NCBI RefSeq assembly: GCF_026343125.1
Contig: NZ_JAPEMB010000001.1
Coordinates: 5,523,501 to 5,587,500 of the forward strand
Length of the DNA: 64,000 nt
DNA from: Streptomyces sp. NBC_00094
GTDB lineage: Bacteria; Actinomycetota; Actinomycetes; Streptomycetales; Streptomycetaceae
Reading direction: 5' to 3'
Numbering within the stretch: position 1 is the first letter of the stretch; each line of letters starts with the position of its first letter. Below are positions 1 through 64,000 of the stretch, piece after piece. The position numbers and the translations under genes were made by a program. Below the pieces are notes generated by a model. That model made no database searches, was not told where the DNA came from, and worked only from the letters and a program-made list of their open reading frames with translations.

Positions 1-569
1 CCGAAGTCCGCCCCCTCCAGGTGCAGCCCACGCAGGTCGGTGCCGCTCAGGTCGATCTGCACGGCCTGGTCGCGATCGGAGCGGCGGTCGCCCAGCAGCG
101 TCACGATCGCCTGGATGTCGGCACTCGGCGAGGGTTCCTCATCACCTACGGAAGGTGGCTTCTCCGCGACCGGGGCATGCTCGCGCGCGTACGCGGAGAG
201 GACCGAGATGACCGTGGGCTGGTCGTCGGCGGAGTCGTGCATGATCCGCCCCAGCGCATAGATCCCACCAAGACGCGTGTCCAAGGACGACGACCCCAGA
301 TGCTCGATCGCGGCACTGAACCGGCCGGTGATCTGCCCCCGCTCGGCAATGGCCAGTTCCTTGTTGGTCTGCGCGACCTGCATCCACGTGAACAACAGAG
401 CGAGCAGCGCGGCCAGCCCCGGCAGGCTCGCGGCGATCAACCCCCAGGGAGCCCGCCCGCGCCCGGAACCCCCACCCGCCTCAGGCCCCGGTCCAGGACG
501 CTGCCCCCGTCGCGTACCGCGCCGCTGCACGATCCGACGAAGCCGCTCGGTGCCCTGGTTCCACCTCAC
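1..569 (-). CDS. Pentapeptide-repeat membrane protein (3' part beyond window)
   Basis: Reading the minus strand from a GTG at 569 gives an open frame that runs off the left edge, at least 189 residues. The N-terminus is Arg-rich and cytosolic, then one membrane segment lies at about residues 43-63 (LIAASLPGLAALLALLF), then a soluble region with the motif RLGGIYALGRI, then the start of pentapeptide repeats at about 172-189 (LSGTDLRGLHLEGADF, the A(D/N)LXX pattern). Streptomyces proteins of this design are common and of unknown role; pentapeptide repeats fold as a right-handed beta-helix. An in-frame stop lies directly before the GTG, so this is the longest possible start; no good ribosome site is visible. 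The C-terminal repeat domain is missing from the window. Confidence 0.75.
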   Translation of the reverse strand, partial: MRWNQGTERLRRIVQRRGTRRGQRPGPGPEAGGGSGRGRAPWGLIAASLPGLAALLALLFTWMQVAQTNKELAIAERGQITGRFSAAIEHLGSSSLDTRLGGIYALGRIMHDSADDQPTVISVLSAYAREHAPVAEKPPSVGDEEPSPSADIQAIVTLLGDRRSDRDQAVQIDLSGTDLRGLHLEGADF

Positions 570-710
570 CTATCCCATGGCATCCCGAAAGAAAGAAGCC
601 CGCCACTCACGACGTCACACACCGTACGGGTGGTCGAGCGAGGGGGCTTGTCAGTGCGATCGCCTACGCTGCGCTTCCGATGGGACGGTTCGAAGGGGGA
701 GGAGAGACGG

Positions 711-1133
711 ATGGGCGGCAACGCGTGGACGCAGACGGGCCCGTACCAGCCTGATCTGGCGGCTGCGTTCCGGCAGGCCAGGGAAGAGGAGCTTGCGCGG
801 GACGACAACGGCTTCGAAGGGCGATCCATCGAGGAGCTGTGGCGGGACCCTGCATGGCACGAGTACATCTTCACCGGTGGCACGGCCACCGTGCTGGACT
901 TCCCCCGCATGATCGATGCCACGGACACGGACGACGGTCCGTTCATGCGTCCGCTGACCGATGACGAGGTGCGCGTCTGGTCTCCCGCCGGCCAACCCAC
1001 CTACGAGGAATGGGACGAGGCTCTCGACTCAGGGCGGTTGGACTTCCCCGACCGCGCCCAGGGCAACTGCACCGTGCTCTATCGCGACGGCGAGCCCGCT
1101 CAGATCGGCTACTGGGGAGTGACTGCCGACTAG
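711..1133 (+). CDS. Conserved hypothetical protein, 140 aa
   Basis: The frame starts at ATG 711 with a GGGGGAGGAGAG ribosome site just upstream (about 696-707). The longer open frame upstream of it has no supporting site and overlaps the divergent pentapeptide gene. The product is acidic and soluble (GGNAWTQTGPYQPDLAAAF, then WHEYIFTGGTATVLDFP and ending GYWGVTAD), with no signal peptide or membrane segment. It resembles small Streptomyces hypothetical proteins of unknown function. The TAG stop (1131-1133) is part of the CTAG target site of the insertion sequence that follows, so the element interrupted the region immediately after this gene without changing the protein. Confidence 0.75.
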   Translation: MGGNAWTQTGPYQPDLAAAFRQAREEELARDDNGFEGRSIEELWRDPAWHEYIFTGGTATVLDFPRMIDATDTDDGPFMRPLTDDEVRVWSPAGQPTYEEWDEALDSGRLDFPDRAQGNCTVLYRDGEPAQIGYWGVTAD

Positions 1134-1150
1134 GCACTGTCCTGGCGATC
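1134..1150. repeat. Left terminal inverted repeat of the IS
   Basis: Seventeen bases identical to the reverse complement of 2401-2417. CTAG at 1130-1133 lies immediately outside and doubles as the end of the upstream gene (its TAG stop). Confidence 0.9.
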
Positions 1151-1223
1151 TTCGATTTCAGTACGCTTTCGATGAAGCCGGGGTCTGACGCCCCAGGCAG
1201 GCGGACGGCGGGGAGGGCCAGCG

Positions 1224-1460
1224 GTGCGGGTCGAATACGACGCCTCGGTAGATATGGCGTACATCTACCTCGTCGACAGGATCGCCCCAGGAGAGGCTGT
1301 CCGACAGGTACCTGCCGAGGACAACACGGCGATACTCGACTATGACTCGGACGGACGACTGCTGGGCATCGAACTGTTCAGCGCCAGACGCCGGCTGCAC
1401 CCCGATCTGATGAGCGCTGCCGAGAGGATCGACCGCGAGCCGAGTCCGCCGACCGAATGA
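1224..1460 (+). CDS. DUF2283 family small protein (IS passenger)
   Basis: A 78-residue protein starting at GTG 1224 behind a GGGGAGGG ribosome site (about 1210-1217). The N-terminal VEYDASVDMAYIYLVD, followed by ILDYDSDGRLLGIELF, is the pattern of DUF2283, a short family of unknown function found alone or near toxin-antitoxin-like loci. The gene lies between the left inverted repeat and the transposase, ends 4 bases before the probable transposase start and reads in the same direction, so it is inside the mobile unit and may be co-transcribed with the transposase. Its role is unknown; a regulatory or maintenance function for the IS is only a guess. Confidence 0.75.
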   Translation: MRVEYDASVDMAYIYLVDRIAPGEAVRQVPAEDNTAILDYDSDGRLLGIELFSARRRLHPDLMSAAERIDREPSPPTE

Positions 1461-1464
1461 GTCG

Positions 1465-2390
1465 TTGCCAGGGCTATGGGGGAGCAGGGGTGATCTGACA
1501 GATGCCCAATGGGAACGGCTTGAGCCGCTTCTGCCTGTGAGTAATCGCCGTTGTGGCAGGTGGCGCGACCATCGGCAGATGATCAACGGGGTGTCGTATC
1601 GCATCCGGACCGGTGTGCAGTGGCGGGATCTGCCGGATCGGTACGGGCCGTGGAAGACAGTCCACGAAAGACATCGTCGCTGGTCGGCGGACGGCACCTG
1701 GGAACAGCTATTGCAGCGGATCCAAGCCGAGGCGGACGCGGTCGGTGACATCGACTGGGACATCTCCGTCGACTCCACGACGGTGCGCGCGCACCACCAT
1801 GCCGCCGGGGCCCGCAACACTCCGCCACCCCTCAAAAGGGGCTCCGCGCAAGTGGTCAGGACCGCTCGGATCTGGGCCGAGCTGATCGACCTGCTGGCGG
1901 AGGTGGCGCGGGTGGTGAAGCGCTCGGCCGCTCGCGTGGAGGCTTCACCACCAAGCTTCACCTGAGTGCGGACGGCCACTGCCGAGTGCTGTCGCTGGTC
2001 ATCACGCCTGGCCAGCGTGCCGACTGTACCCAGTTCAAGTCGGTCATGGACAAGATCCGCGTTCCTCGACTGATCACCGGACGGCCTCGCACGAAGCCCG
2101 ACAGTGTCAGCGCGGACAAGGGCTACAGCAACCGCCAGACACGACGCCACCTGCGCAAACGGTCGATCCGGCACGTCATCCCAGAGAAGGCTGACCAGGC
2201 GGCCCACCGTGTCAGACGCGGCAGCTCCGGCGGCAGGGCACCCGGCTTCGACAAAGAGCGCTACAAGAAACGCAACACCGTTGAGCGAGCGATTAACCGG
2301 CTGAAGAACTTCCGCGCGGTCGCGACTCGGTATGACAAACGCGCCTACATCTTCCTCGGCACGGTCACCACCGCGGCTCTTGCGGTCTGA
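1465..2390 (+). CDS. IS5-family DDE transposase, two frames joined by a -1 frameshift
   Basis: The N-terminal part (1465-1965) carries the DUF4096-type start GDLTDAQWERLEPLLP and the first catalytic Asp in ISVDSTTVRAH (about residue 103). The C-terminal part is read in the -1 frame and continues from about 1824 (QKGLRASGQDRSDLGR, then GRSRGGFTTKLHLSADG) to the TGA at 2388-2390, with the second Asp in SADKGYSN and the Glu in NTVERAINRLK. The overlap holds an AAAAGGGG run at about 1834-1841, a plausible slip site; several IS427-group elements are known to use programmed frameshifting. The ribosomal start is uncertain (TTG 1465 is the longest). If no frameshift occurs the gene would be inactive, but every DDE residue is present. 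Confidence 0.8.
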
Positions 2391-2400
2391 CTCCGCTCAT

Positions 2401-2417
2401 GATCGCCAGGACAGTGC
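2401..2417. repeat. Right terminal inverted repeat of the IS
   Basis: Exact reverse complement of 1134-1150, starting 11 bases after the transposase stop codon and followed by CTAG (2418-2421). Confidence 0.9.
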
Positions 2418-2572
2418 CTAGGGGTGGGGCACCCCACGCGAGGCCCCTGGGGACCCGTCCCGGGCCTTTCCGCCTTCTCACCCGCGGCTTCGCCCCACGA
2501 CCCAGGCTGCGAACAGTCCGCGGCCCCCCGTCATACGGCCTCCCATCCCGGCACCCGCCTGCACATACAACA

Positions 2573-2610
2573 AGACCCCGCACTCAGCGTTTCCGCTGAT
2601 CACGGGGTCT
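2573..2610 (-). terminator. Hairpin downstream of tRNA-Arg
   Basis: Outer arms AGACCCCG and CGGGGTCT enclose a second stem TCAGCG/CGCTGA with a TTTC loop. It begins about 20 bases past the 3' end of the minus-strand tRNA and is the likely tRNA terminator; it could also stop readthrough from the IS on the other strand. No T tract is present. Confidence 0.6.
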
Positions 2611-2629
2611 GTGTGGCACTTCCTGCGAA

Positions 2630-2702
2630 GTGCCCCCGGCAGGATTCGAACCTGCGCACACGGCTCCGGAGGCCGTTGCTCTATCCCCTGAGCTACGGGG
2701 GC
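2630..2702 (-). tRNA. tRNA-Arg, anticodon CCG
   Basis: On the minus strand the sequence begins GCCCCCGTAGCTCAGGGGAT and ends with the pairing arm CGGGGGC plus discriminator A. The acceptor stem is seven perfect pairs, the D-arm has GCTC, the anticodon stem-loop is ACGGC-CTCCGGA-GCCGT giving anticodon CCG (reads CGG), and the T-arm is CAGGTTCGAATCCTG. CCA is not encoded. A TAGTGT box (minus strand, 2737-2732) lies about 30 bases upstream and could be its -10. The gene sits just upstream of an ArgS-like gene. Confidence 0.95.
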
Positions 2703-2871
2703 GTCCGCCGCGTTCGGCGGCGACGGGTTGAACACTACCAGCTCGTGGGGCGTGCCTGTGAACAGGTATTTCCATGGCGTCACCAGGGGCTGGGTCCCCC
2801 GCACGGGTCGGAAGTGGGCAAAACCCGGACGCAGCCCCTCGGGGCGTCCTACTCTCGTTCGTGTGTCAGGC

Positions 2872-3357
2872 ATGTCCGGTCGGGTGCTCGTTGTCGATGA
2901 CAACAAGGTGATCCGGCAGTTGATCAGGGTCAATCTCGAACTCGAGGGGTTCGAGGTCGTGACCGCGGCCGATGGTGCCGAGTGTCTGGATGTCGTACAT
3001 CAGGTCTGTCCTGATGTCGTCACCCTCGATGTCGTCATGCCCCGCTTGGACGGGATCAAGACGGCCGAGCGGCTGCGGGCCGACCCGCGGACCAGGGATC
3101 TGCCGGTGGCGATCATCAGTGCCTGCGGCGAACACGAGGTGGTCGGCGGGGTCGGTGCCGGGATCGGTGCCGGTGTCGACGCCTTCCTCGCCAAGCCTTT
3201 CGAGCCCGCCGAGCTCGTACGCGTCGTGCGTCAGTTGATGCACCGCGAGCGGCGGGAGCGCCGGGAGGCCACCGGGCAGGACGGGGGAGAGGAACCACCC
3301 GCAGCCGAGGGGTTGCCGGAAATCCGACGTGCCGGGAGCGCGCCGGGCGCCCTCTGA
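2872..3357 (+). CDS. Receiver-only response regulator, 161 aa
   Basis: One CheY-like receiver domain fills residues 3-120: acidic pair D9-D10, phosphoacceptor D53 (VTLDVVMPRLDG), and conserved Lys at about 108 (FLAKPFEP). After it comes a charged, disordered tail (RERRERREATGQDGGEE) with no DNA-binding domain, so output is probably by protein contact. No histidine kinase is adjacent. Start ATG 2872 matches the conserved beginning MSGRVLVVDDN of orthologues upstream of the argS-like/lysA genes in streptomycetes; a GTG three codons earlier is possible. The insert GGVGAGIGAG in the beta4-alpha4 area is a short Gly/Ala repeat. Confidence 0.85.
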   Translation: MSGRVLVVDDNKVIRQLIRVNLELEGFEVVTAADGAECLDVVHQVCPDVVTLDVVMPRLDGIKTAERLRADPRTRDLPVAIISACGEHEVVGGVGAGIGAGVDAFLAKPFEPAELVRVVRQLMHRERRERREATGQDGGEEPPAAEGLPEIRRAGSAPGAL

Positions 3358-3426
3358 GGAGGATGCCGCCGGGGCCGTGGTGCCCGCATGGCGAAACCGG
3401 TTCGCGTTCGGACCCCCCTCCTCCCC

Positions 3427-3432
3427 TAGGCT
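3427..3432 (+). promoter_or_regulatory. Putative -10 box of a leaderless promoter for the ArgS-like gene
   Basis: TAGGCT ends six bases before the GTG at 3439, the spacing seen when transcription starts at the start codon itself. No Shine-Dalgarno sequence precedes this GTG, which supports leaderless expression. A very similar arrangement precedes the adenosyltransferase ATG at 34014. Confidence 0.5.
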
Positions 3433-3438
3433 TGTCCC

Positions 3439-4488
3439 GTGACCCCCGCGGACCTCTCCCTCACCGTGCTGCACGCCGTGCGCCGTGCGGTCGACGACGG
3501 TGCGCTGCGGGTCGAGGTACCCCCGCGGATCAAGGTCGAGCGGGCCCGCCCCGGCGGTACCGGGGAGTACGCCAGCAACGTGGCCCTCACCCTCGCCCGG
3601 TCCGCCGGGCGCAGCGCGCGCGAAGTCGCCGGGATCATCGAAGAACGCCTCCGTGACGCGCCCGGGCTCCGCGGCGTCGAGATCACCGGGCCCGGGTTCC
3701 TGAACTTCACCCTCCGGAGCGATGCGGGAAGCGAGCTCGTCCGGGCCGTCCTCGCCGCCGGACCCGCGTACGGGCACGGCACCGCCCTCGCCGGGACCAC
3801 CGTCCGCTTCGCCGAGGTGACGGAGCCGCGCGCCGTGATCGTCGCCGAGACCGTGGTGGGGCTGCTGCGTTCGCAGGGCGCGGAGGCCGGCCGCCTCGGT
3901 GGCGACGACCCGCTGGGCGAGCGCAAGGGCGACCGGCCGGGCCGGCGCATCGGCGAGCGTATGGGCGAGCGCATCGGCGACTCACTGGGCGAGCGGATCC
4001 ACGTACGGCCCGGGGCCTACGACGTCGAGGCCCTCGGTGTCGACGCCGCGCGCTGGTCCCTGCTGCGGGCCGCGCCGCACGACCGGCCCCTCGACGGGCC
4101 GCCGCTCCTCGCCCAGCACGAGCGCAACTCCCTCTTCCGGGTGCGGTACGCGTACTCCCGGGTGCGCAGGCTCCTCGTCAACGGGGAGCAGCTCCGGATC
4201 ACTCCCTCGTACGAGACGTCCGTCGACGCACACGAACTCCTCGGCGCTCTCGGCGACCACCCCACCGTCCTGCTCGCTGCCGCCCGCCACCGGGCCCCCG
4301 ACCGGGTCGCCCGGCACCTGGAAGCCACCGCCGACGCGCTGCTCGCGTTCCAGCACACCGTTCTGCCGCTCGGTGACGAGAAACCCTCGGCCGCCCATCG
4401 TTCCCGGCTGGCGCTCGCCGAAGCCGCCGGGACGGTGCTCGCCGGTGGCCTCTCCGTGCTCGGCATCAGCGCACCCGACCGGATCTGA
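3439..4488 (+). CDS. ArgS-like protein without catalytic core (DALR anticodon-binding, NrtL-type)
   Basis: This 349-residue protein has an arginyl-tRNA synthetase N-terminal (Add-1-like) domain at about 1-95 (IKVERARPGGTGEYASNVAL, then GPGFLNFTL) and a C-terminal DALR anticodon-binding domain at about 195-349 (ERNSLFRVRYAYSRVRRLL). The Rossmann catalytic domain with HIGH and KMSKS that normally lies between them (about 300 residues) is absent and replaced by a linker with Gly-Glu-Arg repeats (RIGERMGERIGDSLGERI). It should therefore bind tRNA or a related RNA but not charge it. It precedes lysA by 18 bases, the place held by a true argS in corynebacteria. Translation starts at GTG 3439, probably leaderless. 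Confidence 0.8.
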   Translation: MTPADLSLTVLHAVRRAVDDGALRVEVPPRIKVERARPGGTGEYASNVALTLARSAGRSAREVAGIIEERLRDAPGLRGVEITGPGFLNFTLRSDAGSELVRAVLAAGPAYGHGTALAGTTVRFAEVTEPRAVIVAETVVGLLRSQGAEAGRLGGDDPLGERKGDRPGRRIGERMGERIGDSLGERIHVRPGAYDVEALGVDAARWSLLRAAPHDRPLDGPPLLAQHERNSLFRVRYAYSRVRRLLVNGEQLRITPSYETSVDAHELLGALGDHPTVLLAAARHRAPDRVARHLEATADALLAFQHTVLPLGDEKPSAAHRSRLALAEAAGTVLAGGLSVLGISAPDRI

Positions 4489-4506
4489 AAGAGTAGAAGA
4501 ACAGAC

Positions 4507-5898
4507 ATGAGTCGTTCCGCCCACCCCGCAGGGCCCCGCCACGCAGACGTCCTCACCGAGGGCCACTACACCGCCCCGCCCGCCGACCTCAATGCCCTCG
4601 ACCCCAAGGTCTGGGCGCGGACCGTCACGCGGGACGAGCAGGGCGTCGCCACCGTCGGAGGCCTGAGCGTCACCGACCTCGCCGAGGAGTTCGGCACCCC
4701 GGCCTACTTCCTCGACGAGAGCGACTTCCGCGCCCGCTGCCGCGCCTGGGCCGAGGCCTTCGGCGAGGACGCCGACGTGTTCTACGCGGGCAAGGCGTTC
4801 CTCTCCCGGGCCGTCGTGCGGTGGCTCAAGGAGGAGGGGCTGAACCTCGACGTCTGCTCCGGTGGCGAGCTCACCACCGCGCTCTCGGCCGGGATGCCCG
4901 CCGAGCGCATCGCCTTCCACGGCAACAACAAGAGCGAGGACGAGATCCGCACGGCCGTCGAGGCCGGAGTCGGGCGCATCGTCCTCGACTCCTTCCAGGA
5001 GATCGTCCGCGTCGCCCACATCGCCCAGTCGCTCGGCAGGCGCCAGCGCGTGCAGATCCGCGTGACCGTCGGCGTCGAGGCCCACACCCACGAGTTCATC
5101 GCCACCGCGCACGAGGACCAGAAGTTCGGCATCGCGCTGGCCGGCGGGCAGGCCGCCGAGGCCGTCCGGCGGGCCCTCAAGCTCGACGGTCTCGAACTCA
5201 TCGGGATCCACTCGCACATCGGCTCCCAGATCTTCGACATGGCCGGCTTCGAGGTCTCCGCCCGCCGCGTCGTGCAGCTGCTCGCCGAGGTGCGTGACGA
5301 GCACGGGGTCGAGCTGCCCGAGATCGACCTGGGCGGCGGCCTCGGCATCGCGTACACCTCCGAGGACGACCCGCGCGAGCCGCACGAGATCGCCAAGGCG
5401 CTCGGCGAGATCGTGACGAGGGAGTGCGAGGCCGCCGGTCTCGCCACGCCGCGCATCTCCGTCGAGCCGGGCCGCGCCATCGTCGGGCCGACCGCCTTCA
5501 CGCTCTACCGGGTCGGCACCATCAAGCCCCTCGAAGGGCTGCGGACGTACGTGAGCGTCGACGGCGGCATGTCGGACAACATCCGCACCGCCCTCTACGA
5601 CGCCGAGTACAGCGTCAGCCTCGTCTCGCGGACCAGCGACGCCGAGCCGATGCTCTCGCGGGTCGTCGGCAAGCACTGCGAGAGCGGTGACATCGTCGTA
5701 CGGGACGCCTTCCTGCCGTCCGACCTGGCGCCCGGCGACCTCATCGCCGTCCCGGCCACCGGCGCGTACTGCCGCTCCATGGCCAGCAACTACAACCACG
5801 CTCTCCGGCCGCCCGTCGTCGCCGTGCGCGACGGCGAGGCCCGGGTGATCGTCCGGCGTGAGACGGAGGAAGATCTCCTGCGCCTCGACGTCGGATGA
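4507..5898 (+). CDS. lysA: Diaminopimelate decarboxylase
   Basis: LysA removes CO2 from meso-diaminopimelate to give L-lysine, the last step of the pathway, using pyridoxal phosphate. The 463-residue protein has the alanine-racemase-like barrel with the PLP lysine at K96 (VFYAGKAF), the HIHSQ-type motif [11 protein letters not shown], the glycine-rich GGGLG phosphate loop and the C-terminal CESGD catalytic cysteine motif ([10 protein letters not shown]). It starts at ATG 4507, 18 bases after the ArgS-like gene, so the two are likely co-transcribed. A short N-terminal extension of about 50 residues before the enzyme fold is normal for actinobacterial LysA. Confidence 0.95.
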
Positions 5899-5945
5899 TG
5901 AAATAGTCGAGCAATAGCCAAGTGATGAAATAGATGTCTCAGGAT

Positions 5946-5974
5946 CCGGACAAGGGGCGGAAACGCCCGTCCGG
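5946..5974 (+). terminator. Hairpin between lysA and hom
   Basis: Arms CCGGAC plus GGGCG pair with CGCCC plus GTCCGG around a GAAA tetraloop, with a three-base bulge on the left side. It lies 50-75 bases after lysA and about 60 before hom, so it may terminate or attenuate lysA transcription. There is no T tract. An 11-base direct repeat (TGATGAAATAG at about 5896 and 5921) lies just upstream. Confidence 0.45.
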
Positions 5975-6033
5975 TGAGTGAGACTGGTTCCCACCGTAGA
6001 AATACGAAGCAGAAGTACGAGAAACGAGGTCGG

Positions 6034-7326
6034 ATGATGCGTACGCGTCCGCTGAAGGTGGCGCTGCTGGGCTGCGGAGTGGTCGGCTCAGAGGTGGCGC
6101 GCATCATGACGACGCACGCCGACGACCTCGCCGCGCGCATCGGCGCGCCGGTCGAGCTCGCCGGCGTGGCCGTCCGCCGCCCGGACAAGGTCCGCGGCGG
6201 TGTCCCGGCCGAGCTGATCACCACCGACGCGACCGCCCTCGTCAAACGCGGCGACATCGACGTCGTCGTCGAGGTCATCGGCGGGATCGAGCCGGCCCGC
6301 ACCCTCATCACCACCGCGTTCGAGCACGGCGCCTCCGTGGTCTCCGCGAACAAGGCGCTCCTCGCCCAGGACGGCGCGACGCTCTACGCCGCCGCCGAGC
6401 AGCACGGGCAGGACCTGTACTACGAGGCCGCGGTCGCCGGGGCCATCCCCCTCATCCGGCCGCTGCGCGAGTCCCTCGCCGGCGACAAGATCAACCGCGT
6501 GATGGGCATCGTCAACGGCACGACGAACTTCATCCTCGACAAGATGGACAGCTCGGGCGCCGGCTACTCCGAGGCGCTCGACGAGGCCACCGCCCTCGGG
6601 TACGCGGAGGCCGACCCGACCGCCGACGTCGAGGGCTTCGACGCCGCCGCCAAGGCCGCCATCCTCGCCGGGATCGCCTTCCACACGCGTGTGCGTCTCG
6701 ACGACGTCTACCGCGAGGGCATGACCGAGGTCACCGCCGCCGACTTCGCCTCGGCGAAGCAGATGGGCTGTACCGTCAAGCTCCTCGCCATCTGCGAGCG
6801 GGCCGCCGACGGCGAGTCCGTCACCGCGCGCGTGCATCCGGCGATGATCCCGCTGAGCCACCCGCTCGCCTCCGTCCGCGAGGCGTACAACGCGGTCTTC
6901 GTCGAGGCCGAGGCCGCCGGGCAGCTCATGTTCTACGGCCCCGGCGCCGGCGGTGCGCCGACCGCCTCGGCCGTCCTCGGCGACCTCGTCGCCGTGTGCC
7001 GCAACAAGCTCAACGAGGCCAACGGCCCCGGTGAGTCCGCGTACACCCAGCTGCCCGTGAGCCCCATGGGCGACGTGGTGACGCGGTACCACATCAGCCT
7101 CGACGTGGCCGACAAGCCGGGCGTCCTCGCCCAGGTCGCGACGGTCTTCGCCGAGCACGGGGTGTCGATCGACACCGTCCGCCAGCAGGGAAAGGACGGC
7201 GAGGCCTCTCTCGTCGTCGTCACCCACCGCGCGCCCGACGCCGCCCTCTCCGGGACCGTCGACGCGCTGCGGAAGCTCGACACCGTGCGCGGTGTCGCCA
7301 GCATCATGCGTGTTGAAGGGGAGTAA
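6034..7326 (+). CDS. hom: Homoserine dehydrogenase
   Basis: Hom reduces aspartate semialdehyde to homoserine with NAD(P)H, the branch towards threonine and methionine. The 430-residue product has the N-terminal Rossmann motif [10 protein letters not shown], the catalytic domain motifs [11 protein letters not shown] and [11 protein letters not shown] and [15 protein letters not shown], and a C-terminal ACT domain (about 350-430, [20 protein letters not shown]) expected to bind threonine for feedback control. ATG 6034 follows a GAGG ribosome site (about 6026-6029) and matches the conserved [15 protein letters not shown] start; the longer frame from 5974 begins in the upstream hairpin. It is followed 7 bases later by thrC. 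Confidence 0.95.
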
Positions 7327-7333
7327 AGGACCC

Positions 7334-8404
7334 ATGACCAGCAAGGGCACCCACCAGTGGCGCGGCATCATCGAGGAGTACCGGGACCGCCTTCCGGTCA
7401 CGGACACGACGCCGGTCGTCACGCTCCGTGAGGGCGGTACGCCGCTCGTCCCCGCTCAGGTCCTCTCCGAGCGCACGGGCTGCGAGGTGCACCTCAAGGT
7501 CGAGGGCGCCAACCCCACCGGCTCCTTCAAGGACCGGGGCATGACCATGGCCATCTCCAAGGCCAAGGAGGAGGGCGCGCAGGCCGTCATCTGCGCGTCC
7601 ACCGGCAACACCTCCGCCTCGGCCGCGGCGTACGCGGTACGGGCCGGCATGGTGTCGGCCGTCCTCGTGCCCCAGGGCAAGATCGCGCTCGGCAAGATGG
7701 GCCAGGCCCTCGTGCACGGCGCGAAGATCCTCCAGGTCGACGGCAACTTCGACGACTGCCTGACGCTGGCCCGCAGCCTCTCCGAGAACTACCCGGTGGC
7801 GCTGGTCAATTCGGTCAACCCGGTCCGCATCGAGGGCCAGAAGACCGCCGCGTTCGAGATCGTGGACATGCTGGGCGACGCCCCCGACATCCACGTGCTG
7901 CCCGTGGGCAACGCCGGCAACATCACGGCGTACTGGAAGGGGTACTCCGAGTACGCCGCCGACGCCATGTCCACGCACCGGCCGCGCATGTGGGGCTTCC
8001 AGGCCTCCGGTTCGGCGCCGCTCGTGCGCGGCGAGGTCGTCAAGGACCCGTCGACGATCGCCACCGCGATCCGTATCGGCAACCCGGCCTCGTGGGACTA
8101 CGCGATCGCCGCGCGCGACGAGTCGGGCGGCTTCATCGACGAGGTGACGGACCGTGAGATCCTGCGCGCCTACCGCCTGTTGGCCGCGCAGGAGGGTGTC
8201 TTCGTCGAGCCCGCATCGGCCGCCTCGGTCGCCGGTCTGCTGAAGGCCGCCGAGCAGGGCAAGGTCGACCCGGGCCAGACGATCGTCTGCACCGTCACGG
8301 GCAACGGCCTGAAGGACCCCGACTGGGCCGTCGCCGGCGCGCCGCAGCCGGTCACCGTCCCGGTCGACGCCGCGGCCGCCGCCGAGCGTCTCGGTCTGGC
8401 CTGA
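7334..8404 (+). CDS. thrC: Threonine synthase
   Basis: ThrC converts O-phosphohomoserine to threonine with PLP. The 356-residue protein is of the short class: PLP lysine K66 in [11 protein letters not shown], the [14 protein letters not shown] loop, the glycine-rich phosphate site [15 protein letters not shown] and the C-terminal [13 protein letters not shown] 7334 has an AAAGGA ribosome site and lies 7 bases after hom, so hom and thrC form one transcription unit. The next gene, thrB, is separated by 283 bases that hold inverted repeats. Confidence 0.95.
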
Positions 8405-8455
8405 TCCCACCCCCTGCGCGGGGTGAAGCACTGATCGAAACCCGATCAGGAACGT

Positions 8456-8512
8456 ACATAGGCGCACAGGTTGGCTCGCGACACGCATCGTGCGCCTCCT
8501 GTGCGCCCTATG
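8456..8512. repeat. Long imperfect inverted repeat upstream of thrB
   Basis: ACATAGGCGCACAGG (8456-8470) pairs with CCTGTGCGCCCTATGT (8497-8512) with one extra base on the right arm. The 26-base middle contains a further GTGCGCC (8490-8496) that can compete for the left arm. A smaller repeat, CTGATCG/CGATCAG (8431-8449), lies just before. This is in the 283-base gap between thrC and thrB and could be an operator or an attenuator; no threonine-rich leader peptide was found. Confidence 0.55.
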
Positions 8513-8687
8513 TCGCCACAGAACCTTCCTTCGATAGGCTGTACCGAACCCGCCCCGACGCATATGCGCGGTGTCGTTGCCGTTGTCGCCTTCGTGGCCG
8601 AAACGGCCCCCGGGTCCCCGAGTACCTCCCAAGCCATACCTGTTGTGTGAACCACCCGTTGTCGCAATCAAGGAGAGTCATCGAGCG

Positions 8688-9605
8688 ATGGCCGGTCCAG
8701 CGTTCCGCGCCGCCGCCGTACGGGTGCGCGTCCCCGCCACCAGCGCCAATCTCGGCCCGGGCTTCGATGCCTTCGGCCTGTCGCTGGGCCTCTACGACGA
8801 CGTCGTCGTCCGCGTAGCCGACTCGGGGCTGCACGTCGACATCGCCGGCGAAGGGGCGGAGACCCTCCCGCGCGACGAGAGCCACCTGCTCGTACGTTCC
8901 CTGCGCACGGCCTTCGACCTGCTCGGCGGACAGCCGCGCGGCCTCGAGGTCGTCTGCGCCAACCGCATCCCGCACGGCCGCGGCCTCGGCTCCTCCTCCG
9001 CCGCCATCTGCGCCGGCATCGTCGCCGCCCGCGCCGTGACCATAGGCGGGGACGCGAAGCTCGACGACGCGGCCCTGCTCGAACTCGCCACCGAGATCGA
9101 GGGGCACCCCGACAACGTCGCCGCCTGTCTGCTCGGCGGCTTCACCCTCGCGTGGACCGAGTCCGGTGCCGCGCGGGCGATCAGGATGGATCCCTCGGAT
9201 TCCATCGTTCCGGTGGTTTTCGTTCCCGGAAAGCCCGTACTGACCGAGACCGCCCGCGGCCTGCTGCCGCGCACCGTCCCGCACGTGGACGCCGCGGCCA
9301 ACGCCGGGCGCGCCGCCCTCCTCGTCGAGGCCCTGACCCGTCGCCCCGAGCTGCTGCTCGCGGCCACCGAGGACCGGCTGCACCAGGAGTACCGGGCCCC
9401 CGCGATGCCCGAGAGCATCGCCCTTGTGAACCGACTGCGCGCGGACGGCGTCCCCGCGGTCATCTCCGGCGCGGGCCCCACGGTGCTCGCGCTGGCCGAA
9501 CACGGGACGGCCGACAAGGTCGCCCGACTGGCGGGCGAGGGCTGGGCCGCCAACCGGCTCGACCTCGACGCGTCCGGAGCGAGCGTGCTGCCGCTGGCGC
9601 CCTAG
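8688..9605 (+). CDS. thrB: Homoserine kinase
   Basis: ThrB phosphorylates homoserine with ATP, feeding ThrC. The 305-residue protein is a GHMP kinase: N-terminal VRVPATSANLGPGFDAFG, ATP-binding PHGRGLGSSSAAICAG and the C-terminal GAGPTVLAL motif. ATG 8688 follows an AAGGAGAG ribosome site (8671-8678). The longer open frame from 8571 overlaps the inverted-repeat region and is not supported. It has its own 283-base upstream region, so it may be transcribed separately from hom-thrC. Confidence 0.95.
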   Translation: MAGPAFRAAAVRVRVPATSANLGPGFDAFGLSLGLYDDVVVRVADSGLHVDIAGEGAETLPRDESHLLVRSLRTAFDLLGGQPRGLEVVCANRIPHGRGLGSSSAAICAGIVAARAVTIGGDAKLDDAALLELATEIEGHPDNVAACLLGGFTLAWTESGAARAIRMDPSDSIVPVVFVPGKPVLTETARGLLPRTVPHVDAAANAGRAALLVEALTRRPELLLAATEDRLHQEYRAPAMPESIALVNRLRADGVPAVISGAGPTVLALAEHGTADKVARLAGEGWAANRLDLDASGASVLPLAP

Positions 9606-9615
9606 GGGCGCGGCG

Positions 9616-9641
9616 GCGGGGGCGCCGGGCAGCGCCCCCGC
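9616..9641 (+). terminator. Terminator after thrB
   Basis: Perfect 10-bp arms GCGGGGGCGC and GCGCCCCCGC around a CGGGCA loop, 11 bases past the thrB stop. It is a very GC-rich hairpin without a T tract, as is usual in Streptomyces. Confidence 0.65.
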
Positions 9642-10032
9642 ACCGTGCTCCGGACACGAGATTGCCGGTGAGGGAGAGGGGGAATGTTTGTTGGAGCCGG
9701 TAGTGTTAACCTCAAGTCAGCATCTGGCGCCTTTGTGGCGCGGTGCTGAGTGTCCCCATCAGGGACCACCGATTCTTCCGGGAGCCTCCTCAACTGCCTG
9801 AGCAGCCTGCCTGAGCAGTTTTGAGCACGCACCGGAACCGGCGCGACACCCCTCGCTTTTTCCTGTGAGGGCCGAGCAGGGGGCCTCGGGCCGGACCCAC
9901 AGCACGTTTCTCTCTCCGCCGTACCCGGCGGGACCACCGCCCCGGACACGGTCCACAAGCCAGGACCCTGCCGGACAGCACAACCGGTCGCCGAGCCAGA
10001 TGGCCGACGTCCGCTCCAGGGAAGGACCCTTC
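9642..10032 (+). promoter_or_regulatory. Long rho leader with two hairpins
   Basis: This is part of the only gene-free stretch longer than 300 bases (9606-10032). It holds a possible -10 (TAGTGT at 9701-9706), a hairpin at 9718-9748 (outer CAGCA/TGCTG, inner GCGCC/GGCGC) and a second imperfect repeat at 9789-9825 (CTCAACTGC against GCAGTTTTGAG) that contains two copies of GCCTGAGCAG and ends near a TTTT run. Long structured leaders upstream of rho allow autoregulation by Rho-dependent attenuation in several bacteria, so a similar role is inferred here. No convincing small ORF was seen in it. Confidence 0.45.
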
Positions 10033-12114
10033 GTGAGCGACACCACCGATCTGATGGGCGTGACTGCCGACAACAGTGTCGACACCGCCGCGCCCGCCGC
10101 AGGTGCTGCCACCGGCGGCACCGCACGGCGCCGCCGCTCCGGCACCGGCCTCGACGGCATGGTCCTGGCCGAGCTGCAGCAGGTCGCGTCCGGCCTCGGC
10201 ATCAGGGGCACTGCGCGGATGCGCAAGAGCCAGCTGATCGAGGTCATCAAGGAGGCGCAGGCCGGCGGTGGATCCGCCGCCCCCGCCAAGGCCGCCGACG
10301 CCGCCGAGACCAAGCCGAAGCGCCGCGCCACCTCCAAGGCCCGTACGGGCGAGACCGCTGCCGAGGCCGCCGCGCCCAAGGTCGAGAAGGCCGAGAAGGC
10401 CGTCGCCCAGCAGCAGATCGACATCCCGGGCCAGCCCGCCAGTGACGACCAGCCGGCCGGTGAGCGCCGTCGCCGTCGTGCCACCGCCCCCGCCGGTTCG
10501 CCGGAGGGCGAGGTCAAGGCCGAGGCCGCCCAGGTCGTCAAGACCGAGGCCCGTACCGAGGCCAAGACCGACACGCAGACCGACGCCAAGGCCGAGGCGG
10601 CCGTCGACGGCGCCGAGGGCCGCGGCCGCCGTGACCGCGGCGAGCGGGGCGAGCGCGGGGAGCGCGGCGACCGCCGTGACCGCCGTGACCGTCAGCGCGA
10701 CCGCGCCAAGGGCGACGAGCAGCAGGGCGGTGGCCAGGGCGGCCAGCGTCAGCGCCAGGGCGGCCAGGGCCAGGGCCAGGGTCAGCAGAGCCAGGGTCAG
10801 AGCCAGAGCCAGGGCCAGAGCCAGAGCCAGCAGGGCGGCCCGCAGGTCGGTCCGCAGGACGACTACGACGACGAGGCGGGTGGCCGTCGTGGCCGTCGCG
10901 GTCGCTACCGCGACCGTCGTGGCCGTCGTGGCCGTGACGACTTCCAGGCCGGCGAGCCGCAGGTCTCCGACGACGACGTCCTGATCCCCGTCGCGGGCAT
11001 CCTGGACATCCTCGACAACTACGCGTTCATCCGGACCTCCGGCTACCTGCCCGGTCCGAACGACGTGTACGTCTCCCTCGCCCAGGTCCGCAAGAACGGC
11101 CTGCGCAAGGGTGACCACGTCACCGGCGCCGTGCGCCAGCCGAAGGACGGCGAGCGCCGCGAGAAGTTCAACGCGCTGGTCCGCCTCGACTCCGCCAACG
11201 GCATGGCCGCCGACTCCGGCCGCGGCCGCCCGGAGTTCAACAAGCTGACCCCGCTCTACCCGCAGGACCGGCTCCGTCTGGAGACCGACCCGGGCGTGCT
11301 GACCACGCGGATCATCGACCTCGTGTCGCCGATCGGCAAGGGCCAGCGCGGTCTGATCGTGGCCCCGCCGAAGACCGGCAAGACCATGATCATGCAGGCG
11401 ATCGCCAACGCGATCACGCACAACAACCCCGAGTGCCACCTGATGGTCGTCCTGGTCGACGAGCGTCCGGAAGAGGTCACCGACATGCAGCGGTCGGTCA
11501 AGGGCGAGGTCATCTCCTCGACCTTCGACCGTCCGGCCGAGGACCACACCACCGTCGCCGAGCTGGCCATCGAGCGCGCCAAGCGTCTCGTGGAGCTGGG
11601 TCACGACGTGGTCGTCCTGCTCGACTCGATCACCCGCCTGGGCCGCGCGTACAACCTCGCGGCGCCGGCCTCCGGCCGCATCCTGTCCGGTGGTGTCGAC
11701 TCGACCGCGCTCTACCCGCCGAAGCGCTTCTTCGGTGCCGCGCGCAACATCGAGGACGGCGGCTCGCTGACCATCCTCGCCACGGCGCTCGTCGACACCG
11801 GTTCGCGCATGGACGAGGTGATCTTCGAGGAGTTCAAGGGCACCGGCAACATGGAGCTCAAGCTCGACCGGAAGCTCGCCGACAAGCGCATCTTCCCGGC
11901 GGTGGACGTCGACGCGTCCGGCACCCGTAAGGAAGAGATCCTGCTCGGCGCCGACGAGCTCGCCGTCACCTGGAAGCTGCGTCGCGTGCTGCACGCGCTC
12001 GACCAGCAGCAGGCGATCGAGCTGCTTCTCGACAAGATGAAGCAGACGAAGTCGAACGGTGAGTTCCTGCTGCAGATCCAGAAGACGACGCCTGGCGGCA
12101 AGAACGACGACTGA
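10033..12114 (+). CDS. rho: Transcription termination factor Rho
   Basis: Rho is a hexameric RNA helicase that ends transcription. This 693-residue form has the Rho N domain (about 35-80, [19 protein letters not shown]), a roughly 240-residue actinobacterial insert that is Ala/Lys/Glu-rich, then Arg-rich ([20 protein letters not shown]), then a Gly/Gln/Ser repeat (about 235-270), the RNA-binding OB fold ([18 protein letters not shown]) and the ATPase core with Walker A APPKTGKT (about 444-451) and [16 protein letters not shown] 10033 has the GGGAAGGA ribosome site and gives the conserved start MSDTTDLMG. The insert is low-complexity and probably disordered, a type known to add RNA affinity in actinobacterial Rho. 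Confidence 0.95.
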
Positions 12115-12193
12115 CGTGTGACCTCCGTCATGCGACGGTCACACGACGAGGGTGAGGCTTCGGTCTCGTAACCTGGTCGTGACCTGCGGAAAC

Positions 12194-12229
12194 CACTGCG
12201 CCCACCGTGCTCGCACGGTGGGCGCAGTG
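12194..12229 (+). terminator. Strong hairpin terminator after rho
   Basis: A perfect 16-bp stem (CACTGCGCCCACCGTG and its complement) with a CTCG loop, 80 bases after the rho stop. A smaller repeat CGTGTGACC/GGTCACACG (12115-12145) overlaps the end of the gene. Both would work as Rho-independent structures without a U tract. Confidence 0.7.
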
Positions 12230-12313
12230 TGTTGCTCACCGAAACCTCACAGGTCCGTATGCAACCCTTTTGGGTGCTTCGCCGTCACACATGGTGAACC
12301 GAGGGCCCGAGGG

Positions 12314-13417
12314 ATGACGATGACCGAGCAGAACAACAGCGGCCGAATAAGCGGCGCGGGACGCGGCCGCCGCCGCAAGCCGCCCACCAAGCGCAGCCGC
12401 CGCCTGACGATCCTCCTGTCGGGGGCCGTGGCGGTGCTCGTCCTGGGCGGGGCCGGTCTGGGGTACGTGTACGTCAAGCTCGACGGCAACATCAAGGGCG
12501 TCGACATCAACGCGCAGCTCGGCGCCGAGCGCCCCGACGACGTCGACAACGGCTCCATGGACATCCTGGTCCTCGGCTCCGACTCCCGCTCCGGCGACAA
12601 CGCCGAGTACGGCGAGGACGAGGGCGGCGCCCGCTCCGACACCGCGATGGTCGTCCACGTCTACGAGGGCCACAAGAAGGCAAGCGTCGTCTCCATACCG
12701 CGCGACACCCTCGTCGACCGCCCGCAGTGCGCCGACGGCAAGGGCACCTCTGTCGCCGGCGAGACGCGGGCCATGTTCAACACCGCGTACGAGGTCGGCG
12801 GCCCGGCCTGCGCCGTCAAGACCGTCGAGGCGATGTCCGGCATCCGCATGGACCACTACATCGAGGTCGACTTCACCGGCTTCAAGAAGCTCATCGACGA
12901 ACTCGGCGGCGTGGAGATCACCACCACCCAGGCCATCAAGGACACCAAGAGTCACCTCGACCTCGCCCCGGGCACCCACACCCTCGACGGCGAGCAGTCC
13001 CTCGGCCTGGTCCGCACGCGCAAGAGCGTCGGCGACGGCAGCGACCTCGGCCGCATCCAGCTCCAGCAGGCCTTCATGAAGGCCTTCATCGACCAGGTCA
13101 AGGACATCGGCGTCCTCACCAACCCGACGAAGCTCCTCGACCTCGCCGACGCGGCCACCAAGGCCATCACCCCGGACTCCGAACTCGACTCCGTCCAGGA
13201 GCTGATGGGCTTCGCCCAGGGCCTCTCCGGCATCAGCCCGCAGAACGCCCACATGATCACGCTGCCGGTCGAGTACGACCCCGCCGACCCCAACCGCGTC
13301 ATCCCGCTGGAGGCCCAGTCCCAGCAGGTCTGGACGGCCCTCAAGGCGGACGCCCCGATCCCCGCGTCGGCCACGCTGGACGCCGCCACCGGCAAGGCCG
13401 AGGGTGTCGTGAAATAG
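12314..13417 (+). CDS. LytR-CpsA-Psr (LCP) family cell-wall ligase
   Basis: LCP proteins transfer polyprenyl-phosphate-linked glycopolymers to peptidoglycan outside the membrane. The 367-residue protein has a basic cytosolic start ([13 protein letters not shown]), one membrane helix at about 38-60 ([20 protein letters not shown]) and the LCP domain with [28 protein letters not shown] and [12 protein letters not shown]. Catalytic Arg/Asp residues are in place. Two ATGs fit (12314 and 12320), each with a GAGGG before it; 12314 is used. It stands alone between the rho terminator and rpmE and pairs in function with WecA encoded downstream. Confidence 0.9.
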
Positions 13418-13595
13418 CCCCCCGTGGGAGGCGGTCCCGGCCGGGTCCGCCCCGCGAGTCGCTCAGGAATACTTTCGGCCCGACCCCGGTTTGGGCAGAT
13501 GCGGCCAGTCCTGGCAGACTGGTACGTCGGCCCCGGTTCACGTCTGTCGCAATCCGCGGCGGCGACCCGGCGCCCTCCCGAAACTAGGAGACACC

Positions 13596-13817
13596 TTGAA
13601 GCGCGAAATTCACCCCGAGTACGTCGAGACCCAGGTCAGCTGCACCTGTGGCGCGTCGTTCACCACTCGTAGCACCCTGACCGAGGGCACCATCCGTGCC
13701 GAGGTCTGCTCCGAGTGCCACCCGTTCTACACGGGCAAGCAGAAGATCCTCGACACCGGCGGCCGCGTGGCCCGCTTCGAGGCCCGCTTCGGCAAGGCCG
13801 GCTCCGCCGCGAAGTAG
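13596..13817 (+). CDS. rpmE: 50S ribosomal protein L31, zinc-binding type
   Basis: The 73-residue protein starts at TTG 13596, five bases after TAGGAG, giving [20 protein letters not shown]. The longer frame upstream lacks a site. Four cysteines in CTC and CSEC ([18 protein letters not shown]) mark the zinc-containing (C+) form of L31; Zur-regulated paralogues without cysteines replace it under zinc limitation in Streptomyces. It is followed by a hairpin and prfA. Confidence 0.95.
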
Positions 13818-13826
13818 CGAGCCCCT

Positions 13827-13870
13827 GCGCCGGTCCACGGTCGCCCCGCGCGGGTGGCCGGGACCGGCGC
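13827..13870 (+). terminator. Hairpin between rpmE and prfA
   Basis: Arms GCGCCGGTCC (13827-13836) and GGACCGGCGC (13861-13870) enclose a GC-rich middle, followed by TTTG. It starts 10 bases after the rpmE stop. Confidence 0.6.
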
Positions 13871-13914
13871 TTTGCCGTCCCCGTAGCAACTGACGAAAAC
13901 CCCAGGAGCCCCCG

Positions 13915-14991
13915 ATGTTCGAGGCGGTCGAGGAACTGGTCGGCGAACACGCCGATCTCGAGACGAAGCTCGCGGACCCTTCGGTCCACGCCGATCAGGC
14001 GAACGCGCGCAAGCTGAACAAGCGCTACGCCGAGCTGACCCCGATCGTCGCCACCTACCGCTCCTGGAAGCAGACCGGTGACGACATCGAGACCGCCCGT
14101 GAGTTCGCGCACGACGACCCCGACTTCGCCGCCGAGCTCAAGCTGCTGGACAAGCAGCGGGAGGAGCTCACCGACAAGCTCCGGCTCCTGCTCGTCCCGC
14201 GCGACCCCAGCGACGACAAGGACGTCATCCTGGAGATCAAGGCGGGCGCCGGCGGTGACGAGTCCGCCCTCTTCGCGGGCGACCTGCTCCGCATGTACCT
14301 CCGGTACGCCGAGCGCGTCGGCTGGAAGACCGAGATCATCGACGCCACCGAGTCCGAGCTGGGCGGCTACAAGGACGTCCAGGTCGCGGTGAAGACCAAG
14401 GGCGGCAACGGCGCCACCGAGCCCGGCCAGGGCGTCTGGGCGCGCCTCAAGTACGAGGGCGGCGTCCACCGCGTGCAGCGCGTGCCCGCCACCGAGTCGC
14501 AGGGCCGCATCCACACCTCCGCCGCCGGCGTGCTCGTCACGCCCGAGGCCGAGGAGGTCGAGGTCGAGATCGTCGCCAACGACCTGCGCATCGACGTCTA
14601 CCGCTCGTCGGGCCCCGGCGGCCAGTCGGTCAACACCACCGACTCCGCCGTCCGCATCACCCACCTGCCGACCGGCATCGTCGCCTCCTGCCAGAACGAG
14701 AAGAGCCAGCTCCAGAACAAGGAGCAGGCCATGCGTATCCTGCGCTCCCGGCTGCTCGCCGCCGCGCAGGAGGAGGCCGAGTCCAAGGCCGCCGACGCCC
14801 GTCGCAGCCAGGTCCGCACGGTCGACCGGTCCGAGAAGATCCGGACGTACAACTTCCCGGAGAACCGCATCTCGGACCACCGCGTCGGTTTCAAGGCGTA
14901 CAACTTGGACCAGGTGCTCGACGGCGATCTGGACGCCATGATCCAGGCGTGCGTCGACGCCGACTCGGCCGCCAAGCTCGCCGCGGCGTAA
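13915..14991 (+). CDS. prfA: Peptide chain release factor 1
   Basis: RF1 reads UAA and UAG stop codons and triggers peptide release. The 358-residue protein has the N-terminal helical domain, the GGQ motif at about 235-237 ([18 protein letters not shown]) whose Gln is methylated by PrmC, and a C-terminal helix. ATG 13915 has an AGGAG site. It is followed by prmC, its modifying enzyme, 80 bases later. Confidence 0.95.
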
Positions 14992-15071
14992 GACGGGTCG
15001 GTCTGACGCCGCGGCGTGAGACCGGTCGGTCGAAGTTCCGTAAGCCCCACCCCGCACCACGGAGGACCAGC

Positions 15072-15917
15072 GTGAACCTGCTGCTTGCCGAGGTGGCCCA
15101 GGCCACCCAGCGGCTGGCCGACGCCGGCGTTCCCTCACCGCGTTTCGACGCGGAGGAGCTCGCCGCGTTCGTGCACGGCGTCAAGCGGGGGGAGCTGCAC
15201 AACGTCAAGGACGCGGACTTCGACGCCCGCTACTGGGAGACGATCGCCCGCCGCGAGGCCCGCGAACCGCTCCAGCACATCACCGGACGGGCGTTCTTCC
15301 GCTACCTGGAGCTCCAGGTGGGCCCCGGCGTCTTCGTGCCCCGCCCGGAGACCGAGTCGGTCGTCGGCTGGGCCATAGACGCCGTACGCGCGATGGACGT
15401 CGTCGAACCGCTCATCGTCGACCTCTGCACCGGCTCCGGCGCCATCGCCCTCGCCATGGCGCAGGAGGTGCCGCGCTCGCGCGTGCACGCCGTGGAGCTC
15501 TCCGACAACGCCCTCGTGTGGACCAGGAAGAACGCCGAGGGCTCCCGCGTCACCGTCCACCAGGGCAACGCGCTGACCGCCCTGCCGGAGCTGGACGGCC
15601 AGGTCGACCTGGTCATCTCCAACCCGCCGTACATCCCGCTCACCGAGTGGGAGTACGTGGCGCCCGAGGCCCGTGACCACGACCCGGAGATGGCCCTCTT
15701 CTCCGGCGAGGACGGCCTCGACACCATCCGCGGCATCGAGCGCACCGCTCACCGTCTGCTGCGCCCCGGCGGCCTCGTCGTCATCGAGCACGCGGACACC
15801 CAGGGCGGGCAGGTGCCGTGGATCTTCAACGAAGAGGCCGGCTGGGCCGACGCCGCCGACCACCCGGACCTGAACAACCGGCCGCGCTTCGCGACCGCCC
15901 GCAAGGCAATGCCATGA
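15072..15917 (+). CDS. prmC: Release factor glutamine methyltransferase
   Basis: PrmC (HemK) methylates the GGQ glutamine of RF1 and RF2 with S-adenosylmethionine. The 281-residue protein has the N-terminal helical domain (about 1-80), the SAM motif VDLCTGSGAIALAMA, and the catalytic NPPY at about 184-187 (LVISNPPYIPL). GTG 15072 follows ACGGAGGACC. It lies directly behind prfA, its substrate gene. Confidence 0.95.
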   Translation: MNLLLAEVAQATQRLADAGVPSPRFDAEELAAFVHGVKRGELHNVKDADFDARYWETIARREAREPLQHITGRAFFRYLELQVGPGVFVPRPETESVVGWAIDAVRAMDVVEPLIVDLCTGSGAIALAMAQEVPRSRVHAVELSDNALVWTRKNAEGSRVTVHQGNALTALPELDGQVDLVISNPPYIPLTEWEYVAPEARDHDPEMALFSGEDGLDTIRGIERTAHRLLRPGGLVVIEHADTQGGQVPWIFNEEAGWADAADHPDLNNRPRFATARKAMP

Positions 15918-15948
15918 CGAACCACGCGTACGAGGAGGCCGGGAACTG

Positions 15949-16596
15949 ATGGCACGGCGATACGACTGCAACGAGGCCACCGATCGTCTGACCGGTCTGC
16001 GCGAGGCCGCGTCCGCCGTCCGCCGGGGCGAGCTGGTCGTGCTGCCCACCGACACCGTGTACGGGATCGGGGCGGACGCCTTCAGCAGCGAGGCCGTCGC
16101 GGACCTCCTGGCCGCCAAGGGCCGGGGCCGCAACATGCCCACGCCCGTGCTCATCGGCTCCCCGAACACCCTCCACGGCCTGGTCACGGACTTCTCCGAG
16201 CACGCCTGGGAGCTCGTCGACGCCTTCTGGCCCGGCGCGCTGACCCTCGTCGCCCGGCACCAGCCCTCCCTCCAGTGGGACCTGGGCGACACCCGCGGGA
16301 CCGTCGCCATCCGCATGCCGCTGCACCCGGTCGCGATCGAGCTCCTCACCGAGGTCGGTCCCATGGCCGTGTCCTCGGCCAACCTGACCGGCCACCCGTC
16401 GCCGGAGGACTGTGACGCGGCCCAGCAGATGCTGGGGGACTCCGTCTCCGTCTACCTCGACGGCGGGCCCACGCCCGGCATCGTCCCGTCCTCCATCGTC
16501 GACGTCACGGGCAAGGTGCCGGTGCTGCTGCGCGAGGGCGCGCTGTCCCCGGAGGAGCTCCGGAAGGTCGTACCCGACCTCGAGGTGGCACATTGA
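15949..16596 (+). CDS. tsaC: L-threonylcarbamoyladenylate synthase (Sua5/YrdC/YwlC)
   Basis: This enzyme makes threonylcarbamoyl-AMP from threonine, bicarbonate and ATP for the t6A modification of ANN-decoding tRNAs. The 215-residue protein has the family motifs VVLPTDTVYGIGADAF, KGRGRNMPTPVLIG, FWPGALTLV and VAIRMPLHP and VSSANLTGHPSP. It is the short form without the Sua5 C-terminal domain. ATG 15949 follows GAGGCCGGGA. Its stop overlaps the next start by 4 bases (TTGA), indicating translational coupling. Confidence 0.93.
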   Translation: MARRYDCNEATDRLTGLREAASAVRRGELVVLPTDTVYGIGADAFSSEAVADLLAAKGRGRNMPTPVLIGSPNTLHGLVTDFSEHAWELVDAFWPGALTLVARHQPSLQWDLGDTRGTVAIRMPLHPVAIELLTEVGPMAVSSANLTGHPSPEDCDAAQQMLGDSVSVYLDGGPTPGIVPSSIVDVTGKVPVLLREGALSPEELRKVVPDLEVAH

Positions 16597-17240
16597 CCGC
16601 CCCTGAGGGGCGTGGCATAGCGGGGTTCGACGACAGCAGCACCTTCCGCATCCTCCACGTCAGCACCGGCAACGTCTGCCGCTCGCCGATCACCGAGCGG
16701 CTGACCCGCCACGCCCTGTGCGACCGCCTCGGCGACCCTCTCGGCGGCGGCCTGATCGTGGAGAGCGCGGGCACCTGGGGCCACGAGGGCGCCCCCATGG
16801 AGGCCAACGCCGAACTGGTCCTCGCCGACTTCGGCGCGGACTACAGCGGCTTCGTGGGCCGCGAGCTCCTCGACGAGCACGTCATCCGCGCGGACCTGGT
16901 CCTCACGGCGACCCGCGACCACCGCGCCCAGGTCATCTCGATGGGCCACTCGGCGGGCCTGCGCACCTTCACCCTGAAGGAGTTCACCCGCCTGGTCCGC
17001 GCGATCGACCCCGCCACGCTCCCGGACCCGCGCGACGAGGGCATGGTCGAACGCGCCCGCGCCCTGGTCCGTGCCGCCGCGGCTCTACGCGGGTGGCTCC
17101 TCGCCCCCTCGGTGGACGCGGACGAGGTCAACGACCCGTACGGCGCTCCGATCACCTTCTTCCGTTCGATCGGCGACGAGATCAACCAGGCGCTGGACCC
17201 GGTGGTGACGGCGCTGACGGGCGTCTCGTCCCGAGACTGA
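16593..17240 (+). CDS. Low-molecular-weight phosphatase-like protein with Ser at the nucleophile site
   Basis: The 215-residue product has the LMW protein-tyrosine-phosphatase fold signature near its N-terminus, but the P-loop reads HVSTGNVCRSP: Ser24 stands where the catalytic Cys of CxGNxCRS is expected, while the second Cys29, Arg30 and Ser31 are kept. The general-acid Asp-Pro is present later (LPDPRDEG). It may thus be a non-hydrolytic phosphate-binding protein or have altered chemistry. It starts at TTG 16593, overlapping tsaC by 4 bases. Arsenate-reductase annotation is possible but no adjacent ars genes support it. Confidence 0.75.
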   Translation: MTAPEGRGIAGFDDSSTFRILHVSTGNVCRSPITERLTRHALCDRLGDPLGGGLIVESAGTWGHEGAPMEANAELVLADFGADYSGFVGRELLDEHVIRADLVLTATRDHRAQVISMGHSAGLRTFTLKEFTRLVRAIDPATLPDPRDEGMVERARALVRAAAALRGWLLAPSVDADEVNDPYGAPITFFRSIGDEINQALDPVVTALTGVSSRD

Positions 17241-17357
17241 CGCGCGTCGGCCCGCGCGCCCTCGCCAGGCCCGACGCCCGGGAGGCCCTTCGGGGCCGAG
17301 CGGTGCGAGGTGCGCGGCGGAAGGCGCCGTCGACGCGCGCCGTCGGGAGTGCGTGCC

Positions 17358-17363
17358 TACATT
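17358..17363 (+). promoter_or_regulatory. Putative -10 of a leaderless glyA promoter
   Basis: TACATT lies six bases before ATG 17370 with no ribosome site between, the layout of leaderless transcripts in actinobacteria. Confidence 0.4.
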
Positions 17364-17369
17364 GGTGCC

Positions 17370-18641
17370 ATGCCGGTCACCGCGCCCCCCGATGAGGATC
17401 TCGACGTCCTGCGCCGGCAGGACCCGGAGATCGCCGACGTGCTGCTCGGCGAGATGCGCCGGCAGAGCGACAGCCTGCAGCTGATCGCGGCCGAGAACTT
17501 CACCTCGGCCGCCGTCCTCGCCGCACTCGGCTCCCCGCTCGCCAACAAGTACGCCGAGGGCTACCCCGGCGCCCGCCACCACGGCGGCTGCGAGTACGCC
17601 GACGCCGCCGAGCGGATCGCCGTGGAACGGGCCACCGCGCTCTTCGGAGCCGACCACGCGAACGTCCAGGCGCACTCGGGCTCCGCGGCCGTCCTGGCGG
17701 CCTACGCGGCCCTCCTGAGGCCCGGTGACACGGTCCTGGCCATGGGCTTGGAGCACGGCGGCCACCTCACCCACGGTTCGCCCGCCAACTTCTCGGGCCG
17801 CTGGTTCGACTTCGTCCCGTACGGCGTCGACGCCGAGACCGGCCTCGTCGACTACGAGCAGGTCGCCGCCCTCGCCCGGCACCACCGCCCGAAGGCGATC
17901 GTCTGCGGCTCCATCTCCTACCCCCGCCACCTCGACTACCGGATCTTCCGCGAGATCGCCGACGAGGTGGGCGCCTACCTGATCGCCGACGCGGCCCACC
18001 CCATCGGTCTGGTCGCCGGGGGAGCGGCCCCCAACCCCGTCCCGTACGCCGACGTCGTCTGCGCGACCACCCACAAGGTCCTGCGCGGTCCGCGCGGCGG
18101 GATGATCCTGTGCGGCGCCGAGCTCGCGGGCCGGATCGACCGGGCGGTGTTCCCGTTCACCCAGGGCGGCGCCCAGATGCACACGATCGCGGCGAAGGCG
18201 GTGGCCTTCGGCGAGGCGTCCACCCCGGCGTACGCCACGTACGCCCATCAGGTGGTGGAACACGCGCAGGTCCTCGCCGCCGCCCTCGCCGCCGAGGGCT
18301 TCGCGCTCATCACCGGCGGGACCGACACCCACCTCATCACCGCCGACCCCGCGCCCCTCGGCGTCGACGGCCGCACGGCCCGCGCCCGGCTCGCCGCCGC
18401 CGGCATCGTGCTCGACACCTGCGCCCTGCCCCACGGCGGAGCCGCGTACGTCACGGCAGGGGAGGGGCGCGGCATCCGGCTCGGCACGGCAGCCGTCACC
18501 ACCCAGGGCATGGGTGCCCCGGAGATGGCGAGGATCGCCGCGCTGTTCTCCTCCGCACTCCGTGACGACCCCGCGGAAACGGCTCGTGTACGAGCGGAAG
18601 TACGTGCCCTGACCGGCCGATTTCCCCCGTATGGACGCTGA
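17370..18641 (+). CDS. glyA: Serine hydroxymethyltransferase
   Basis: GlyA interconverts serine and glycine, loading one-carbon units on tetrahydrofolate. The 423-residue protein has the family start LQLIAAENFTS, NKYAEGYPGARHHGGCEYAD, the substrate motif QAHSGSAAVLAAY and the PLP lysine in TTHKVLRGPRGG (about residue 236). Compared with most GlyA proteins the sequence is somewhat shortened and carries HVSGS-like changes; it is the copy found next to the phosphatase-like gene and wecA in streptomycetes, so a second glyA elsewhere is likely. The start is ATG 17370, probably leaderless. Confidence 0.88.
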   Translation: MPVTAPPDEDLDVLRRQDPEIADVLLGEMRRQSDSLQLIAAENFTSAAVLAALGSPLANKYAEGYPGARHHGGCEYADAAERIAVERATALFGADHANVQAHSGSAAVLAAYAALLRPGDTVLAMGLEHGGHLTHGSPANFSGRWFDFVPYGVDAETGLVDYEQVAALARHHRPKAIVCGSISYPRHLDYRIFREIADEVGAYLIADAAHPIGLVAGGAAPNPVPYADVVCATTHKVLRGPRGGMILCGAELAGRIDRAVFPFTQGGAQMHTIAAKAVAFGEASTPAYATYAHQVVEHAQVLAAALAAEGFALITGGTDTHLITADPAPLGVDGRTARARLAAAGIVLDTCALPHGGAAYVTAGEGRGIRLGTAAVTTQGMGAPEMARIAALFSSALRDDPAETARVRAEVRALTGRFPPYGR

Positions 18642-18748
18642 GTAGGACCCGAGCGCAACCGTTCGGGGGGCCCGCGTGTCTCCAAGCACATGGACGGCAC
18701 GGCTAGGGTGTGGGGCTGAGATGGCCAGCGATTCCTGTGGGGCAGCCC

Positions 18749-20089
18749 GTGCGTGATTACCTGCTGACGCTCTGTGTCACGGCCGCGGTGACCTATCTGC
18801 TCACCGGTCCGGTGCGGAAGTTCGCCATCGCGACCGGGGCGATGCCGGAGATCCGTGCCCGAGACGTACACCGAGAACCGACACCGCGGCTCGGTGGCAT
18901 CGCCATGTTCTTCGGGCTGTGCGCCGGACTGCTCGTCGCCGACCACCTGCAGAACCTGAGCAGCGTCTTCGAACTGTCCAACGAACCGCGCGCGCTGCTC
19001 TCCGGCGCCGCGCTGATCTGGCTGATCGGCGTCCTCGACGACAAGTTCGAGCTGGACGCGCTCATCAAGCTGGGCGCGCAGATGATCTCGGCGGGCGTGA
19101 TGGTCGCGCAGGGTCTGACGATCCTGTGGCTGCCGATCCCCGGCGTCGGCGTGGTCTCCCTGACCCCCGGGCAGGGCACGCTCCTCACGGTCGCCCTCGT
19201 CGTCGTCACCATCAACGCCGTCAACTTCGTCGACGGTCTCGACGGCCTCGCCGCCGGCATGGTCTGCATCGCCGCCGCGGCCTTCTTCCTGTACGCCTAC
19301 CGGCTCTGGTACGGCTACACGATCGAGGCCGCCGCCCCCGCGACGCTCTTCACCGCCATCCTCATGGGCATGTGCCTGGGCTTCCTGCCGCACAACATGC
19401 ATCCGGCGCGGATCTTCATGGGTGACTCGGGCTCGATGCTGATCGGTCTGATCCTGGCCGCCTCGGCCATCTCGATCACCGGTCAGGTCGACCCGGACGC
19501 GCTGAAGATCTTCGAGGGCTCGACCCGACAGGCCACGCACGCCGCCCTGCCCGTCTTCATCCCGCTGGTGCTGCCGCTGACGATCATCGCGATCCCGATG
19601 GCGGACCTGGTCCTCGCGATCGTGCGCCGTACGTGGAAGGGCCAGTCGCCGTTCGCGGCCGACCGCGGGCACCTCCACCACCGGCTCCTGGAGATCGGGC
19701 ACTCGCACAGCCGCGCGGTGCTGATCATGTACTTCTGGTCGGCGCTGATCGCCTTCGGGACGCTGGCGTACTCGGTCCACTCGGCCTCGATGTGGATCGT
19801 CCTCGGCATCACCGTGCTGAGCGCGATCGGTCTGGTGCTGCTCCTGCTGCCGCGGTTTACGCCGCGTGCCCCGCGCTGGGCGGAGGCCGTCGTGCCGCCG
19901 CGCTACCGGCGTCGCAAGCCGGCCGCCACGATGCCGGAGACGGCCGTGGAGGAGGACGTGGAGAGGCGTGACGAGGACGCCGTCGACGCGGAGGAGCGGG
20001 TTCCGGTGCCCGCGGGGCTCCACGGGGCCACCGCCATCGGCAACCGAGGGCGCTTCACCGATCGACGGAAGGCCGGAACGCCGAGTTGA
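18749..20089 (+). CDS. wecA: Undecaprenyl-phosphate GlcNAc/hexosamine-1-phosphate transferase
   Basis: An integral membrane enzyme that starts glycopolymer synthesis by moving a sugar-1-phosphate onto undecaprenyl phosphate. The 446-residue protein has about 11 helices, the cytosolic motifs TPRLGGIAMF, GVLDDKFELD, NFVDGLDGLAAG and the HxH-like GHLHHRLLEIGHSH. A hydrophilic C-terminal tail of about 70 residues follows. GTG 18749 gives the conserved start MRDYLLTLCV; the longer frame from 18710 lacks support. A TAGGGT box at about 18702-18707 may be its -10. It probably supplies lipid-linked precursor to LCP ligases such as that at 12314. Confidence 0.88.
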   Translation: MRDYLLTLCVTAAVTYLLTGPVRKFAIATGAMPEIRARDVHREPTPRLGGIAMFFGLCAGLLVADHLQNLSSVFELSNEPRALLSGAALIWLIGVLDDKFELDALIKLGAQMISAGVMVAQGLTILWLPIPGVGVVSLTPGQGTLLTVALVVVTINAVNFVDGLDGLAAGMVCIAAAAFFLYAYRLWYGYTIEAAAPATLFTAILMGMCLGFLPHNMHPARIFMGDSGSMLIGLILAASAISITGQVDPDALKIFEGSTRQATHAALPVFIPLVLPLTIIAIPMADLVLAIVRRTWKGQSPFAADRGHLHHRLLEIGHSHSRAVLIMYFWSALIAFGTLAYSVHSASMWIVLGITVLSAIGLVLLLLPRFTPRAPRWAEAVVPPRYRRRKPAATMPETAVEEDVERRDEDAVDAEERVPVPAGLHGATAIGNRGRFTDRRKAGTPS

Positions 20090-20351
20090 CGAAAGCCGCA
20101 ACCGCGGTCATTAGCAGACAAGGCGCCCTTCTGTCGCGCACACACGCGCGGACTAGCCCTCATGTGTGACAGTTGGCACACCTAACGGGTAAAGACCTAT
20201 TCAAATAGTTTGTGATACCGTTCACGAGACCCGGCGACAGTGCCGAAAGACCGTAGTGCGACGGTCCGTTGGCCCCGAGACCCACCTCGGACCGGGCTTA
20301 CGCTCGTCCTTGACGACACCATCGCCCCCTCCAGCAAGCGGAGACACCGCC
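20090..20351 (+). promoter_or_regulatory. AT-richer upstream region of the atp operon
   Basis: A 262-base gap between wecA and atpI. Its middle (about 20160-20225) is unusually AT-rich for this genome (ACCTATTCAAATAGTTTG) and contains the small palindrome CTATTCAAATAG, a TTGGCA at 20173-20178 and the TANNNT boxes TATTCA and TAGTTT. One of these is probably the main atp promoter, but spacing does not single one out. Confidence 0.45.
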
Positions 20352-20765
20352 ATGCCGTCCAACGACGCACGCATCCTTCTGCACACCGCCGTTCCCACCG
20401 CTGTCGTCGGCGTTATCGCCACGGTCGTCAGCGGAGTGGTCGCCGGTGGGAAGGGCGCGATCGGCGCCGTCGTCGGCACCCTGGTCGTCCTTCTCTTCAT
20501 GGGTATCGGGCAGGTTGTTCTGCAGCGGACGGCGAAGTCGCTGCCGCACCTCTTCCAGGCCATGGGGCTCATGCTCTACACGGCCCAGTTGCTGGTGCTC
20601 TTCATCTTCCTGGCCTTGCTCAAGAACACCACGCTGTTCGACTTCAAGGCCTTCGCCTTCACGCTGCTCGCGACGACCGTGGTGTGGGTCGCCGCACAGG
20701 CCCGGGCCTACATGAAGGCCAAGATCACGTACATCGACCCCGGAAACACGGGGTCGAAGTCGTGA
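20352..20765 (+). CDS. atpI: ATP synthase protein I
   Basis: AtpI is a small membrane chaperone that helps assemble the c ring. The 137-residue product has four predicted helices (about 12-32, 38-58, 75-95, 103-122) and a charged C-terminus (AYMKAKITYIDPG). ATG 20352 opens the nine-gene atp cluster; the long upstream extension of the frame overlaps the promoter region. The atpB start is 222 bases downstream. Confidence 0.85.
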   Translation: MPSNDARILLHTAVPTAVVGVIATVVSGVVAGGKGAIGAVVGTLVVLLFMGIGQVVLQRTAKSLPHLFQAMGLMLYTAQLLVLFIFLALLKNTTLFDFKAFAFTLLATTVVWVAAQARAYMKAKITYIDPGNTGSKS

Positions 20766-20987
20766 AGGGTAGGGCCGGGATAAAGCCACGTTCGGCTTCC
20801 TGCTATCGTCCGGTGCCAACTGCGGCACTGCGGGCGCGGGCATCCGAGACGCCTGTCCCAGCGCGAGGCTCGATGCCGAACCGCCGCCCCCTTATCCGTA
20901 AGACCAGTCCAGTGCCGACCCGCGGCTGCGTGCCGCGCCGACACAACGAGGTTGCCGTACCTATGCGCCACGCTGAAGGAGCCCGCG

Positions 20988-21797
20988 GTGAGTGCTGACC
21001 AGACGCTTGCCTTCGACCCGGATTGCCACATCTTCAGTGGATGCGGCTTCCCGGCGCCGGGCCTGCACACGTTCATGTACGAGCCCCTGTTCTCCGTGGG
21101 TGGCTTCGACTTCACCAAGCCGATGCTGCTCGCCATCCTGGGCTCGATCGTGGTCGTCGGGTTCTTCTGGGCCGCCTTCAACAAGCCCAAGCTGATCCCC
21201 GGCAAGATGCAGATGGTCGGCGAGGCCGGTTACGACTTCGTGCGCCGCGGCATCGTCTACGAGATCATCGGCAAGAAGGACGGCGAGAAGTACGTCCCCT
21301 TCATGGTGTCGTTGTTCTTCTTCGTCTGGATCATGAACCTCTGGTCGATCATTCCGCTCGCCCAGTTCCCGGTCACCTCGCTGATCGCCTTCCCGGCCGG
21401 TCTCGCGCTGATCGTGTACGTCATGTGGATCTCGCTCACCTTCAAGAAGCACGGCTTCGTGGGCGGCTGGAAGAACATCGTCGGCTACGACAAGTCCCTC
21501 GGTGCCATCCTCCCGATGGTCGTCGTCCTCGAGTTCTTCTCGAACCTCTTGATCCGGCCCTTCACGCACGCGGTGCGACTGTTCGCGAACATGTTCGCCG
21601 GTCACCTGCTGATCGTGATGTTCTCGCTGGCCACCTGGTACCTCATGAACGGCCTGGGCTTCGTCTACGCCGGTGCCTCGTTCGTGATGGTCCTCGTGAT
21701 GACCGCCTTCGAGCTCTTCATCCAGGCCGTCCAGGCGTACGTCTTCGTGCTCCTGGCCTGCAGCTACATCCAGGGCGCGCTCTCCGAGCACCACTGA
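20988..21797 (+). CDS. atpB: F0F1 ATP synthase subunit a
   Basis: Subunit a forms the two half-channels for protons in Fo. The 269-residue membrane protein has five to six helices and the essential arginine in FTHAVRLFANMFAGH, followed by the conserved C-terminal helix FELFIQAVQAYVFVLLACSYI. GTG 20988 is preceded by GAAGGA at good distance; the upstream 222-base gap has no other gene. Confidence 0.95.
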   Translation: MSADQTLAFDPDCHIFSGCGFPAPGLHTFMYEPLFSVGGFDFTKPMLLAILGSIVVVGFFWAAFNKPKLIPGKMQMVGEAGYDFVRRGIVYEIIGKKDGEKYVPFMVSLFFFVWIMNLWSIIPLAQFPVTSLIAFPAGLALIVYVMWISLTFKKHGFVGGWKNIVGYDKSLGAILPMVVVLEFFSNLLIRPFTHAVRLFANMFAGHLLIVMFSLATWYLMNGLGFVYAGASFVMVLVMTAFELFIQAVQAYVFVLLACSYIQGALSEHH

Positions 21798-21814
21798 GCC
21801 GTCCCGGCCCGTAG

Positions 21815-22153
<339 letters not shown>

Positions 22154-22193
22154 GCCGGACCGACTGCCCGATTCTTTTACGGAAGGCACTGAT

Positions 22194-22739
22194 GTGAACG
22201 CGCTTCTTCTTGCGCAGGCGGAGGAGCCCCAGCCTCCTCTGATCCCGCATCTCGACGAGCTCGTCATCGGCCTGATCGCCTTCGTCATCGTCTTCGGCTT
22301 CCTCGCCAAGAAGCTCCTCCCGAACATCAACAAGGTTCTGGAGCAGCGTCGCGAGGCCATCGAGGGTGGCATCGAGAAGGCCGAGTCGGCCCAGATCGAG
22401 GCTCAGAGCGTGCTGGAGCAGTACAAGGCCCAGCTCGCCGAGGCCCGCCACGAGGCCGCGCGTCTTCGCCAGGAGGCGACGGAGCAGGGCACCGCGATCA
22501 TCCAGGAGATGAAGGCGGAAGGCCAGCGCCAGCGCGAGGAGATCATCGCGGCCGGCCACACGCAGATCGAGGCCGACCGCAAGTCCGCGTCCGCCTCGCT
22601 GCGTCAGGACGTGGGCAAGCTCGCCACCGACCTGGCCGGCAAGCTGGTCGGCGAGTCCCTTGAGGACGCCGCCCGCCAGAGCCGGACGATCGACCGATTC
22701 CTCGAAGAGCTCGAGGAGAAGGCCGAGGCCGTCCGATGA
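22194..22739 (+). CDS. atpF: F0F1 ATP synthase subunit b
   Basis: Subunit b is the peripheral stalk: one membrane helix near the N-terminus (about 20-40, ELVIGLIAFVIVFGFLAKKL) and a long charged coiled coil. The 181-residue reading frame starts at GTG 22194, eight bases behind GGAAGG. Its TGA overlaps the atpH ATG by 4 bases (ATGA). Confidence 0.95.
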   Translation: MNALLLAQAEEPQPPLIPHLDELVIGLIAFVIVFGFLAKKLLPNINKVLEQRREAIEGGIEKAESAQIEAQSVLEQYKAQLAEARHEAARLRQEATEQGTAIIQEMKAEGQRQREEIIAAGHTQIEADRKSASASLRQDVGKLATDLAGKLVGESLEDAARQSRTIDRFLEELEEKAEAVR

Positions 22740-23551
22740 ACGGAGCGAGCCGCGAGGCACTGTCCGCCGCCCGCGAGTCCCTCGACGCGCTGACCGACAA
22801 CACCTCGGTCGACGCGACGAAGCTCTCGGACGAGCTGGCCGCCGTCACCGTTCTGCTCAACCGCGAGGTGTCGCTGCGCCGGGTCCTGACCGACCCCTCG
22901 CAGTCGGGTGAGGCCAAGGCCGAGCTCGCGCAGCGACTCCTGAGCGGTCAGGTGGGCGGCGAGACCGTCGACCTGGTCTCGGGCATGGTGCGCAACCGCT
23001 GGTCGCGTTCGCGCGACCTGGTCGACGTGGCCGAGGAGCTGGCGAACATCGCCGACCTCACCGCGGCGCAGAAGGCGGGCGCGCTCGACGACGTCGAAGA
23101 CGAGCTGTTCCGGTTCGGCCGGATCGTGTCCTCCAACCCCGAGCTCCGCTCGGCGCTGACGGACAAGGCCGCCACGGCCACCGCCAAGGGTGAGCTGCTC
23201 CGCAGCCTGCTCGGCGGCAAGGCCCACGCGACCACCGAGCGTCTGGTCGTCCGTCTGGTGACCCAGCCCCGGGGACGTAGCCTGGAAGCGGGACTCGAGT
23301 CCCTCTCCAAGCTCGCCGCGGCGCGCCGGAACCGGATGGTCGCCGTCGTCACCTCGGCGGTGCCGCTGTCCGACCAGCAGAAGCAGCGCCTCGGTGCTGT
23401 TCTGGCCAAGCTGTACGGCCGGGAGATGCACCTGAACCTGGACGTGGACCCGGCGGTCCTCGGCGGGATCACGGTGCAGGTCGGCGACGAGGTCATCAAC
23501 GGGTCGATCGCGGAGCGTCTCGACGAGGCGACCCGTCGACTGGCCGGCTGA
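22736..23551 (+). CDS. atpH: F0F1 ATP synthase subunit delta
   Basis: Delta joins the stalk to F1. At 271 residues it is about 90 longer than the E. coli protein, as usual in actinobacteria, because of an N-terminal extension. The C-terminal signature [20 protein letters not shown] is clear. It is translationally coupled to atpF. Confidence 0.95.
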
Positions 23552-23629
23552 CAGCACCAGCCACACAGCAACAAGCATCACAGCATCACCAGCGGCCCGG
23601 TTGGGCCGTGCAGAGATTGCAGAAGATTC

Positions 23630-23647
23630 CTGGGGGTCGGCCCCCAG
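23630..23647 (+). repeat. GC palindrome between atpH and atpA
   Basis: CTGGGGG-TCGG-CCCCCAG forms a tight hairpin inside the 142-base gap. Similar GGGGGT...CCCCC palindromes followed by ACCCC are scattered in Streptomyces intergenic regions, and a related run of C/G palindromes lies at about 33388-33420. It may only weakly attenuate the operon. Confidence 0.5.
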
Positions 23648-23693
23648 ACCCCTTAAGAAACTTCGGGCCCAACAAGGAGAGCAGGGAACCCAG

Positions 23694-25292
<1,599 letters not shown>

Positions 25293-25312
25293 CGACGGAA
25301 GGGACCTGACTC

Positions 25313-27672
<2,360 letters not shown>

Positions 27673-27686
27673 GCCCCGTGCTGCCT

Positions 27687-27716
27687 GAGGGGGGCGGGAT
27701 CCGTCCTGCCCCCCTC
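27687..27716 (+). terminator. Hairpin between atpD and atpC
   Basis: Nine-bp arms GAGGGGGGC (27687-27695) and GCCCCCCTC (27708-27716) with a GGGATCCGTCCT middle that can itself pair. It lies 14 bases after atpD. A TAGAAT box (27728-27733) follows about 50 bases before atpC and could be an internal promoter. Together they could set epsilon subunit dosage apart from the rest of F1. Confidence 0.5.
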
Positions 27717-27783
27717 GCCACGCCCATTAGAATTGACCCCAACACCCGGCACGACCGCCGGGTGGTGACCCGAGGAGCCACCC

Positions 27784-28158
27784 TTGGCTGCTGAGCTGCA
27801 CGTCGAGCTGGTCGCCGCGGACCGGAGTGTCTGGTCCGGCGAGGCCACCCTGGTCATCGCGCGTACCACCTCCGGCGACATCGGCGTCATGCCCGGCCAC
27901 CAGCCGCTGCTCGGTGTGCTGGAGTCGGGCCCGGTGACCATCCGTACCAGCGAGGGCGCGACTGTCGTCGCCGCCGTCCACGGCGGATTCATCTCCTTCG
28001 CCGACGACAAGCTGTCTCTGCTCGCGGAGATCTGCGAGCTGGCGGACGAGATCGACGCCCAGCGCGCCGAGCGCGCGCTGGAGCGTGCGAAGTCGGATTC
28101 CGACGCCGCCGCCGAGCGGCGCGCCGATGTCCGGCTGCGCGCGGTAGCGGTCCGCTGA
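27784..28158 (+). CDS. atpC: F0F1 ATP synthase subunit epsilon
   Basis: Epsilon is the rotor subunit that can inhibit ATP hydrolysis. The 124-residue protein has the N-terminal beta sandwich (LHVELVAADRSVWSGEATL, PGHQPLLGVLESG) and a C-terminal helical hairpin that is short. TTG 27784 is used, with GAGGAG about eight bases upstream and the sequence conserved right from this point. A strong terminator follows. Confidence 0.95.
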   Translation: MAAELHVELVAADRSVWSGEATLVIARTTSGDIGVMPGHQPLLGVLESGPVTIRTSEGATVVAAVHGGFISFADDKLSLLAEICELADEIDAQRAERALERAKSDSDAAAERRADVRLRAVAVR

Positions 28159-28181
28159 CGGTCCGCGCCGAGTAGTAGTGC

Positions 28182-28230
28182 CCTCAGCCGCGGCACGGCT
28201 GGAATTATCCAGACCGTGCCGCGGCTGAGG
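28182..28230. terminator. Strong terminator at the end of the atp operon
   Basis: Perfect 17-bp arms CCTCAGCCGCGGCACGG and CCGTGCCGCGGCTGAGG with an inner CTGG/CCAG stem around AATTAT. Starts 24 bases after atpC. Confidence 0.8.
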
Positions 28231-28297
28231 CGATGCAGATGCAGGTTGTATTCGGTTCGGCCGGCTGTGCCGGCTACGGGACGCAGCGAGGAGGTCG

Positions 28298-28750
28298 GTG
28301 AAGATGTTCCTCGCTCTGCTCGTGTGCGGCCTGGTCGTCGCACTGGTGGTGATCGGGCTCTTCGTCTTCGGCTTGCGCCGGAGGCTGATCCAGCGCGCCG
28401 GCGGCACCTTCGACTGTTCCCTGCGCTGGGACATTCCCGACGAGCCGGATCCGACCGGCAAGGGCTGGGTGTACGGCGTCGCCCGTTACAGCGGTGACGA
28501 GATCGCCTGGTTCCGTGTCTTCTCGTACGCGCCCCGCCCGCGCCGTGTCCTGGAGCGTTCGGTGATCGTGGCCCAGGAGCGCCGGATGCCGGAGGGCGAA
28601 GAGGAGCTCGCGCTGCTCTCCGACGCGGTGATCCAGGCCTGTACGTATGACGGGGTCCGCCTGGAGCTCGCGATGAGCGAGGACGCGCGGACCGGCTTCA
28701 TGGCCTGGCTGGAGGCGGCGCCTCCCGGCCAGAGGGTGAATGTCGCTTAG
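28298..28750 (+). CDS. DUF2550 membrane protein
   Basis: A 150-residue protein with one N-terminal membrane helix (about 4-24, LALLVCGLVVALVVIGLFVFG) and a cytosolic domain rich in Arg and aromatic residues (GTFDCSLRWDIPDEPDPTGK, then PRRVLERSVIV). The family is conserved directly downstream of atpC in actinobacteria; its function is unknown. GTG 28298 follows GAGGAGG by four bases; ATG 28304 is an alternative. A bidirectional terminator separates it from the convergent chitinase. Confidence 0.85.
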   Translation: MKMFLALLVCGLVVALVVIGLFVFGLRRRLIQRAGGTFDCSLRWDIPDEPDPTGKGWVYGVARYSGDEIAWFRVFSYAPRPRRVLERSVIVAQERRMPEGEEELALLSDAVIQACTYDGVRLELAMSEDARTGFMAWLEAAPPGQRVNVA

Positions 28751-28758
28751 AACGTGAA

Positions 28759-28795
28759 GAAGCGGGGGTCGGCGTGCTGCGCCGGCCCCCGCTTC
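28759..28795. terminator. Bidirectional terminator between DUF2550 and chitinase genes
   Basis: Arms GAAGCGGGGGTCGGCG and CGCCGGCCCCCGCTTC pair along 16 positions with one G-T wobble. It lies between two convergent stops. Confidence 0.7.
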
Positions 28796-28808
28796 GTCGT
28801 GCCGCGTG

Positions 28809-30653
28809 CTAGTTCAGCCCGGTGTTGATGGCGCCGACGAGCTCGCCGTTGCCGGTGTCACCGCTGAACTCCCAGAAGAACGCGCCACCCAGGCCCTGGT
28901 TCTTCGCCCAGCTCATCTTGGACGTGACCGTGGCCGGAGTGTCGTAGCTCCACCAGTTGGTGCCGCAGTGGGCGTACGCCGTGCCCGCGACGGTGCCGTT
29001 GGCGGGGCAGGAGTTCTTGAGGACCTTGTAGTCCTCGATGCCCTGCTCGTACGTGCCCGCCGCCGGGCCCGTCGCCGTGCCGCCCGGGGCGGACTGGGTG
29101 ACGCCGGTCCAGCCGCGGCCGTAGAAGCCGATGCCGAGGAGGAGCTTGGAGGCGGGGACGCCCTTCGCCTTGAACTTGGCGATTGCCTCGGCGGAGTTGA
29201 AGCCCGCCTGCGGGATGCCGGCGTAGGAGGTGAGCGGGGAGTGCGGGGCCGTCGGGCCCTTCGCCGCCCAGGCGCCGAAGAAGTCGTACGTCATGACGTT
29301 GAACCAGTTCATGTACTGCGCGGCGCCCGCGTAGTCGGCGGCGTCGATCTTGCCGCCGGCGGAGGCGTCGGCCGTGACGGCCGCGGTGACCAGGTTGTTG
29401 GCACCGAACTTGGCGCGCATGGCCTGCATCATGTTCTTGAAGGAGGCCGCACCGCTGGTGTCGCAGGAGAGACCGCAGGCGTTCGGGTACTCCCAGTCCA
29501 GGTCGATGCCGTCGAAGACGTCGGCCCAGCGCGGGTCCTCGACCAGGTCGTAGCAGGACTGGGCGAAGGCGGTCGGGTTCTGCACGGCCTGGCCGAAGCC
29601 GCCGGACCAGGTCCAGCCGCCGAAGGACCAGAGGATCTTGATGTTCGGGTAGGCCTTCTTCAGCTTGCGGAGCTGGTTGAAGTTGCCGCGCAGCGGCTGG
29701 TCCCAGGTGTCGGCGACGCCGTCGACGGACTGGTCGGCGGTGTAGGCCTTGTCGTAGTCGGCGTAGGCGTCACCGATGGTGCACTTGCCGCCCGTGACGT
29801 TGCCGAAGGCGTAGTTGATGTGGGTGATCTTGGACGCGGAGCCCGAGGTCACGATGTTCTTCACGTGGTAGTTGCGCCCGTAGACGCCCCAGTTGGTGAA
29901 GTAGCCCATCTTCACGACGTTGGGCGGCGGGGTGCCGTCTCCGCCGGTGGTGCGGACGGGGACGGGGCCGGCGGCGGGGCCGGTCTGGTCGATGGTGTCG
30001 CGGGCGACGACCGTGTAGCTGTAGTCGGTGCCGGCGGTCAGGCCCTGGTCGGTGTAGGTGAGGCCGGTGACCGTGGTGACCTTGGTGCCGTCCCGCAGGA
30101 CGTCGTAGTTCTTGATGCCCTTGTCGTCGGTGGCCGCGGTCCAGGTGAGCTTCACCGAGGTGTCGGTGATGTTCGAGGCGACCGGGGTGCCGGGGGCGGT
30201 GGGCGGGGTGTCGCCCGGCTGGGAGGTGCCGTCACAGGCGGCGCCGTTGATCTTACAGCCGGTGGGCGCGCCCGGTCCGGAGCCGTTGTAGCCGAAGGAG
30301 ACGGAGGCGCCGGGGGCGAGGGTTCCGTTCCAGCCGACGTTCTTGGCGGTCCAGTGGGTGCCGGAGCTGGTGACGGTGGCGTCCCAGGCGGAGGTGACGG
30401 CGGTGCCGGCGGGGTAGTCCCACTCGACGGTCCAGGAGCTGATGGTGGTGGTGCCGGTGTTCTTGACGGTCCAGTTGGCGCCGAAACCGGTGCCCCAGTC
30501 GGACGTCTTGGTGTAGGTCGCCGTGGCGGAGGTGGCGGCTTCCGCGGGTGTGGCGAGGCCGACCATGGCGGCCAGCGGCAGGATCAGGGCGGTCAGACCG
30601 GCGGCGGCCCGGTGTCTGAACCCTGTTCTGCGCGTCGGTGCTTGAGTGCTCAA
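28809..30653 (-). CDS. chiC: Secreted chitinase, CBM2 + FnIII + GH18
   Basis: A 614-residue extracellular chitinase. Order: Sec signal peptide (about 1-39, cleavage near AEAATSA), family 2 carbohydrate-binding module (about 40-140, tryptophans in DWGTGFGANWTV and WTVEWDYPAG), a fibronectin type III linker (about 150-235), then a GH18 barrel with the SFGGWTWS motif and the catalytic DGIDLDWEYP, whose Glu is residue 388. This architecture matches S. coelicolor ChiC, the chitinase in the same place. Translation starts at TTG 30653 behind GAGGAG. Expression should be chitin-induced and glucose-repressed through the promoter repeats at 30728-30760. Confidence 0.92.
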   Translation of the reverse strand: MSTQAPTRRTGFRHRAAAGLTALILPLAAMVGLATPAEAATSATATYTKTSDWGTGFGANWTVKNTGTTTISSWTVEWDYPAGTAVTSAWDATVTSSGTHWTAKNVGWNGTLAPGASVSFGYNGSGPGAPTGCKINGAACDGTSQPGDTPPTAPGTPVASNITDTSVKLTWTAATDDKGIKNYDVLRDGTKVTTVTGLTYTDQGLTAGTDYSYTVVARDTIDQTGPAAGPVPVRTTGGDGTPPPNVVKMGYFTNWGVYGRNYHVKNIVTSGSASKITHINYAFGNVTGGKCTIGDAYADYDKAYTADQSVDGVADTWDQPLRGNFNQLRKLKKAYPNIKILWSFGGWTWSGGFGQAVQNPTAFAQSCYDLVEDPRWADVFDGIDLDWEYPNACGLSCDTSGAASFKNMMQAMRAKFGANNLVTAAVTADASAGGKIDAADYAGAAQYMNWFNVMTYDFFGAWAAKGPTAPHSPLTSYAGIPQAGFNSAEAIAKFKAKGVPASKLLLGIGFYGRGWTGVTQSAPGGTATGPAAGTYEQGIEDYKVLKNSCPANGTVAGTAYAHCGTNWWSYDTPATVTSKMSWAKNQGLGGAFFWEFSGDTGNGELVGAINTGLN

Positions 30654-30718
30654 CGGTGCTCCTCAAGTTGCGGACGGACAAAGGTGGGGGTGGTCCGTGA
30701 AGATGCGCGCGCCCCGCG

Positions 30719-30760
30719 AGCGTAGGAAGGTCTGGACCAATCGTCAAGAGGTCCAGACCA
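30719..30760 (-). promoter_or_regulatory. Chitinase promoter with two 12-bp repeats flanking the -35
   Basis: On the minus strand, TGGTCTGGACCT (30760-30749) and TGGTCCAGACCT (30739-30728) flank a -35 TTGACG (30747-30742); a -10 TACGCT (30724-30719) follows at a 17-base spacing. Paired 12-bp repeats of TGGTCCAGACCT overlapping the -35 are established in Streptomyces chitinase genes (chi63 type) as needed for chitin induction and glucose repression. The first copy differs slightly in its centre. Confidence 0.85.
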
Positions 30761-30777
30761 ACGTCGCCGTTCTTCGG

Positions 30778-31431
30778 TTAGACGCCCAACTCCTGTGCCA
30801 GTACCGCCGCTTGGACCCTGCTGCGCAGCCCCAGCTTCCCCAGGACCTTGCTGACGTGCGTCTTCACCGTCGCCTCCGCCATGTCGAGCCGTACCGCGAT
30901 CTCCGCGTTCGACAGTCCGCCGCCCAGCGTCGACAGCACCTCCCGCTCCCGGGGTGTCAGGGCGTCGAGCACCGCCGGGTCCGTCCCCGCGTCCGTACGC
31001 GCCGGCCTGCCCGTCGCGGCGAACTCGGCGATCAGCCGCCGGGTCACCGCCGGGGCGATCAGTCCCTCGCCGCGCCCCACGGTCCGTACCGCCTCGATCA
31101 GCTCCCGCGCCTCCGCGTTCTTCAGCAGGAAGCCCGCCGCGCCCGCCCGCAGCGCCCCGAACACGTACGCGTCCAGATCGAAGGTCGTCAGGACGAGGAC
31201 GTCCGCGAGCCCCTCCGCGACGACGATCCCGGTCGCCGTCACCCCGTCCATCCGGGGCATCTGCACGTCCATCAGGACCAGGTCCGGGCGCAGCTCGCGC
31301 GCCAGCTCCACCGCCCGCTCCCCGTCCGCCGCCTCCCCGACCACCTCGATGTCCGGGGCGCTGCCCAGGATCAGGACCAGCCCGGCCCGTACCGCGCTCT
31401 GGTCCTCGGCGACCACCACCCGCACCGTCAT
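30778..31431 (-). CDS. NarL/LuxR-type response regulator
   Basis: A 217-residue regulator: receiver domain (about 3-120, Asp in DLVLMDVQMPRMDG, Lys in FLLKNA) and a LuxR-type helix-turn-helix (about 150-212, LTPREREVLSTLGGGLSNAEI, ATVKTHVSKVLGKLGL). ATG 31431 overlaps the end of the histidine kinase gene by 4 bases (ATGA), so both are made together. The target genes are unknown. It is adjacent to the chitinase promoter but points towards it; chitinase two-component regulators exist in Streptomyces, yet this link is unproven. Confidence 0.9.
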   Translation of the reverse strand: MTVRVVVAEDQSAVRAGLVLILGSAPDIEVVGEAADGERAVELARELRPDLVLMDVQMPRMDGVTATGIVVAEGLADVLVLTTFDLDAYVFGALRAGAAGFLLKNAEARELIEAVRTVGRGEGLIAPAVTRRLIAEFAATGRPARTDAGTDPAVLDALTPREREVLSTLGGGLSNAEIAVRLDMAEATVKTHVSKVLGKLGLRSRVQAAVLAQELGV

Positions 31432-32639
31432 GCCCGCTCCTCGTCGCTCGCGTCCACGGGCAGCTCCGCCCGGACCCGCCACCGTTTCCGTCCCTCGTCG
31501 TCCGTGACCGGACCCGCCTCGAAGACCCCGTCGAGCAGTGCCACCCGCTCCCGCATCCCCACGAGACCGGCCCCCGAACCGGGCGCGGTCGGCCCGGGCC
31601 GCTCCCCGTACGGACTCGTCACCCGCACCCACAGCGCCCCCGGGTCCTGGCCCAGGGTCACCCGCACCTCCCCGGGCGCCGCGTGCTTGAGCGCGTTCGT
31701 CAGGGACTCCTGGACGATCCGGTACGCGGCCAGCTCCACCGGCGCCGGGAGCCCCGCGCCGCTCTCCCGGGTGTCGTCGAGGGCGAGCACCAGACCGCTG
31801 GGCTCCGCGTTCGCCGCGGCCTGGGCCACCAGCGCGTCCAGCCCGGCGAGCGTGGGAGCGGCGGCAGGCTCCGTGTCCCCGCTGCCCTCCCGCAGCAGCC
31901 CGATGAGGCGCCGCATCTCCGCGAGCCCCGCCACGCTGTTCTCCCGGATCACGGTCAGCGCCTGCCGGGTGGTGGCCGGCTCGTCGAGCGAGAGCGCGGC
32001 CGTGGAGTGGATCGCGATCGCCGAGAGGTGGTTCGCCACCATGTCGTGCAGCTCGCGCGCCATCCGCGACCGCTCGGCCACCACCGCCTGCGCCCGGTCC
32101 ATCTCGGCGAGCAGCGCGGTCTGTTCGGCGCGCAGCCGGGCGGCGTCGGCCGCCTCCCGGTGGTTGCGGACGACCGCGCCCGTGATCGCCGGGAGGAAGG
32201 AGATCATGCCGGTGATCACGCCCACGAGGAGCGCGACCGCGTTCTGCCACCAGACGAGGAAGACCACCGTGGCCGTGACGGTGATCAGACCCATGGTGTA
32301 CGGGATGCGCCGGGCCTGGGCGGGCGTGCCGTACACCACCGCCGCGTAGACCACGTCCGTGAACATCAGGACCGTGGCGAGATTGCCGTTGGTGAACTGG
32401 TCGCCGACGATCGCCAGGGTGGCGACGATCAGGGCGGTCCGGGGAGCGGCCCGGCGCAGGGCCTCCATCGCGGCCATCACGGTCAGCGGGATCAGCGTCG
32501 CCCAGCGCGGCCCGATGACGTGGTCCCCGGTCACGAAGAGTCCGAACGACCACAGGATCAGGCCGCCGACCAGCCCGGTGGCGGCGATGTACAGGTCGAT
32601 GCGGTGCGGGCGGGGAAGCGTCACGTACCCATCCAACAC
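31428..32639 (-). CDS. Membrane histidine kinase (HisKA_3 type)
   Basis: A 403-residue sensor with about five to six N-terminal helices (residues 15-150), a DHp domain with the phosphorylated His in RMARELHDMVANHLSAI, and a HATPase domain (RIVQESLTNALKHAAPG, GAGLVGMRERVALLDG). There is no separate extracellular sensing domain, so the signal is probably sensed within the membrane. GTG 32639 is the longest start but its ribosome site is weak; GTG 32624 is an alternative. Cognate partner of the regulator at 30778-31431. Confidence 0.88.
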   Translation of the reverse strand: MLDGYVTLPRPHRIDLYIAATGLVGGLILWSFGLFVTGDHVIGPRWATLIPLTVMAAMEALRRAAPRTALIVATLAIVGDQFTNGNLATVLMFTDVVYAAVVYGTPAQARRIPYTMGLITVTATVVFLVWWQNAVALLVGVITGMISFLPAITGAVVRNHREAADAARLRAEQTALLAEMDRAQAVVAERSRMARELHDMVANHLSAIAIHSTAALSLDEPATTRQALTVIRENSVAGLAEMRRLIGLLREGSGDTEPAAAPTLAGLDALVAQAAANAEPSGLVLALDDTRESGAGLPAPVELAAYRIVQESLTNALKHAAPGEVRVTLGQDPGALWVRVTSPYGERPGPTAPGSGAGLVGMRERVALLDGVFEAGPVTDDEGRKRWRVRAELPVDASDEERA

Positions 32640-32776
32640 GCCCCCGTCCGGGGGGACCTCCTCGTCCGGGCCGATCCGTCCCTCCGTCGAAGGATGTAGA
32701 CGGACTTCCTCACCGGCGACGACGAAGCGCGTCCGATCGCACGGGACGCTGAGAGGGAACCGAAAGGGGAACCGTC

Positions 32777-33445
32777 GTGATCGTCGCGCTGATCGTGATC
32801 TGCGAGGTCGGCTTCTGGGTCCTGCTGGCCGCCGGCCTCGCCACCCGCTATCTCCTGAAGATGCCCCGGGCGGGCATGGCGCTGCTGCTGTGCGAGCCGC
32901 TCCTGGAGGTCCTGCTCCTGGTCGTCACCGCGATCGACCTCAAGAACGGGGCCGAACCGAGCTGGCGGCACGGTCTCGCCGCCGTGTACATCGGCTACAC
33001 CGTCGGCCACGGCCACCGCACCGTGAAATGGCTCGACGGCCACGCCGCCCACCGCCTCGGCGGTGGCCCGCCGCCGCGGAAGCCGCCGCAGTACGGCATG
33101 GCGCGCGCCCGGCACGAGGGCCGGGTCTGGCTCGGCTCGGTGGTCGCCGCGTCCGTCGCCTCCGTCCTGCTGCTCCTGGCGATCGGGTACGTCGGCGGCG
33201 ACGGGAACACCGAGTCGCTGCGGAGCTGGATCTTCTTCGCCTGGCGGGCGGCGGGCATCCACGGCCTGATCGCGCTCACGTACGCGATCTGGCCGAAGAA
33301 GGCCCCGCAAGCCGATTCAGCGGTCGCCGCCCGGGACCCACAGCACGTCCCCGACCTCCTTGTTCGCGGTCCGCGCAAGGATGCTGCATCCCCCGGGGGA
33401 CAACCCCCGGACCCCCGGCAAGGGCATGCCCGGCGTCCGGTCTAG
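32777..33445 (+). CDS. Conserved membrane protein with a replaced C-terminus
   Basis: A 222-residue protein with four predicted helices (about 2-22, 33-53, 120-142, 155-175) and the conserved motif AVYIGYTVGHGHRTVKWLDGH. Function unknown. After about residue 180 (YAIWPKKAPQADS) the reading frame crosses the antisense of a decayed adenosyltransferase 3' end (33317-33382) and then C/G palindromes, giving a Pro/Arg-rich tail that is probably not ancestral. The native end may have been lost when the relic arrived. GTG 32777 follows AAAGGGGAACC. Confidence 0.7.
   Translation: MIVALIVICEVGFWVLLAAGLATRYLLKMPRAGMALLLCEPLLEVLLLVVTAIDLKNGAEPSWRHGLAAVYIGYTVGHGHRTVKWLDGHAAHRLGGGPPPRKPPQYGMARARHEGRVWLGSVVAASVASVLLLLAIGYVGGDGNTESLRSWIFFAWRAAGIHGLIALTYAIWPKKAPQADSAVAARDPQHVPDLLVRGPRKDAASPGGQPPDPRQGHARRPV
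33317..33382 (-). pseudogene. Relic of the 3' end of a cobalamin adenosyltransferase gene
   Basis: Minus-strand translation gives ILARTANKEVGDVLWVPGG-DR-stop, matching the end of the intact gene next door (ILARVANKEVGDVLWVPGG-ER-stop) in all but two residues. At base level the two 66-bp segments differ at about a quarter of positions, mainly synonymous. So this piece came from a full coding sequence that diverged under selection rather than from a fresh local duplication. Homology stops abruptly at about 33383. Confidence 0.8.
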
Positions 33446-34014
33446 CGCTCTCCGCCGGGTACCCAGAGCACGTCTCCGACCTCCTTGTTGGCCACCCTGG
33501 CCAGGATGAACAGGAGGTCGGAGAGCCGGTTGAGGTACGTGGCGGTCAGGGCGTTCATCGACTCGCCGTGCACCTCGAGGGCCGCCCACGTGGAGCGCTC
33601 CGCCCGCCGGACCACCGTGCACGCCTGGTGCAGCAGCGCCGCACCGGGCGTGCCGCCCGGCAGGATGAAGGAGCGCAGCTTCTCCAGCTCCTCAAGGAAG
33701 CGGTCGCAGTCGGCCTCCAGCTTGTCGACGTACGACTGCTCGACACGCAGCGGCGGGTACTTCGGGTCCTCCACGACCGGCGTGCACAGGTCCGCGCCCA
33801 CATCGAACAGGTCGTTCTGGACGCGGACGAGGACCTTCACGACCTCCTCGTCCAGCTGCCCGAGGGCGACGGCCGTGCCGATGACGGCGTTGGCCTCGTT
33901 GGCGTCGGCGTAGGCCGAGATCCGCAGATCCGTCTTGGCGGTCCGGCTCATGTCACCGAGGGCGGTGGTGCCCTGGTCGCCGGTACGGGTGTAGATGCGC
34001 GTCAGATTGACCAT
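33442..34014 (-). CDS. Cob(I)yrinic acid a,c-diamide adenosyltransferase (PduO type)
   Basis: Transfers adenosyl from ATP to Co(I) corrinoid to form coenzyme B12, needed by methylmalonyl-CoA mutase. The 190-residue protein has the ATP loop TRTGDQGTTALGD near the N-terminus, the motif AYADANEANAVIGTA and RRAERSTWAAL and the end LLFILARVANKEVGDVLWVPGG. A TAGGCT box (minus strand 34027-34022) ends seven bases before ATG 34014 with no ribosome site, which suggests a leaderless transcript starting inside the gap after the cysteine desulfurase gene. It fits metabolically with mce and meaB downstream in the window. Confidence 0.93.
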   Translation of the reverse strand: MVNLTRIYTRTGDQGTTALGDMSRTAKTDLRISAYADANEANAVIGTAVALGQLDEEVVKVLVRVQNDLFDVGADLCTPVVEDPKYPPLRVEQSYVDKLEADCDRFLEELEKLRSFILPGGTPGAALLHQACTVVRRAERSTWAALEVHGESMNALTATYLNRLSDLLFILARVANKEVGDVLWVPGGER

Positions 34015-34021
34015 GGGGGCC

Positions 34022-34027
34022 AGCCTA
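34022..34027 (-). promoter_or_regulatory. Putative leaderless -10 for the adenosyltransferase gene
   Basis: TAGGCT on the minus strand followed by seven bases and ATG. Same sequence and nearly the same spacing as at 3427-3432. Confidence 0.45.
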
Positions 34028-34038
34028 TGCCTTGGCGA

Positions 34039-35187
34039 TCAGGCCGCCCCGACCGCCGGGCGCGAGACCCCGGCCGCCAGTGCGCGGGCAGCGTGGACGA
34101 CGTCCTCCTCGGTGGTGAAGCGGCCGAAGCCCACCCGGATGCTGCCCCGGATCCGCTCCGGCGTGAGACCGGTCGCCGTGAGGACGTGCGAGGGCTCCTG
34201 CGCCGCACTGTTGCAGGCCGAACCCGTCGACACCGCGATGTCCGTGACCTCCAGGAGCAGCTGCTGGGCATCGGTGCCCTCGAAGGACAGGTTCACCGCG
34301 TGCGGCAGGAACCCCGGTCCCGTGCCGCTGTTCAGCGCGTACGGGACCAGCTCGGCGAGCGTGGACAGGAACCGCTCCCGCAGTCCGGCCAGCCGGACCG
34401 CCTCCTCCTCCCGGCCCGTCGTGAGCACGCCGACGGCCGCGCCCAGACCGATGACGGCGGCGGTGTTGACCGTGCCCGCGCGCAGTCCGCGCTCCTGGCC
34501 GCCGCCGTGCAGCAGGGGTGCCAGCGGGGCGCGGTCCGACAGACGGTTGGAGACGTACAGGACGCCGACGCCCTTCGGGCCGTAGATCTTGTGTCCCGAG
34601 AAGGTGAGGAGGTCGACGCCGAGCGCTCGGACGTCGACCGGGAGGGAGCCCACGCCCTGCGTCGCGTCGCAGTGCAGCGGCACGCCGACGGCCCGCGTGA
34701 CCGCGCCGATCTCCGCCACCGGCTGGATCGTGGAGGTCTCGTTGTTCGCCAGCATCACCGAGACCAGCGCGGTGTCCGGCCGGAGCGCCGTCGCCACCTG
34801 GCGCGGGGAGACCCTGCCCTCGGTGTCGACGGGCAGCACGGTCACGTCGTGCCCGGCGGCCCGCAGGGCACGGCAGCTGTCGAGGACGGACTTGTGTTCC
34901 ACGGCCGTGGTCACCACGTGGCGCCGTTCGCCGGGTGTGACGACCCCCTTGATCGCGAGGTTGTTGCCCTCCGTCGCGCCCGAGGTGAAGTAGATCTCGC
35001 TGCGCGCCGCCCCGATCAGCCGGGCGACGGCTCCGCGCGCCCGCTCGACCTCGCGGAAGGCGCGGATGCCGGCCGCGTGCGGGCTGGACGGGTTGGCGTA
35101 GCAGTGGGTGGCGGCGAAGGTCATCGCCTCGACGACCGCCGGGTCGGTCGGTGTGGTCGCCTGGTGGTCGAGATAGATCGTGGCCAT
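34039..35187 (-). CDS. Cysteine desulfurase (IscS/NifS family)
   Basis: PLP enzyme that takes sulfur from cysteine as an enzyme persulfide, leaving alanine. The 382-residue protein begins MATIYLDHQATTPTDP and has the PLP lysine in TFSGHKIYGPKGVG, the substrate motif ANNETSTIQP and the catalytic Cys loop VSTGSACNSAAQEPSHVL of group I enzymes. ATG 35187 follows AGGGAG. It lies 14 bases behind an unknown gene and forms an operon with it and an RhtA-like exporter. No iscU, tusA or mnmA gene is adjacent, so its sulfur acceptor is unclear; a dedicated role in this operon is possible. Confidence 0.9.
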   Translation of the reverse strand: MATIYLDHQATTPTDPAVVEAMTFAATHCYANPSSPHAAGIRAFREVERARGAVARLIGAARSEIYFTSGATEGNNLAIKGVVTPGERRHVVTTAVEHKSVLDSCRALRAAGHDVTVLPVDTEGRVSPRQVATALRPDTALVSVMLANNETSTIQPVAEIGAVTRAVGVPLHCDATQGVGSLPVDVRALGVDLLTFSGHKIYGPKGVGVLYVSNRLSDRAPLAPLLHGGGQERGLRAGTVNTAAVIGLGAAVGVLTTGREEEAVRLAGLRERFLSTLAELVPYALNSGTGPGFLPHAVNLSFEGTDAQQLLLEVTDIAVSTGSACNSAAQEPSHVLTATGLTPERIRGSIRVGFGRFTTEEDVVHAARALAAGVSRPAVGAA

Positions 35188-35201
35188 GCCTGTACTCCCT
35201 G

Positions 35202-35966
35202 TCAGAAGTCGTCGGCGGTGTAGGGCAGGGCGATCGGATCGGCGCAGGCCGCGTCGGCGAAGACCAGCACGATCTCCTCGGCGGGGTCCGCCTGGGTGCG
35301 GAGGTAGATCTCGGCGCCCTTGGTGACCTTGTCCCGGTCGGCGAGGGAGCTGACGTCGACGACATGGCGGCGGGCGCAGTCGGGGAAGGCGGCCCGCAGC
35401 CGGGCGAAGTAGCGCGCGAAGTACTCGGCGACGAGGAGCGGGCAGCGCGGTACGACGTGGTCGTCCCTGACGACCCCGGCGAGCACCTTCTCGTACTGAC
35501 GGGAGCGGAAGACGATCTCGTCCCCGTCCAGGGAGAACAGCGGGTGCTCGGCCGGGTCGCGCAGCCGCCGCTTCATGGCGCGCGCGGCGCGATTGCGCAG
35601 CGTGCGTTCGCGCGTGACGGTGAAGGAGGTCCCGGCTTCGGCGGCCGCGGCGGTGAGCGGGGTGAGGTCGGTCTCCGCGGGGCCGGCGGCCGGCAGCGTA
35701 CACACGTCGTCGGAACAGGACATCCCGAGGTCGTTGACGATGACGTCGTACACCACCTTGTTGCCCCGGTGGAGGCGGCGGGCGGCGGCGCCGGTCTCCT
35801 GGGCCAGGGCGAAGGAGCTCAGCGAGAACTCCCCGATGCCGGCGGTCGCCTCGAAGTAGCCGCCCGCGACGAGGACCGCCGAGCGGACGGCGGGGTCGAC
35901 GGTCTCCAGGAGGGGCGCGACCCTCGGCGGGAGGGTGTGGGTCCGGGGGGTGGTCAGGGTGTTCAC
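35202..35966 (-). CDS. Unknown protein between exporter and cysteine desulfurase
   Basis: A 254-residue soluble protein I do not recognise. No membrane segment or signal. Notable features: GGYFEATAGIGEFSLSSFAL, then VIVNDLGMSCSDDVCTLP with two close cysteines (CSDDVC), a third and fourth Cys later (VVPRCPLLV, FPDCARRH) and a negatively charged end (FADAACADPIALPYTADDF). GTG 35966 overlaps the exporter stop by 4 bases and GGAG lies eight bases upstream. Position next to a desulfurase makes the CSDDVC pair a candidate sulfur-carrying or metal-binding site, but this is inference only. Confidence 0.75.
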   Translation of the reverse strand: MNTLTTPRTHTLPPRVAPLLETVDPAVRSAVLVAGGYFEATAGIGEFSLSSFALAQETGAAARRLHRGNKVVYDVIVNDLGMSCSDDVCTLPAAGPAETDLTPLTAAAAEAGTSFTVTRERTLRNRAARAMKRRLRDPAEHPLFSLDGDEIVFRSRQYEKVLAGVVRDDHVVPRCPLLVAEYFARYFARLRAAFPDCARRHVVDVSSLADRDKVTKGAEIYLRTQADPAEEIVLVFADAACADPIALPYTADDF

Positions 35967-36874
35967 GTGTGCACTCCGTTCTTCCGGGAAGGGGATCGAT
36001 CGGATGGTGCGGGGGGCTCGTCGGGTGCCGTCGGCCGGCGGGCGGTGCCGACGGCCGCGGTCACCACGCAGAGCACGGCGGCCCATTGGGCGGGTGAGAG
36101 CCGTTCGCCGAGGAGGGCCAGGCCCACCAGGGCCGCGATGACCGGCTCCACCGTGGACAGCACGGCGAAGACCCGGGGCGGCAGCCGGCGCAGCGCGGCG
36201 AACTCCAGCGAGAAGGGGACGACGGTCGTCAGGACCGCCACCGCCAGTGCGGCCCCGAGTACCCCGGGTTCGAGCAGGACCCCGGGGGAGGGCAGGCCGA
36301 GGGCGGGAGCGGTGGGCAGCGCGAGGACGGCGGCCACGGTCAGGCCGAGCGCCAGGCCGGAGCCGCCGGGGACCGCGCGGCCCACCCGGGCGCCGAGGAG
36401 GATGTAGCCGGTCAGCGCCGCGCCGGTGAGCAGGCTCGCGGCGAGGCCGACCGGATCGTCCATGCCCCGCGTACCGCCGAGCACGAGCAGGCCGACGGCC
36501 GCGACCGCCACCCAGAGCCGGTCGAGCGCGCGCCGCGAGGTGACCGCCGCGAGCAGGAGCGGTCCGCTGAACTCCAGCGTCACGACGACGCCGAGGGGCA
36601 GCCGGGAGGTCGCTTCGTAGAAGGCGAACTGCATGACGGCGAAGACGGCCCCGTAGGGGAGCAGCAGTCGCCAGTGGACGCGAAGGAGCCGTGGCGCTGG
36701 CCGGGACAGGAGGCAGAGCAGGGCGGCGGCGATGAGGAGGCGCAGCAGGGTCGCGCCGGTCGGGCCGGTCTCCTCGAAGAGCCGCTTCGCGAAGGCGGAG
36801 CCGAACTGCAGGCTGACCATGCCGGTCAGGAGCAGCAGGGGCGCGGGGGCGGCTCCCAGGGCGTACGGACGCAT
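35963..36874 (-). CDS. RhtA-like EamA/DMT-family exporter
   Basis: A 303-residue protein with ten predicted helices and two EamA repeats. It follows the E. coli RhtA (threonine/homoserine exporter) pattern closely: SLQFGSAFAKRLF, ATLLRLLIAA, PLGVVVTLEFSGPLLLA, VPFSLEFAALRRLPPRVF and STVEPVIAALVGL. The substrate is therefore probably a small amino acid, perhaps cysteine or a derivative given the downstream desulfurase. ATG 36874 follows GAGAGGAGG. It opens a three-gene operon controlled by the palindrome at 36939-36955. Confidence 0.85.
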   Translation of the reverse strand: MRPYALGAAPAPLLLLTGMVSLQFGSAFAKRLFEETGPTGATLLRLLIAAALLCLLSRPAPRLLRVHWRLLLPYGAVFAVMQFAFYEATSRLPLGVVVTLEFSGPLLLAAVTSRRALDRLWVAVAAVGLLVLGGTRGMDDPVGLAASLLTGAALTGYILLGARVGRAVPGGSGLALGLTVAAVLALPTAPALGLPSPGVLLEPGVLGAALAVAVLTTVVPFSLEFAALRRLPPRVFAVLSTVEPVIAALVGLALLGERLSPAQWAAVLCVVTAAVGTARRPTAPDEPPAPSDRSPSRKNGVHT

Positions 36875-36938
36875 GACGGCACCTCCTCTCCGGGTCTCGG
36901 CTCGGTGCCTCGATCGGCGGGCGAATGCCGGAGACTCT

Positions 36939-36955
36939 ATACCCCCTAGGGGTAT
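36939..36955 (-). promoter_or_regulatory. CsoR/CstR-like operator over the promoter of the exporter operon
   Basis: ATACCCCCTAGGGGTAT has perfect 7-bp arms (ATACCCC/GGGGTAT) around CTA. On the minus strand it runs into TATAGAGT, a likely -10 about 55-65 bases before the exporter ATG. ATACCCC...GGGGTAT palindromes are the type bound by CsoR (copper) and CstR (persulfide) repressors. No csoR-family gene lies in the window, so the regulator would act in trans. Confidence 0.65.
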
Positions 36956-37029
36956 CTGGCGACCGGAATGGGACGCGGAAGGGGTGTCGTGAGTGTGACG
37001 TCCGTCAAAGAGGGCGTGACGCGCGTTAC

Positions 37030-37061
37030 TTAGCGGTCACATGGCGCCCCGCGACCGCTAA
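37030..37061. promoter_or_regulatory. Inverted repeat upstream of hydroxyacyl-CoA dehydrogenase
   Basis: TTAGCGGTC (37030-37038) and GACCGCTAA (37053-37061) are perfect 9-bp arms with a 14-base spacer, about 50 bases before the GTG. The left arm is preceded by GTTAC. This looks like a TetR- or similar dimer site and could control the downstream gene. Confidence 0.5.
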
Positions 37062-37109
37062 TCTCCGCCGGAGAGCCAGAAGTGAACAGGCGTTAAGGGG
37101 TGGAACATC

Positions 37110-37958
37110 GTGGCCAGGAAGCTCGCCGTCATCGGGGCCGGACTCATGGGGTCCGGCATCGCGCAGGTCTCGGCACAGGCAGGCTGGGACGTCGTCCTGC
37201 GTGACGTCACCGACGCCGCCCTGACCCGCGGCACCGACGGAATCAAGGCGTCGTACGACCGGTTCGTCGCCAAGGGCAAGCTGAGCGCCGCCGACGCCGA
37301 GGCCGCACTCGGCCGGATCACCGCCACGACCGAGCTCGAGGCCGTCGCCGACGCCGACATCATCGTCGAGGCCGTCTTCGAGAACCTCGACGTCAAGCAC
37401 GAGATCTTCCGCTCGCTCGACAAGGTCGCCAAGGACGGCGCCGTCCTCGCCTCCAACACCTCCGCGATCCCGATCACCAAGATCGCCGCGGTGACCGAGC
37501 GCCCCGAGGCCGTCGTCGGCACCCACTTCTTCTCGCCGGTCCCGATGATGCAGCTCTGCGAGCTCGTCCGCGGCTACAAGACGAGCGACGCCACCCTCGC
37601 CACCGCCCGGGAGTTCGCCGAGTCGGTCGGCAAGACCTGCATCGTCGTCAACCGTGACGTGGCCGGCTTCGTCACCACCCGGCTCATCGCCGCCCTCGTC
37701 GTCGAGGCCGCCAAGCTCCACGAGTCGGGCGTCGCCACCGCCGAGGACATCGACATCGCCTGCAAGCTCGGCTTCGGCCACGCCATGGGCCCGCTCGCCA
37801 CCGCCGACCTCACCGGCATCGACATCCTGGTGAACGCGGCCAACAACATCTACACCGAGTCCCAGGACGAGAAGTTCGCGCCCCCGGAGCTGATGCGCCG
37901 GATGGTGGACGCGGGTGACATCGGGCGCAAGAGCGGGCAGGGCTTCTACAAGCACTGA
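37110..37958 (+). CDS. 3-hydroxybutyryl-CoA dehydrogenase
   Basis: NAD(P)-dependent enzyme of short-chain acyl-CoA metabolism (acetoacetyl-CoA to 3-hydroxybutyryl-CoA). The 282-residue protein has the Rossmann motif IGAGLMGSGIAQVSA, the catalytic His in TPEAVVGTHFFSPVPMM-like VGTHFFSPVP, and the C-terminal domain motif GFVTTRLIAAL. GTG 37110 is used. It stands alone with a 9-bp inverted repeat upstream; it probably serves the ethylmalonyl-CoA or butyryl pathway along with the thiolase and meaB of this window. The symbol hbdA is often used but paralogues exist. Confidence 0.9.
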   Translation: MARKLAVIGAGLMGSGIAQVSAQAGWDVVLRDVTDAALTRGTDGIKASYDRFVAKGKLSAADAEAALGRITATTELEAVADADIIVEAVFENLDVKHEIFRSLDKVAKDGAVLASNTSAIPITKIAAVTERPEAVVGTHFFSPVPMMQLCELVRGYKTSDATLATAREFAESVGKTCIVVNRDVAGFVTTRLIAALVVEAAKLHESGVATAEDIDIACKLGFGHAMGPLATADLTGIDILVNAANNIYTESQDEKFAPPELMRRMVDAGDIGRKSGQGFYKH

Positions 37959-38085
37959 GCCCGGCCCACCACCCCGCCCTCACTCCGTGGGGTGAATTTA
38001 GGTACCGGTTCGCTGACAGGGCGCAACGCTTCTGCCGGTGCGGCAGTCAGTTGTTGCGAAGACGGAGCACTCTCGGGGAGCGCAT

Positions 38086-38409
38086 ATGCACATCAGGGGC
38101 GACCACGTCGAGCTGGTCGTCGGGGGCCGCCTCGACGTCCGCAGCGCTGCGGACGCCCGTACGGTCCTGCACTCTGCCGTCGACGACGGTGTCGGCGACC
38201 TCGTGCTCGACCTGACCGGCCTCGACTCCTGGGACGCGACCGGACTCGGCGTGATCATGGGTGCCCACCGGCGGGCCGGGCGCTGCGGCCGGCGCCTCGT
38301 CCTGCGCGGGGTGCCACCCCAGATGCAGCGGCTGCTCGTGGCCACCCGGCTCCACCGCATCCTCGCCATCGAGGGCGGTCTCGCCGCGGAGTCGCTGCCC
38401 CGGGTGTGA
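38086..38409 (+). CDS. STAS-domain protein (anti-sigma factor antagonist-like)
   Basis: A 107-residue single STAS domain: GDHVELVVGGRLDVRSAADA then LDLTGLDSWDATGLGVIMG. In phospho-switch antagonists (SpoIIAA, RsbV) the loop is DS(S/T)GLG; here it is DATGLG, so the usual phosphorylatable serine is Ala and only the following Thr could accept phosphate. It may be a constitutive antagonist or serve another role. ATG 38086 is five bases behind CGGGGAG. No kinase or sigma factor gene is adjacent. Confidence 0.82.
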   Translation: MHIRGDHVELVVGGRLDVRSAADARTVLHSAVDDGVGDLVLDLTGLDSWDATGLGVIMGAHRRAGRCGRRLVLRGVPPQMQRLLVATRLHRILAIEGGLAAESLPRV

Positions 38410-38624
38410 GCCGACGGGCGGAAGTGACAGGCGGGACACGGCTCTGTGAAGCCGCTGTGTGAACCAGGCGTCACGCTCAATCCTCACAAGACCGTGACGT
38501 CTTGGTCTCGCGGGCACCCCGGCTGTTCCCGACCGCCTGACCACGGTCTAGGGTTCGCTCGCCCGCACAATGACGGACCCACCCGGCGGGCACCCTGACA
38601 CAGCGCTTCTTGGGGGCTTGCACC

Positions 38625-41345
38625 ATGGACCCGATCAACCCTGGGTCGGAGGAGTACGGTCACGACACCGAGGGCGAGGACGCCCGCCCCGCACTCGGCG
38701 CGGCCCTGCCCGAGCGCTCACCCGCGTCCCCCGCCCGCGCCCGCGTCGTCCGCCTCGTCTCCGGCGAGCTGCTCCTCACCGTCAACCCCGTCGACGGCAG
38801 CGAGATCGAGCCCTGCCCGCCCGGCCAGGAGCCCGGGGCCCCCCGCCGACGCACCCCCGAGGAGCGCGCCGAGGCCGCCCGCGCCGCCGCACCCTCCGTA
38901 CCCCCCGGGCCCGCCGCCCCCGAGCTGCCCCTCCTCGAACGCCAGGACCAGCGCGAGCGGCTCGCCGAGATCCTCGCCCGCGGCCGCTCCGCCCGCCTGA
39001 CCGGCCCCGCCGGCTCCGGCCGCACCGCCCTCCTCGACGCGGTCGCCGCCGACTGCGCGGAGCTCGCCCCCGACGGCGTCGTCCGCCTCTCCGGCCACCA
39101 CCGGACCCCCGCCGAACTCCTCCACGAGCTCTTCACCGCCGTCCGGTACGCCCCGAACCACCGGCCCGACCGGACCACGCTCCCCGACCGGCTCCGCGAC
39201 ATCGGCGCCGTCGTCGTCGTCGACGACCTGGAGTTCGGCGGCGCCGCCCTCGACGAGCTCCTCGCCGCCGCCCCCGAGTGCGCCTTCCTCCTCGCCGCCG
39301 CCCCCGACGCGCCCGCCGCCTCGGCCGACGCCCACGTCGAGGAGGTCGCCCTCGCCGGCCTCGGCCGCGGCGCCGCCCTCACGCTTCTGGAGAGCGCCGT
39401 CGGCCGCACCCTCACCGACGAGGAGGCCAACTGGGCCGGCGACCTGTGGTTCGAGTCCGAGGGCCTCCCGCTGCGCTTCGTCCAGGCCGGGGCGCTGCTC
39501 CGCCAGCGCGACCGGCTGCGCGTCACCCCGGCGGAGTTCGACGCCTTCGGCGCCCTCGAGGAGGCCTTCGGACCGGCCGACCCGGCGGCGGCCGCAGCCG
39601 TCGCCGCCGCGGCCTTCGACGGGATCGACGACCCCGACATCGAACTGCGCGAGATACCCCTGCCCAGCCTCGGCGAGGGCGCCGCGCCCGCGGCCCTCCT
39701 CGCCTCCCGCCTCAGCCGCTCCGCCCAGACGGCCCTGCGCTTCGCCGTCGCCCTCGGCGGCGAACTCCCGCACCAGGCCCACCTGCCGGCCCTCGTCGGC
39801 GACACCCACGCCGACGCCGCCCTCGGTGAACTCCTCGCCTCCGGCCTGCTCTCCCCGGTCGGCAGCCGCTACCGGCTCGCCACCGGCGTCCTCACCCAGC
39901 TCCTCGCCCACGGGTACGGACACGACGCCGCCGACCGCGTCCACAGCGCGGGCCGGCACTATGCCTGGTGGGCCGGCCACCCCTCCGTCACCCCCGACCG
40001 CGCCGCCGCCGAGTCCGACGCCCTGCTCGCCGCCCTGGCCGCCCTCGTCCCGAGCGCCGGCACGGGGGCCGGGTCCGACGCCGAAGGCGACGCGGAGCGC
40101 CGGGCCACCGCCGTCCTCCTCGCCCGCACCGCCGCACCCGCCTTCGCCGCGGGACTGCACTGGGGCGCCTGGGAACGCGCCCTGCGCGCCGGTCAGGAGG
40201 CCGCCCGGCTCACCGGGGACGTCGCCGAGGAGGCGTACTTCCATCACGAGCTCGGCGTCCTCGCGATCTGCGCCGGAAACCTGGAGCGGGCCCGCGCCGA
40301 GCTGGAGGCCTCCATCGGCATGAGGGGGGTGCTCGCCGACAAGCGCGGCACCGTCGCCGGACGCCGGGCGCTCGCGCTCGTCGCCGACCTCTCGGGGGAC
40401 CACGACACCCCGGTCGCCGCCCGCGCCGAGGAGCCCGTCTCCCCGCCGAGGGGGACACCCGCCCTGAGGCGCCGTCCGGACCGCCCCGCGTCCCCGGAGC
40501 CGCTCACGGCCCCGCTGCCCGGCGGCCCGGCACAGGCCGTGGCTCTCACGGCTCCCACGGCTTCCGCGGCTCCCGCGTTCCCCGCGTTCCCCGACTTCGC
40601 CGACGAGGGCCCGACGCTCATCACGCGCCCCGACACCGTCCGGGACGGCGGCCGCCCGGGCCTCGCGGGGGGCATCCTCACCGGCGCCCGCCGCAACCTC
40701 GCCGCCGTCGGCGCGGGCGCGCTCCTGGTGGTCGTCCTCGGCACCGTCGTCACCCTCGGCGCGACCTCCGGCAGCGGCGACGACCCCGCCACCAACCGCG
40801 TCACCTCCGACAGCACGGCGACCGAGGGCGGCACCGGCGACGGCCTCGACGGCGACGAGCCGCCGGCCGAGGGCGAGGCGGGGGAGGGCGGCGAGTCGGG
40901 CGAGCCCACGCACTCCGGCTCCCCGAGCGCCTCCGGCTCCGACGGCACCTCGCCGTCGGCCTCGTCGACGGACTCGCCGACGAGCCCCGGCGCCTCCGGC
41001 TCCCCGAGTGCGTCGGGCTCGTCCTCGGCCCCGTCCTCCTCGGCGCCGTCTCCTTCGGGCAGCCCGACGGGCACCACGGCTCCCGCCACGACCCAGCCGC
41101 CGGCGAGCCCGTCGACCACTACGCGCCCGCCGCGCCCGTCGACCACGCCTCCGACGACCACGACGCCGCCGCCCCCGACCACCACCCCGCCGACCACCCC
41201 GCCCCAGACGACCACGCCGCCTCCGACGACGACCAGCCCTCCGGCGACGGGGGAGAACTCCCCCAGCAACTCCGCCTCGGCGACCCTCGGCGGCGGCCCC
41301 TCCGTCTCCGACAGCCCCGCCGCCTCGGAGACGACGACCGTCTGA
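38625..41345 (+). CDS. Membrane-anchored AAA/NB-ARC-like ATPase with mucin-like tail
   Basis: A 906-residue protein. The N-terminal 100 residues are Pro/Ala/Arg-rich; then a P-loop ATPase with Walker A LTGPAGSGRTALLD (about 128-141) and Walker B AVVVVDDLEFG; winged-helix and helical regions to about 500; a TPR-like stretch (AYFHHELGVLAICAGNLERARAEL, about 535-560); a low-complexity linker; one membrane helix at about 690-712 (LAAVGAGALLVVVLGTVVTLG); then roughly 190 extracytoplasmic residues dominated by Ser, Thr and Pro. The fold resembles AfsR/STAND regulators but with no DNA-binding domain visible and an outside tail likely to be glycosylated. ATG 38625 is at the conserved MDPINPGSEEYGHD start. 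Function unknown. Confidence 0.75.
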   Translation: MDPINPGSEEYGHDTEGEDARPALGAALPERSPASPARARVVRLVSGELLLTVNPVDGSEIEPCPPGQEPGAPRRRTPEERAEAARAAAPSVPPGPAAPELPLLERQDQRERLAEILARGRSARLTGPAGSGRTALLDAVAADCAELAPDGVVRLSGHHRTPAELLHELFTAVRYAPNHRPDRTTLPDRLRDIGAVVVVDDLEFGGAALDELLAAAPECAFLLAAAPDAPAASADAHVEEVALAGLGRGAALTLLESAVGRTLTDEEANWAGDLWFESEGLPLRFVQAGALLRQRDRLRVTPAEFDAFGALEEAFGPADPAAAAAVAAAAFDGIDDPDIELREIPLPSLGEGAAPAALLASRLSRSAQTALRFAVALGGELPHQAHLPALVGDTHADAALGELLASGLLSPVGSRYRLATGVLTQLLAHGYGHDAADRVHSAGRHYAWWAGHPSVTPDRAAAESDALLAALAALVPSAGTGAGSDAEGDAERRATAVLLARTAAPAFAAGLHWGAWERALRAGQEAARLTGDVAEEAYFHHELGVLAICAGNLERARAELEASIGMRGVLADKRGTVAGRRALALVADLSGDHDTPVAARAEEPVSPPRGTPALRRRPDRPASPEPLTAPLPGGPAQAVALTAPTASAAPAFPAFPDFADEGPTLITRPDTVRDGGRPGLAGGILTGARRNLAAVGAGALLVVVLGTVVTLGATSGSGDDPATNRVTSDSTATEGGTGDGLDGDEPPAEGEAGEGGESGEPTHSGSPSASGSDGTSPSASSTDSPTSPGASGSPSASGSSSAPSSSAPSPSGSPTGTTAPATTQPPASPSTTTRPPRPSTTPPTTTTPPPPTTTPPTTPPQTTTPPPTTTSPPATGENSPSNSASATLGGGPSVSDSPAASETTTV

Positions 41346-41358
41346 CCCGCGTACGGAG

Positions 41359-41405
41359 ACGGGGACGGCCCCGGGCGCGCTCACCGCACCCGGGGCCGTC
41401 CCCGT
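41359..41405. terminator. Bidirectional terminator
   Basis: Perfect 17-bp arms ACGGGGACGGCCCCGGG and CCCGGGGCCGTCCCCGT around a 13-base loop, between the convergent ATPase and nucS genes. Confidence 0.75.
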
Positions 41406-41434
41406 ACTCGTACCGCTTCGTACCGACCGCCGGA

Positions 41435-42106
41435 CTAGAAGAGCCGGAGCTTGTCGTCCTCGATGCCGCGCATGGCGTTGTAGTCGAGGACCACACAGCC
41501 GATCCCGCGGTCCGTCGCGAGCACCTTCGCCTGCGGCTTGATCTCCTGCGCCGCGAAGACGCCCCGCACGGGCGCCAGGTGCGGGTCGCGGTTGAGCAGC
41601 TCCAGGTAGCGGGTCAGCTGCTCGACGCCGTCGATCTCACCGCGCCGCTTGATCTCCACCGCGACCGTCGCGCCGTCCGCGTCGCGGCACAGGATGTCCA
41701 CCGGGCCGATCGCGGTCGGGTACTCGCGGCGGATCAGGGTGTACCCCTCGCCGAGGGTCTCGATGCGGTCGGCGAGCAGTTCCTGGAGATGGGCCTCCAC
41801 GCCGTCCTTGATGAGACCGGGGTCCACACCGAGCTCGTGCGAGGAGTCGTGGAGGATTTCCTCCATCGTGATGATCAGTTTCTCGCCCGCTTTGTTGATC
41901 ACGGTCCAGACGCCTGCCTCCCCGTCGACGCCCTCCTTCAGGGTGCACGGCGGGGACATCCAGTTGAGCGGTTTGTACGCCCGGTCGTCCGCGTGGATGG
42001 AGACGCTCCCGTCTGCCTTGATCAAGATCAGACGGGGTGCGGAGGGCAGGTGGGCCGTGAGTCGACCCGCGTAGTCCACGGAGCAACGGGCAATGACGAG
42101 ACGCAT
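41435..42106 (-). CDS. nucS: Mismatch-specific endonuclease NucS (EndoMS)
   Basis: NucS carries out the non-MutS/MutL mismatch repair of actinobacteria, cutting both strands at mismatches together with the beta clamp. The 223-residue protein has the N-terminal dimer/DNA-binding domain ([20 protein letters not shown]) and a RecB-like nuclease core with Asp in GPVDILCRD and ExK in VAVEIKRRG. The C-terminus DDKLRLF is of the type that contacts the beta clamp. ATG 42106 gives the usual length; the longer frame upstream is not supported. Confidence 0.93.
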
Positions 42107-42334
42107 GGTCCGCAACGCTACAAGACGGGCGCTCTTCCGCGCGATTCGGGCATCATCCCTAGCCGAACACCCGTCGGTTATCAGCCTGTTGTGTTCCCAA
42201 TCTTCTGGTGCGACCAGGTCTGCGCGCTTACCGTGGAAGCTGGAGGTCGTCGTCCGTGCACGCTGCGTGGCGCACGGCCCGGCCTTCGTCCCTGCCCGCA
42301 AGACCCCGTCCGCGGGGTCGCGAGAGGAGAACCC

Positions 42335-42727
42335 ATGTCGCTCGACGTCTCACCGGCACTGTTGGAACAGGCCGAGCGAGGCGAGGTCGACGAAGCCGAC
42401 TTCGTCGACTGCGTCCGGACCTCCCTGCCCTACGCATGGGAGATGATCAGTTCTCTGGTGGCTCAGCTGAAGGTCGACGGCGGAGAATTCGCCGACAACC
42501 AGACGCCGCCGCCGAATGAGCAGGCACGTGGTCAGCTGCTGCGCGCGCTTGCGAGCGATGCCATTCGTGGCGCCCTGCAGCGGCACTTCGGGGTGCGTCT
42601 CGCCTTCCAGAACTGCCACCGGGTGGCGGTCTTCCCGCTGGACCCGTCGGTGGACGAGCGGCTTGCTCGCTTCACGTCCGTACGGGGGCAGCTGCTCAAT
42701 CAGTCGCCGGAAATGCGCGACTGCTGA
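42335..42727 (+). CDS. SCO5389-family conserved protein, 130 aa
   Basis: A 130-residue soluble protein starting [20 protein letters not shown], conserved among streptomycetes at this locus (the SCO5389 family) and of unknown function. It has no signal, membrane helix or known catalytic motif; a helical acidic N-terminus and the stretch [21 protein letters not shown] stand out. ATG 42335 follows GAGAGGAGA. The 228 bases before it, up to nucS, hold the divergent promoters; nothing else was seen there. Confidence 0.8.
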
Positions 42728-42732
42728 GACAT

Positions 42733-42817
42733 GGTGCTGCCGCTCCGCATCGCGGGAGACGTGGTCGATGCGTGCCGACACGCGTCGACCACGAAGAGAT
42801 GCCGGAGCGGCAGCACC
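42733..42817. terminator. Complex bidirectional terminator (nested stems)
   Basis: Outer arms GGTGCTGCCGCTCCG and CGGAGCGGCAGCACC (15 bp), a nested CGTGGTCGA/TCGACCACG (9 bp) and an innermost CGTG/CACG. It fills the space between the convergent SCO5389-family and oxidoreductase genes. Confidence 0.7.
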
Positions 42818-42833
42818 CGCTCTCCGCTGGGCC

Positions 42834-43868
42834 TCAGACCAGCAGCGGGAGGACCTCCGCGCCGAGCCGCCGGACGTTCTCCTCGGTCGCCGCGAGGTCG
42901 CCCGAGCCCTCCGCGAGCAGGGCGAAGCGCGTGATGCCCGTACGCTCCGCGGTCGCCGCGAGCCGGTCCGCCGCCAGCCGGGGGGTGCCCACCGGGTGCA
43001 GGCTGCACAGCAGCTCCGTGTACGCCACCGGGTCCCGCATCACCCGATGCCGGCCGTCGACCGTCACATGCGCGTCGAGGCCCTGTTTCAGCCAGCCCGG
43101 CATCGCCTTCACCAGCACCTCGGCCGCGTCCGCGCCCCGGTCCGCGAGCTGGGCCACCCCCGCCGACACGTGCCCCGCCCCGATCCGCGCGATCTCGTCC
43201 GGGTTCCGTCCGGCCTCCCGTGCGCAGCGCCTCCAGGCCGCGACCATCTCGGCCTTGTCCTCGTCGCCGCAGTGCATCCCGAGCAGCATCGGAAGCCCGC
43301 GCTCCGCGGCGAGCCGCACACTCTTCGGCGAGGTGCAGGCCACCACCACCTCGGGGCCCGCCTCGCCGCCGACCAGCTCGTCGGCACGGGGCACGACCGC
43401 CACCTCGCGGAAAGCGAATCGTTCCCCCTCGGCGCCGACGCGGGGCTCGGAGAGCCAGCGCAGCAGCAGGTCGAGCGATTCCGGGAAGCGCCCCTCGTAC
43501 GCGGCGAGACCCGCGCCGAACACCTCCAGGTCGACCCAGGGACCACCCCGGCCCACCCCCAGCGTGAACCGGCCGCCCGAGGTGAGGTGCAGCAGCGCCG
43601 CCTGCTCGCCCAGGGCGACCGGGTGGACCGTCGGCAGCACACTCACCGCCGTGCCCACCCTCAACCGCCGGGTGCGCCCGAGGAGCAGCGCGGCGAGCGT
43701 CACGGCCGAGGGGCAGACCCCGTACGGCACGAAGTGGTGCTCGGCGAGCCAGACGGAGTCCAGCCCCGCCTCCTCGGCGACCTCGGCGGTCCGCACCGCC
43801 CGGTGCAACGCCTCGCCTTGTCCCTGGCCCGGGAACTGGGCGGCCAGAACGAACGTACCCACGCGCAT
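42834..43868 (-). CDS. LLM-class (luciferase-like) flavin oxidoreductase
   Basis: A 344-residue luciferase-like monooxygenase, cofactor FMN or F420. Motifs: MRVGTFVLAAQFPGQGQGEA, GLDSVWLAEHHFVPYG, RTRRLRVGTAVSVLPTVHPVALGEQ and GGRFTLGVGRGGPWVDLEVFG. The substrate cannot be told. ATG 43868 is nine bases behind AGGAGG. It is monocistronic, convergent with the preceding gene. Confidence 0.88.
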   Translation of the reverse strand: MRVGTFVLAAQFPGQGQGEALHRAVRTAEVAEEAGLDSVWLAEHHFVPYGVCPSAVTLAALLLGRTRRLRVGTAVSVLPTVHPVALGEQAALLHLTSGGRFTLGVGRGGPWVDLEVFGAGLAAYEGRFPESLDLLLRWLSEPRVGAEGERFAFREVAVVPRADELVGGEAGPEVVVACTSPKSVRLAAERGLPMLLGMHCGDEDKAEMVAAWRRCAREAGRNPDEIARIGAGHVSAGVAQLADRGADAAEVLVKAMPGWLKQGLDAHVTVDGRHRVMRDPVAYTELLCSLHPVGTPRLAADRLAATAERTGITRFALLAEGSGDLAATEENVRRLGAEVLPLLV

Positions 43869-44066
43869 TGCCTTCTGCCTCCTTGCGGTCGACGCGTATC
43901 TCCCCTCGCATCGGCAACAACGTCTGACACGTGCCAAAGGCAACGGCCGTTCATGAAGTTCTTGCGATTTTCGGCTAAGCCGTCACGGACGGGGCCCGGG
44001 GCACCGCGTCGCGGCCCGTAGGCTGGATGGAACGGTCCGTGTTCCCAGACCCCGTGAGGTGTGCCC

Positions 44067-44399
44067 GTGTCCCCGCGCCACAACCGTTCCCGAGGCGGCG
44101 AGAAGCCCGAGCAGCAGCAGTCGGGCGAACCCGGCGACCGGTACGGCGGTGCGCAGCGCAGCGAGACCTGGCAGGGCGAGGAGTGGTACGTCCGCCTCGT
44201 CGCCGGAGCGAGCTCGCCCGGCAAGCGCTACCGCTGCCCCGGCTGCGACCAGGAGATCCCGGCCGGAGCCCCGCATGTCGTCGCCTGGCCCGAGTACGGG
44301 GGAGTGGACGACCGGCGCCACTGGCACAAGGCCTGCTGGAGCGCGAAGGACCGCCGCACCAGCAGGGTGCAGCGGTCCCGTAACGCGCCGAGGTACTAG
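44067..44399 (+). CDS. Small protein with a zinc-finger-like Cys/His pattern
   Basis: A 110-residue basic protein. After a disordered N-terminus (EKPEQQQSGEPGD) comes WYVRLVAGASSPGKRYRCPGCDQEIPAG, then HVVAWPE and RRHWHKACW: a CxxC...H...HxxC set that could bind zinc, reminiscent of treble-clef nuclease-like folds. Streptomyces orthologues are often labelled ATP/GTP-binding without evidence; I see no P-loop. GTG 44067 has GAGG seven bases upstream; GTG 44061 is possible. Confidence 0.72.
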   Translation: MSPRHNRSRGGEKPEQQQSGEPGDRYGGAQRSETWQGEEWYVRLVAGASSPGKRYRCPGCDQEIPAGAPHVVAWPEYGGVDDRRHWHKACWSAKDRRTSRVQRSRNAPRY

Positions 44400-44411
44400 C
44401 CGAGGTACCGG

Positions 44412-44445
44412 GGGCCTGTCCGGCCTTGATCCGCCGGACAGGCCC
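44412..44445. terminator. Bidirectional terminator
   Basis: Arms GGGCCTGTCCGGC and GCCGGACAGGCCC, 13 bp, between the convergent zinc-finger-like and ABC permease genes. Confidence 0.7.
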
Positions 44446-45278
44446 TAGACGTCCCGGCTGTTCAGCAGGGCGTAGGCGCCGGCCAGGGCCGCGGCCGTGA
44501 CCCCCATCAGGATCAGCAGCGGCTCCCAGCCCGCCGGGCCGCTGTCGCCGAGCGGCGGGCGCTCGCTGTAGAGCGCGATCATCTGCGAGGGGATCGCGTA
44601 GGTGAAGAGCGCCTCCTGCACCGACCTGAGCGCCTCCGAGAACATGAACAGCGCCGCCACCAGCGGGAGCAGCAGCAGGCCGATCATCACCGTGATCGCG
44701 CCGGCCGAGTGCCGGATGAGCGTCCCGAGGGCCAGCGACAGCAGACCGAGCACGGCCAGATAGGCGCCCGCCCCGACCGTCGCCCGCAGCCACTCGGCGG
44801 TCGTCGGCTCCCTCGCGTCCAGGATGGCGACCTGCGCCACCGCCACGAGCGCCGCGAACACGGTGGTGACCGTGAAGACCAGCAGGAAGAAGACGATCGC
44901 CTTCGCCGTCAGCACCCGGCCCCGGCTCGGGCAGGCGGTCAGGGTCGTACGGATCATGCCCGTGCCGTACTCGGAGGCGATCGTCAGGACGCCCAGCGTG
45001 ATCACGCAGATCGACGCGGGAAGCATCCCGAAGAAGCCGAAGCCGAGCGCCGACTCCTCGCCCATCGGCGCCTCGGAGGCCGCGGCGATCGCCGCCACCC
45101 CCAGGCCGATGGCCAGCAGCAGCAGGACCATGACGCCGAGCGTCCACATCGTCGACCGCACCGAGCGGATCTTCGTCCACTCGGAGGCGAGGGCGTCACC
45201 GAGTGTCGCCCTGCGGACCGGGATGGGGGAGACGTAGGAGTGCGGCGCCGGGGCGTGGTGGTGGAGGGGGGCGGTCAT
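44445..45278 (-). CDS. ABC-2 type permease (second pair)
   Basis: A 277-residue permease with six predicted helices after a His/Pro-rich start (TAPLHHHAPAPHSY) and a cytosolic ALASEWTKIRSVRSTMWTL motif common to this family. It partners with the ATPase just upstream; the start (ATG 45278) overlaps the ATPase stop by 4 bases. Substrate unknown. Paralogous to the permease at 46720-47499, which shares SEWTKIRxVxST(M/V)WTL. Confidence 0.87.
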   Translation of the reverse strand: MTAPLHHHAPAPHSYVSPIPVRRATLGDALASEWTKIRSVRSTMWTLGVMVLLLLAIGLGVAAIAAASEAPMGEESALGFGFFGMLPASICVITLGVLTIASEYGTGMIRTTLTACPSRGRVLTAKAIVFFLLVFTVTTVFAALVAVAQVAILDAREPTTAEWLRATVGAGAYLAVLGLLSLALGTLIRHSAGAITVMIGLLLLPLVAALFMFSEALRSVQEALFTYAIPSQMIALYSERPPLGDSGPAGWEPLLILMGVTAAALAGAYALLNSRDV

Positions 45279-46483
45279 CGGGCGTCCTTGGGGGTGTCGC
45301 TCGGCTGCGGGGTGCCCGGCTGCGGCGCCGGAGCGGTCGGAGGGGCCTGCGGGGCCGGAGCCGGCGGCGCGAACGGAGCCGCCGGCGGCGCTGCGTACGG
45401 GCCGGGCGCGGGGGCCTGCGGTGCGCCGGCGTACGGGTTGTGCCCGGGCGGCGGCGGGGCGTACCAGCCCTGCTGCGGCACCTCGGGGGCCACCGGCTGC
45501 TGCGGCGGCAGCCCGTACCCGTGCTGGCCGGGCTGCTGCGGGGCCTGGAGGTGGGCGAGCCGGTCGTCGGTGGAGCGGTAGTCCACCGCGCCCTGCGTCA
45601 GCCGCATGTACGCCTCCTCAAGGGAGGCCTGGTGCGGGGAGAGCTCCCAGAGCCGTACGTCCGCGTCGTGCGCGAGGTCGCTGATCCGCGGCAGGGCGAG
45701 GCCCGTCACGCGCAGCGCCCCGTCCGGCTCGGACAGCACCTGGCCGCCGGCCTCCATGAGCGCCGCCGTCAGCTTCTCCCGCTGCGCCGGCTCGGTCCCG
45801 GGGGTCCGCACCCGGGCGAAGTCGGCGGAGTTCGCCGAGATGAAGTCCGTGACGCTCATGTCCGCGAGCAGCTGACCCCGGCCGATCACGATCAGGTGGT
45901 CCGCCGTCAGCGCCATCTCGCTCATGAGGTGGCTGGAGACGAAGACGGTCCGGCCCTCGGCCGCCAGCTTCTTCATCAGGTTGCGGACCCAGAGGATGCC
46001 CTCCGGGTCCAGGCCGTTGACCGGCTCGTCGAAGAGCAGCACCTGCGGGTCGCCGAGGAGCGCCGCCGCGATGCCGAGCCGCTGGCCCATGCCGAGGGAG
46101 AAGCCCTTGGAGCGGCGCTTGGCCACGTCCTGGAGGCCGACCACGCCGAGGACCTCGTCGACGCGCTGCGCCGGGATGCCGGCGAGCTGCGCGAGCGACA
46201 GCAGATGGCTCCGCGCGCTCCGCCCGCCGTGCACGGCCTTGGCGTCGAGGAGCGCGCCGACCTGGCGGGGCGCGTTCGGCAGCTTCCGGAAGGGGTGGCC
46301 GCCGATCGTCACATGGCCCGCGGTGGGCTGGTCGAGCCCGAGGATCATGCGCATCGTCGTCGACTTGCCGGACCCGTTGGGCCCCAGGAACCCGGTGACG
46401 ACACCGGGCCTCACCTGGAAGGAAAGGTTGTACACGGCCGTCTTGGCGCCGTAGCGCTTCGTCAGGCCGACTGCCTCGATCAT
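45275..46483 (-). CDS. ABC transporter ATP-binding protein with Pro-rich tail (second pair)
   Basis: A 402-residue ATPase of the DrrA-like export class: Walker A FLGPNGSGKSTTMRM, signature FSLGMGQRLGIAAALLGDP, Walker B VLLFDEPVNGLDPEG and HLMSEMALTADHLIVI. Beyond about residue 300 there is a roughly 100-residue Pro/Ala/Gln-rich extension (GYGLPPQQPVAPEVPQQG) absent from the first pair. ATG 46483 is used; the longer open frame runs into the 236-base gap. Its close paralogue lies at 47502-48470, pointing to a tandem duplication. Confidence 0.9.
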   Translation of the reverse strand: MIEAVGLTKRYGAKTAVYNLSFQVRPGVVTGFLGPNGSGKSTTMRMILGLDQPTAGHVTIGGHPFRKLPNAPRQVGALLDAKAVHGGRSARSHLLSLAQLAGIPAQRVDEVLGVVGLQDVAKRRSKGFSLGMGQRLGIAAALLGDPQVLLFDEPVNGLDPEGILWVRNLMKKLAAEGRTVFVSSHLMSEMALTADHLIVIGRGQLLADMSVTDFISANSADFARVRTPGTEPAQREKLTAALMEAGGQVLSEPDGALRVTGLALPRISDLAHDADVRLWELSPHQASLEEAYMRLTQGAVDYRSTDDRLAHLQAPQQPGQHGYGLPPQQPVAPEVPQQGWYAPPPPGHNPYAGAPQAPAPGPYAAPPAAPFAPPAPAPQAPPTAPAPQPGTPQPSDTPKDAR

Positions 46484-46663
46484 TCTTCCAGCCCCATCGA
46501 CAGGTCGTCGCATCCGTGTCGGGGCGTGGCGGCCTTCGGCCGGAGCCCCCCGTATGAATGAGGAGCTTATCCAGCCGTTGACGGTTCCGGCGAAGGGGAA
46601 AAGAACCTCCGGGAGATTCCCTGGTCGTCCCCTACGGGGCAGGTCCCTCTCCCCTGGCCTTCC

Positions 46664-46690
46664 GCCGGACACCCTCCAGGGCTGTCCGGC
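46664..46690 (-). terminator. Weak hairpin between the two ABC pairs
   Basis: GCCGGACA/TGTCCGGC with an 11-base loop, 30 bases past the permease stop on the minus strand. The rest of the 236-base gap (46484-46719) should hold the promoter for the second ABC pair; a GGATAAGCT stretch on the minus strand may be its -10. Confidence 0.4.
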
Positions 46691-46719
46691 CTGATCGACA
46701 AGACACCGACAAGGCGCCC

Positions 46720-47499
46720 CTAGGCGTCGCGCCTCTTCAGCACCAGATAGCCGCCCGCGAGCGACGCGACCACCCAGAGCAGCATGATCCCGAGCCCGCC
46801 CCACGGTCCGTACGGAGCCTCTTCGGTGTTCATGGCGTCCGGGACGACCTGCATGATCTTCGCGCCGGCCTGGTCGGGGAAGTACGTGGCGACCTCCTTC
46901 GCCTTCGGCACCGCCGACAGGATCTGGGAGATCAGGAAGAAGAAGGGCACCAGGATGCCGAGCGAGAGCATCGAGGAGCGCAGCATCGCGGCCACGCCCA
47001 TGGAGAACAGCGCGATCAGGCACATGTAGAGCCCGGCGCCGATCACCGCCCGCAGCACGTTGTCGTCGCCGATCGAGGCCCGGTGCTCGCCGAGCAGGGC
47101 CTGCCCCAGGAAGAAGGAGAGGAAGCTCGTCACGAGGCCCACGAGCAGCGCCAGACCGCCGGCCACCGCGATCTTCGAGAAGAGGAAGGTCGCACGCTGC
47201 GGCACGGCGGCGAGCGAGGTGCGGATCATGCCGGAGGAGTACTCCGTGCCCACCACCAGGACGCCGAAGACGACCATCGCCAGCTGGCCGAGGATCATCC
47301 CGGAGAAGCTGACGAAGGTCGGGTCGAAGGTGAGCTGCTCGGCCTGGCTCAGATCGTCGAAGGTGGAGTTGAGGAGCGCGCACAGCGCCGCGCTCATCGC
47401 CACGGTGACGAGGAGGGCGCTCGCCAGCGTCCAGACCGTCGACGACACCGTCCGGATCTTGGTCCACTCGGACTGCAGGACCGCGGTTGCCGCTGCCAT
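46720..47499 (-). CDS. ABC-2 type permease (first pair)
   Basis: A 259-residue permease with six predicted helices: SEWTKIRTVSSTVWTLASALLV, then FSGMILGQLAMVVFGVLVVG and EYSSGMIRTSL, ending GGYLVLKRRDA. ATG 47499 is behind GGAGCCTGAAG and two bases after the ATPase stop; the longer frame overlaps that ATPase. Substrate unknown; no immunity or biosynthesis genes are near. Confidence 0.88.
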   Translation of the reverse strand: MAAATAVLQSEWTKIRTVSSTVWTLASALLVTVAMSAALCALLNSTFDDLSQAEQLTFDPTFVSFSGMILGQLAMVVFGVLVVGTEYSSGMIRTSLAAVPQRATFLFSKIAVAGGLALLVGLVTSFLSFFLGQALLGEHRASIGDDNVLRAVIGAGLYMCLIALFSMGVAAMLRSSMLSLGILVPFFFLISQILSAVPKAKEVATYFPDQAGAKIMQVVPDAMNTEEAPYGPWGGLGIMLLWVVASLAGGYLVLKRRDA

Positions 47500-47501
47500 C
47501 T

Positions 47502-48470
47502 TCAGGCTCCCTCGGAGGTCGAGCCCCACTGGGGGCCGGGCGCCGACACGGCGCCGTGGACATCGGTGCCGTGCGCGTGGTACTCCACCGCTCCGGCCGT
47601 CATCTGCATGAAGGCCTCTTCGAGCGAGGCGCGCTGGGAGCTCAGCTCGTGCAGGACGAGCTGGTTCGCCGCCGCCAGCTCGCCCAGCTTCTCGGTGGTC
47701 GCCGAGTCCACCTCGAGGGTGCCGTTGCCCGCCTCGACCGCGATGAATCCGTTGGTGTGCAGGACGTCCCGCAGCCGCTCCTGCTGCGGCGAACGCAGCC
47801 GTACGAAACTCCGCGAATTCTGCTGGATGAAATCTGCCATCGACGTGTCGGCCAGCAGCTTTCCCTGCCCGATCACGATGAGATGGTCGGCCGTCAGCGC
47901 CATTTCACTCATCAGATGGCTGGAAACGAAGATCGTCCGACCTTCGGCGGCCAACGCCTTCATCAGATTGCGGATCCAGTGAATTCCCTCGGGGTCCAGA
48001 CCATTGACGGGTTCGTCGAACATCAGGATCTCGGGATCACCGAGCAGCGCCGAGGCGATACCGAGCCGCTGGCCCATGCCGAGGGAGAAGCCCTTCGACT
48101 TCTTCCCCGCGACCTGCGTCAGACCCACCAGGTCGAGCACCTCGCTCACCCGGCTCTGCGGGATCCGGTTGGACTGCGCCAGACACAGCAGGTTGTTGTA
48201 CGCGGACCGGCCGCCGTTCATCGCCTTGGCGTCGAGCAGCGCGCCGATGTACTTCAGCGGTTCGGCCAGGTCCCGGTAGTGCTTGCCGTCGATCCGGACC
48301 GTACCGCTGGTCGGATTGTCCAGATCGAGCATCATCCGCATCGTCGTCGACTTGCCCGCCCCGTTCGGCCCGAGGAAGCCGGTGACGACGCCCGGCCGGA
48401 CCCGGAAGGAGAGATGGTCGACCGCTGTCTTCGCCCCGTAACGCTTGGTCAGGCCCTCAAGCTCGATCAT
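47502..48470 (-). CDS. ABC transporter ATP-binding protein (first pair)
   Basis: A 322-residue DrrA-like ATPase: MIELEGLTKRYGAKTAVDHL, Walker A FLGPNGAGKSTTMRM, FSLGMGQRLGIASALLGDP, Walker B ILMFDEPVNGLDPEG. The last 20 residues (GPQWGSTSEGA) are unlike the second-pair paralogue. ATG 48470 is chosen at the conserved MIELEGLTKRYG start. It heads the minus-strand order ATPase-permease-gap-ATPase-permease. Confidence 0.92.
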   Translation of the reverse strand: MIELEGLTKRYGAKTAVDHLSFRVRPGVVTGFLGPNGAGKSTTMRMMLDLDNPTSGTVRIDGKHYRDLAEPLKYIGALLDAKAMNGGRSAYNNLLCLAQSNRIPQSRVSEVLDLVGLTQVAGKKSKGFSLGMGQRLGIASALLGDPEILMFDEPVNGLDPEGIHWIRNLMKALAAEGRTIFVSSHLMSEMALTADHLIVIGQGKLLADTSMADFIQQNSRSFVRLRSPQQERLRDVLHTNGFIAVEAGNGTLEVDSATTEKLGELAAANQLVLHELSSQRASLEEAFMQMTAGAVEYHAHGTDVHGAVSAPGPQWGSTSEGA

Positions 48471-48496
48471 GCGTACCAACCTAAAGGCGCGCAAAA

Positions 48497-48522
48497 CCCC
48501 CCGCCACCGGAGTGACGGGGGG
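48497..48522 (-). terminator. Rho-independent terminator after filP
   Basis: On the minus strand CCCCCCG...CGGGGGG forms a stem and is followed directly by TTTTG, one of the few hairpins here with a T run. It ends filP about 95 bases past its stop. Confidence 0.7.
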
Positions 48523-48574
48523 CTGTGGGCGGCGCCGCGAACTCGCTACCGAGACGCCTTGCTACGGACCCCTG

Positions 48575-48630
48575 GGTGTTACCGGGACCGCTGGTGTTAC
48601 CGGGACCGCCGGGTGTTACCGGGACTGCTG
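48575..48630 (-). repeat. Three tandem 18-19 bp repeats at the filP stop codon
   Basis: On the minus strand the unit GTCCCGGTAACACC occurs three times at 18-19 base steps. The first copy contains the TAA stop of filP (48618-48616), so slippage here could not change the protein but alters the 3' untranslated region. Confidence 0.75.
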
Positions 48631-49551
48631 GGCCGGAACACCGGCCGCGCGCTCGTCGTCGATCGGGGAGCCGGCCGCCGCGACCGCGGCACCCGTCAGG
48701 GTCGCCAGCATCTCGCGGACGTTGGTCAGCTGGGCGTTGATCGAGTCACGGCGGTTCGTCAGCGCCGCGAGCTCACGCTCCGACTCGCTGCGGATCCGGT
48801 CGGCCTTGGCGTTCGCGTCGGCCACGATGTCCTCGGCCTGGCGCTGCGCGGTCTCCACCGTCTGACGGGCCCGACGCTCCGCGTCCGTACGCAGCTTCTC
48901 GGCCTCCAGGCGGAGCTGCTCGGCGCGGTGCTCGATCTCCGCGAGGCGCTTCTCGGCCTTCGCCTGACGCGAGGCCAGGTCCCGCTCCGACTGCTCGCGA
49001 CGCTTCGCCAGGTTGGTCTCGAAGTCCGCGGCGGCCTGGGCGGCCTTGGCGCGGGTCTCCTCGAAGAGGGCGTCCGCCTCCTCACGCTTCGACTGCGCGT
49101 CCTTCTGCGCCTCGGCACGCAGCGAGTTGGCCTCGCCCTGCGCCTTCTCGACGATCCGGACGCCCTCGTCCTCGGCCTTCGACTTCCGCTCGGACGCGAA
49201 GGACTCCGCGTCGTTGCGCACCTGCTGGGCGGCCGACTCGGCCAGCTCGCGGTGCTGCTCGGCGGCGCGACGGGCCTCCTCGCGCAGGTCCTTCGCCTCC
49301 TCCTCGGCGAGCCGGAGGATCTTCTCGACCCGGGCGCCGAGACCCGCGTACGACGGCTCGGCGTCCGAGACCTGCGCCTGCGCGTTCTGCGTCTCGAGGT
49401 GGAGCTCCTCGATGCGCTTCTCCAGAGAGGTGATGCGCGAGAGAGCACTGTCACGGTCGGCGACGAGCTTGGTAATGCGGTCGTCCACCTGACCGCGGTC
49501 GTAACCACGCCGCACTAGCTCGAAGCCGAAGGGGGAGGAAGTGTCGCTCAT
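48616..49551 (-). CDS. filP: Coiled-coil cytoskeletal protein FilP
   Basis: FilP forms intermediate-filament-like networks behind growing hyphal tips with DivIVA and Scy. The 311-residue protein has the short DivIVA-like start SPFGFELVRRGYDRGQVDDRI, then an almost continuous coiled coil (about 30-280) rich in Ala, Glu, Arg and Gln with a hendecad-like period, ending in a short tail (IDDERAAGVPAQQSR). Length and neighbour scy match S. coelicolor SCO5396. ATG 49551 is behind AGGA. It is separated from scy by 114 bases, enough for its own promoter. Confidence 0.93.
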   Translation of the reverse strand: MSDTSSPFGFELVRRGYDRGQVDDRITKLVADRDSALSRITSLEKRIEELHLETQNAQAQVSDAEPSYAGLGARVEKILRLAEEEAKDLREEARRAAEQHRELAESAAQQVRNDAESFASERKSKAEDEGVRIVEKAQGEANSLRAEAQKDAQSKREEADALFEETRAKAAQAAADFETNLAKRREQSERDLASRQAKAEKRLAEIEHRAEQLRLEAEKLRTDAERRARQTVETAQRQAEDIVADANAKADRIRSESERELAALTNRRDSINAQLTNVREMLATLTGAAVAAAGSPIDDERAAGVPAQQSR

Positions 49552-49665
49552 GGGGTTCCTGTCGAATGAGACCGGTGAGGTGTTAGAGGGAATCCTAGGG
49601 GCCGAAGCGGCGTGTCATCGAGCGTATGCCCGTTTGATCTGGAGAATGTCCAGCCTTTTGAGTGG

Positions 49666-52600
49666 CTAGCCGTCCAGGGACTTGCCACCCGAACGAGTGA
49701 CTCCTGTCGACGCACCCGCCTTGAGCCCGTCCTTCGTGCCTGCCGACGGCGTCTCGAAAGACTCCAACGCCTCCAGGACGTCCTGGACACGGGAGATCTC
49801 GGCGTTGATGTTCTCGCGCCGACGCACGAGCACTTCGAGCTCCCGCTTGCCCTCCGCGACGGTCCGCTCGGCCTCCGCCTCCGCCTCGGCCCGGATCCGC
49901 TCGGCCTCCGCCTTGATGCCCTCGGCCTCCGCGACGAGCGAGGCCTTCTTCTGCTCGGCCTCCTTGAGGAGCGCCTCGGCCTTCCGCACCGCCGCGATCC
50001 GGACCTTGCTCGCCTCCGAACTCGCCTCGGAGACCAGCTCCTTCGCCTTCTCCTCCGCCTCGGTGCGCTGCTCCGTGGCAGCCGTCACCAGCTTGTCGAC
50101 GCGCTCGCCGGCCGTCTTCATCTGCTCGGCCGTCTCGCGCCGCGCCCGCTCGTGCAGCTCCTCGATCTCGCCCTCGACGCGGCCCCGCAGTTCCTCGGAC
50201 CGGTCCCTTATGGCCGTCGCGTCGCTGCGTGCCCCGACGAGCAGTTCGTCGGCGTCCGTACGGGCCTTCTCCACCAGCGAGTTGCCGTCGACGGTCGCCT
50301 CGGCGACGATCCGCTCGGCCTCCTTGCGGGCCGCGCCGACCATGGTGTCCGCCTGCGTCTCGGCCTCGGTGGTGGCGCGCAGCGCCTCCTCCTGGGCCTT
50401 GGCGACGAGCTGGTCCGCCTGCTCGGCCGCGTCCGAACGCTTCCGCGCGCCGGCCTCCCGCGCCTCGTCGAGCGTCCGGTCCGCCTCCTCGCGGGCCTCC
50501 GACCGCATCTGCTCGGCCGCCGCCTCGGCGTCCGCCTTCACCTGCGCCGACTCCGCGCGGATCCGCTCGGCGTCCTGCTGCGCGGCGCCCACCGTCGCGG
50601 CCGCCTCGGCCTCCGCGTCGGCCTTGTGCCGCTCGGCCTCCGCGACGGTCCGCGCGGCCTGCTCGGCGGCCTCCGCCGCGACCCGCTCGGCGTCGGCCCG
50701 CGCGTCCGCCGTGACCGCGTCCGACAGCTCGCCCGCCTCACGGGTGAGTCGCTCGGCCTCGTTCGTCGCCTCGGTGATGAGGGCGTCGGCCTGCTCGGCG
50801 GCGTCGCTGCGGCGCTTGTCGGCGGCCTTGCGGGCGTCGTCGAGGACCTGCTCGCCGTCGGCGAGCGCGGCGTTCCGCAGGGCCTGCGCGTGCGCCTCGC
50901 CGTCGATCTTGACCTGCTCGGCCTCGGACCGGAGCCGCTGCGCGTCCTGCTCGGTCGTCTCCATGAGCTCGACCGCCTCGGCGGTGAGCCGCTCGGCCTC
51001 GTTCGTCGCCTCGGTGATGAGGGCGTCGGCCTGCTCGGCGGCGTCGCTGCGGCGCTTGTCGGCGGCCTTGCGGGCCTCGTCGAGGACCTGCTCGCCGTCG
51101 GCGATCGCCGCGTTCCGCAGCGCCTCCGCGTGCGCCTCCCCGTCGGCCTTGACCTGCTCGGCCTCGGTCCGCAGCCGCAGGGCGTCCTGCTCGGTGCTCT
51201 CCAGGAGCTCGGCGGCCTCCGTGGTGAGCCGCTCGGCCTCCGCGGTCGCCTCACGGGTGACCCGCTCGGCCTCCGCGATCGCCTCGCCGGTGAGCCGCTC
51301 CGCCTCGTTCGTCGCCTCGGTGATGAGGGCGTCGGCCTGCTCGGCGGCGTCGCTGCGGCGCTTGTCGGCGGCCTTGCGGGCCTCGTCGAGGACCTGCTCG
51401 GCCTCCGCGCCGATCCGGTCCGCCTCCGTACGCGCCTCGCCGACGACCGTCTCGGCGCGCTCGGCGGCCTCCGAACGGATCCGGTTCGCGTCGTCCCGGG
51501 CGTCGGCCCGCGTACGGGCCGCATCCTGCTCCGCCGAGGCGAGCGAGTCCGTCACCTCGGTCCGTACCCGCTGCGCGTAGTCGGCGGTGTCGGCGCGCAG
51601 CTTCTCCGCCTCGGCGATCGCGTCCGTGACGGTCCGCTCGGCCAGCGCCTTCGCGGCCTCCGACTCCTCCTGGGCGCGCGCCCGGGTGCGGGAGGCGTCC
51701 TCGGAGGCCCGGTCCCGCTCCTCGTAGGCGTCGGCGCGGACCCGGTCCGCCTCCTCCTGCGCCTCGGTCCGCGTCCGCTCGGCCGCGTGCTCGGCGGCGC
51801 TGCGCAGTCCGGCGATCTCCTCGTCGGCCTGCTCGCGCAGACCGGCCACCGAGTCCCGTACCTCCTGGGCGGCTCGCGAGGCGGCGGTGACCATCTCGGT
51901 CGCCCGCGCGTCCGCCTCCTCGACCAGGCGCTGGGCCTCGGCCTGGGCGTCCTCGCCCCGCTTGCGGGCGGCGGCGAGCAGTTCCTCGGACTGCTCGCGT
52001 GCGTGCTCGCGCTCCCGGCCGGCCTCGGAGCGGGCCGACTCCAGTGTCTCCTCGGCCTCCCGGCGGCGCCGGACGGCCTCGTCCTGCGCGGCGGTCAGCG
52101 CCTCGGCGGCCTCGGCGGCGACCCGCTCGGCGGCGGCCGCGGCCTCCGCCCGCACCCGGTCGGCGGTCTCCTGCGCCTCCGACCTCAGGCGCTCGGCCTC
52201 CTCGGAGGCCTCCGTGCGGAGCCGTACCGCCGAGGTCTCCGCCTCGGTACGCGCGGTGGACGCGTCCGACGCGGCCTCGGCCCGCAGCCGCTCGGCCTCC
52301 TGCTCGGCCTGCTCCTGGAGCGTCCGGATGCGCTCGGCGGCCTCGGTGCGCAGCCGCTCCGTCTCGTCGGCGGCCTCGCGCCGCATCAGCTCGCTCTCGG
52401 CGCGGGCGTCGGTGAGCTCCTCGCCCGCGGCCGTCACCTTGGCCTCGGCCTCGGCGTGCAGCCGCGTCAGCTCCTCGGCGGCCTCGGCGCGCCGGGCCTC
52501 CGCGGCCCGCTCGGCGTCCGCGCGCACCCCGGCGGCGGCCGCGTCGGCCGCGTCCTTGACGGACTCCGCCTGCTCCTCGGCCTCGGCGCGCAGCCGCTCG

Positions 52601-54198
52601 GCCTCGGCGCGGGTGCGCTCCAGGGTCTCCTCGGCCTGGGCGCGGAGCGTCTGGGCGCGCTCCACGGCCTCCGACTTGACCCGCTCGCTCTCCGTGCCGG
52701 CCTTGGCGCGCAGCTCGTCGGCGTCCGTACGGGCCTTGGTGAGGAGCTCCTCGGCGGTGCCGGCCGCCTCCTCGATCTGCTGGAGGGCCTCGCGCCGGGC
52801 CTCGCCGCGGATCCGCTCGCCCTCCGCGATGGCCTCGGCGCGCAGCTGCTCGGCCTCGCCGCGCAGCCGGCGGGCCTCCTCCTGGAGCTCGACCGTCTTG
52901 GCGCGGTACTCCTTGGTGTCGTCCTTCGCCGAGCCGAGCAGCTCGTCGGCCTGCTCCTCGACCCGGGCCCGCAGCCGGTCCATCTCGGCCTCGGCCTCAC
53001 GGCGGACCCGCTCGGCCTCCTCGGCGGCCTTGCGGGTGGTCTCGCGGGCCTCCTCGGACGCCTTGGTGAGGATCTCCTCGGCGTTGCGCGCGGCCTTGGC
53101 GAGCGCGGCGGCGGAGTCCTCGGCGACAGCCGTACGGGCCTTCTCCGAGGCCTCCGTGACGAGCTTCTCGGCTTCGGCGGTCGCCTCGCGGAGCTTCTCC
53201 TCGGCCTCGGCCTTGAGGGCCTCGGCGTCCTTGGTGGCCTCGCCGACGAGCCGGGCGATCTCGGTCTTGGCCGTACGGGTGCGCTGCTCGTTGACGGACT
53301 CCGCGGAGGCGAGCTGCCTGGCGGCCGCTTCCTTGGCCTCCGTGAGGGCCTTCTCGGCCTCGGCGCGGGCCACGCGGAGCTTCTCCTCGGCCTCCGCCAT
53401 GCGCTGCTCGGCGGCGCGGGAGAGCTCGGTGGCCTGCCGGCGGGCCTGGTCCGTCTCGGCGGTGGTCGTCGAGCGGAGCTGCTCGGCGTGGCTGGTGGCC
53501 TCCTGCGCCTGGCTGGAGGCGGCGCCCAGGAGCCGCTCGGCGTCCTTGCGGGCGCGCAGCAGGATCGCCTCGGCCTCGGCGCGGGCGGCCTCCGCCTCGG
53601 TGCCGACGCGGCGGCTGGTCTCCTCGGCGAGCCGGGTGGCCTCGGCGCGGGCGGTGCTGAGCGACTGCTCGGCCTCCGCGCGGGACTCCTCCATGAGGCG
53701 GCGGGCCTGGGACTCCGTACGGGCGCGCAGCTGCTCGGCCCAGGCGACGTTCTCGTTGACGTGCGCCTCGACGGTCTGGCGGCGCTCGCTGAGCTCCTGG
53801 TCGAGCTGCTGGCGGCGCTGGACCGCCTCGTTGTGCAGCTCCGCCTGGAGCCGGGCCTGGTGCTCGGCGTGCTCCTGGAGGATGCGCTGTGTCTGGGCGC
53901 GGGCCTCGCGCAGCTCGCGCTCGGCGTCCTGCCGGAGCTGCTCGGCCTGCGCCTGCGCGTTGCGCAGCAGCTGTTCGGCCTGGTATCCGATGTCCGCGCT
54001 GTCGTACGCGGGCCGGGACGCGATCGTGCGGCGCGCCTCGTGGAGCTTGGCACGCAAGACCTCGACCTGGTAACCGAGGTCCTCGGCGTGCTGGACGGCC
54101 TTCTCCCGCTCGGTCTTCAGCCGGTCCATCTCGGCTTCGAACCGGGCGAGATGGTCGTCTTCAGCTCGGTGGCTCTCCTGGCGTTCGTAGCCCCGCAC
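49666..54198 (-). CDS. scy: Polarity scaffold protein Scy
   Basis: Scy is the long coiled-coil protein that gathers DivIVA and FilP and controls tip number. This version has 1510 residues from GTG 54198, starting VRGYERQE with GGGGAAGG 12 bases upstream; ATG 54210 is an alternative. The first about 60 residues (DHLARFEAEMDRLKTEREKA) are a heptad coiled coil; the rest is a 51-residue hendecad-type repeat of AEAERLRxEA(E) units. It is longer than the about 1326 residues known for S. coelicolor, partly from three nearly identical blocks at 50751-51400. A large ORF opposite this gene is a coding shadow of its repeats. Confidence 0.9.
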   Translation of the reverse strand: MRGYERQESHRAEDDHLARFEAEMDRLKTEREKAVQHAEDLGYQVEVLRAKLHEARRTIASRPAYDSADIGYQAEQLLRNAQAQAEQLRQDAERELREARAQTQRILQEHAEHQARLQAELHNEAVQRRQQLDQELSERRQTVEAHVNENVAWAEQLRARTESQARRLMEESRAEAEQSLSTARAEATRLAEETSRRVGTEAEAARAEAEAILLRARKDAERLLGAASSQAQEATSHAEQLRSTTTAETDQARRQATELSRAAEQRMAEAEEKLRVARAEAEKALTEAKEAAARQLASAESVNEQRTRTAKTEIARLVGEATKDAEALKAEAEEKLREATAEAEKLVTEASEKARTAVAEDSAAALAKAARNAEEILTKASEEARETTRKAAEEAERVRREAEAEMDRLRARVEEQADELLGSAKDDTKEYRAKTVELQEEARRLRGEAEQLRAEAIAEGERIRGEARREALQQIEEAAGTAEELLTKARTDADELRAKAGTESERVKSEAVERAQTLRAQAEETLERTRAEAERLRAEAEEQAESVKDAADAAAAGVRADAERAAEARRAEAAEELTRLHAEAEAKVTAAGEELTDARAESELMRREAADETERLRTEAAERIRTLQEQAEQEAERLRAEAASDASTARTEAETSAVRLRTEASEEAERLRSEAQETADRVRAEAAAAAERVAAEAAEALTAAQDEAVRRRREAEETLESARSEAGREREHAREQSEELLAAARKRGEDAQAEAQRLVEEADARATEMVTAASRAAQEVRDSVAGLREQADEEIAGLRSAAEHAAERTRTEAQEEADRVRADAYEERDRASEDASRTRARAQEESEAAKALAERTVTDAIAEAEKLRADTADYAQRVRTEVTDSLASAEQDAARTRADARDDANRIRSEAAERAETVVGEARTEADRIGAEAEQVLDEARKAADKRRSDAAEQADALITEATNEAERLTGEAIAEAERVTREATAEAERLTTEAAELLESTEQDALRLRTEAEQVKADGEAHAEALRNAAIADGEQVLDEARKAADKRRSDAAEQADALITEATNEAERLTAEAVELMETTEQDAQRLRSEAEQVKIDGEAHAQALRNAALADGEQVLDDARKAADKRRSDAAEQADALITEATNEAERLTREAGELSDAVTADARADAERVAAEAAEQAARTVAEAERHKADAEAEAAATVGAAQQDAERIRAESAQVKADAEAAAEQMRSEAREEADRTLDEAREAGARKRSDAAEQADQLVAKAQEEALRATTEAETQADTMVGAARKEAERIVAEATVDGNSLVEKARTDADELLVGARSDATAIRDRSEELRGRVEGEIEELHERARRETAEQMKTAGERVDKLVTAATEQRTEAEEKAKELVSEASSEASKVRIAAVRKAEALLKEAEQKKASLVAEAEGIKAEAERIRAEAEAEAERTVAEGKRELEVLVRRRENINAEISRVQDVLEALESFETPSAGTKDGLKAGASTGVTRSGGKSLDG
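50751..51400. repeat. Three near-identical 104-bp repeats inside scy
   Basis: Copies at 50751-50854, 50991-51094 and 51297-51400. Copies 1 and 2 differ at one base, and 2 and 3 at one base. They encode the peptide LDEARKAADKRRSDAAEQAD followed by ALITEATNEAERLT. Spacing is 240 and 306 bases, multiples of three, so copy number change keeps the frame. Confidence 0.9.
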
Positions 54199-54411
54199 TG
54201 CGCGGTCCATCCTTCCCCGAGCTCTCCGAGCAGGGGAGACCCCAACCCTGTCCGCAACTCCAACGAGCACCGCCCTCACTGACGAGGACGGACCCCCGGG
54301 GAATCGTGGCAGATCGGACGACCCCGACATCCCGACTTCGGTGCCACGCGGGGCAGCCCCGACCGGCCCCGGCCCGGAGCCGCCCACTCTACCGGGCCAG
54401 GAATCCGGAGG

Positions 54412-54864
54412 TCAGTGCTCCGCTGAGGAGTGGTCAGCGGACGGCTTGGCCGAGGTGACCAGTTCCGTGAGCACCCCGTGGCAGTCCTTGGGGTGGAGGA
54501 AGGTGATGCGGGAGCCCATCGAGCCGATCCGCGGCTCGTCGTACAGGACCCGGACGCCCTTCCCGCGGATCGCCTCGGCGTCGCCGTCGACGTCCGCCGT
54601 GCCGAAGGCGATGTGGTGCACGCCCTCACCGTTCTTGGCGAGCCACTTGCCCACCGCCGAGTCCTCCCGGATCGACTCCAGGAGCTGGAGGTAGGAGGCC
54701 CCGCCGTCCGAGGTCTCGTTGATCTTGAGCATGGCCTCGCGGACGCCCTGCTCCTCGTTGACCTCGGTGTGGAAGACCTCGAAACCGTACGTGGCACGGT
54801 AGAACTCGACAGTCTTGTCGAGGTCGAAGCACGCGATCCCGATGTGGTCGATTCTCGTCAGCAT
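54412..54864 (-). CDS. mce: Methylmalonyl-CoA epimerase
   Basis: Interconverts (2S)- and (2R)-methylmalonyl-CoA for propionyl-CoA use and polyketide precursor supply. The 150-residue protein is a VOC-fold enzyme: LTRIDHIGIACFDLDKTVEFY with metal-binding His, GVHHIAFGTADVD, and the Glu-containing C-terminal HPKDCHGVLTELV. ATG 54864. It is divergent from the thiolase gene and close to meaB, a coherent methylmalonyl/acyl-CoA group. Confidence 0.92.
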   Translation of the reverse strand: MLTRIDHIGIACFDLDKTVEFYRATYGFEVFHTEVNEEQGVREAMLKINETSDGGASYLQLLESIREDSAVGKWLAKNGEGVHHIAFGTADVDGDAEAIRGKGVRVLYDEPRIGSMGSRITFLHPKDCHGVLTELVTSAKPSADHSSAEH

Positions 54865-55001
54865 GGCCCTAGTGCAGCGGTACGGCGGCGATTACGCAAC
54901 GTGCGCGCGATCACACCGGCTGGCCGGTGACCGGGAACAGCGCCCCTCAGTACATTGGCGGTAAACCCTCGTTCACCTCTCATCCCAAGGGGCCGTGCCT
55001 C

Positions 55002-56204
55002 ATGTCTGGAACGACCGGTACCACCTCAGTGATCGTCGCGGGCGCCCGCACGCCCATGGGTCGCCTGCTCGGCTCGCTCAAGTCCTTCTCGGGCGCGGAC
55101 CTCGGCGGCTTCGCGATCAAGGCCGCCCTCGACCGTGCGGGCATCGGCGGCGACCAGGTGCAGTACGTGATCATGGGCCAGGTGCTCCAGGCGGGCGCCG
55201 GCCAGATCCCCGCCCGTCAGGCCGCCGTCAAGGCCGGCATCCCGATGAACGTCCCGGCGCTCACCATCAACAAGGTGTGTCTCTCCGGCCTCGACGCCAT
55301 CGCCCTCGCCGATCAGCTCATCCGTGCAGGTGAGTTCGATGTGGTCGTCGCCGGTGGCCAGGAGTCGATGACCAACGCCCCGCACCTGCTGCCGAAGTCC
55401 CGCGAGGGCTTCAAGTACGGCGCGATCGAGATGCTCGACGCGATGGCCTACGACGGCCTCACCGACGCCTTCGAGAACATCGCCATGGGCGAGTCCACGG
55501 AGAAGCACAACACCCGTCTGGGCATCCAGCGCCCGGAGCAGGACGAGATCGCCGCGCTCTCGCACCAGCGCGCCGCCGCCGCCCAGAAGAACGGCATCTT
55601 CGAGGCCGAGATCACCCCGGTCGAGATCCCGCAGCGCAAGGGCGAGCCGGTCGTCTTCTCCAAGGACGAGGGCATCCGCGCCGAGACCACCGCCGAGTCC
55701 CTCGGCAAGCTCCGTCCGGCCTTCGCCAAGGACGGCACCATCACCGCCGGCACGTCCTCGCAGATCTCCGACGGCGCCGCCGCCGTCGTCGTGATGAGCA
55801 AGGCCAAGGCCGAGGAGCTGGGTCTTGAGTGGATCGCCGAGATCGGCGCCCACGGCAACGTGGCCGGCCCGGACAACTCGCTCCAGTCGCAGCCGTCGAA
55901 CGCGATCCTGCACGCCCTGAAGAAGGACGGCCTGACCGTCGACGACCTCGACCTGATCGAGATCAACGAGGCCTTCGCCGCGGTCGCCGTCCAGTCAATG
56001 AAGGACCTCGGCGTGACCCCCGAGAAGGTGAACGTCAACGGCGGCGCCATCGCGCTGGGCCACCCCATCGGCATGTCCGGCGCCCGTGTGGTGCTGCACC
56101 TCGCCCTGGAGCTCAAGCGGCGCGGCGGCGGCATCGGCGCGGCGGCCCTCTGCGGCGGCGGCGGCCAGGGCGACGCCCTGATCGTCCGCGTCGCCGGCAA
56201 GTAG
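55002..56204 (+). CDS. Acetyl-CoA C-acetyltransferase (thiolase)
   Basis: Condenses two acetyl-CoA to acetoacetyl-CoA or the reverse. The 400-residue protein has the nucleophilic C93 in [11 protein letters not shown], the [11 protein letters not shown] loop, [19 protein letters not shown] with its catalytic His and the second Cys in [14 protein letters not shown] 55002 with AAGGGG at ten bases. It is followed 60 bases later by meaB. Confidence 0.93.
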
Positions 56205-56264
56205 GTCACCCGGGCCGGTCCTGGTCCGGTCAGCACACGTCAGCACAGGCAAGGAGCTCTGCAG

Positions 56265-57221
56265 ATGGTGGACGTCCCCGCACTCGTCGCCCAGGCGCGC
56301 GAGGGCAAGCCGCGGGCCGTGGCCCGGCTGATCTCGCTCGTGGAGGGGGCGTCCCCGCAGCTGCGCGAGGTGATGGCGACGCTCGCGCCGTTGACGGGCG
56401 GCGCCTACGTGGTGGGCCTGACGGGCTCGCCCGGCGTCGGCAAGTCCACGTCGACCTCCGCGCTCGTCTCGGCGTACCGGCGGGCGGGCAAGCGGGTCGG
56501 CGTCCTGGCCGTCGACCCGTCCTCCCCGTTCAGCGGCGGCGCGCTGCTCGGCGACCGGGTCCGGATGTCGGAGCACGCCTCCGACCCGGGCGTCTACATC
56601 CGCTCCATGGCCACCCGTGGCCACCTGGGCGGTCTCGCCTGGTCCGCCCCGCAGGCCATCCGCGTCCTGGACGCGGCCGGCTGCGAGGTGATCCTCGTGG
56701 AGACGGTCGGCGTCGGTCAGTCCGAGGTCGAGATCGCCTCCCAGGCCGACACCTCGGTCGTCCTCCTCGCGCCGGGCATGGGCGACGGGATCCAGGCCGC
56801 GAAGGCGGGCATCCTGGAGATCGGCGACCTGTACGTGGTGAACAAGGCCGACCGGGACGGCGCGGACGCCACCGCCCGCGAGCTCAACCACATGCTGGGC
56901 CTGGGCGAGGCGCGGTCCGCCGATGACTGGCGGCCGCCGATCGTCAAGACGGTCGCGGCGCGCGGCGAGGGCATCGACGAGGTCGTGGAGGCCCTGGAGA
57001 AGCACCGGGCATGGATGGAGGAGCACGGGGTCCTGGCGGAGCGCCGCCGGTCCCGTGCCGCGCGCGAGGTCGAGACCATCGCGGTCACGGCCCTGCGCGA
57101 GCGCATCGGCGACCTGCACGGCGACCGGCGCCTGGACGCGCTGGCCGAGCGGATCGTCGCGGGTCTGCTCGACCCGTACGCGGCCTCCGACGAGCTGATC
57201 GCGAGCCTGACGGGCAACTGA
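56265..57221 (+). CDS. meaB: Methylmalonyl-CoA mutase-associated GTPase MeaB
   Basis: A G3E-family GTPase that guards methylmalonyl-CoA mutase, letting only adenosylcobalamin load. The 318-residue protein has Walker A GSPGVGKS (about 54-61), the VDPSSPFSGGALLGDRVRM motif, ETVGVGQSEVEIA and VNKADRDGAD for guanine. ATG 56265 follows AAGGAG. It lies with mce and thiolase; the cobalamin adenosyltransferase at 33442 serves the same enzyme. No mutase gene is in the window. Confidence 0.93.
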   Translation: MVDVPALVAQAREGKPRAVARLISLVEGASPQLREVMATLAPLTGGAYVVGLTGSPGVGKSTSTSALVSAYRRAGKRVGVLAVDPSSPFSGGALLGDRVRMSEHASDPGVYIRSMATRGHLGGLAWSAPQAIRVLDAAGCEVILVETVGVGQSEVEIASQADTSVVLLAPGMGDGIQAAKAGILEIGDLYVVNKADRDGADATARELNHMLGLGEARSADDWRPPIVKTVAARGEGIDEVVEALEKHRAWMEEHGVLAERRRSRAAREVETIAVTALRERIGDLHGDRRLDALAERIVAGLLDPYAASDELIASLTGN

Positions 57222-57234
57222 GCGGTACGTACGT

Positions 57235-57270
57235 GAACGGGCCTCCCCGCATCGCCGGGGAGGCCCGTTC
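57235..57270. terminator. Bidirectional terminator
   Basis: Perfect 15-bp arms GAACGGGCCTCCCCG and CGGGGAGGCCCGTTC around CATCGC, between convergent meaB and the MarR gene. Confidence 0.8.
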
Positions 57271-57287
57271 GCGTACTCATGTGCCGG

Positions 57288-57764
57288 CTACGGCTTGCCC
57301 CGCCGCCCGCGCAGCTGCTCCGCGATCGGCTTCAGCGACTCGTGGAGGTCACCGAGGGCCTCCGCGCCGATCTGGTCGATGAAGTGCCTGCGCACCGACT
57401 CGACGTGGTGCGGGGCGACCTTGCGCATGGTCTCCATGCCGTCGTCGGTCAGGACGGCGTACAGCCCGCGCCGGTCGGACTCGCAGTTCTCGCGCCGGAC
57501 GAGTCCCGCGTTCTCCATCCGGGTGATCTGGTGGGAGAGCCGGCTCTTCGACTGGAGGGTGGCCGTGGCGAGGTCGCTCATGCGCAGCCGCCGCTCCGCC
57601 GACTCCGAGAGGTTCACCAGGATCTCGTAGTCGTTCATCGTCAGGCCGAAGGGCTGGAGGTCCTTCTCCAACTGGTACGCCAGCATCCTCTGGACGTCCA
57701 GGAAGGTGCGCCAGGCGCACTGCTCGCCGTCGGTGAGCCACGGGGTGGCCGTCTCGGTCTCCAT
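57288..57764 (-). CDS. MarR-family transcriptional regulator
   Basis: A 158-residue winged-helix regulator: helical N-terminus QRMLAYQLEKDLQPFGLTMND, DNA-binding LRMSDLATATLQSKSRLSHQI with recognition helix and wing ENCESDRRGLYAVLTDDG. ATG 57764. Its ligand and targets are unknown. It is convergent to meaB and lies upstream (in reverse) of the AIM24 genes' stop, so neither neighbour is clearly controlled by it. Confidence 0.9.
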   Translation of the reverse strand: METETATPWLTDGEQCAWRTFLDVQRMLAYQLEKDLQPFGLTMNDYEILVNLSESAERRLRMSDLATATLQSKSRLSHQITRMENAGLVRRENCESDRRGLYAVLTDDGMETMRKVAPHHVESVRRHFIDQIGAEALGDLHESLKPIAEQLRGRRGKP

Positions 57765-57917
57765 GTATGGATTCTACCTAAGAAGTTGAATACTTGACGA
57801 AGTCGGGGAGTGTGACGCCGGGCACCGGGTGGCGGCCATCGTCCGTGGGGCGCGGGGCGCCCCGGTCCTCGACACCGGCGCAGACGTTCGAGGGCGTCAC
57901 ACTCCGCAGACTACCGC

Positions 57918-58703
57918 TCACAGGCCGAAGCGACGCTGGAGGTCTCCGAGCTGGCCGGGAAGGCGCGGTACCGAGCCGGGCACGCTCTGGCCGGAACCGT
58001 GCGCTCCATGCTGACCCGGCACGCCCGCCTGTGCCGGCGGCCCGCCGATCGCCCGCTCCGGCATGAGCAGCTCCGTCGACTGGAGCAGCACCGTGCCCGC
58101 ACCCACGAACTCGAACTGGTGCTCCTCGCCCGAGGTGCCGCCGAGCCCCGTCAGGGCCCGTACGCCGCCCATCACGCCCGTCATGTAGCCGTGGTCGTAG
58201 TGGTGGCAGGGGGAGGGGCAGTCCGCCCAGCCGACCAGGGCCTGCGGGTCCACCCGCATCGGCGGCTCCATGAAGACCACCGGGCCGTTCGACGCGGCCA
58301 CGAACTTGCCCGTGCCGATCAGCGTCACGAAGCCCGGCACGATCGACTGCTTGAGCGCGAGCGTGGGCTGGTACGCGAGGAGGTTGCCCGAGCGGATCGT
58401 CAGGTTGCCCTTGTCCAGGTCGAACGAGTTCACGTCGAAGGCCCGGTCCGCGAGCAGCATCTTTCCGCTGCCCTCGGCCACCACCCAGTCGCTCGCGTGC
58501 AGCGGCGAGTGGAAGGACGTGCGGACCAGCCGGTCGAGCCGCCCGTGCCCGATGCCGTTGAACTCGATCCGCCCGTAGTAGGCGATCATCTTGCCCTTCT
58601 GCAGGAACCACTGGGAGCCCTGGAGCTCCACGCAGAAGGTGTACGCGTTGACGTTGTCGTCCGACGGAAGTGTCGTCGGGTCGTGGATCACCGGGGTGCT
58701 CAC
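57918..58703 (-). CDS. AIM24-family protein (third of three)
   Basis: A 261-residue AIM24 (DUF124, tryptophan RNA-binding-attenuator-like fold) protein: YTFCVELQGSQWFLQKGKMIAYYG, then MLLADRAFDVNSFDLDKGNLTI, and LIGTGKFVAASNGPVVFMEP. A Gly/Gln/Pro-rich tail of about 45 residues follows. GTG 58703 overlaps the end of the second AIM24 gene by 4 bases. Function in bacteria is unknown; fungal AIM24 supports mitochondrial inner-membrane organisation. Confidence 0.85.
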   Translation of the reverse strand: MSTPVIHDPTTLPSDDNVNAYTFCVELQGSQWFLQKGKMIAYYGRIEFNGIGHGRLDRLVRTSFHSPLHASDWVVAEGSGKMLLADRAFDVNSFDLDKGNLTIRSGNLLAYQPTLALKQSIVPGFVTLIGTGKFVAASNGPVVFMEPPMRVDPQALVGWADCPSPCHHYDHGYMTGVMGGVRALTGLGGTSGEEHQFEFVGAGTVLLQSTELLMPERAIGGPPAQAGVPGQHGAHGSGQSVPGSVPRLPGQLGDLQRRFGL

Positions 58704-59350
58704 AGCTTCTCCTCCGAGGCCTGGACGTACACCGCGCCGCTGCCGCTCAGCTCCAGCTGGAACGCCTCGCCCGAGCCGCGCCCCACCATGTCGCGCCAGC
58801 CGAGCGCGGTGGAGAGCTTGTTCCGTACGTCGCCGTGGTGCGCCACGTACGCCTGAGGGTCGACGTGGACCGGGCGGCCCGGGGTGATCGGGAGCTCGAT
58901 GACCCCGCCGTGCGCCATGACGGCCACCGAGCCGTGGCCCTTGAGCGTGGTGGTGAAGAGGCCCTGGCCGGTCACCTGGCCGCGGACCATGCCCATGACC
59001 CCGCCCTGCGAGCCCATGAACATCGTGCCCTGCTCCAGGGTGCCGTCGAAGGCGAGGAGCCGGTCGGCCTCGACGTACAGGGTGTCGCCCGTCAGCGCGA
59101 TCACCTGGATGTGGTGGCCGCCGTGCCCGAACATCACCGTGCCGTCGCCCTCGACCGTCATCAGCGGCGTCGCCTCGCCGGCCGCACGACGGCCGATCAT
59201 CGACATCAGGCCGCCCTGACCGCCCGACATGTTCGGCGTGAAAGTGACGTCGCCGCGGTACGCGAGCATCGCGCCGCGCTGGCTGAACATCCGCTGCCCC
59301 GGGATGACGGTCGCCTCGACCATCTTCGAGTTGATCTCGCGGAACGGCAT
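58700..59350 (-). CDS. AIM24-family protein (second of three)
   Basis: A 216-residue AIM24 protein: MVEATVIPGQRMFSQRGAML, GDGTVMFGHGGHHIQVIAL, QGLFTTTLKGHGSVAVMAHG and the end GSGEAFQLELSGSGAVYVQAS. ATG 59350 overlaps the stop of the first copy by one base. It is clearly homologous to the first copy (LFTTTxxGxG and FQxxxxGxGxVYVQxSE shared). Confidence 0.87.
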   Translation of the reverse strand: MPFREINSKMVEATVIPGQRMFSQRGAMLAYRGDVTFTPNMSGGQGGLMSMIGRRAAGEATPLMTVEGDGTVMFGHGGHHIQVIALTGDTLYVEADRLLAFDGTLEQGTMFMGSQGGVMGMVRGQVTGQGLFTTTLKGHGSVAVMAHGGVIELPITPGRPVHVDPQAYVAHHGDVRNKLSTALGWRDMVGRGSGEAFQLELSGSGAVYVQASEEKL

Positions 59351-59988
59351 CAGACGTCACCCCCGATGGTGTTCCGCTCGCTCGGCTGGACGTACACGAG
59401 GCCGTCCCCCTCGAAGCGGATCTGGAAGGCCTCGCCGCCGCCCTCGCCCATGAGGGTGCGGAACGTCACACCGGACTGGAAGTGCTGCTGGAGGTTGCCC
59501 TGGTGGGCGATGTACGCGCCGGGGTCGACCTGGAGCGGGTACTGCGGGGTCACCCGCAGCACGACCGCCGGGCCGTCGGACGTGATCGCCGCCTGGCCCG
59601 TGCCCTCGACGGTGGTCGTGAAGAGGCCGTTGCCGGTGGCGCCACCGCGCAGCCCCGTGAAGGTGGTGCCGGTGCGCAGCCCCGCGTCGGTGCAGAGCAG
59701 GTTGCTCGCCTCGACCCAGAGCTTGTCGCCGTGCAGGGACACGAGGTTGATCTCGGAGGCCCGGTCGGCGAACCAGCAGGTTCCCTGGCCGCGGACCTCC
59801 ATCACCTCCATCTGCTCACCGGTGAGCCGGCGGGTCACCATGCCACGCAGACCCTCACCGCCGCCGCTCATCTTCTTGAACGCCATCTGGCCGTCGTAGG
59901 CGACCATCGAGCCGTTCTTCGCCTTGACGGAGTCGCCGGTCACGGAGACGGCGAGCACTTTGCTGCCTTGGAGTCGGAACGTTGCCAC
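59350..59988 (-). CDS. AIM24-family protein (first of three)
   Basis: A 212-residue AIM24 protein starting MATFRLQGSKVLAVSVTGDS; motifs MVAYDGQMAFKKM, GQGTCWFADRASEINLVSL and NGLFTTTVEGTGQAAI. It heads a three-gene operon with stop-start overlaps, so all three are made together and may form a mixed oligomer. The divergent DUF3817 gene lies 107 bases upstream. Confidence 0.87.
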   Translation of the reverse strand: MATFRLQGSKVLAVSVTGDSVKAKNGSMVAYDGQMAFKKMSGGGEGLRGMVTRRLTGEQMEVMEVRGQGTCWFADRASEINLVSLHGDKLWVEASNLLCTDAGLRTGTTFTGLRGGATGNGLFTTTVEGTGQAAITSDGPAVVLRVTPQYPLQVDPGAYIAHQGNLQQHFQSGVTFRTLMGEGGGEAFQIRFEGDGLVYVQPSERNTIGGDV

Positions 59989-60095
59989 CAGAGGAAGGTA
60001 CTGGGCCCCCGGCTAAAGAGACAGCAAAGTCGGAGTGCACAATGGTCGGGCCCTTGTGCATCCGTTCACAAGATCGAACGAAGGTGACCCCCTCC

Positions 60096-60443
60096 GTGGA
60101 CATCAAGACCGCTTCCTCCCTCCACCGGCTCCGGCTCGTCTCCGCGCCGGAGGCCGTGTCGTTCCTGCTGCTGCTCGTCTGCTCGGTGCTCAAGCGGACG
60201 ACGGAATTCAACGCGGTGCCGGTCATGGGCGCGGTCCACGGCGTGCTGTTCATCCTGTACGTCCTCTTCTGGCTGGACGCCTGGAACCGCACCAAGTGGA
60301 GCTTCGGGACCGCCGCGCTCTACTTCGTTCTCTCGGTGCTGCCGTTCGGCGGCTTCTACGCCGAGCGGAAGCTGAAGGGCGAGGCCGCCGAGGCCGTCGC
60401 CGCCTCCCGCGCCGGCACCGCTGGGGACGCGGTGAAGGCGTGA
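60096..60443 (+). CDS. DUF3817 membrane protein
   Basis: A 115-residue protein with three predicted helices (about 18-36, 44-64, 70-90): RLVSAPEAVSFLLLLVCSVLKRTTEFN, HGVLFILYVLFWLDAWN, ALYFVLSVLPFGGFYAERKL. The family is widespread in actinobacteria with unknown role. GTG 60096 matches the usual VDIKTASSLHRLRLV start; GTG 60084 is an alternative. It is the last gene of the conserved chromosome before the integrative element. Confidence 0.85.
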   Translation: MDIKTASSLHRLRLVSAPEAVSFLLLLVCSVLKRTTEFNAVPVMGAVHGVLFILYVLFWLDAWNRTKWSFGTAALYFVLSVLPFGGFYAERKLKGEAAEAVAASRAGTAGDAVKA

Positions 60444-60625
60444 TCGTCGCGTTCTCGGTCACCCCGCTGGATGAACCGTAGCGGCGCCTGGATTTCGCCT
60501 GAGGGGGTGCACTCCACCCTCGCGGCGCTCTGGCGTGGAGCCCTGGGCGGGTTCGTTGCGAGCAGGGGAGCGGCCCGCCACTGGGAGGGAGTCCGGCGAC
60601 GGGCCGCAGGCGGTACCAGGTGCCG
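60444..60625. other. Likely boundary region of an integrative element
   Basis: A 182-base gap between the conserved DUF3817 gene and the 3' end of the serine integrase gene. The attachment junction is expected in such a place, but with only one end in the window no core duplication can be shown. No gene was seen here. Confidence 0.35.
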
Positions 60626-62011
60626 CTATGACGCCTCCTGCCAGGCGATGTCTTTCAGTGCGTCTTCCGCCGCGCCTTCCGGCTTCGGCCCCCAGGACAC
60701 CGTCAGGCGGTCGGCCTCTTGTTTCGGGTGGAGCGTCACCCGCAATCCCATGCCCGACAGGAGCCGGGACCGGGCCGACGCGTCGTACGCCTCCCATGCC
60801 TCCGCCATGGTCTGCCCGGTGGCCACCTGGACTTCCCGAACGTCAGGGTCGTGGGCGTCTCGAAGGCGGGCGTACGTGTCCTCCAGGTCCTGGGCCAGGC
60901 TCTCCAGGGTTCCCAGCATGAGCGGGCCGGCGGTGGCCATGCGTGCGGCCAGTCGCTCTGCCTGCTCCTTCGCTTCGAGCAGTTCGGCGGACAGGTCGTT
61001 GCCGCCGTCCAGGCGGACCACGGTCTCTGCGTACGTACCGAAGGCGGCCAGGAACTCCTTCTCCACGCGCCTGTCCAGGGTCTCCGCGTAGATGGTGACG
61101 TGACCGGCCTTGCAGCGATAGAGCGGGACACCCTTGTCCGATGTGCCTCCGTTCAGGCGCCCCTTGCAGCGATAGCACTGCGCTATGTCGGAGCACATGG
61201 GGGTAGCGCGGCGGGGCGCCCGGTCGGCTCCGGTCGCGAGGTCCAGCATTCGCTCACGGACGGCCATCAGCTCCGCGGCGGCCAGGATCGGGGGCGCGAA
61301 CTGAATGGGCATGATGCCGTCCGCCTCGCAGACCAACTCCCCCTTGTGGGTGCGCTGTCCACGCAATGTGGGGGACTTGAGGAGTCGCCGCCATTGCGGT
61401 TCCGACAGGCCCGTCATGCGCGCCGTGGCGGCCACCGTGGAGCCGTTGACGAGAGCGTTGACTGCGTCGCGGGCCGTCGCGGCCTGGTTGTCGTCGATGG
61501 CGAGATAGGCGGCCCCGTCCCTGCGCTCGATTCGGTATCCGAAGGGTGGGCGCCCACTGGACCAGCGGCCCTGACTTCGACGTGTGGAGTGCCCGTCGGT
61601 GATGCGGGACGCGATCATGTTGCGCTCCCACTCCGCGAGCGCGGACAGGACCATGGCCGCCATGCGCCCGGTCGGCGTCGTCGTGTCGATCGAGTTGTCT
61701 GCGGTTGCCAGGGCCACGCCGTGAGCTTCGGCCCAGGCGACCAGGCGCAGGAACTCACTCACGGATCGCGCGAAGCGGTCGAGCTTCCACGCGACCACAA
61801 CGGACGGCCTGTCGGCCATGAGTCCGGACATGGCCTTACGGTCCTCCAGCGGCTTGGTTCCGCTGACTCCCGCGTCCAGGTACTCGACGGCGTCCGACGG
61901 GTCGTAGCCGTGCGCCTCCAGCCAGCGGTGAGCGGCGGCGCGCTGCGTGTCGAGACTGGCGCTGTCGGCCGACTCGCGACTGAGCCTGAGGTAGATGCCT
62001 AACGTCGTCAT
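60626..62011 (-). CDS. Large serine recombinase (integrase)
   Basis: A 461-residue integrase: N-terminal resolvase domain with nucleophile Ser in [18 protein letters not shown], catalytic region [16 protein letters not shown] and [19 protein letters not shown], then the recombinase domain ([14 protein letters not shown]), a zinc ribbon with four Cys ([18 protein letters not shown] and YRCKAG) and a C-terminal coiled coil ([16 protein letters not shown]). It integrates circular DNA at a specific chromosomal att site. ATG 62011 is behind TTGGAGC; the longer upstream frame is not supported. Confidence 0.92.
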
Positions 62012-62049
62012 GTGCTCCAACCTGCTCTTATTACGATGAACGTGAAGAG

Positions 62050-62196
62050 GTGATAGATGTCGTGAAGCGTGCCGTCGCCGCCGTGGAGGCGTGCGCCCTG
62101 CGTGTCTCGGTCGTCCTGAAGGCCGACATCCGTCCTGGTGTGACGGGCGGCCTGACCAAGAAGGTCGAGACGGTGGAGCGGTACCTGGCCGACTGA
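62050..62196 (+). CDS. Small ORF divergent from the integrase, 48 aa
   Basis: A short frame from GTG 62050 (or GTG 62062, which has AGAGG at nine bases) to TGA 62194-62196: [20 protein letters not shown] then [20 protein letters not shown] and ERYLAD. Codon usage has the expected G/C third positions and the product is a plausible amphipathic helix. It lies between integrase and the next gene on the opposite strand, where small excision or control genes often sit, but it resembles no family I know. Confidence 0.45.
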
Positions 62197-62205
62197 CGCA
62201 GACGG

Positions 62206-62556
62206 TCATGAAGTGGCGTTGCGCTGGGTCGGCGCGGGGCGGATGTTGTCCGCTGCCGTGGTCCACTCGATACCGGACGCAGGCCGGATGTGCGCCAGGC
62301 GAACCGGGCGGCCGCTCTCCTGAAGCTCGTGGGTGACGGCGGTGAGGCGGCCCACGCCGCGCGAGGCGACATCGCGGACCAGCGTGTTCAGGAGCGGGTG
62401 CTGCTCGTAGCCGTCGGGGCCGACCACATGAAGGGTGTCCTTCCGCCCGGCTTGCTCCTGGTCACGGCTCATGAACCGCTCCCATCCGTCGGCGGCCCGT
62501 AAGCGCAGGGCCCGGCTCGGCTCGCCGGGGCGGGGTTCCTCGGGTGGTGTGGGCAT
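62206..62556 (-). CDS. Hypothetical protein of the integrative element, 116 aa
   Basis: A 116-residue soluble charged protein (MPTPPEEPRPGEPSRALRLR, DGWERFMSRDQEQAGRKDTL, HVVGPDGYEQHPLL). Not recognised. ATG 62556 has the strong site AAGGAG. A GntR-type operator (62616-62639) lies 60 bases upstream, so it is probably controlled by the adjacent regulator. Confidence 0.65.
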   Translation of the reverse strand: MPTPPEEPRPGEPSRALRLRAADGWERFMSRDQEQAGRKDTLHVVGPDGYEQHPLLNTLVRDVASRGVGRLTAVTHELQESGRPVRLAHIRPASGIEWTTAADNIRPAPTQRNATS

Positions 62557-62615
62557 GCGGGTACTCCTTCCGGCATGACGAGGCGCACGGTAGGCGTGCC
62601 TGCTGCCGGAATCAG

Positions 62616-62639
62616 ACTGGACCGGTGGACCGGTCCAGT
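62616..62639. promoter_or_regulatory. GntR-type operator upstream of the 116-aa gene
   Basis: Perfect 10-bp arms ACTGGACCGG and CCGGTCCAGT around TGGA. The core GACCGGTGGACCGGTC matches, with one change, the operator at 63389-63410. It touches the stop codon of the GntR gene (62641-62639). Confidence 0.75.
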
Positions 62640-63367
62640 CAACCTGCCTGGCCCATCGGGTAGTTGTCCATGCGCTCCCAGGCTCCCCCTGGGGTGACGC
62701 CTTCTTCGCAGACCAGGGGCCTTTCTTCGTGGTCGTATGCGGTGTGCAGTACGACGGCCACGGCGCAAGGCCGTTTCACTCGAAGGTGTTCCGCCTCGGC
62801 ACTCGTTGCCAGGCGGATCGAGGTGATGTCCGTGCCCCGGACCGGTCCGCGCCCCGTGGTCCGGCGAACGTAGTGGGTGGTCCCTTCCGCGATCGGGCCG
62901 CCCTGGTGCAGGCGAGGGCACGCGTCGGCGATGTCCGGTGGGAACCACGCCACGGTGTAGGAGTGCGGCCGGTTGTCGTCCATGAGTGCCAACCGGGCCC
63001 GGTGCAGTGCTCGTACGCCGCTGTCCAGGCCCAGGGCCTCGGCGATATGGGAGGGCGGTACGAGCAGCTCCGGTGCACCCAGTCGTTTGAACGGCATCCC
63101 TCCTTGAGTCCTGCTGGTCCCCGCGCCACGCCCACCCGCCGGCCGCGCTACCGGAGCCTCGACCACGGAGAAGCCTCGACCCTGATGAGGCATCACGAGC
63201 CCGTCGGCGCGCAGCGCCTCCATGGCCTTGATCGCGGTTGCGCGTGAAACGCCCCACTGCTCGCAGAGGTCGCGGCTGGACGGCAGGAGCGAGCCGGAAC
63301 CGAACTCTCCGTCGGCGATGCGGCGCCGCAGGCTCTCCGCGATCTGCTCGTATTTCAAAAGGGGCAT
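62639..63367 (-). CDS. GntR-family regulator with UTRA domain (HutC subfamily)
   Basis: A 242-residue repressor: winged helix at about 1-70 (YEQIAESLRRRIADGEFGSG, SRDLCEQWGVSRATAIKAMEAL) and a UTRA ligand-binding domain at about 95-235 (HRARLALMDDNRPHSYTVAWFP, RPCAVAVVLHTAYDHEERPL). This type controls transfer and replication genes in actinobacterial integrative elements (KorSA-like) as well as catabolism. Operators lie directly upstream (63389-63410) and just beyond its stop, indicating autoregulation. ATG 63367 with GAAGGA. Confidence 0.88.
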   Translation of the reverse strand: MPLLKYEQIAESLRRRIADGEFGSGSLLPSSRDLCEQWGVSRATAIKAMEALRADGLVMPHQGRGFSVVEAPVARPAGGRGAGTSRTQGGMPFKRLGAPELLVPPSHIAEALGLDSGVRALHRARLALMDDNRPHSYTVAWFPPDIADACPRLHQGGPIAEGTTHYVRRTTGRGPVRGTDITSIRLATSAEAEHLRVKRPCAVAVVLHTAYDHEERPLVCEEGVTPGGAWERMDNYPMGQAG

Positions 63368-63388
63368 GTACGTTCCTTCGTCTGTTGG

Positions 63389-63410
63389 CCTGACCGGTTG
63401 ACCGGTCAGG
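63389..63410. promoter_or_regulatory. GntR-type operator between gntR and methyltransferase genes
   Basis: Perfect 9-bp arms CCTGACCGG and CCGGTCAGG around TTGA; the core GACCGGTTGACCGGTC also reads as two direct ACCGGT copies. It sits 22 bases upstream of the regulator ATG and 46 bases upstream of the divergent methyltransferase ATG, so can control both. Confidence 0.78.
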
Positions 63411-63455
63411 TTAAGGGGCTACCACCTCGTGCCACCAGCGGTCACAATCGCAACC

Positions 63456-64000
63456 ATGCCAACACCCTCCGTAGGTCCCGAGATCATCGCCTTCTACAGC
63501 GAGACCATCGACGAGTCCGAGCGGCTGACGGGCAGTGCCGACGGCGTCCTGGAGATGGCCCGCACGCAAGAGTTGCTGCGGAGGTATCTGCCTCCGGCGC
63601 CTGCCCGGATCGTCGACATCGGCGGCGGTCCCGGCGCGCACGCCCGGTGGCTCACCAAGGATGGGTACGAGGTCGATCTCATCGATCCTGTGCCGCGCCA
63701 CGTGGAGGCGGCGGTGGCGGCAGGCTTCCGTGCCGAACTCGGTGACGCGCGGGCGCTGAGCGCGCCCGACGGCACGTACGACGTGGCTCTCGTTCTCGGG
63801 CCGCTCTACCACCTGCTGGATCATGGCGACCGCGTCCAAGCCCTGCGCGAGGCCGCTCGCGTTGTCCGCCCGGGCGGCTTCGTCGCCGCTGCGGCCATCG
63901 GCCGCTACGCCTCGCTCTTCGAGCACGTCGCCACCACCATGCTCACTGTCGACCGAGTGCGTGACGCCGTGGCCGACATCCTCGTCACGGGCATCCACGC
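63456..64000 (+). CDS. Class I SAM-dependent methyltransferase (partial)
   Basis: The frame begins at ATG 63456 and runs off the right edge, 181 residues visible. SAM motif I is IVDIGGGPGAHARWL, acidic residue at the end of beta2 in VDLIDPVPRHV, motif GDARALSAPDGTYDVALVLG and post-motif LREAARVVRPGGFVAA. The start IIAFYSETIDESERLT resembles small-molecule or antibiotic-type methyltransferases. The substrate is unknown. It is divergent from the GntR gene with a shared operator, and belongs to the accessory element. Confidence 0.8.
   Translation, partial: MPTPSVGPEIIAFYSETIDESERLTGSADGVLEMARTQELLRRYLPPAPARIVDIGGGPGAHARWLTKDGYEVDLIDPVPRHVEAAVAAGFRAELGDARALSAPDGTYDVALVLGPLYHLLDHGDRVQALREAARVVRPGGFVAAAAIGRYASLFEHVATTMLTVDRVRDAVADILVTGIH

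What the first reader, a model, noticed from the sequence alone, without database searches (positions are those of the whole stretch)
34039..36955. RhtA-like exporter / unknown protein / cysteine desulfurase operon under a CsoR/CstR-like operator
Three overlapping or closely spaced genes encode an amino acid exporter, a 254-residue protein of no known family with a CSDDVC pair, and a group I cysteine desulfurase without its usual partners. ATACCCCCTAGGGGTAT covers the probable -10. CstR-type repressors sense persulfides and CsoR senses copper. A coherent idea is a sulfur or cysteine stress module: the desulfurase makes persulfide, the unknown protein carries or uses it, and the exporter removes a cysteine-like product. 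This is the best candidate for an undescribed system in the window.
Basis: inference. Interest (0 to 1): 0.75.

Follow-up and report, generated by a model that had tools for sequence, protein, structure and literature searches.

The report
Copper-controlled sulfur operon, unknown protein family
A small Streptomyces operon carries a proven type of copper-sensor switch and pairs a cysteine-splitting enzyme with a protein of no described family; a distant relative of that pair in a marine bacterium also sits behind a copper-type switch, of a different kind, so the pair probably does an unknown copper-related sulfur job.

Summary
Three minus-strand genes (36874-34039) form a tight operon: an EamA-type exporter, a 254-residue orphan (P0001) and a group I cysteine desulfurase. 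The operator is of the copper (CsoR) type, not the persulfide (CstR) type: its 15-base core equals both S. lividans copZA operators bound by CsoR in vitro, the exact 17-mer occurs only here and before copZ-copA in this genome, and its TAC-N9-GTA spacing differs from the N8 sites beside two CstR-like genes. Gene order and an N9 site are kept in 11 of 11 Streptomyces genomes found with P0001.

P0001 has no credible match in the five libraries searched. A distant homolog in Pseudoalteromonas sp. NC201 is again followed by a cysteine desulfurase, from a different branch, behind a CueR-type promoter box like those of copA and a copZ-like gene nearby. Copper-type control of the orphan-desulfurase pair thus appears twice, through two regulator families. 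Three cysteines (DxGxxCx4C, CPL) are kept in 13 of 13 homologs checked, one of which has no desulfurase neighbour.

Best reading: under copper stress the desulfurase hands sulfur to P0001, which modifies a small molecule or target; the exporter is a lineage-specific addition. Copper control is well supported; the chemistry is inferred; no usable structure was obtained.

The parts
36939..36955 (.). CsoR-type (type 2, TAC-N9-GTA) operator ATACCCCCTAGGGGTAT
   Evidence: core identical to copZA1 and copZA2 operators bound by S. lividans CsoR (PMC3902906, passages); an N9 site lies upstream in 11 of 11 Streptomyces genomes found with P0001
36934..36939 (-). candidate -10 hexamer (TAGAGT), read by eye; unproven
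   Evidence: sequence printed; no sigma-70 consensus hit
35963..36874 (-). EamA/DMT-family exporter (P0003, 303 aa), distantly RhtA-like
   Evidence: Pfam EamA 65.1 bits, cut-off 28.2; NCBIfam RhtA 168.2 bits, below its cut-off 354
35202..35966 (-). P0001, 254-aa orphan protein: GGYF, DLGMSC-x4-C, ERxxRNR, CPLL motifs
   Evidence: no credible family match; homologs P0006 and P0008; motifs in 13 of 13 homologs checked
34039..35187 (-). group I (IscS/NifS-type) cysteine desulfurase (P0002, 382 aa)
   Evidence: Pfam Aminotran_5; TIGR03402 391.6 bits, below equivalog cut-off; PDB IscS/NFS1 matches; STGSACNSAAQEPSH, SGHK and EHK motifs
33442..34014 (-). cob(I)alamin adenosyltransferase (PduO-type name recalled), 24 bases downstream; flank of the insertion site, perhaps read through
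   Evidence: Pfam Cob_adeno_trans; near the dehydrogenase gene in genomes without the operon
37110..37958 (+). 3-hydroxyacyl-CoA dehydrogenase-family gene, divergent flank
   Evidence: Pfam 3HCDH_N and 3HCDH; landmark

Best explanation
It is a copper-responsive sulfur-mobilisation operon. Cu-free CsoR sits on the operator and shuts the promoter; Cu(I) removes it, so the three genes come on together with copZ-copA. The dedicated group I cysteine desulfurase takes sulfur from cysteine as an enzyme-bound persulfide and passes it to P0001, whose invariant C84-x4-C89 pair and C175 act as acceptor or catalytic residues. P0001 then places the sulfur on a small molecule, most simply an amino-acid-like copper ligand that the EamA permease exports, or on a protein target. 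Basis: gene layout, operator sequence and conservation are shown; repression and copper induction are inferred from operator identity; desulfurase-to-P0001 transfer is inferred from repeated pairing under copper-type control; the sulfur-bearing exported ligand is a hypothesis (about 0.3 on its own).
For: Operator core identical to the two copZA operators bound by S. lividans CsoR, and the exact 17-mer shared in this genome only with copZ-copA. N9 operator and three-gene order kept in 11 of 11 Streptomyces genomes found with P0001. Two CsoR-family genes with the copper-type Cys-His-Cys pattern (pattern recalled). Second case: Pseudoalteromonas NC201 has a P0001 homolog (tblastn 6e-11; 27% identity) followed by a cysteine desulfurase and an aminotransferase, next to cueR (TIGR02044 above cut-off) and copA. 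Its upstream region has TTGACCTTACC, and TTGACC-19 bases-TACAGT; four TTGACCTTACC places were found on the 1.24 Mb replicon: this operon, copA, a divergent copZ-like gene, and one inside a coding gene. The two desulfurases lie in different branches, so the pairing was probably made twice (one-clade p-AU 0.033). Desulfurase active-site motifs present. All three genes under constraint, dN/dS 0.13-0.44 over six comparisons. C84, C89 and C175 kept in 13 of 13 homologs checked.
Against: No expression, binding or biochemical data. A third homolog (P0008, G548) is not next to a desulfurase but between aldehyde ferredoxin oxidoreductase and MttB genes, so the family is not tied to desulfurases or copper everywhere. 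No exporter seen in the NC201 operon. The three cysteines may bind metal or be structural. The fold is unknown: AlphaFold2 gave mean pLDDT 32.8. The recruitment test is modest and P0007 is a long branch. The NC201 copper reading rests on sequence boxes in one strain; the relaxed box pattern itself is not much commoner than its reversed control (4 and 6 matches, six distinct places, against 2 and 3), two of those six places were not looked at, and the TTGACC-N19-TANNNT form also has one match inside copA. The NC201 chromosome was not searched.
Confidence: 0.5

Rival explanations
1. Iron-sulfur repair: copper breaks Fe-S clusters, and the extra desulfurase supplies sulfur for rebuilding them, with P0001 as an unusual scaffold or assembly factor. 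The exporter is incidental.
For: Group I desulfurase with active-site motifs present; copper-type operator. That copper damages Fe-S clusters is recalled knowledge; the listing shows the title and abstract start of PMC9576991 on soft metals and radical SAM enzymes.
Against: No Fe-S scaffold or carrier among the five nearest flanking ORFs scanned (adenosyltransferase, dehydrogenase, STAS, histidine kinase, one without a match); narrow spread (8 of 392 Streptomyces) for a general repair need; a dedicated exporter has no role in it.
Confidence: 0.2
2. Cysteine disposal: under copper stress the desulfurase and exporter lower free cysteine, or expel cysteine or alanine, to stop copper-thiol redox cycling; P0001 is the sulfur sink or helps form copper sulfide.
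For: RhtA-like amino-acid exporter resemblance together with a desulfurase; three invariant cysteines that could bind Cu(I) or sulfur.
Against: No exporter seen in the NC201 operon; a general cysteine sink does not obviously need a dedicated conserved partner protein.
Confidence: 0.12
3. Persulfide (CstR) stress module, the first reader's alternative: a CstR-type repressor controls the operon and reactive sulfur is the signal.
For: CsoR and CstR operators are of one general kind; two CstR-like genes exist in this genome, one directly beside a rhodanese gene.
Against: Sites beside both CstR-like genes have TAC-N8-GTA, while this operon has TAC-N9-GTA in 11 of 11 genomes and the copZA core; the NC201 relative has a CueR-type box.
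Confidence: 0.05

Closest known systems
CsoR regulon of Streptomyces lividans (copZA1, copZA2, csoR)
   Same: Identical 15-base operator core with copZA1 and copZA2; copper-type CsoR genes present; operator just upstream of the first gene
   Different: The three proven S. lividans targets are copper efflux and csoR itself; this operon encodes a desulfurase, an orphan protein and an amino-acid-type exporter, and was found in only 8 of 392 Streptomyces sampled
Cysteine desulfurase plus sulfur acceptor pairs (IscS-IscU, SufS-SufE/SufU, IscS-FdhD; partners recalled)
   Same: Group I desulfurase next to a small protein with conserved cysteines
   Different: P0001 matches no Pfam or NCBIfam family; copper-type control; exporter in the operon
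Fluopsin C (flc) cluster of Pseudomonas aeruginosa
   Same: A copper-containing antibiotic; that it is sulfur-bearing, cysteine-derived and copper-linked in control is recalled; only listing and abstract start of PMC11363339 were seen
   Different: FlcD is a haem-oxygenase-like oxidase (that abstract); the three proteins here match no such family; no flc sequence was compared
DndA/SspA desulfurases of DNA phosphorothioation
   Same: P0002 and P0007 match PADLOC DndA and SspA models
   Different: P0002 is below the NCBIfam DndA cut-off (369.5 against 480); no Dnd or Ssp partner among the five flanking ORFs scanned

Membership tests
CsoR-regulated copper operon | Type 2 operator, TAC-N9-GTA with C/G tracts, upstream of the first gene | tested here: met
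   kept in 11 of 11 genomes
CsoR-regulated copper operon | A copper-type CsoR (Cys-His-Cys, pattern recalled) encoded in the genome | tested here: met
   L015 and L016, 2 of 4 family members. Nearest NCBIfam model RicR, 136.5 and 145 bits, below its cut-off 175; the CstR-like L017 also has RicR as best model but at 43.2 bits; L018 was not scanned
CsoR-regulated copper operon | Binding of CsoR and induction by copper | not testable with these tools
   needs EMSA and expression data
CstR-regulated sulfur operon | Operator like those beside CstR-like genes of the same genome | tested here: not met
   N8 spacing at 2 of 2 CstR-like genes, N9 here
Group I cysteine desulfurase (IscS/NifS) | Class V aminotransferase with PLP lysine, histidine and active-site cysteine in the long loop (residues recalled) | tested here: met
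   by sequence only
IscS, NifS or DndA equivalog | Score above the curated equivalog cut-off | tested here: not met
   368.7/643.2, 391.6/530.75, 369.5/480 bits
RhtA threonine/homoserine exporter | Score above the curated equivalog cut-off | tested here: not met
   168.2 against 354; the EamA family itself is met
ISC/SUF/NIF iron-sulfur assembly operon | Scaffold or carrier gene (IscU, SufU, HesB) beside the desulfurase | tested here: not met
   P0001 and exporter and five flanking ORFs match no such family; the rest of the window was not scanned
CueR-regulated promoter (NC201 homolog) | cueR gene present; TTGACC -35, 19-base spacer and -10 upstream (features recalled) | tested here: met
   sequence only, and the right half of the dyad is weaker than at copA

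The most novel reading that the evidence does not exclude
P0001 defines a new family of sulfur-transfer enzymes that, with a separately recruited cysteine desulfurase and under copper control in two phyla, builds a small sulfur-bearing copper ligand from amino-acid precursors: a copper-induced pathway of a kind not described in the libraries and papers searched here.
Probability: 0.27. Interest if true: 0.85.

Novelty: new variant of a known kind. Interest (0 to 1): 0.6.

Why it matters
Bacterial copper defence is mostly told as efflux, sequestration and oxidation. A copper switch on a dedicated cysteine desulfurase and an undescribed protein, found twice behind two unrelated kinds of copper box, would add sulfur chemistry as a regulated arm of the copper response, and would give an unannotated family a testable function. 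If the product is exported it may be a new copper-binding metabolite.

Tried and rejected
AlphaFold2 on six similar rows (79-85% identical to P0001) gave mean pLDDT 32.8, so no fold search was run. P0006 and P0008 were not handed to the predictor because its stated rule does not admit their source.

A match in G568 (E 1.6e-4, 6.3e-4) was rejected: the stretch has three stop codons and lies antisense in a CopA-like ORF. Phage matches of P0001 (E 0.3 or worse, 30% of the query, terminase genes) and weak PDB, PHROG and Pfam matches were treated as chance. Viral contigs gave no relative; phages gave none for P0006; the class of G548 gave only G548 itself, 1 of 40. For the closest desulfurases of other actinobacteria four neighbourhoods were fetched; none holds a match to P0001 or P0003 at E 1e-3.

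The fourth TTGACCTTACC place of NC201 is inside a coding gene and was set aside. Two other relaxed matches there (L086, L088) were not looked at. No paper describing this operon was found: searches (open-licence library only); an earlier S. lividans CsoR paper, cited as PMC3366776, is not held. One search was a useless alignment with a 10-base reference. A first try to translate L018 used a wrong frame.
Full report
WHAT IS THERE. Three minus-strand genes overlap or nearly touch: exporter 36874-35963, P0001 35966-35202, cysteine desulfurase P0002 35187-34039. The operator ATACCCCCTAGGGGTAT is at 36939-36955, 64 bases before the exporter's ATG. A cobalamin adenosyltransferase gene (Pfam) starts 24 bases beyond the desulfurase's stop.

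THE OPERATOR IS A COPPER-TYPE CSOR SITE. PMC3902906 (passages seen) lists the three S. lividans sites bound by CsoR; copZA1 and copZA2 both contain TACCCCCTAGGGGTA, the exact core here, and the TAC/GTA dyad, nine bases apart, is needed for binding. In this genome the exact 17-mer occurs twice, here and 5' of a copZ-copA pair. The relaxed core TACCCCCNNNGGGTA has nine exact places: before copZ-copA; two between a second copZ-copA-csoR set and an unassigned divergent gene; two before an MFS gene; one each before a DUF4396 gene, a CMD-like gene and a penicillinase-repressor-type gene; and this operon (genes; copZ, copA and the DHA2 name of the MFS gene partly recalled, CMD and the MFS subfamily just below their cut-offs). 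With up to one mismatch there are 19 forward and 19 reverse matches, palindromic places counted twice, against 6 and 9 for the reversed-pattern control. The 15-mer core is seen at four places and expected about 0.014 times by composition. The genome has four CsoR-family genes. L015 and L016 show the Cys-His-Cys pattern (recalled as the copper type) and score best with the copper sensor RicR, below its cut-off; L017, which lacks the histidine, also has RicR as its best model but at 43 bits. L017 lies beside a rhodanese gene (Pfam). L018 was not translated in frame; its DNA, read by eye, also lacks the histidine, and a rhodanese-like ORF (name recalled) lies about 0.9 kb away. The sites beside L017 and L018 read TAC-N8-GTA. 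The copper reading therefore rests on identity with proven sites and on spacing, not on an experiment.

THE OPERON IS A UNIT, IN FEW SPECIES. P0001 was found in 3 of 199 genomes of the genus, 8 of 392 in a larger draw, 8 of 391 of the order (10 genera drawn, hits in one), and in 5 loci of the 84,980-species collection, where only two peptide patterns were used. In 11 of 11 the exporter, P0001 and desulfurase lie together and a TAC-N9-GTA site lies upstream; in G974 (L144) exporter and desulfurase matches come in two pieces in different frames, a frameshift or a sequencing fault. The inner bases vary between species while the TAC/GTA arms and N9 spacing stay. In 5 of 5 loci of the named collection the operon lies between the same two neighbours, adenosyltransferase and dehydrogenase. 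Of 30 dehydrogenase loci held (from 59 of 61 genomes with a match), 2 show the operon (the window's own and G004), 15 show the adenosyltransferase within the held upstream flank and no operon, and 13 show neither. dN/dS is 0.13-0.44 for the three genes over six comparisons, P0001 being the least constrained (0.29-0.44).

P0001 IS A FAMILY WITHOUT A NAME. No Pfam, NCBIfam or PADLOC match, and only PHROG and PDB matches with E 0.36 or worse; for its homologs the best is a Pfam match at E 0.012, below cut-off, and profiles of the family find nothing better than E 0.29 in the PDB. Two distant homologs were found. P0006 in Pseudoalteromonas sp. NC201: the single match among 72,556 plasmid-collection records (E 6e-11; 57 of 212 residues identical). 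P0008 in G548, a genome of the same phylum (E 4.3e-9 for one genome, 396 searched, with a profile that did not include it; 17% identity); G548 is 85% complete with 4% contamination, so the contig could be misbinned. GG[YH]F, DxGxxC-x4-C, E[RK]xx[RK]NR and CPL occur in 13 of 13 homologs checked (11 Streptomyces, P0006, P0008); these motifs were chosen after seeing the alignments. The CSDDVC pair is thus conserved as C-x4-C, and a third cysteine (C175) with it.

THE NC201 CASE. P0006 is followed by a desulfurase (P0007, 39% identical to P0002) and an aminotransferase. Convergent to them are cueR (TIGR02044, 154.4 bits, cut-off 147.4) and copA. Upstream of P0006 stands TTGACC-19 bases-TACAGT; copA has TTGACC-19 bases-TAGTGT. 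The search with TTGACCTT-N1-2-CC-N4-12-G gave 4 forward and 6 reverse matches at six distinct places, against 2 and 3 for the reversed control. Four of the six read TTGACCTTACC: before P0006, before copA, before a divergent copZ-like HMA gene, and inside a coding gene; the other two were not looked at. In the 24.6 kb locus TTGACC occurs 14 times and three have TANNNT at 19 bases: P0006, copA, and one inside the copA gene. The numbers alone are weak; the weight lies in the position at the start of this operon beside cueR and copA. The NC201 genome paper (whole text read) does not mention this operon. In a 37-row tree, with 18 other actinobacterial rows and 8 reference rows of my choosing, the two desulfurases fall in different branches: P0007 inside a branch with IscS, NifS and Dnd-linked enzymes (97/97), the P0002 group on its own long branch. 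Forcing them together costs 19.3 log-likelihood units, p-AU 0.033. This is modest evidence for separate recruitment, weakened by the long P0007 branch and because the group was tested after the tree was seen.

AGAINST A SIMPLE STORY. P0008 has no desulfurase beside it; its neighbours are an aldehyde ferredoxin oxidoreductase and an MttB-family gene. The exporter was seen only in the Streptomyces form. The fold could not be predicted.

MECHANISM. Shown: gene layout, operator, conservation, pairing. Inferred: CsoR repression and copper induction (I put this at about 0.9); sulfur handed from desulfurase to P0001 (about 0.6); an exported sulfur-bearing copper ligand (about 0.3). Fe-S repair and cysteine disposal remain possible. 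The parallel closest in logic is IscS-FdhD (recalled), where a conserved-cysteine protein takes persulfide from a desulfurase for a molybdenum enzyme; P0008 beside a tungsten/molybdenum-type oxidoreductase gene fits that loosely.

NOVELTY. The parts are of known kinds; the copper control of a dedicated desulfurase and the P0001 family are not in the libraries searched, and the paper searches brought up no description in an open-licence library. PMC6414726 (passages) names proven and predicted CsoR targets of S. coelicolor; I did not map them onto this window; the words cysteine and sulfur do not occur in that text. I rate it a new variant of a known kind with a real chance of something larger.

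Noticed in passing
window 33442-34041: The cobalamin adenosyltransferase gene begins 24 bases after the desulfurase's stop on the same strand, so it may be read through from the copper promoter; in five of five other species with held flanks 0.5-2.5 kb of other sequence lies between.
   Followed up: partly
G000:C1:4513085 and 4513121 (L022, L023): Two CsoR-type sites, 36 bases apart, precede an MFS efflux gene of DHA2 type (just below the EmrB model's cut-off): another unexplained probable copper-regulon member.
   Followed up: no
G000:C1:2127987 (L020), 1012622 (L019) and 4559733 (L024): CsoR-type sites before a DUF4396 membrane protein with a histidine-rich N-terminus, before a CMD-like protein and before a penicillinase-repressor-type gene.
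   Followed up: no
L017 1758-1771, L018 1777-1790: Two CstR-like genes with TAC-N8-GTA sites, one base shorter than the copper sites; the spacing may separate CsoR from CstR targets in Streptomyces.
   Followed up: partly
L076 5893-11285: Divergent from the NC201 operon lie a flavin amine oxidase, a thiamine-diphosphate enzyme and a berberine-bridge-like oxidase, perhaps a biosynthetic cluster linked to the copper-controlled genes.
   Followed up: no
L097 394-4623 (G548): P0008 sits between an aldehyde ferredoxin oxidoreductase and an MttB-family gene that is split into two ORFs around an unread base: a different context for the P0001 family.
   Followed up: partly
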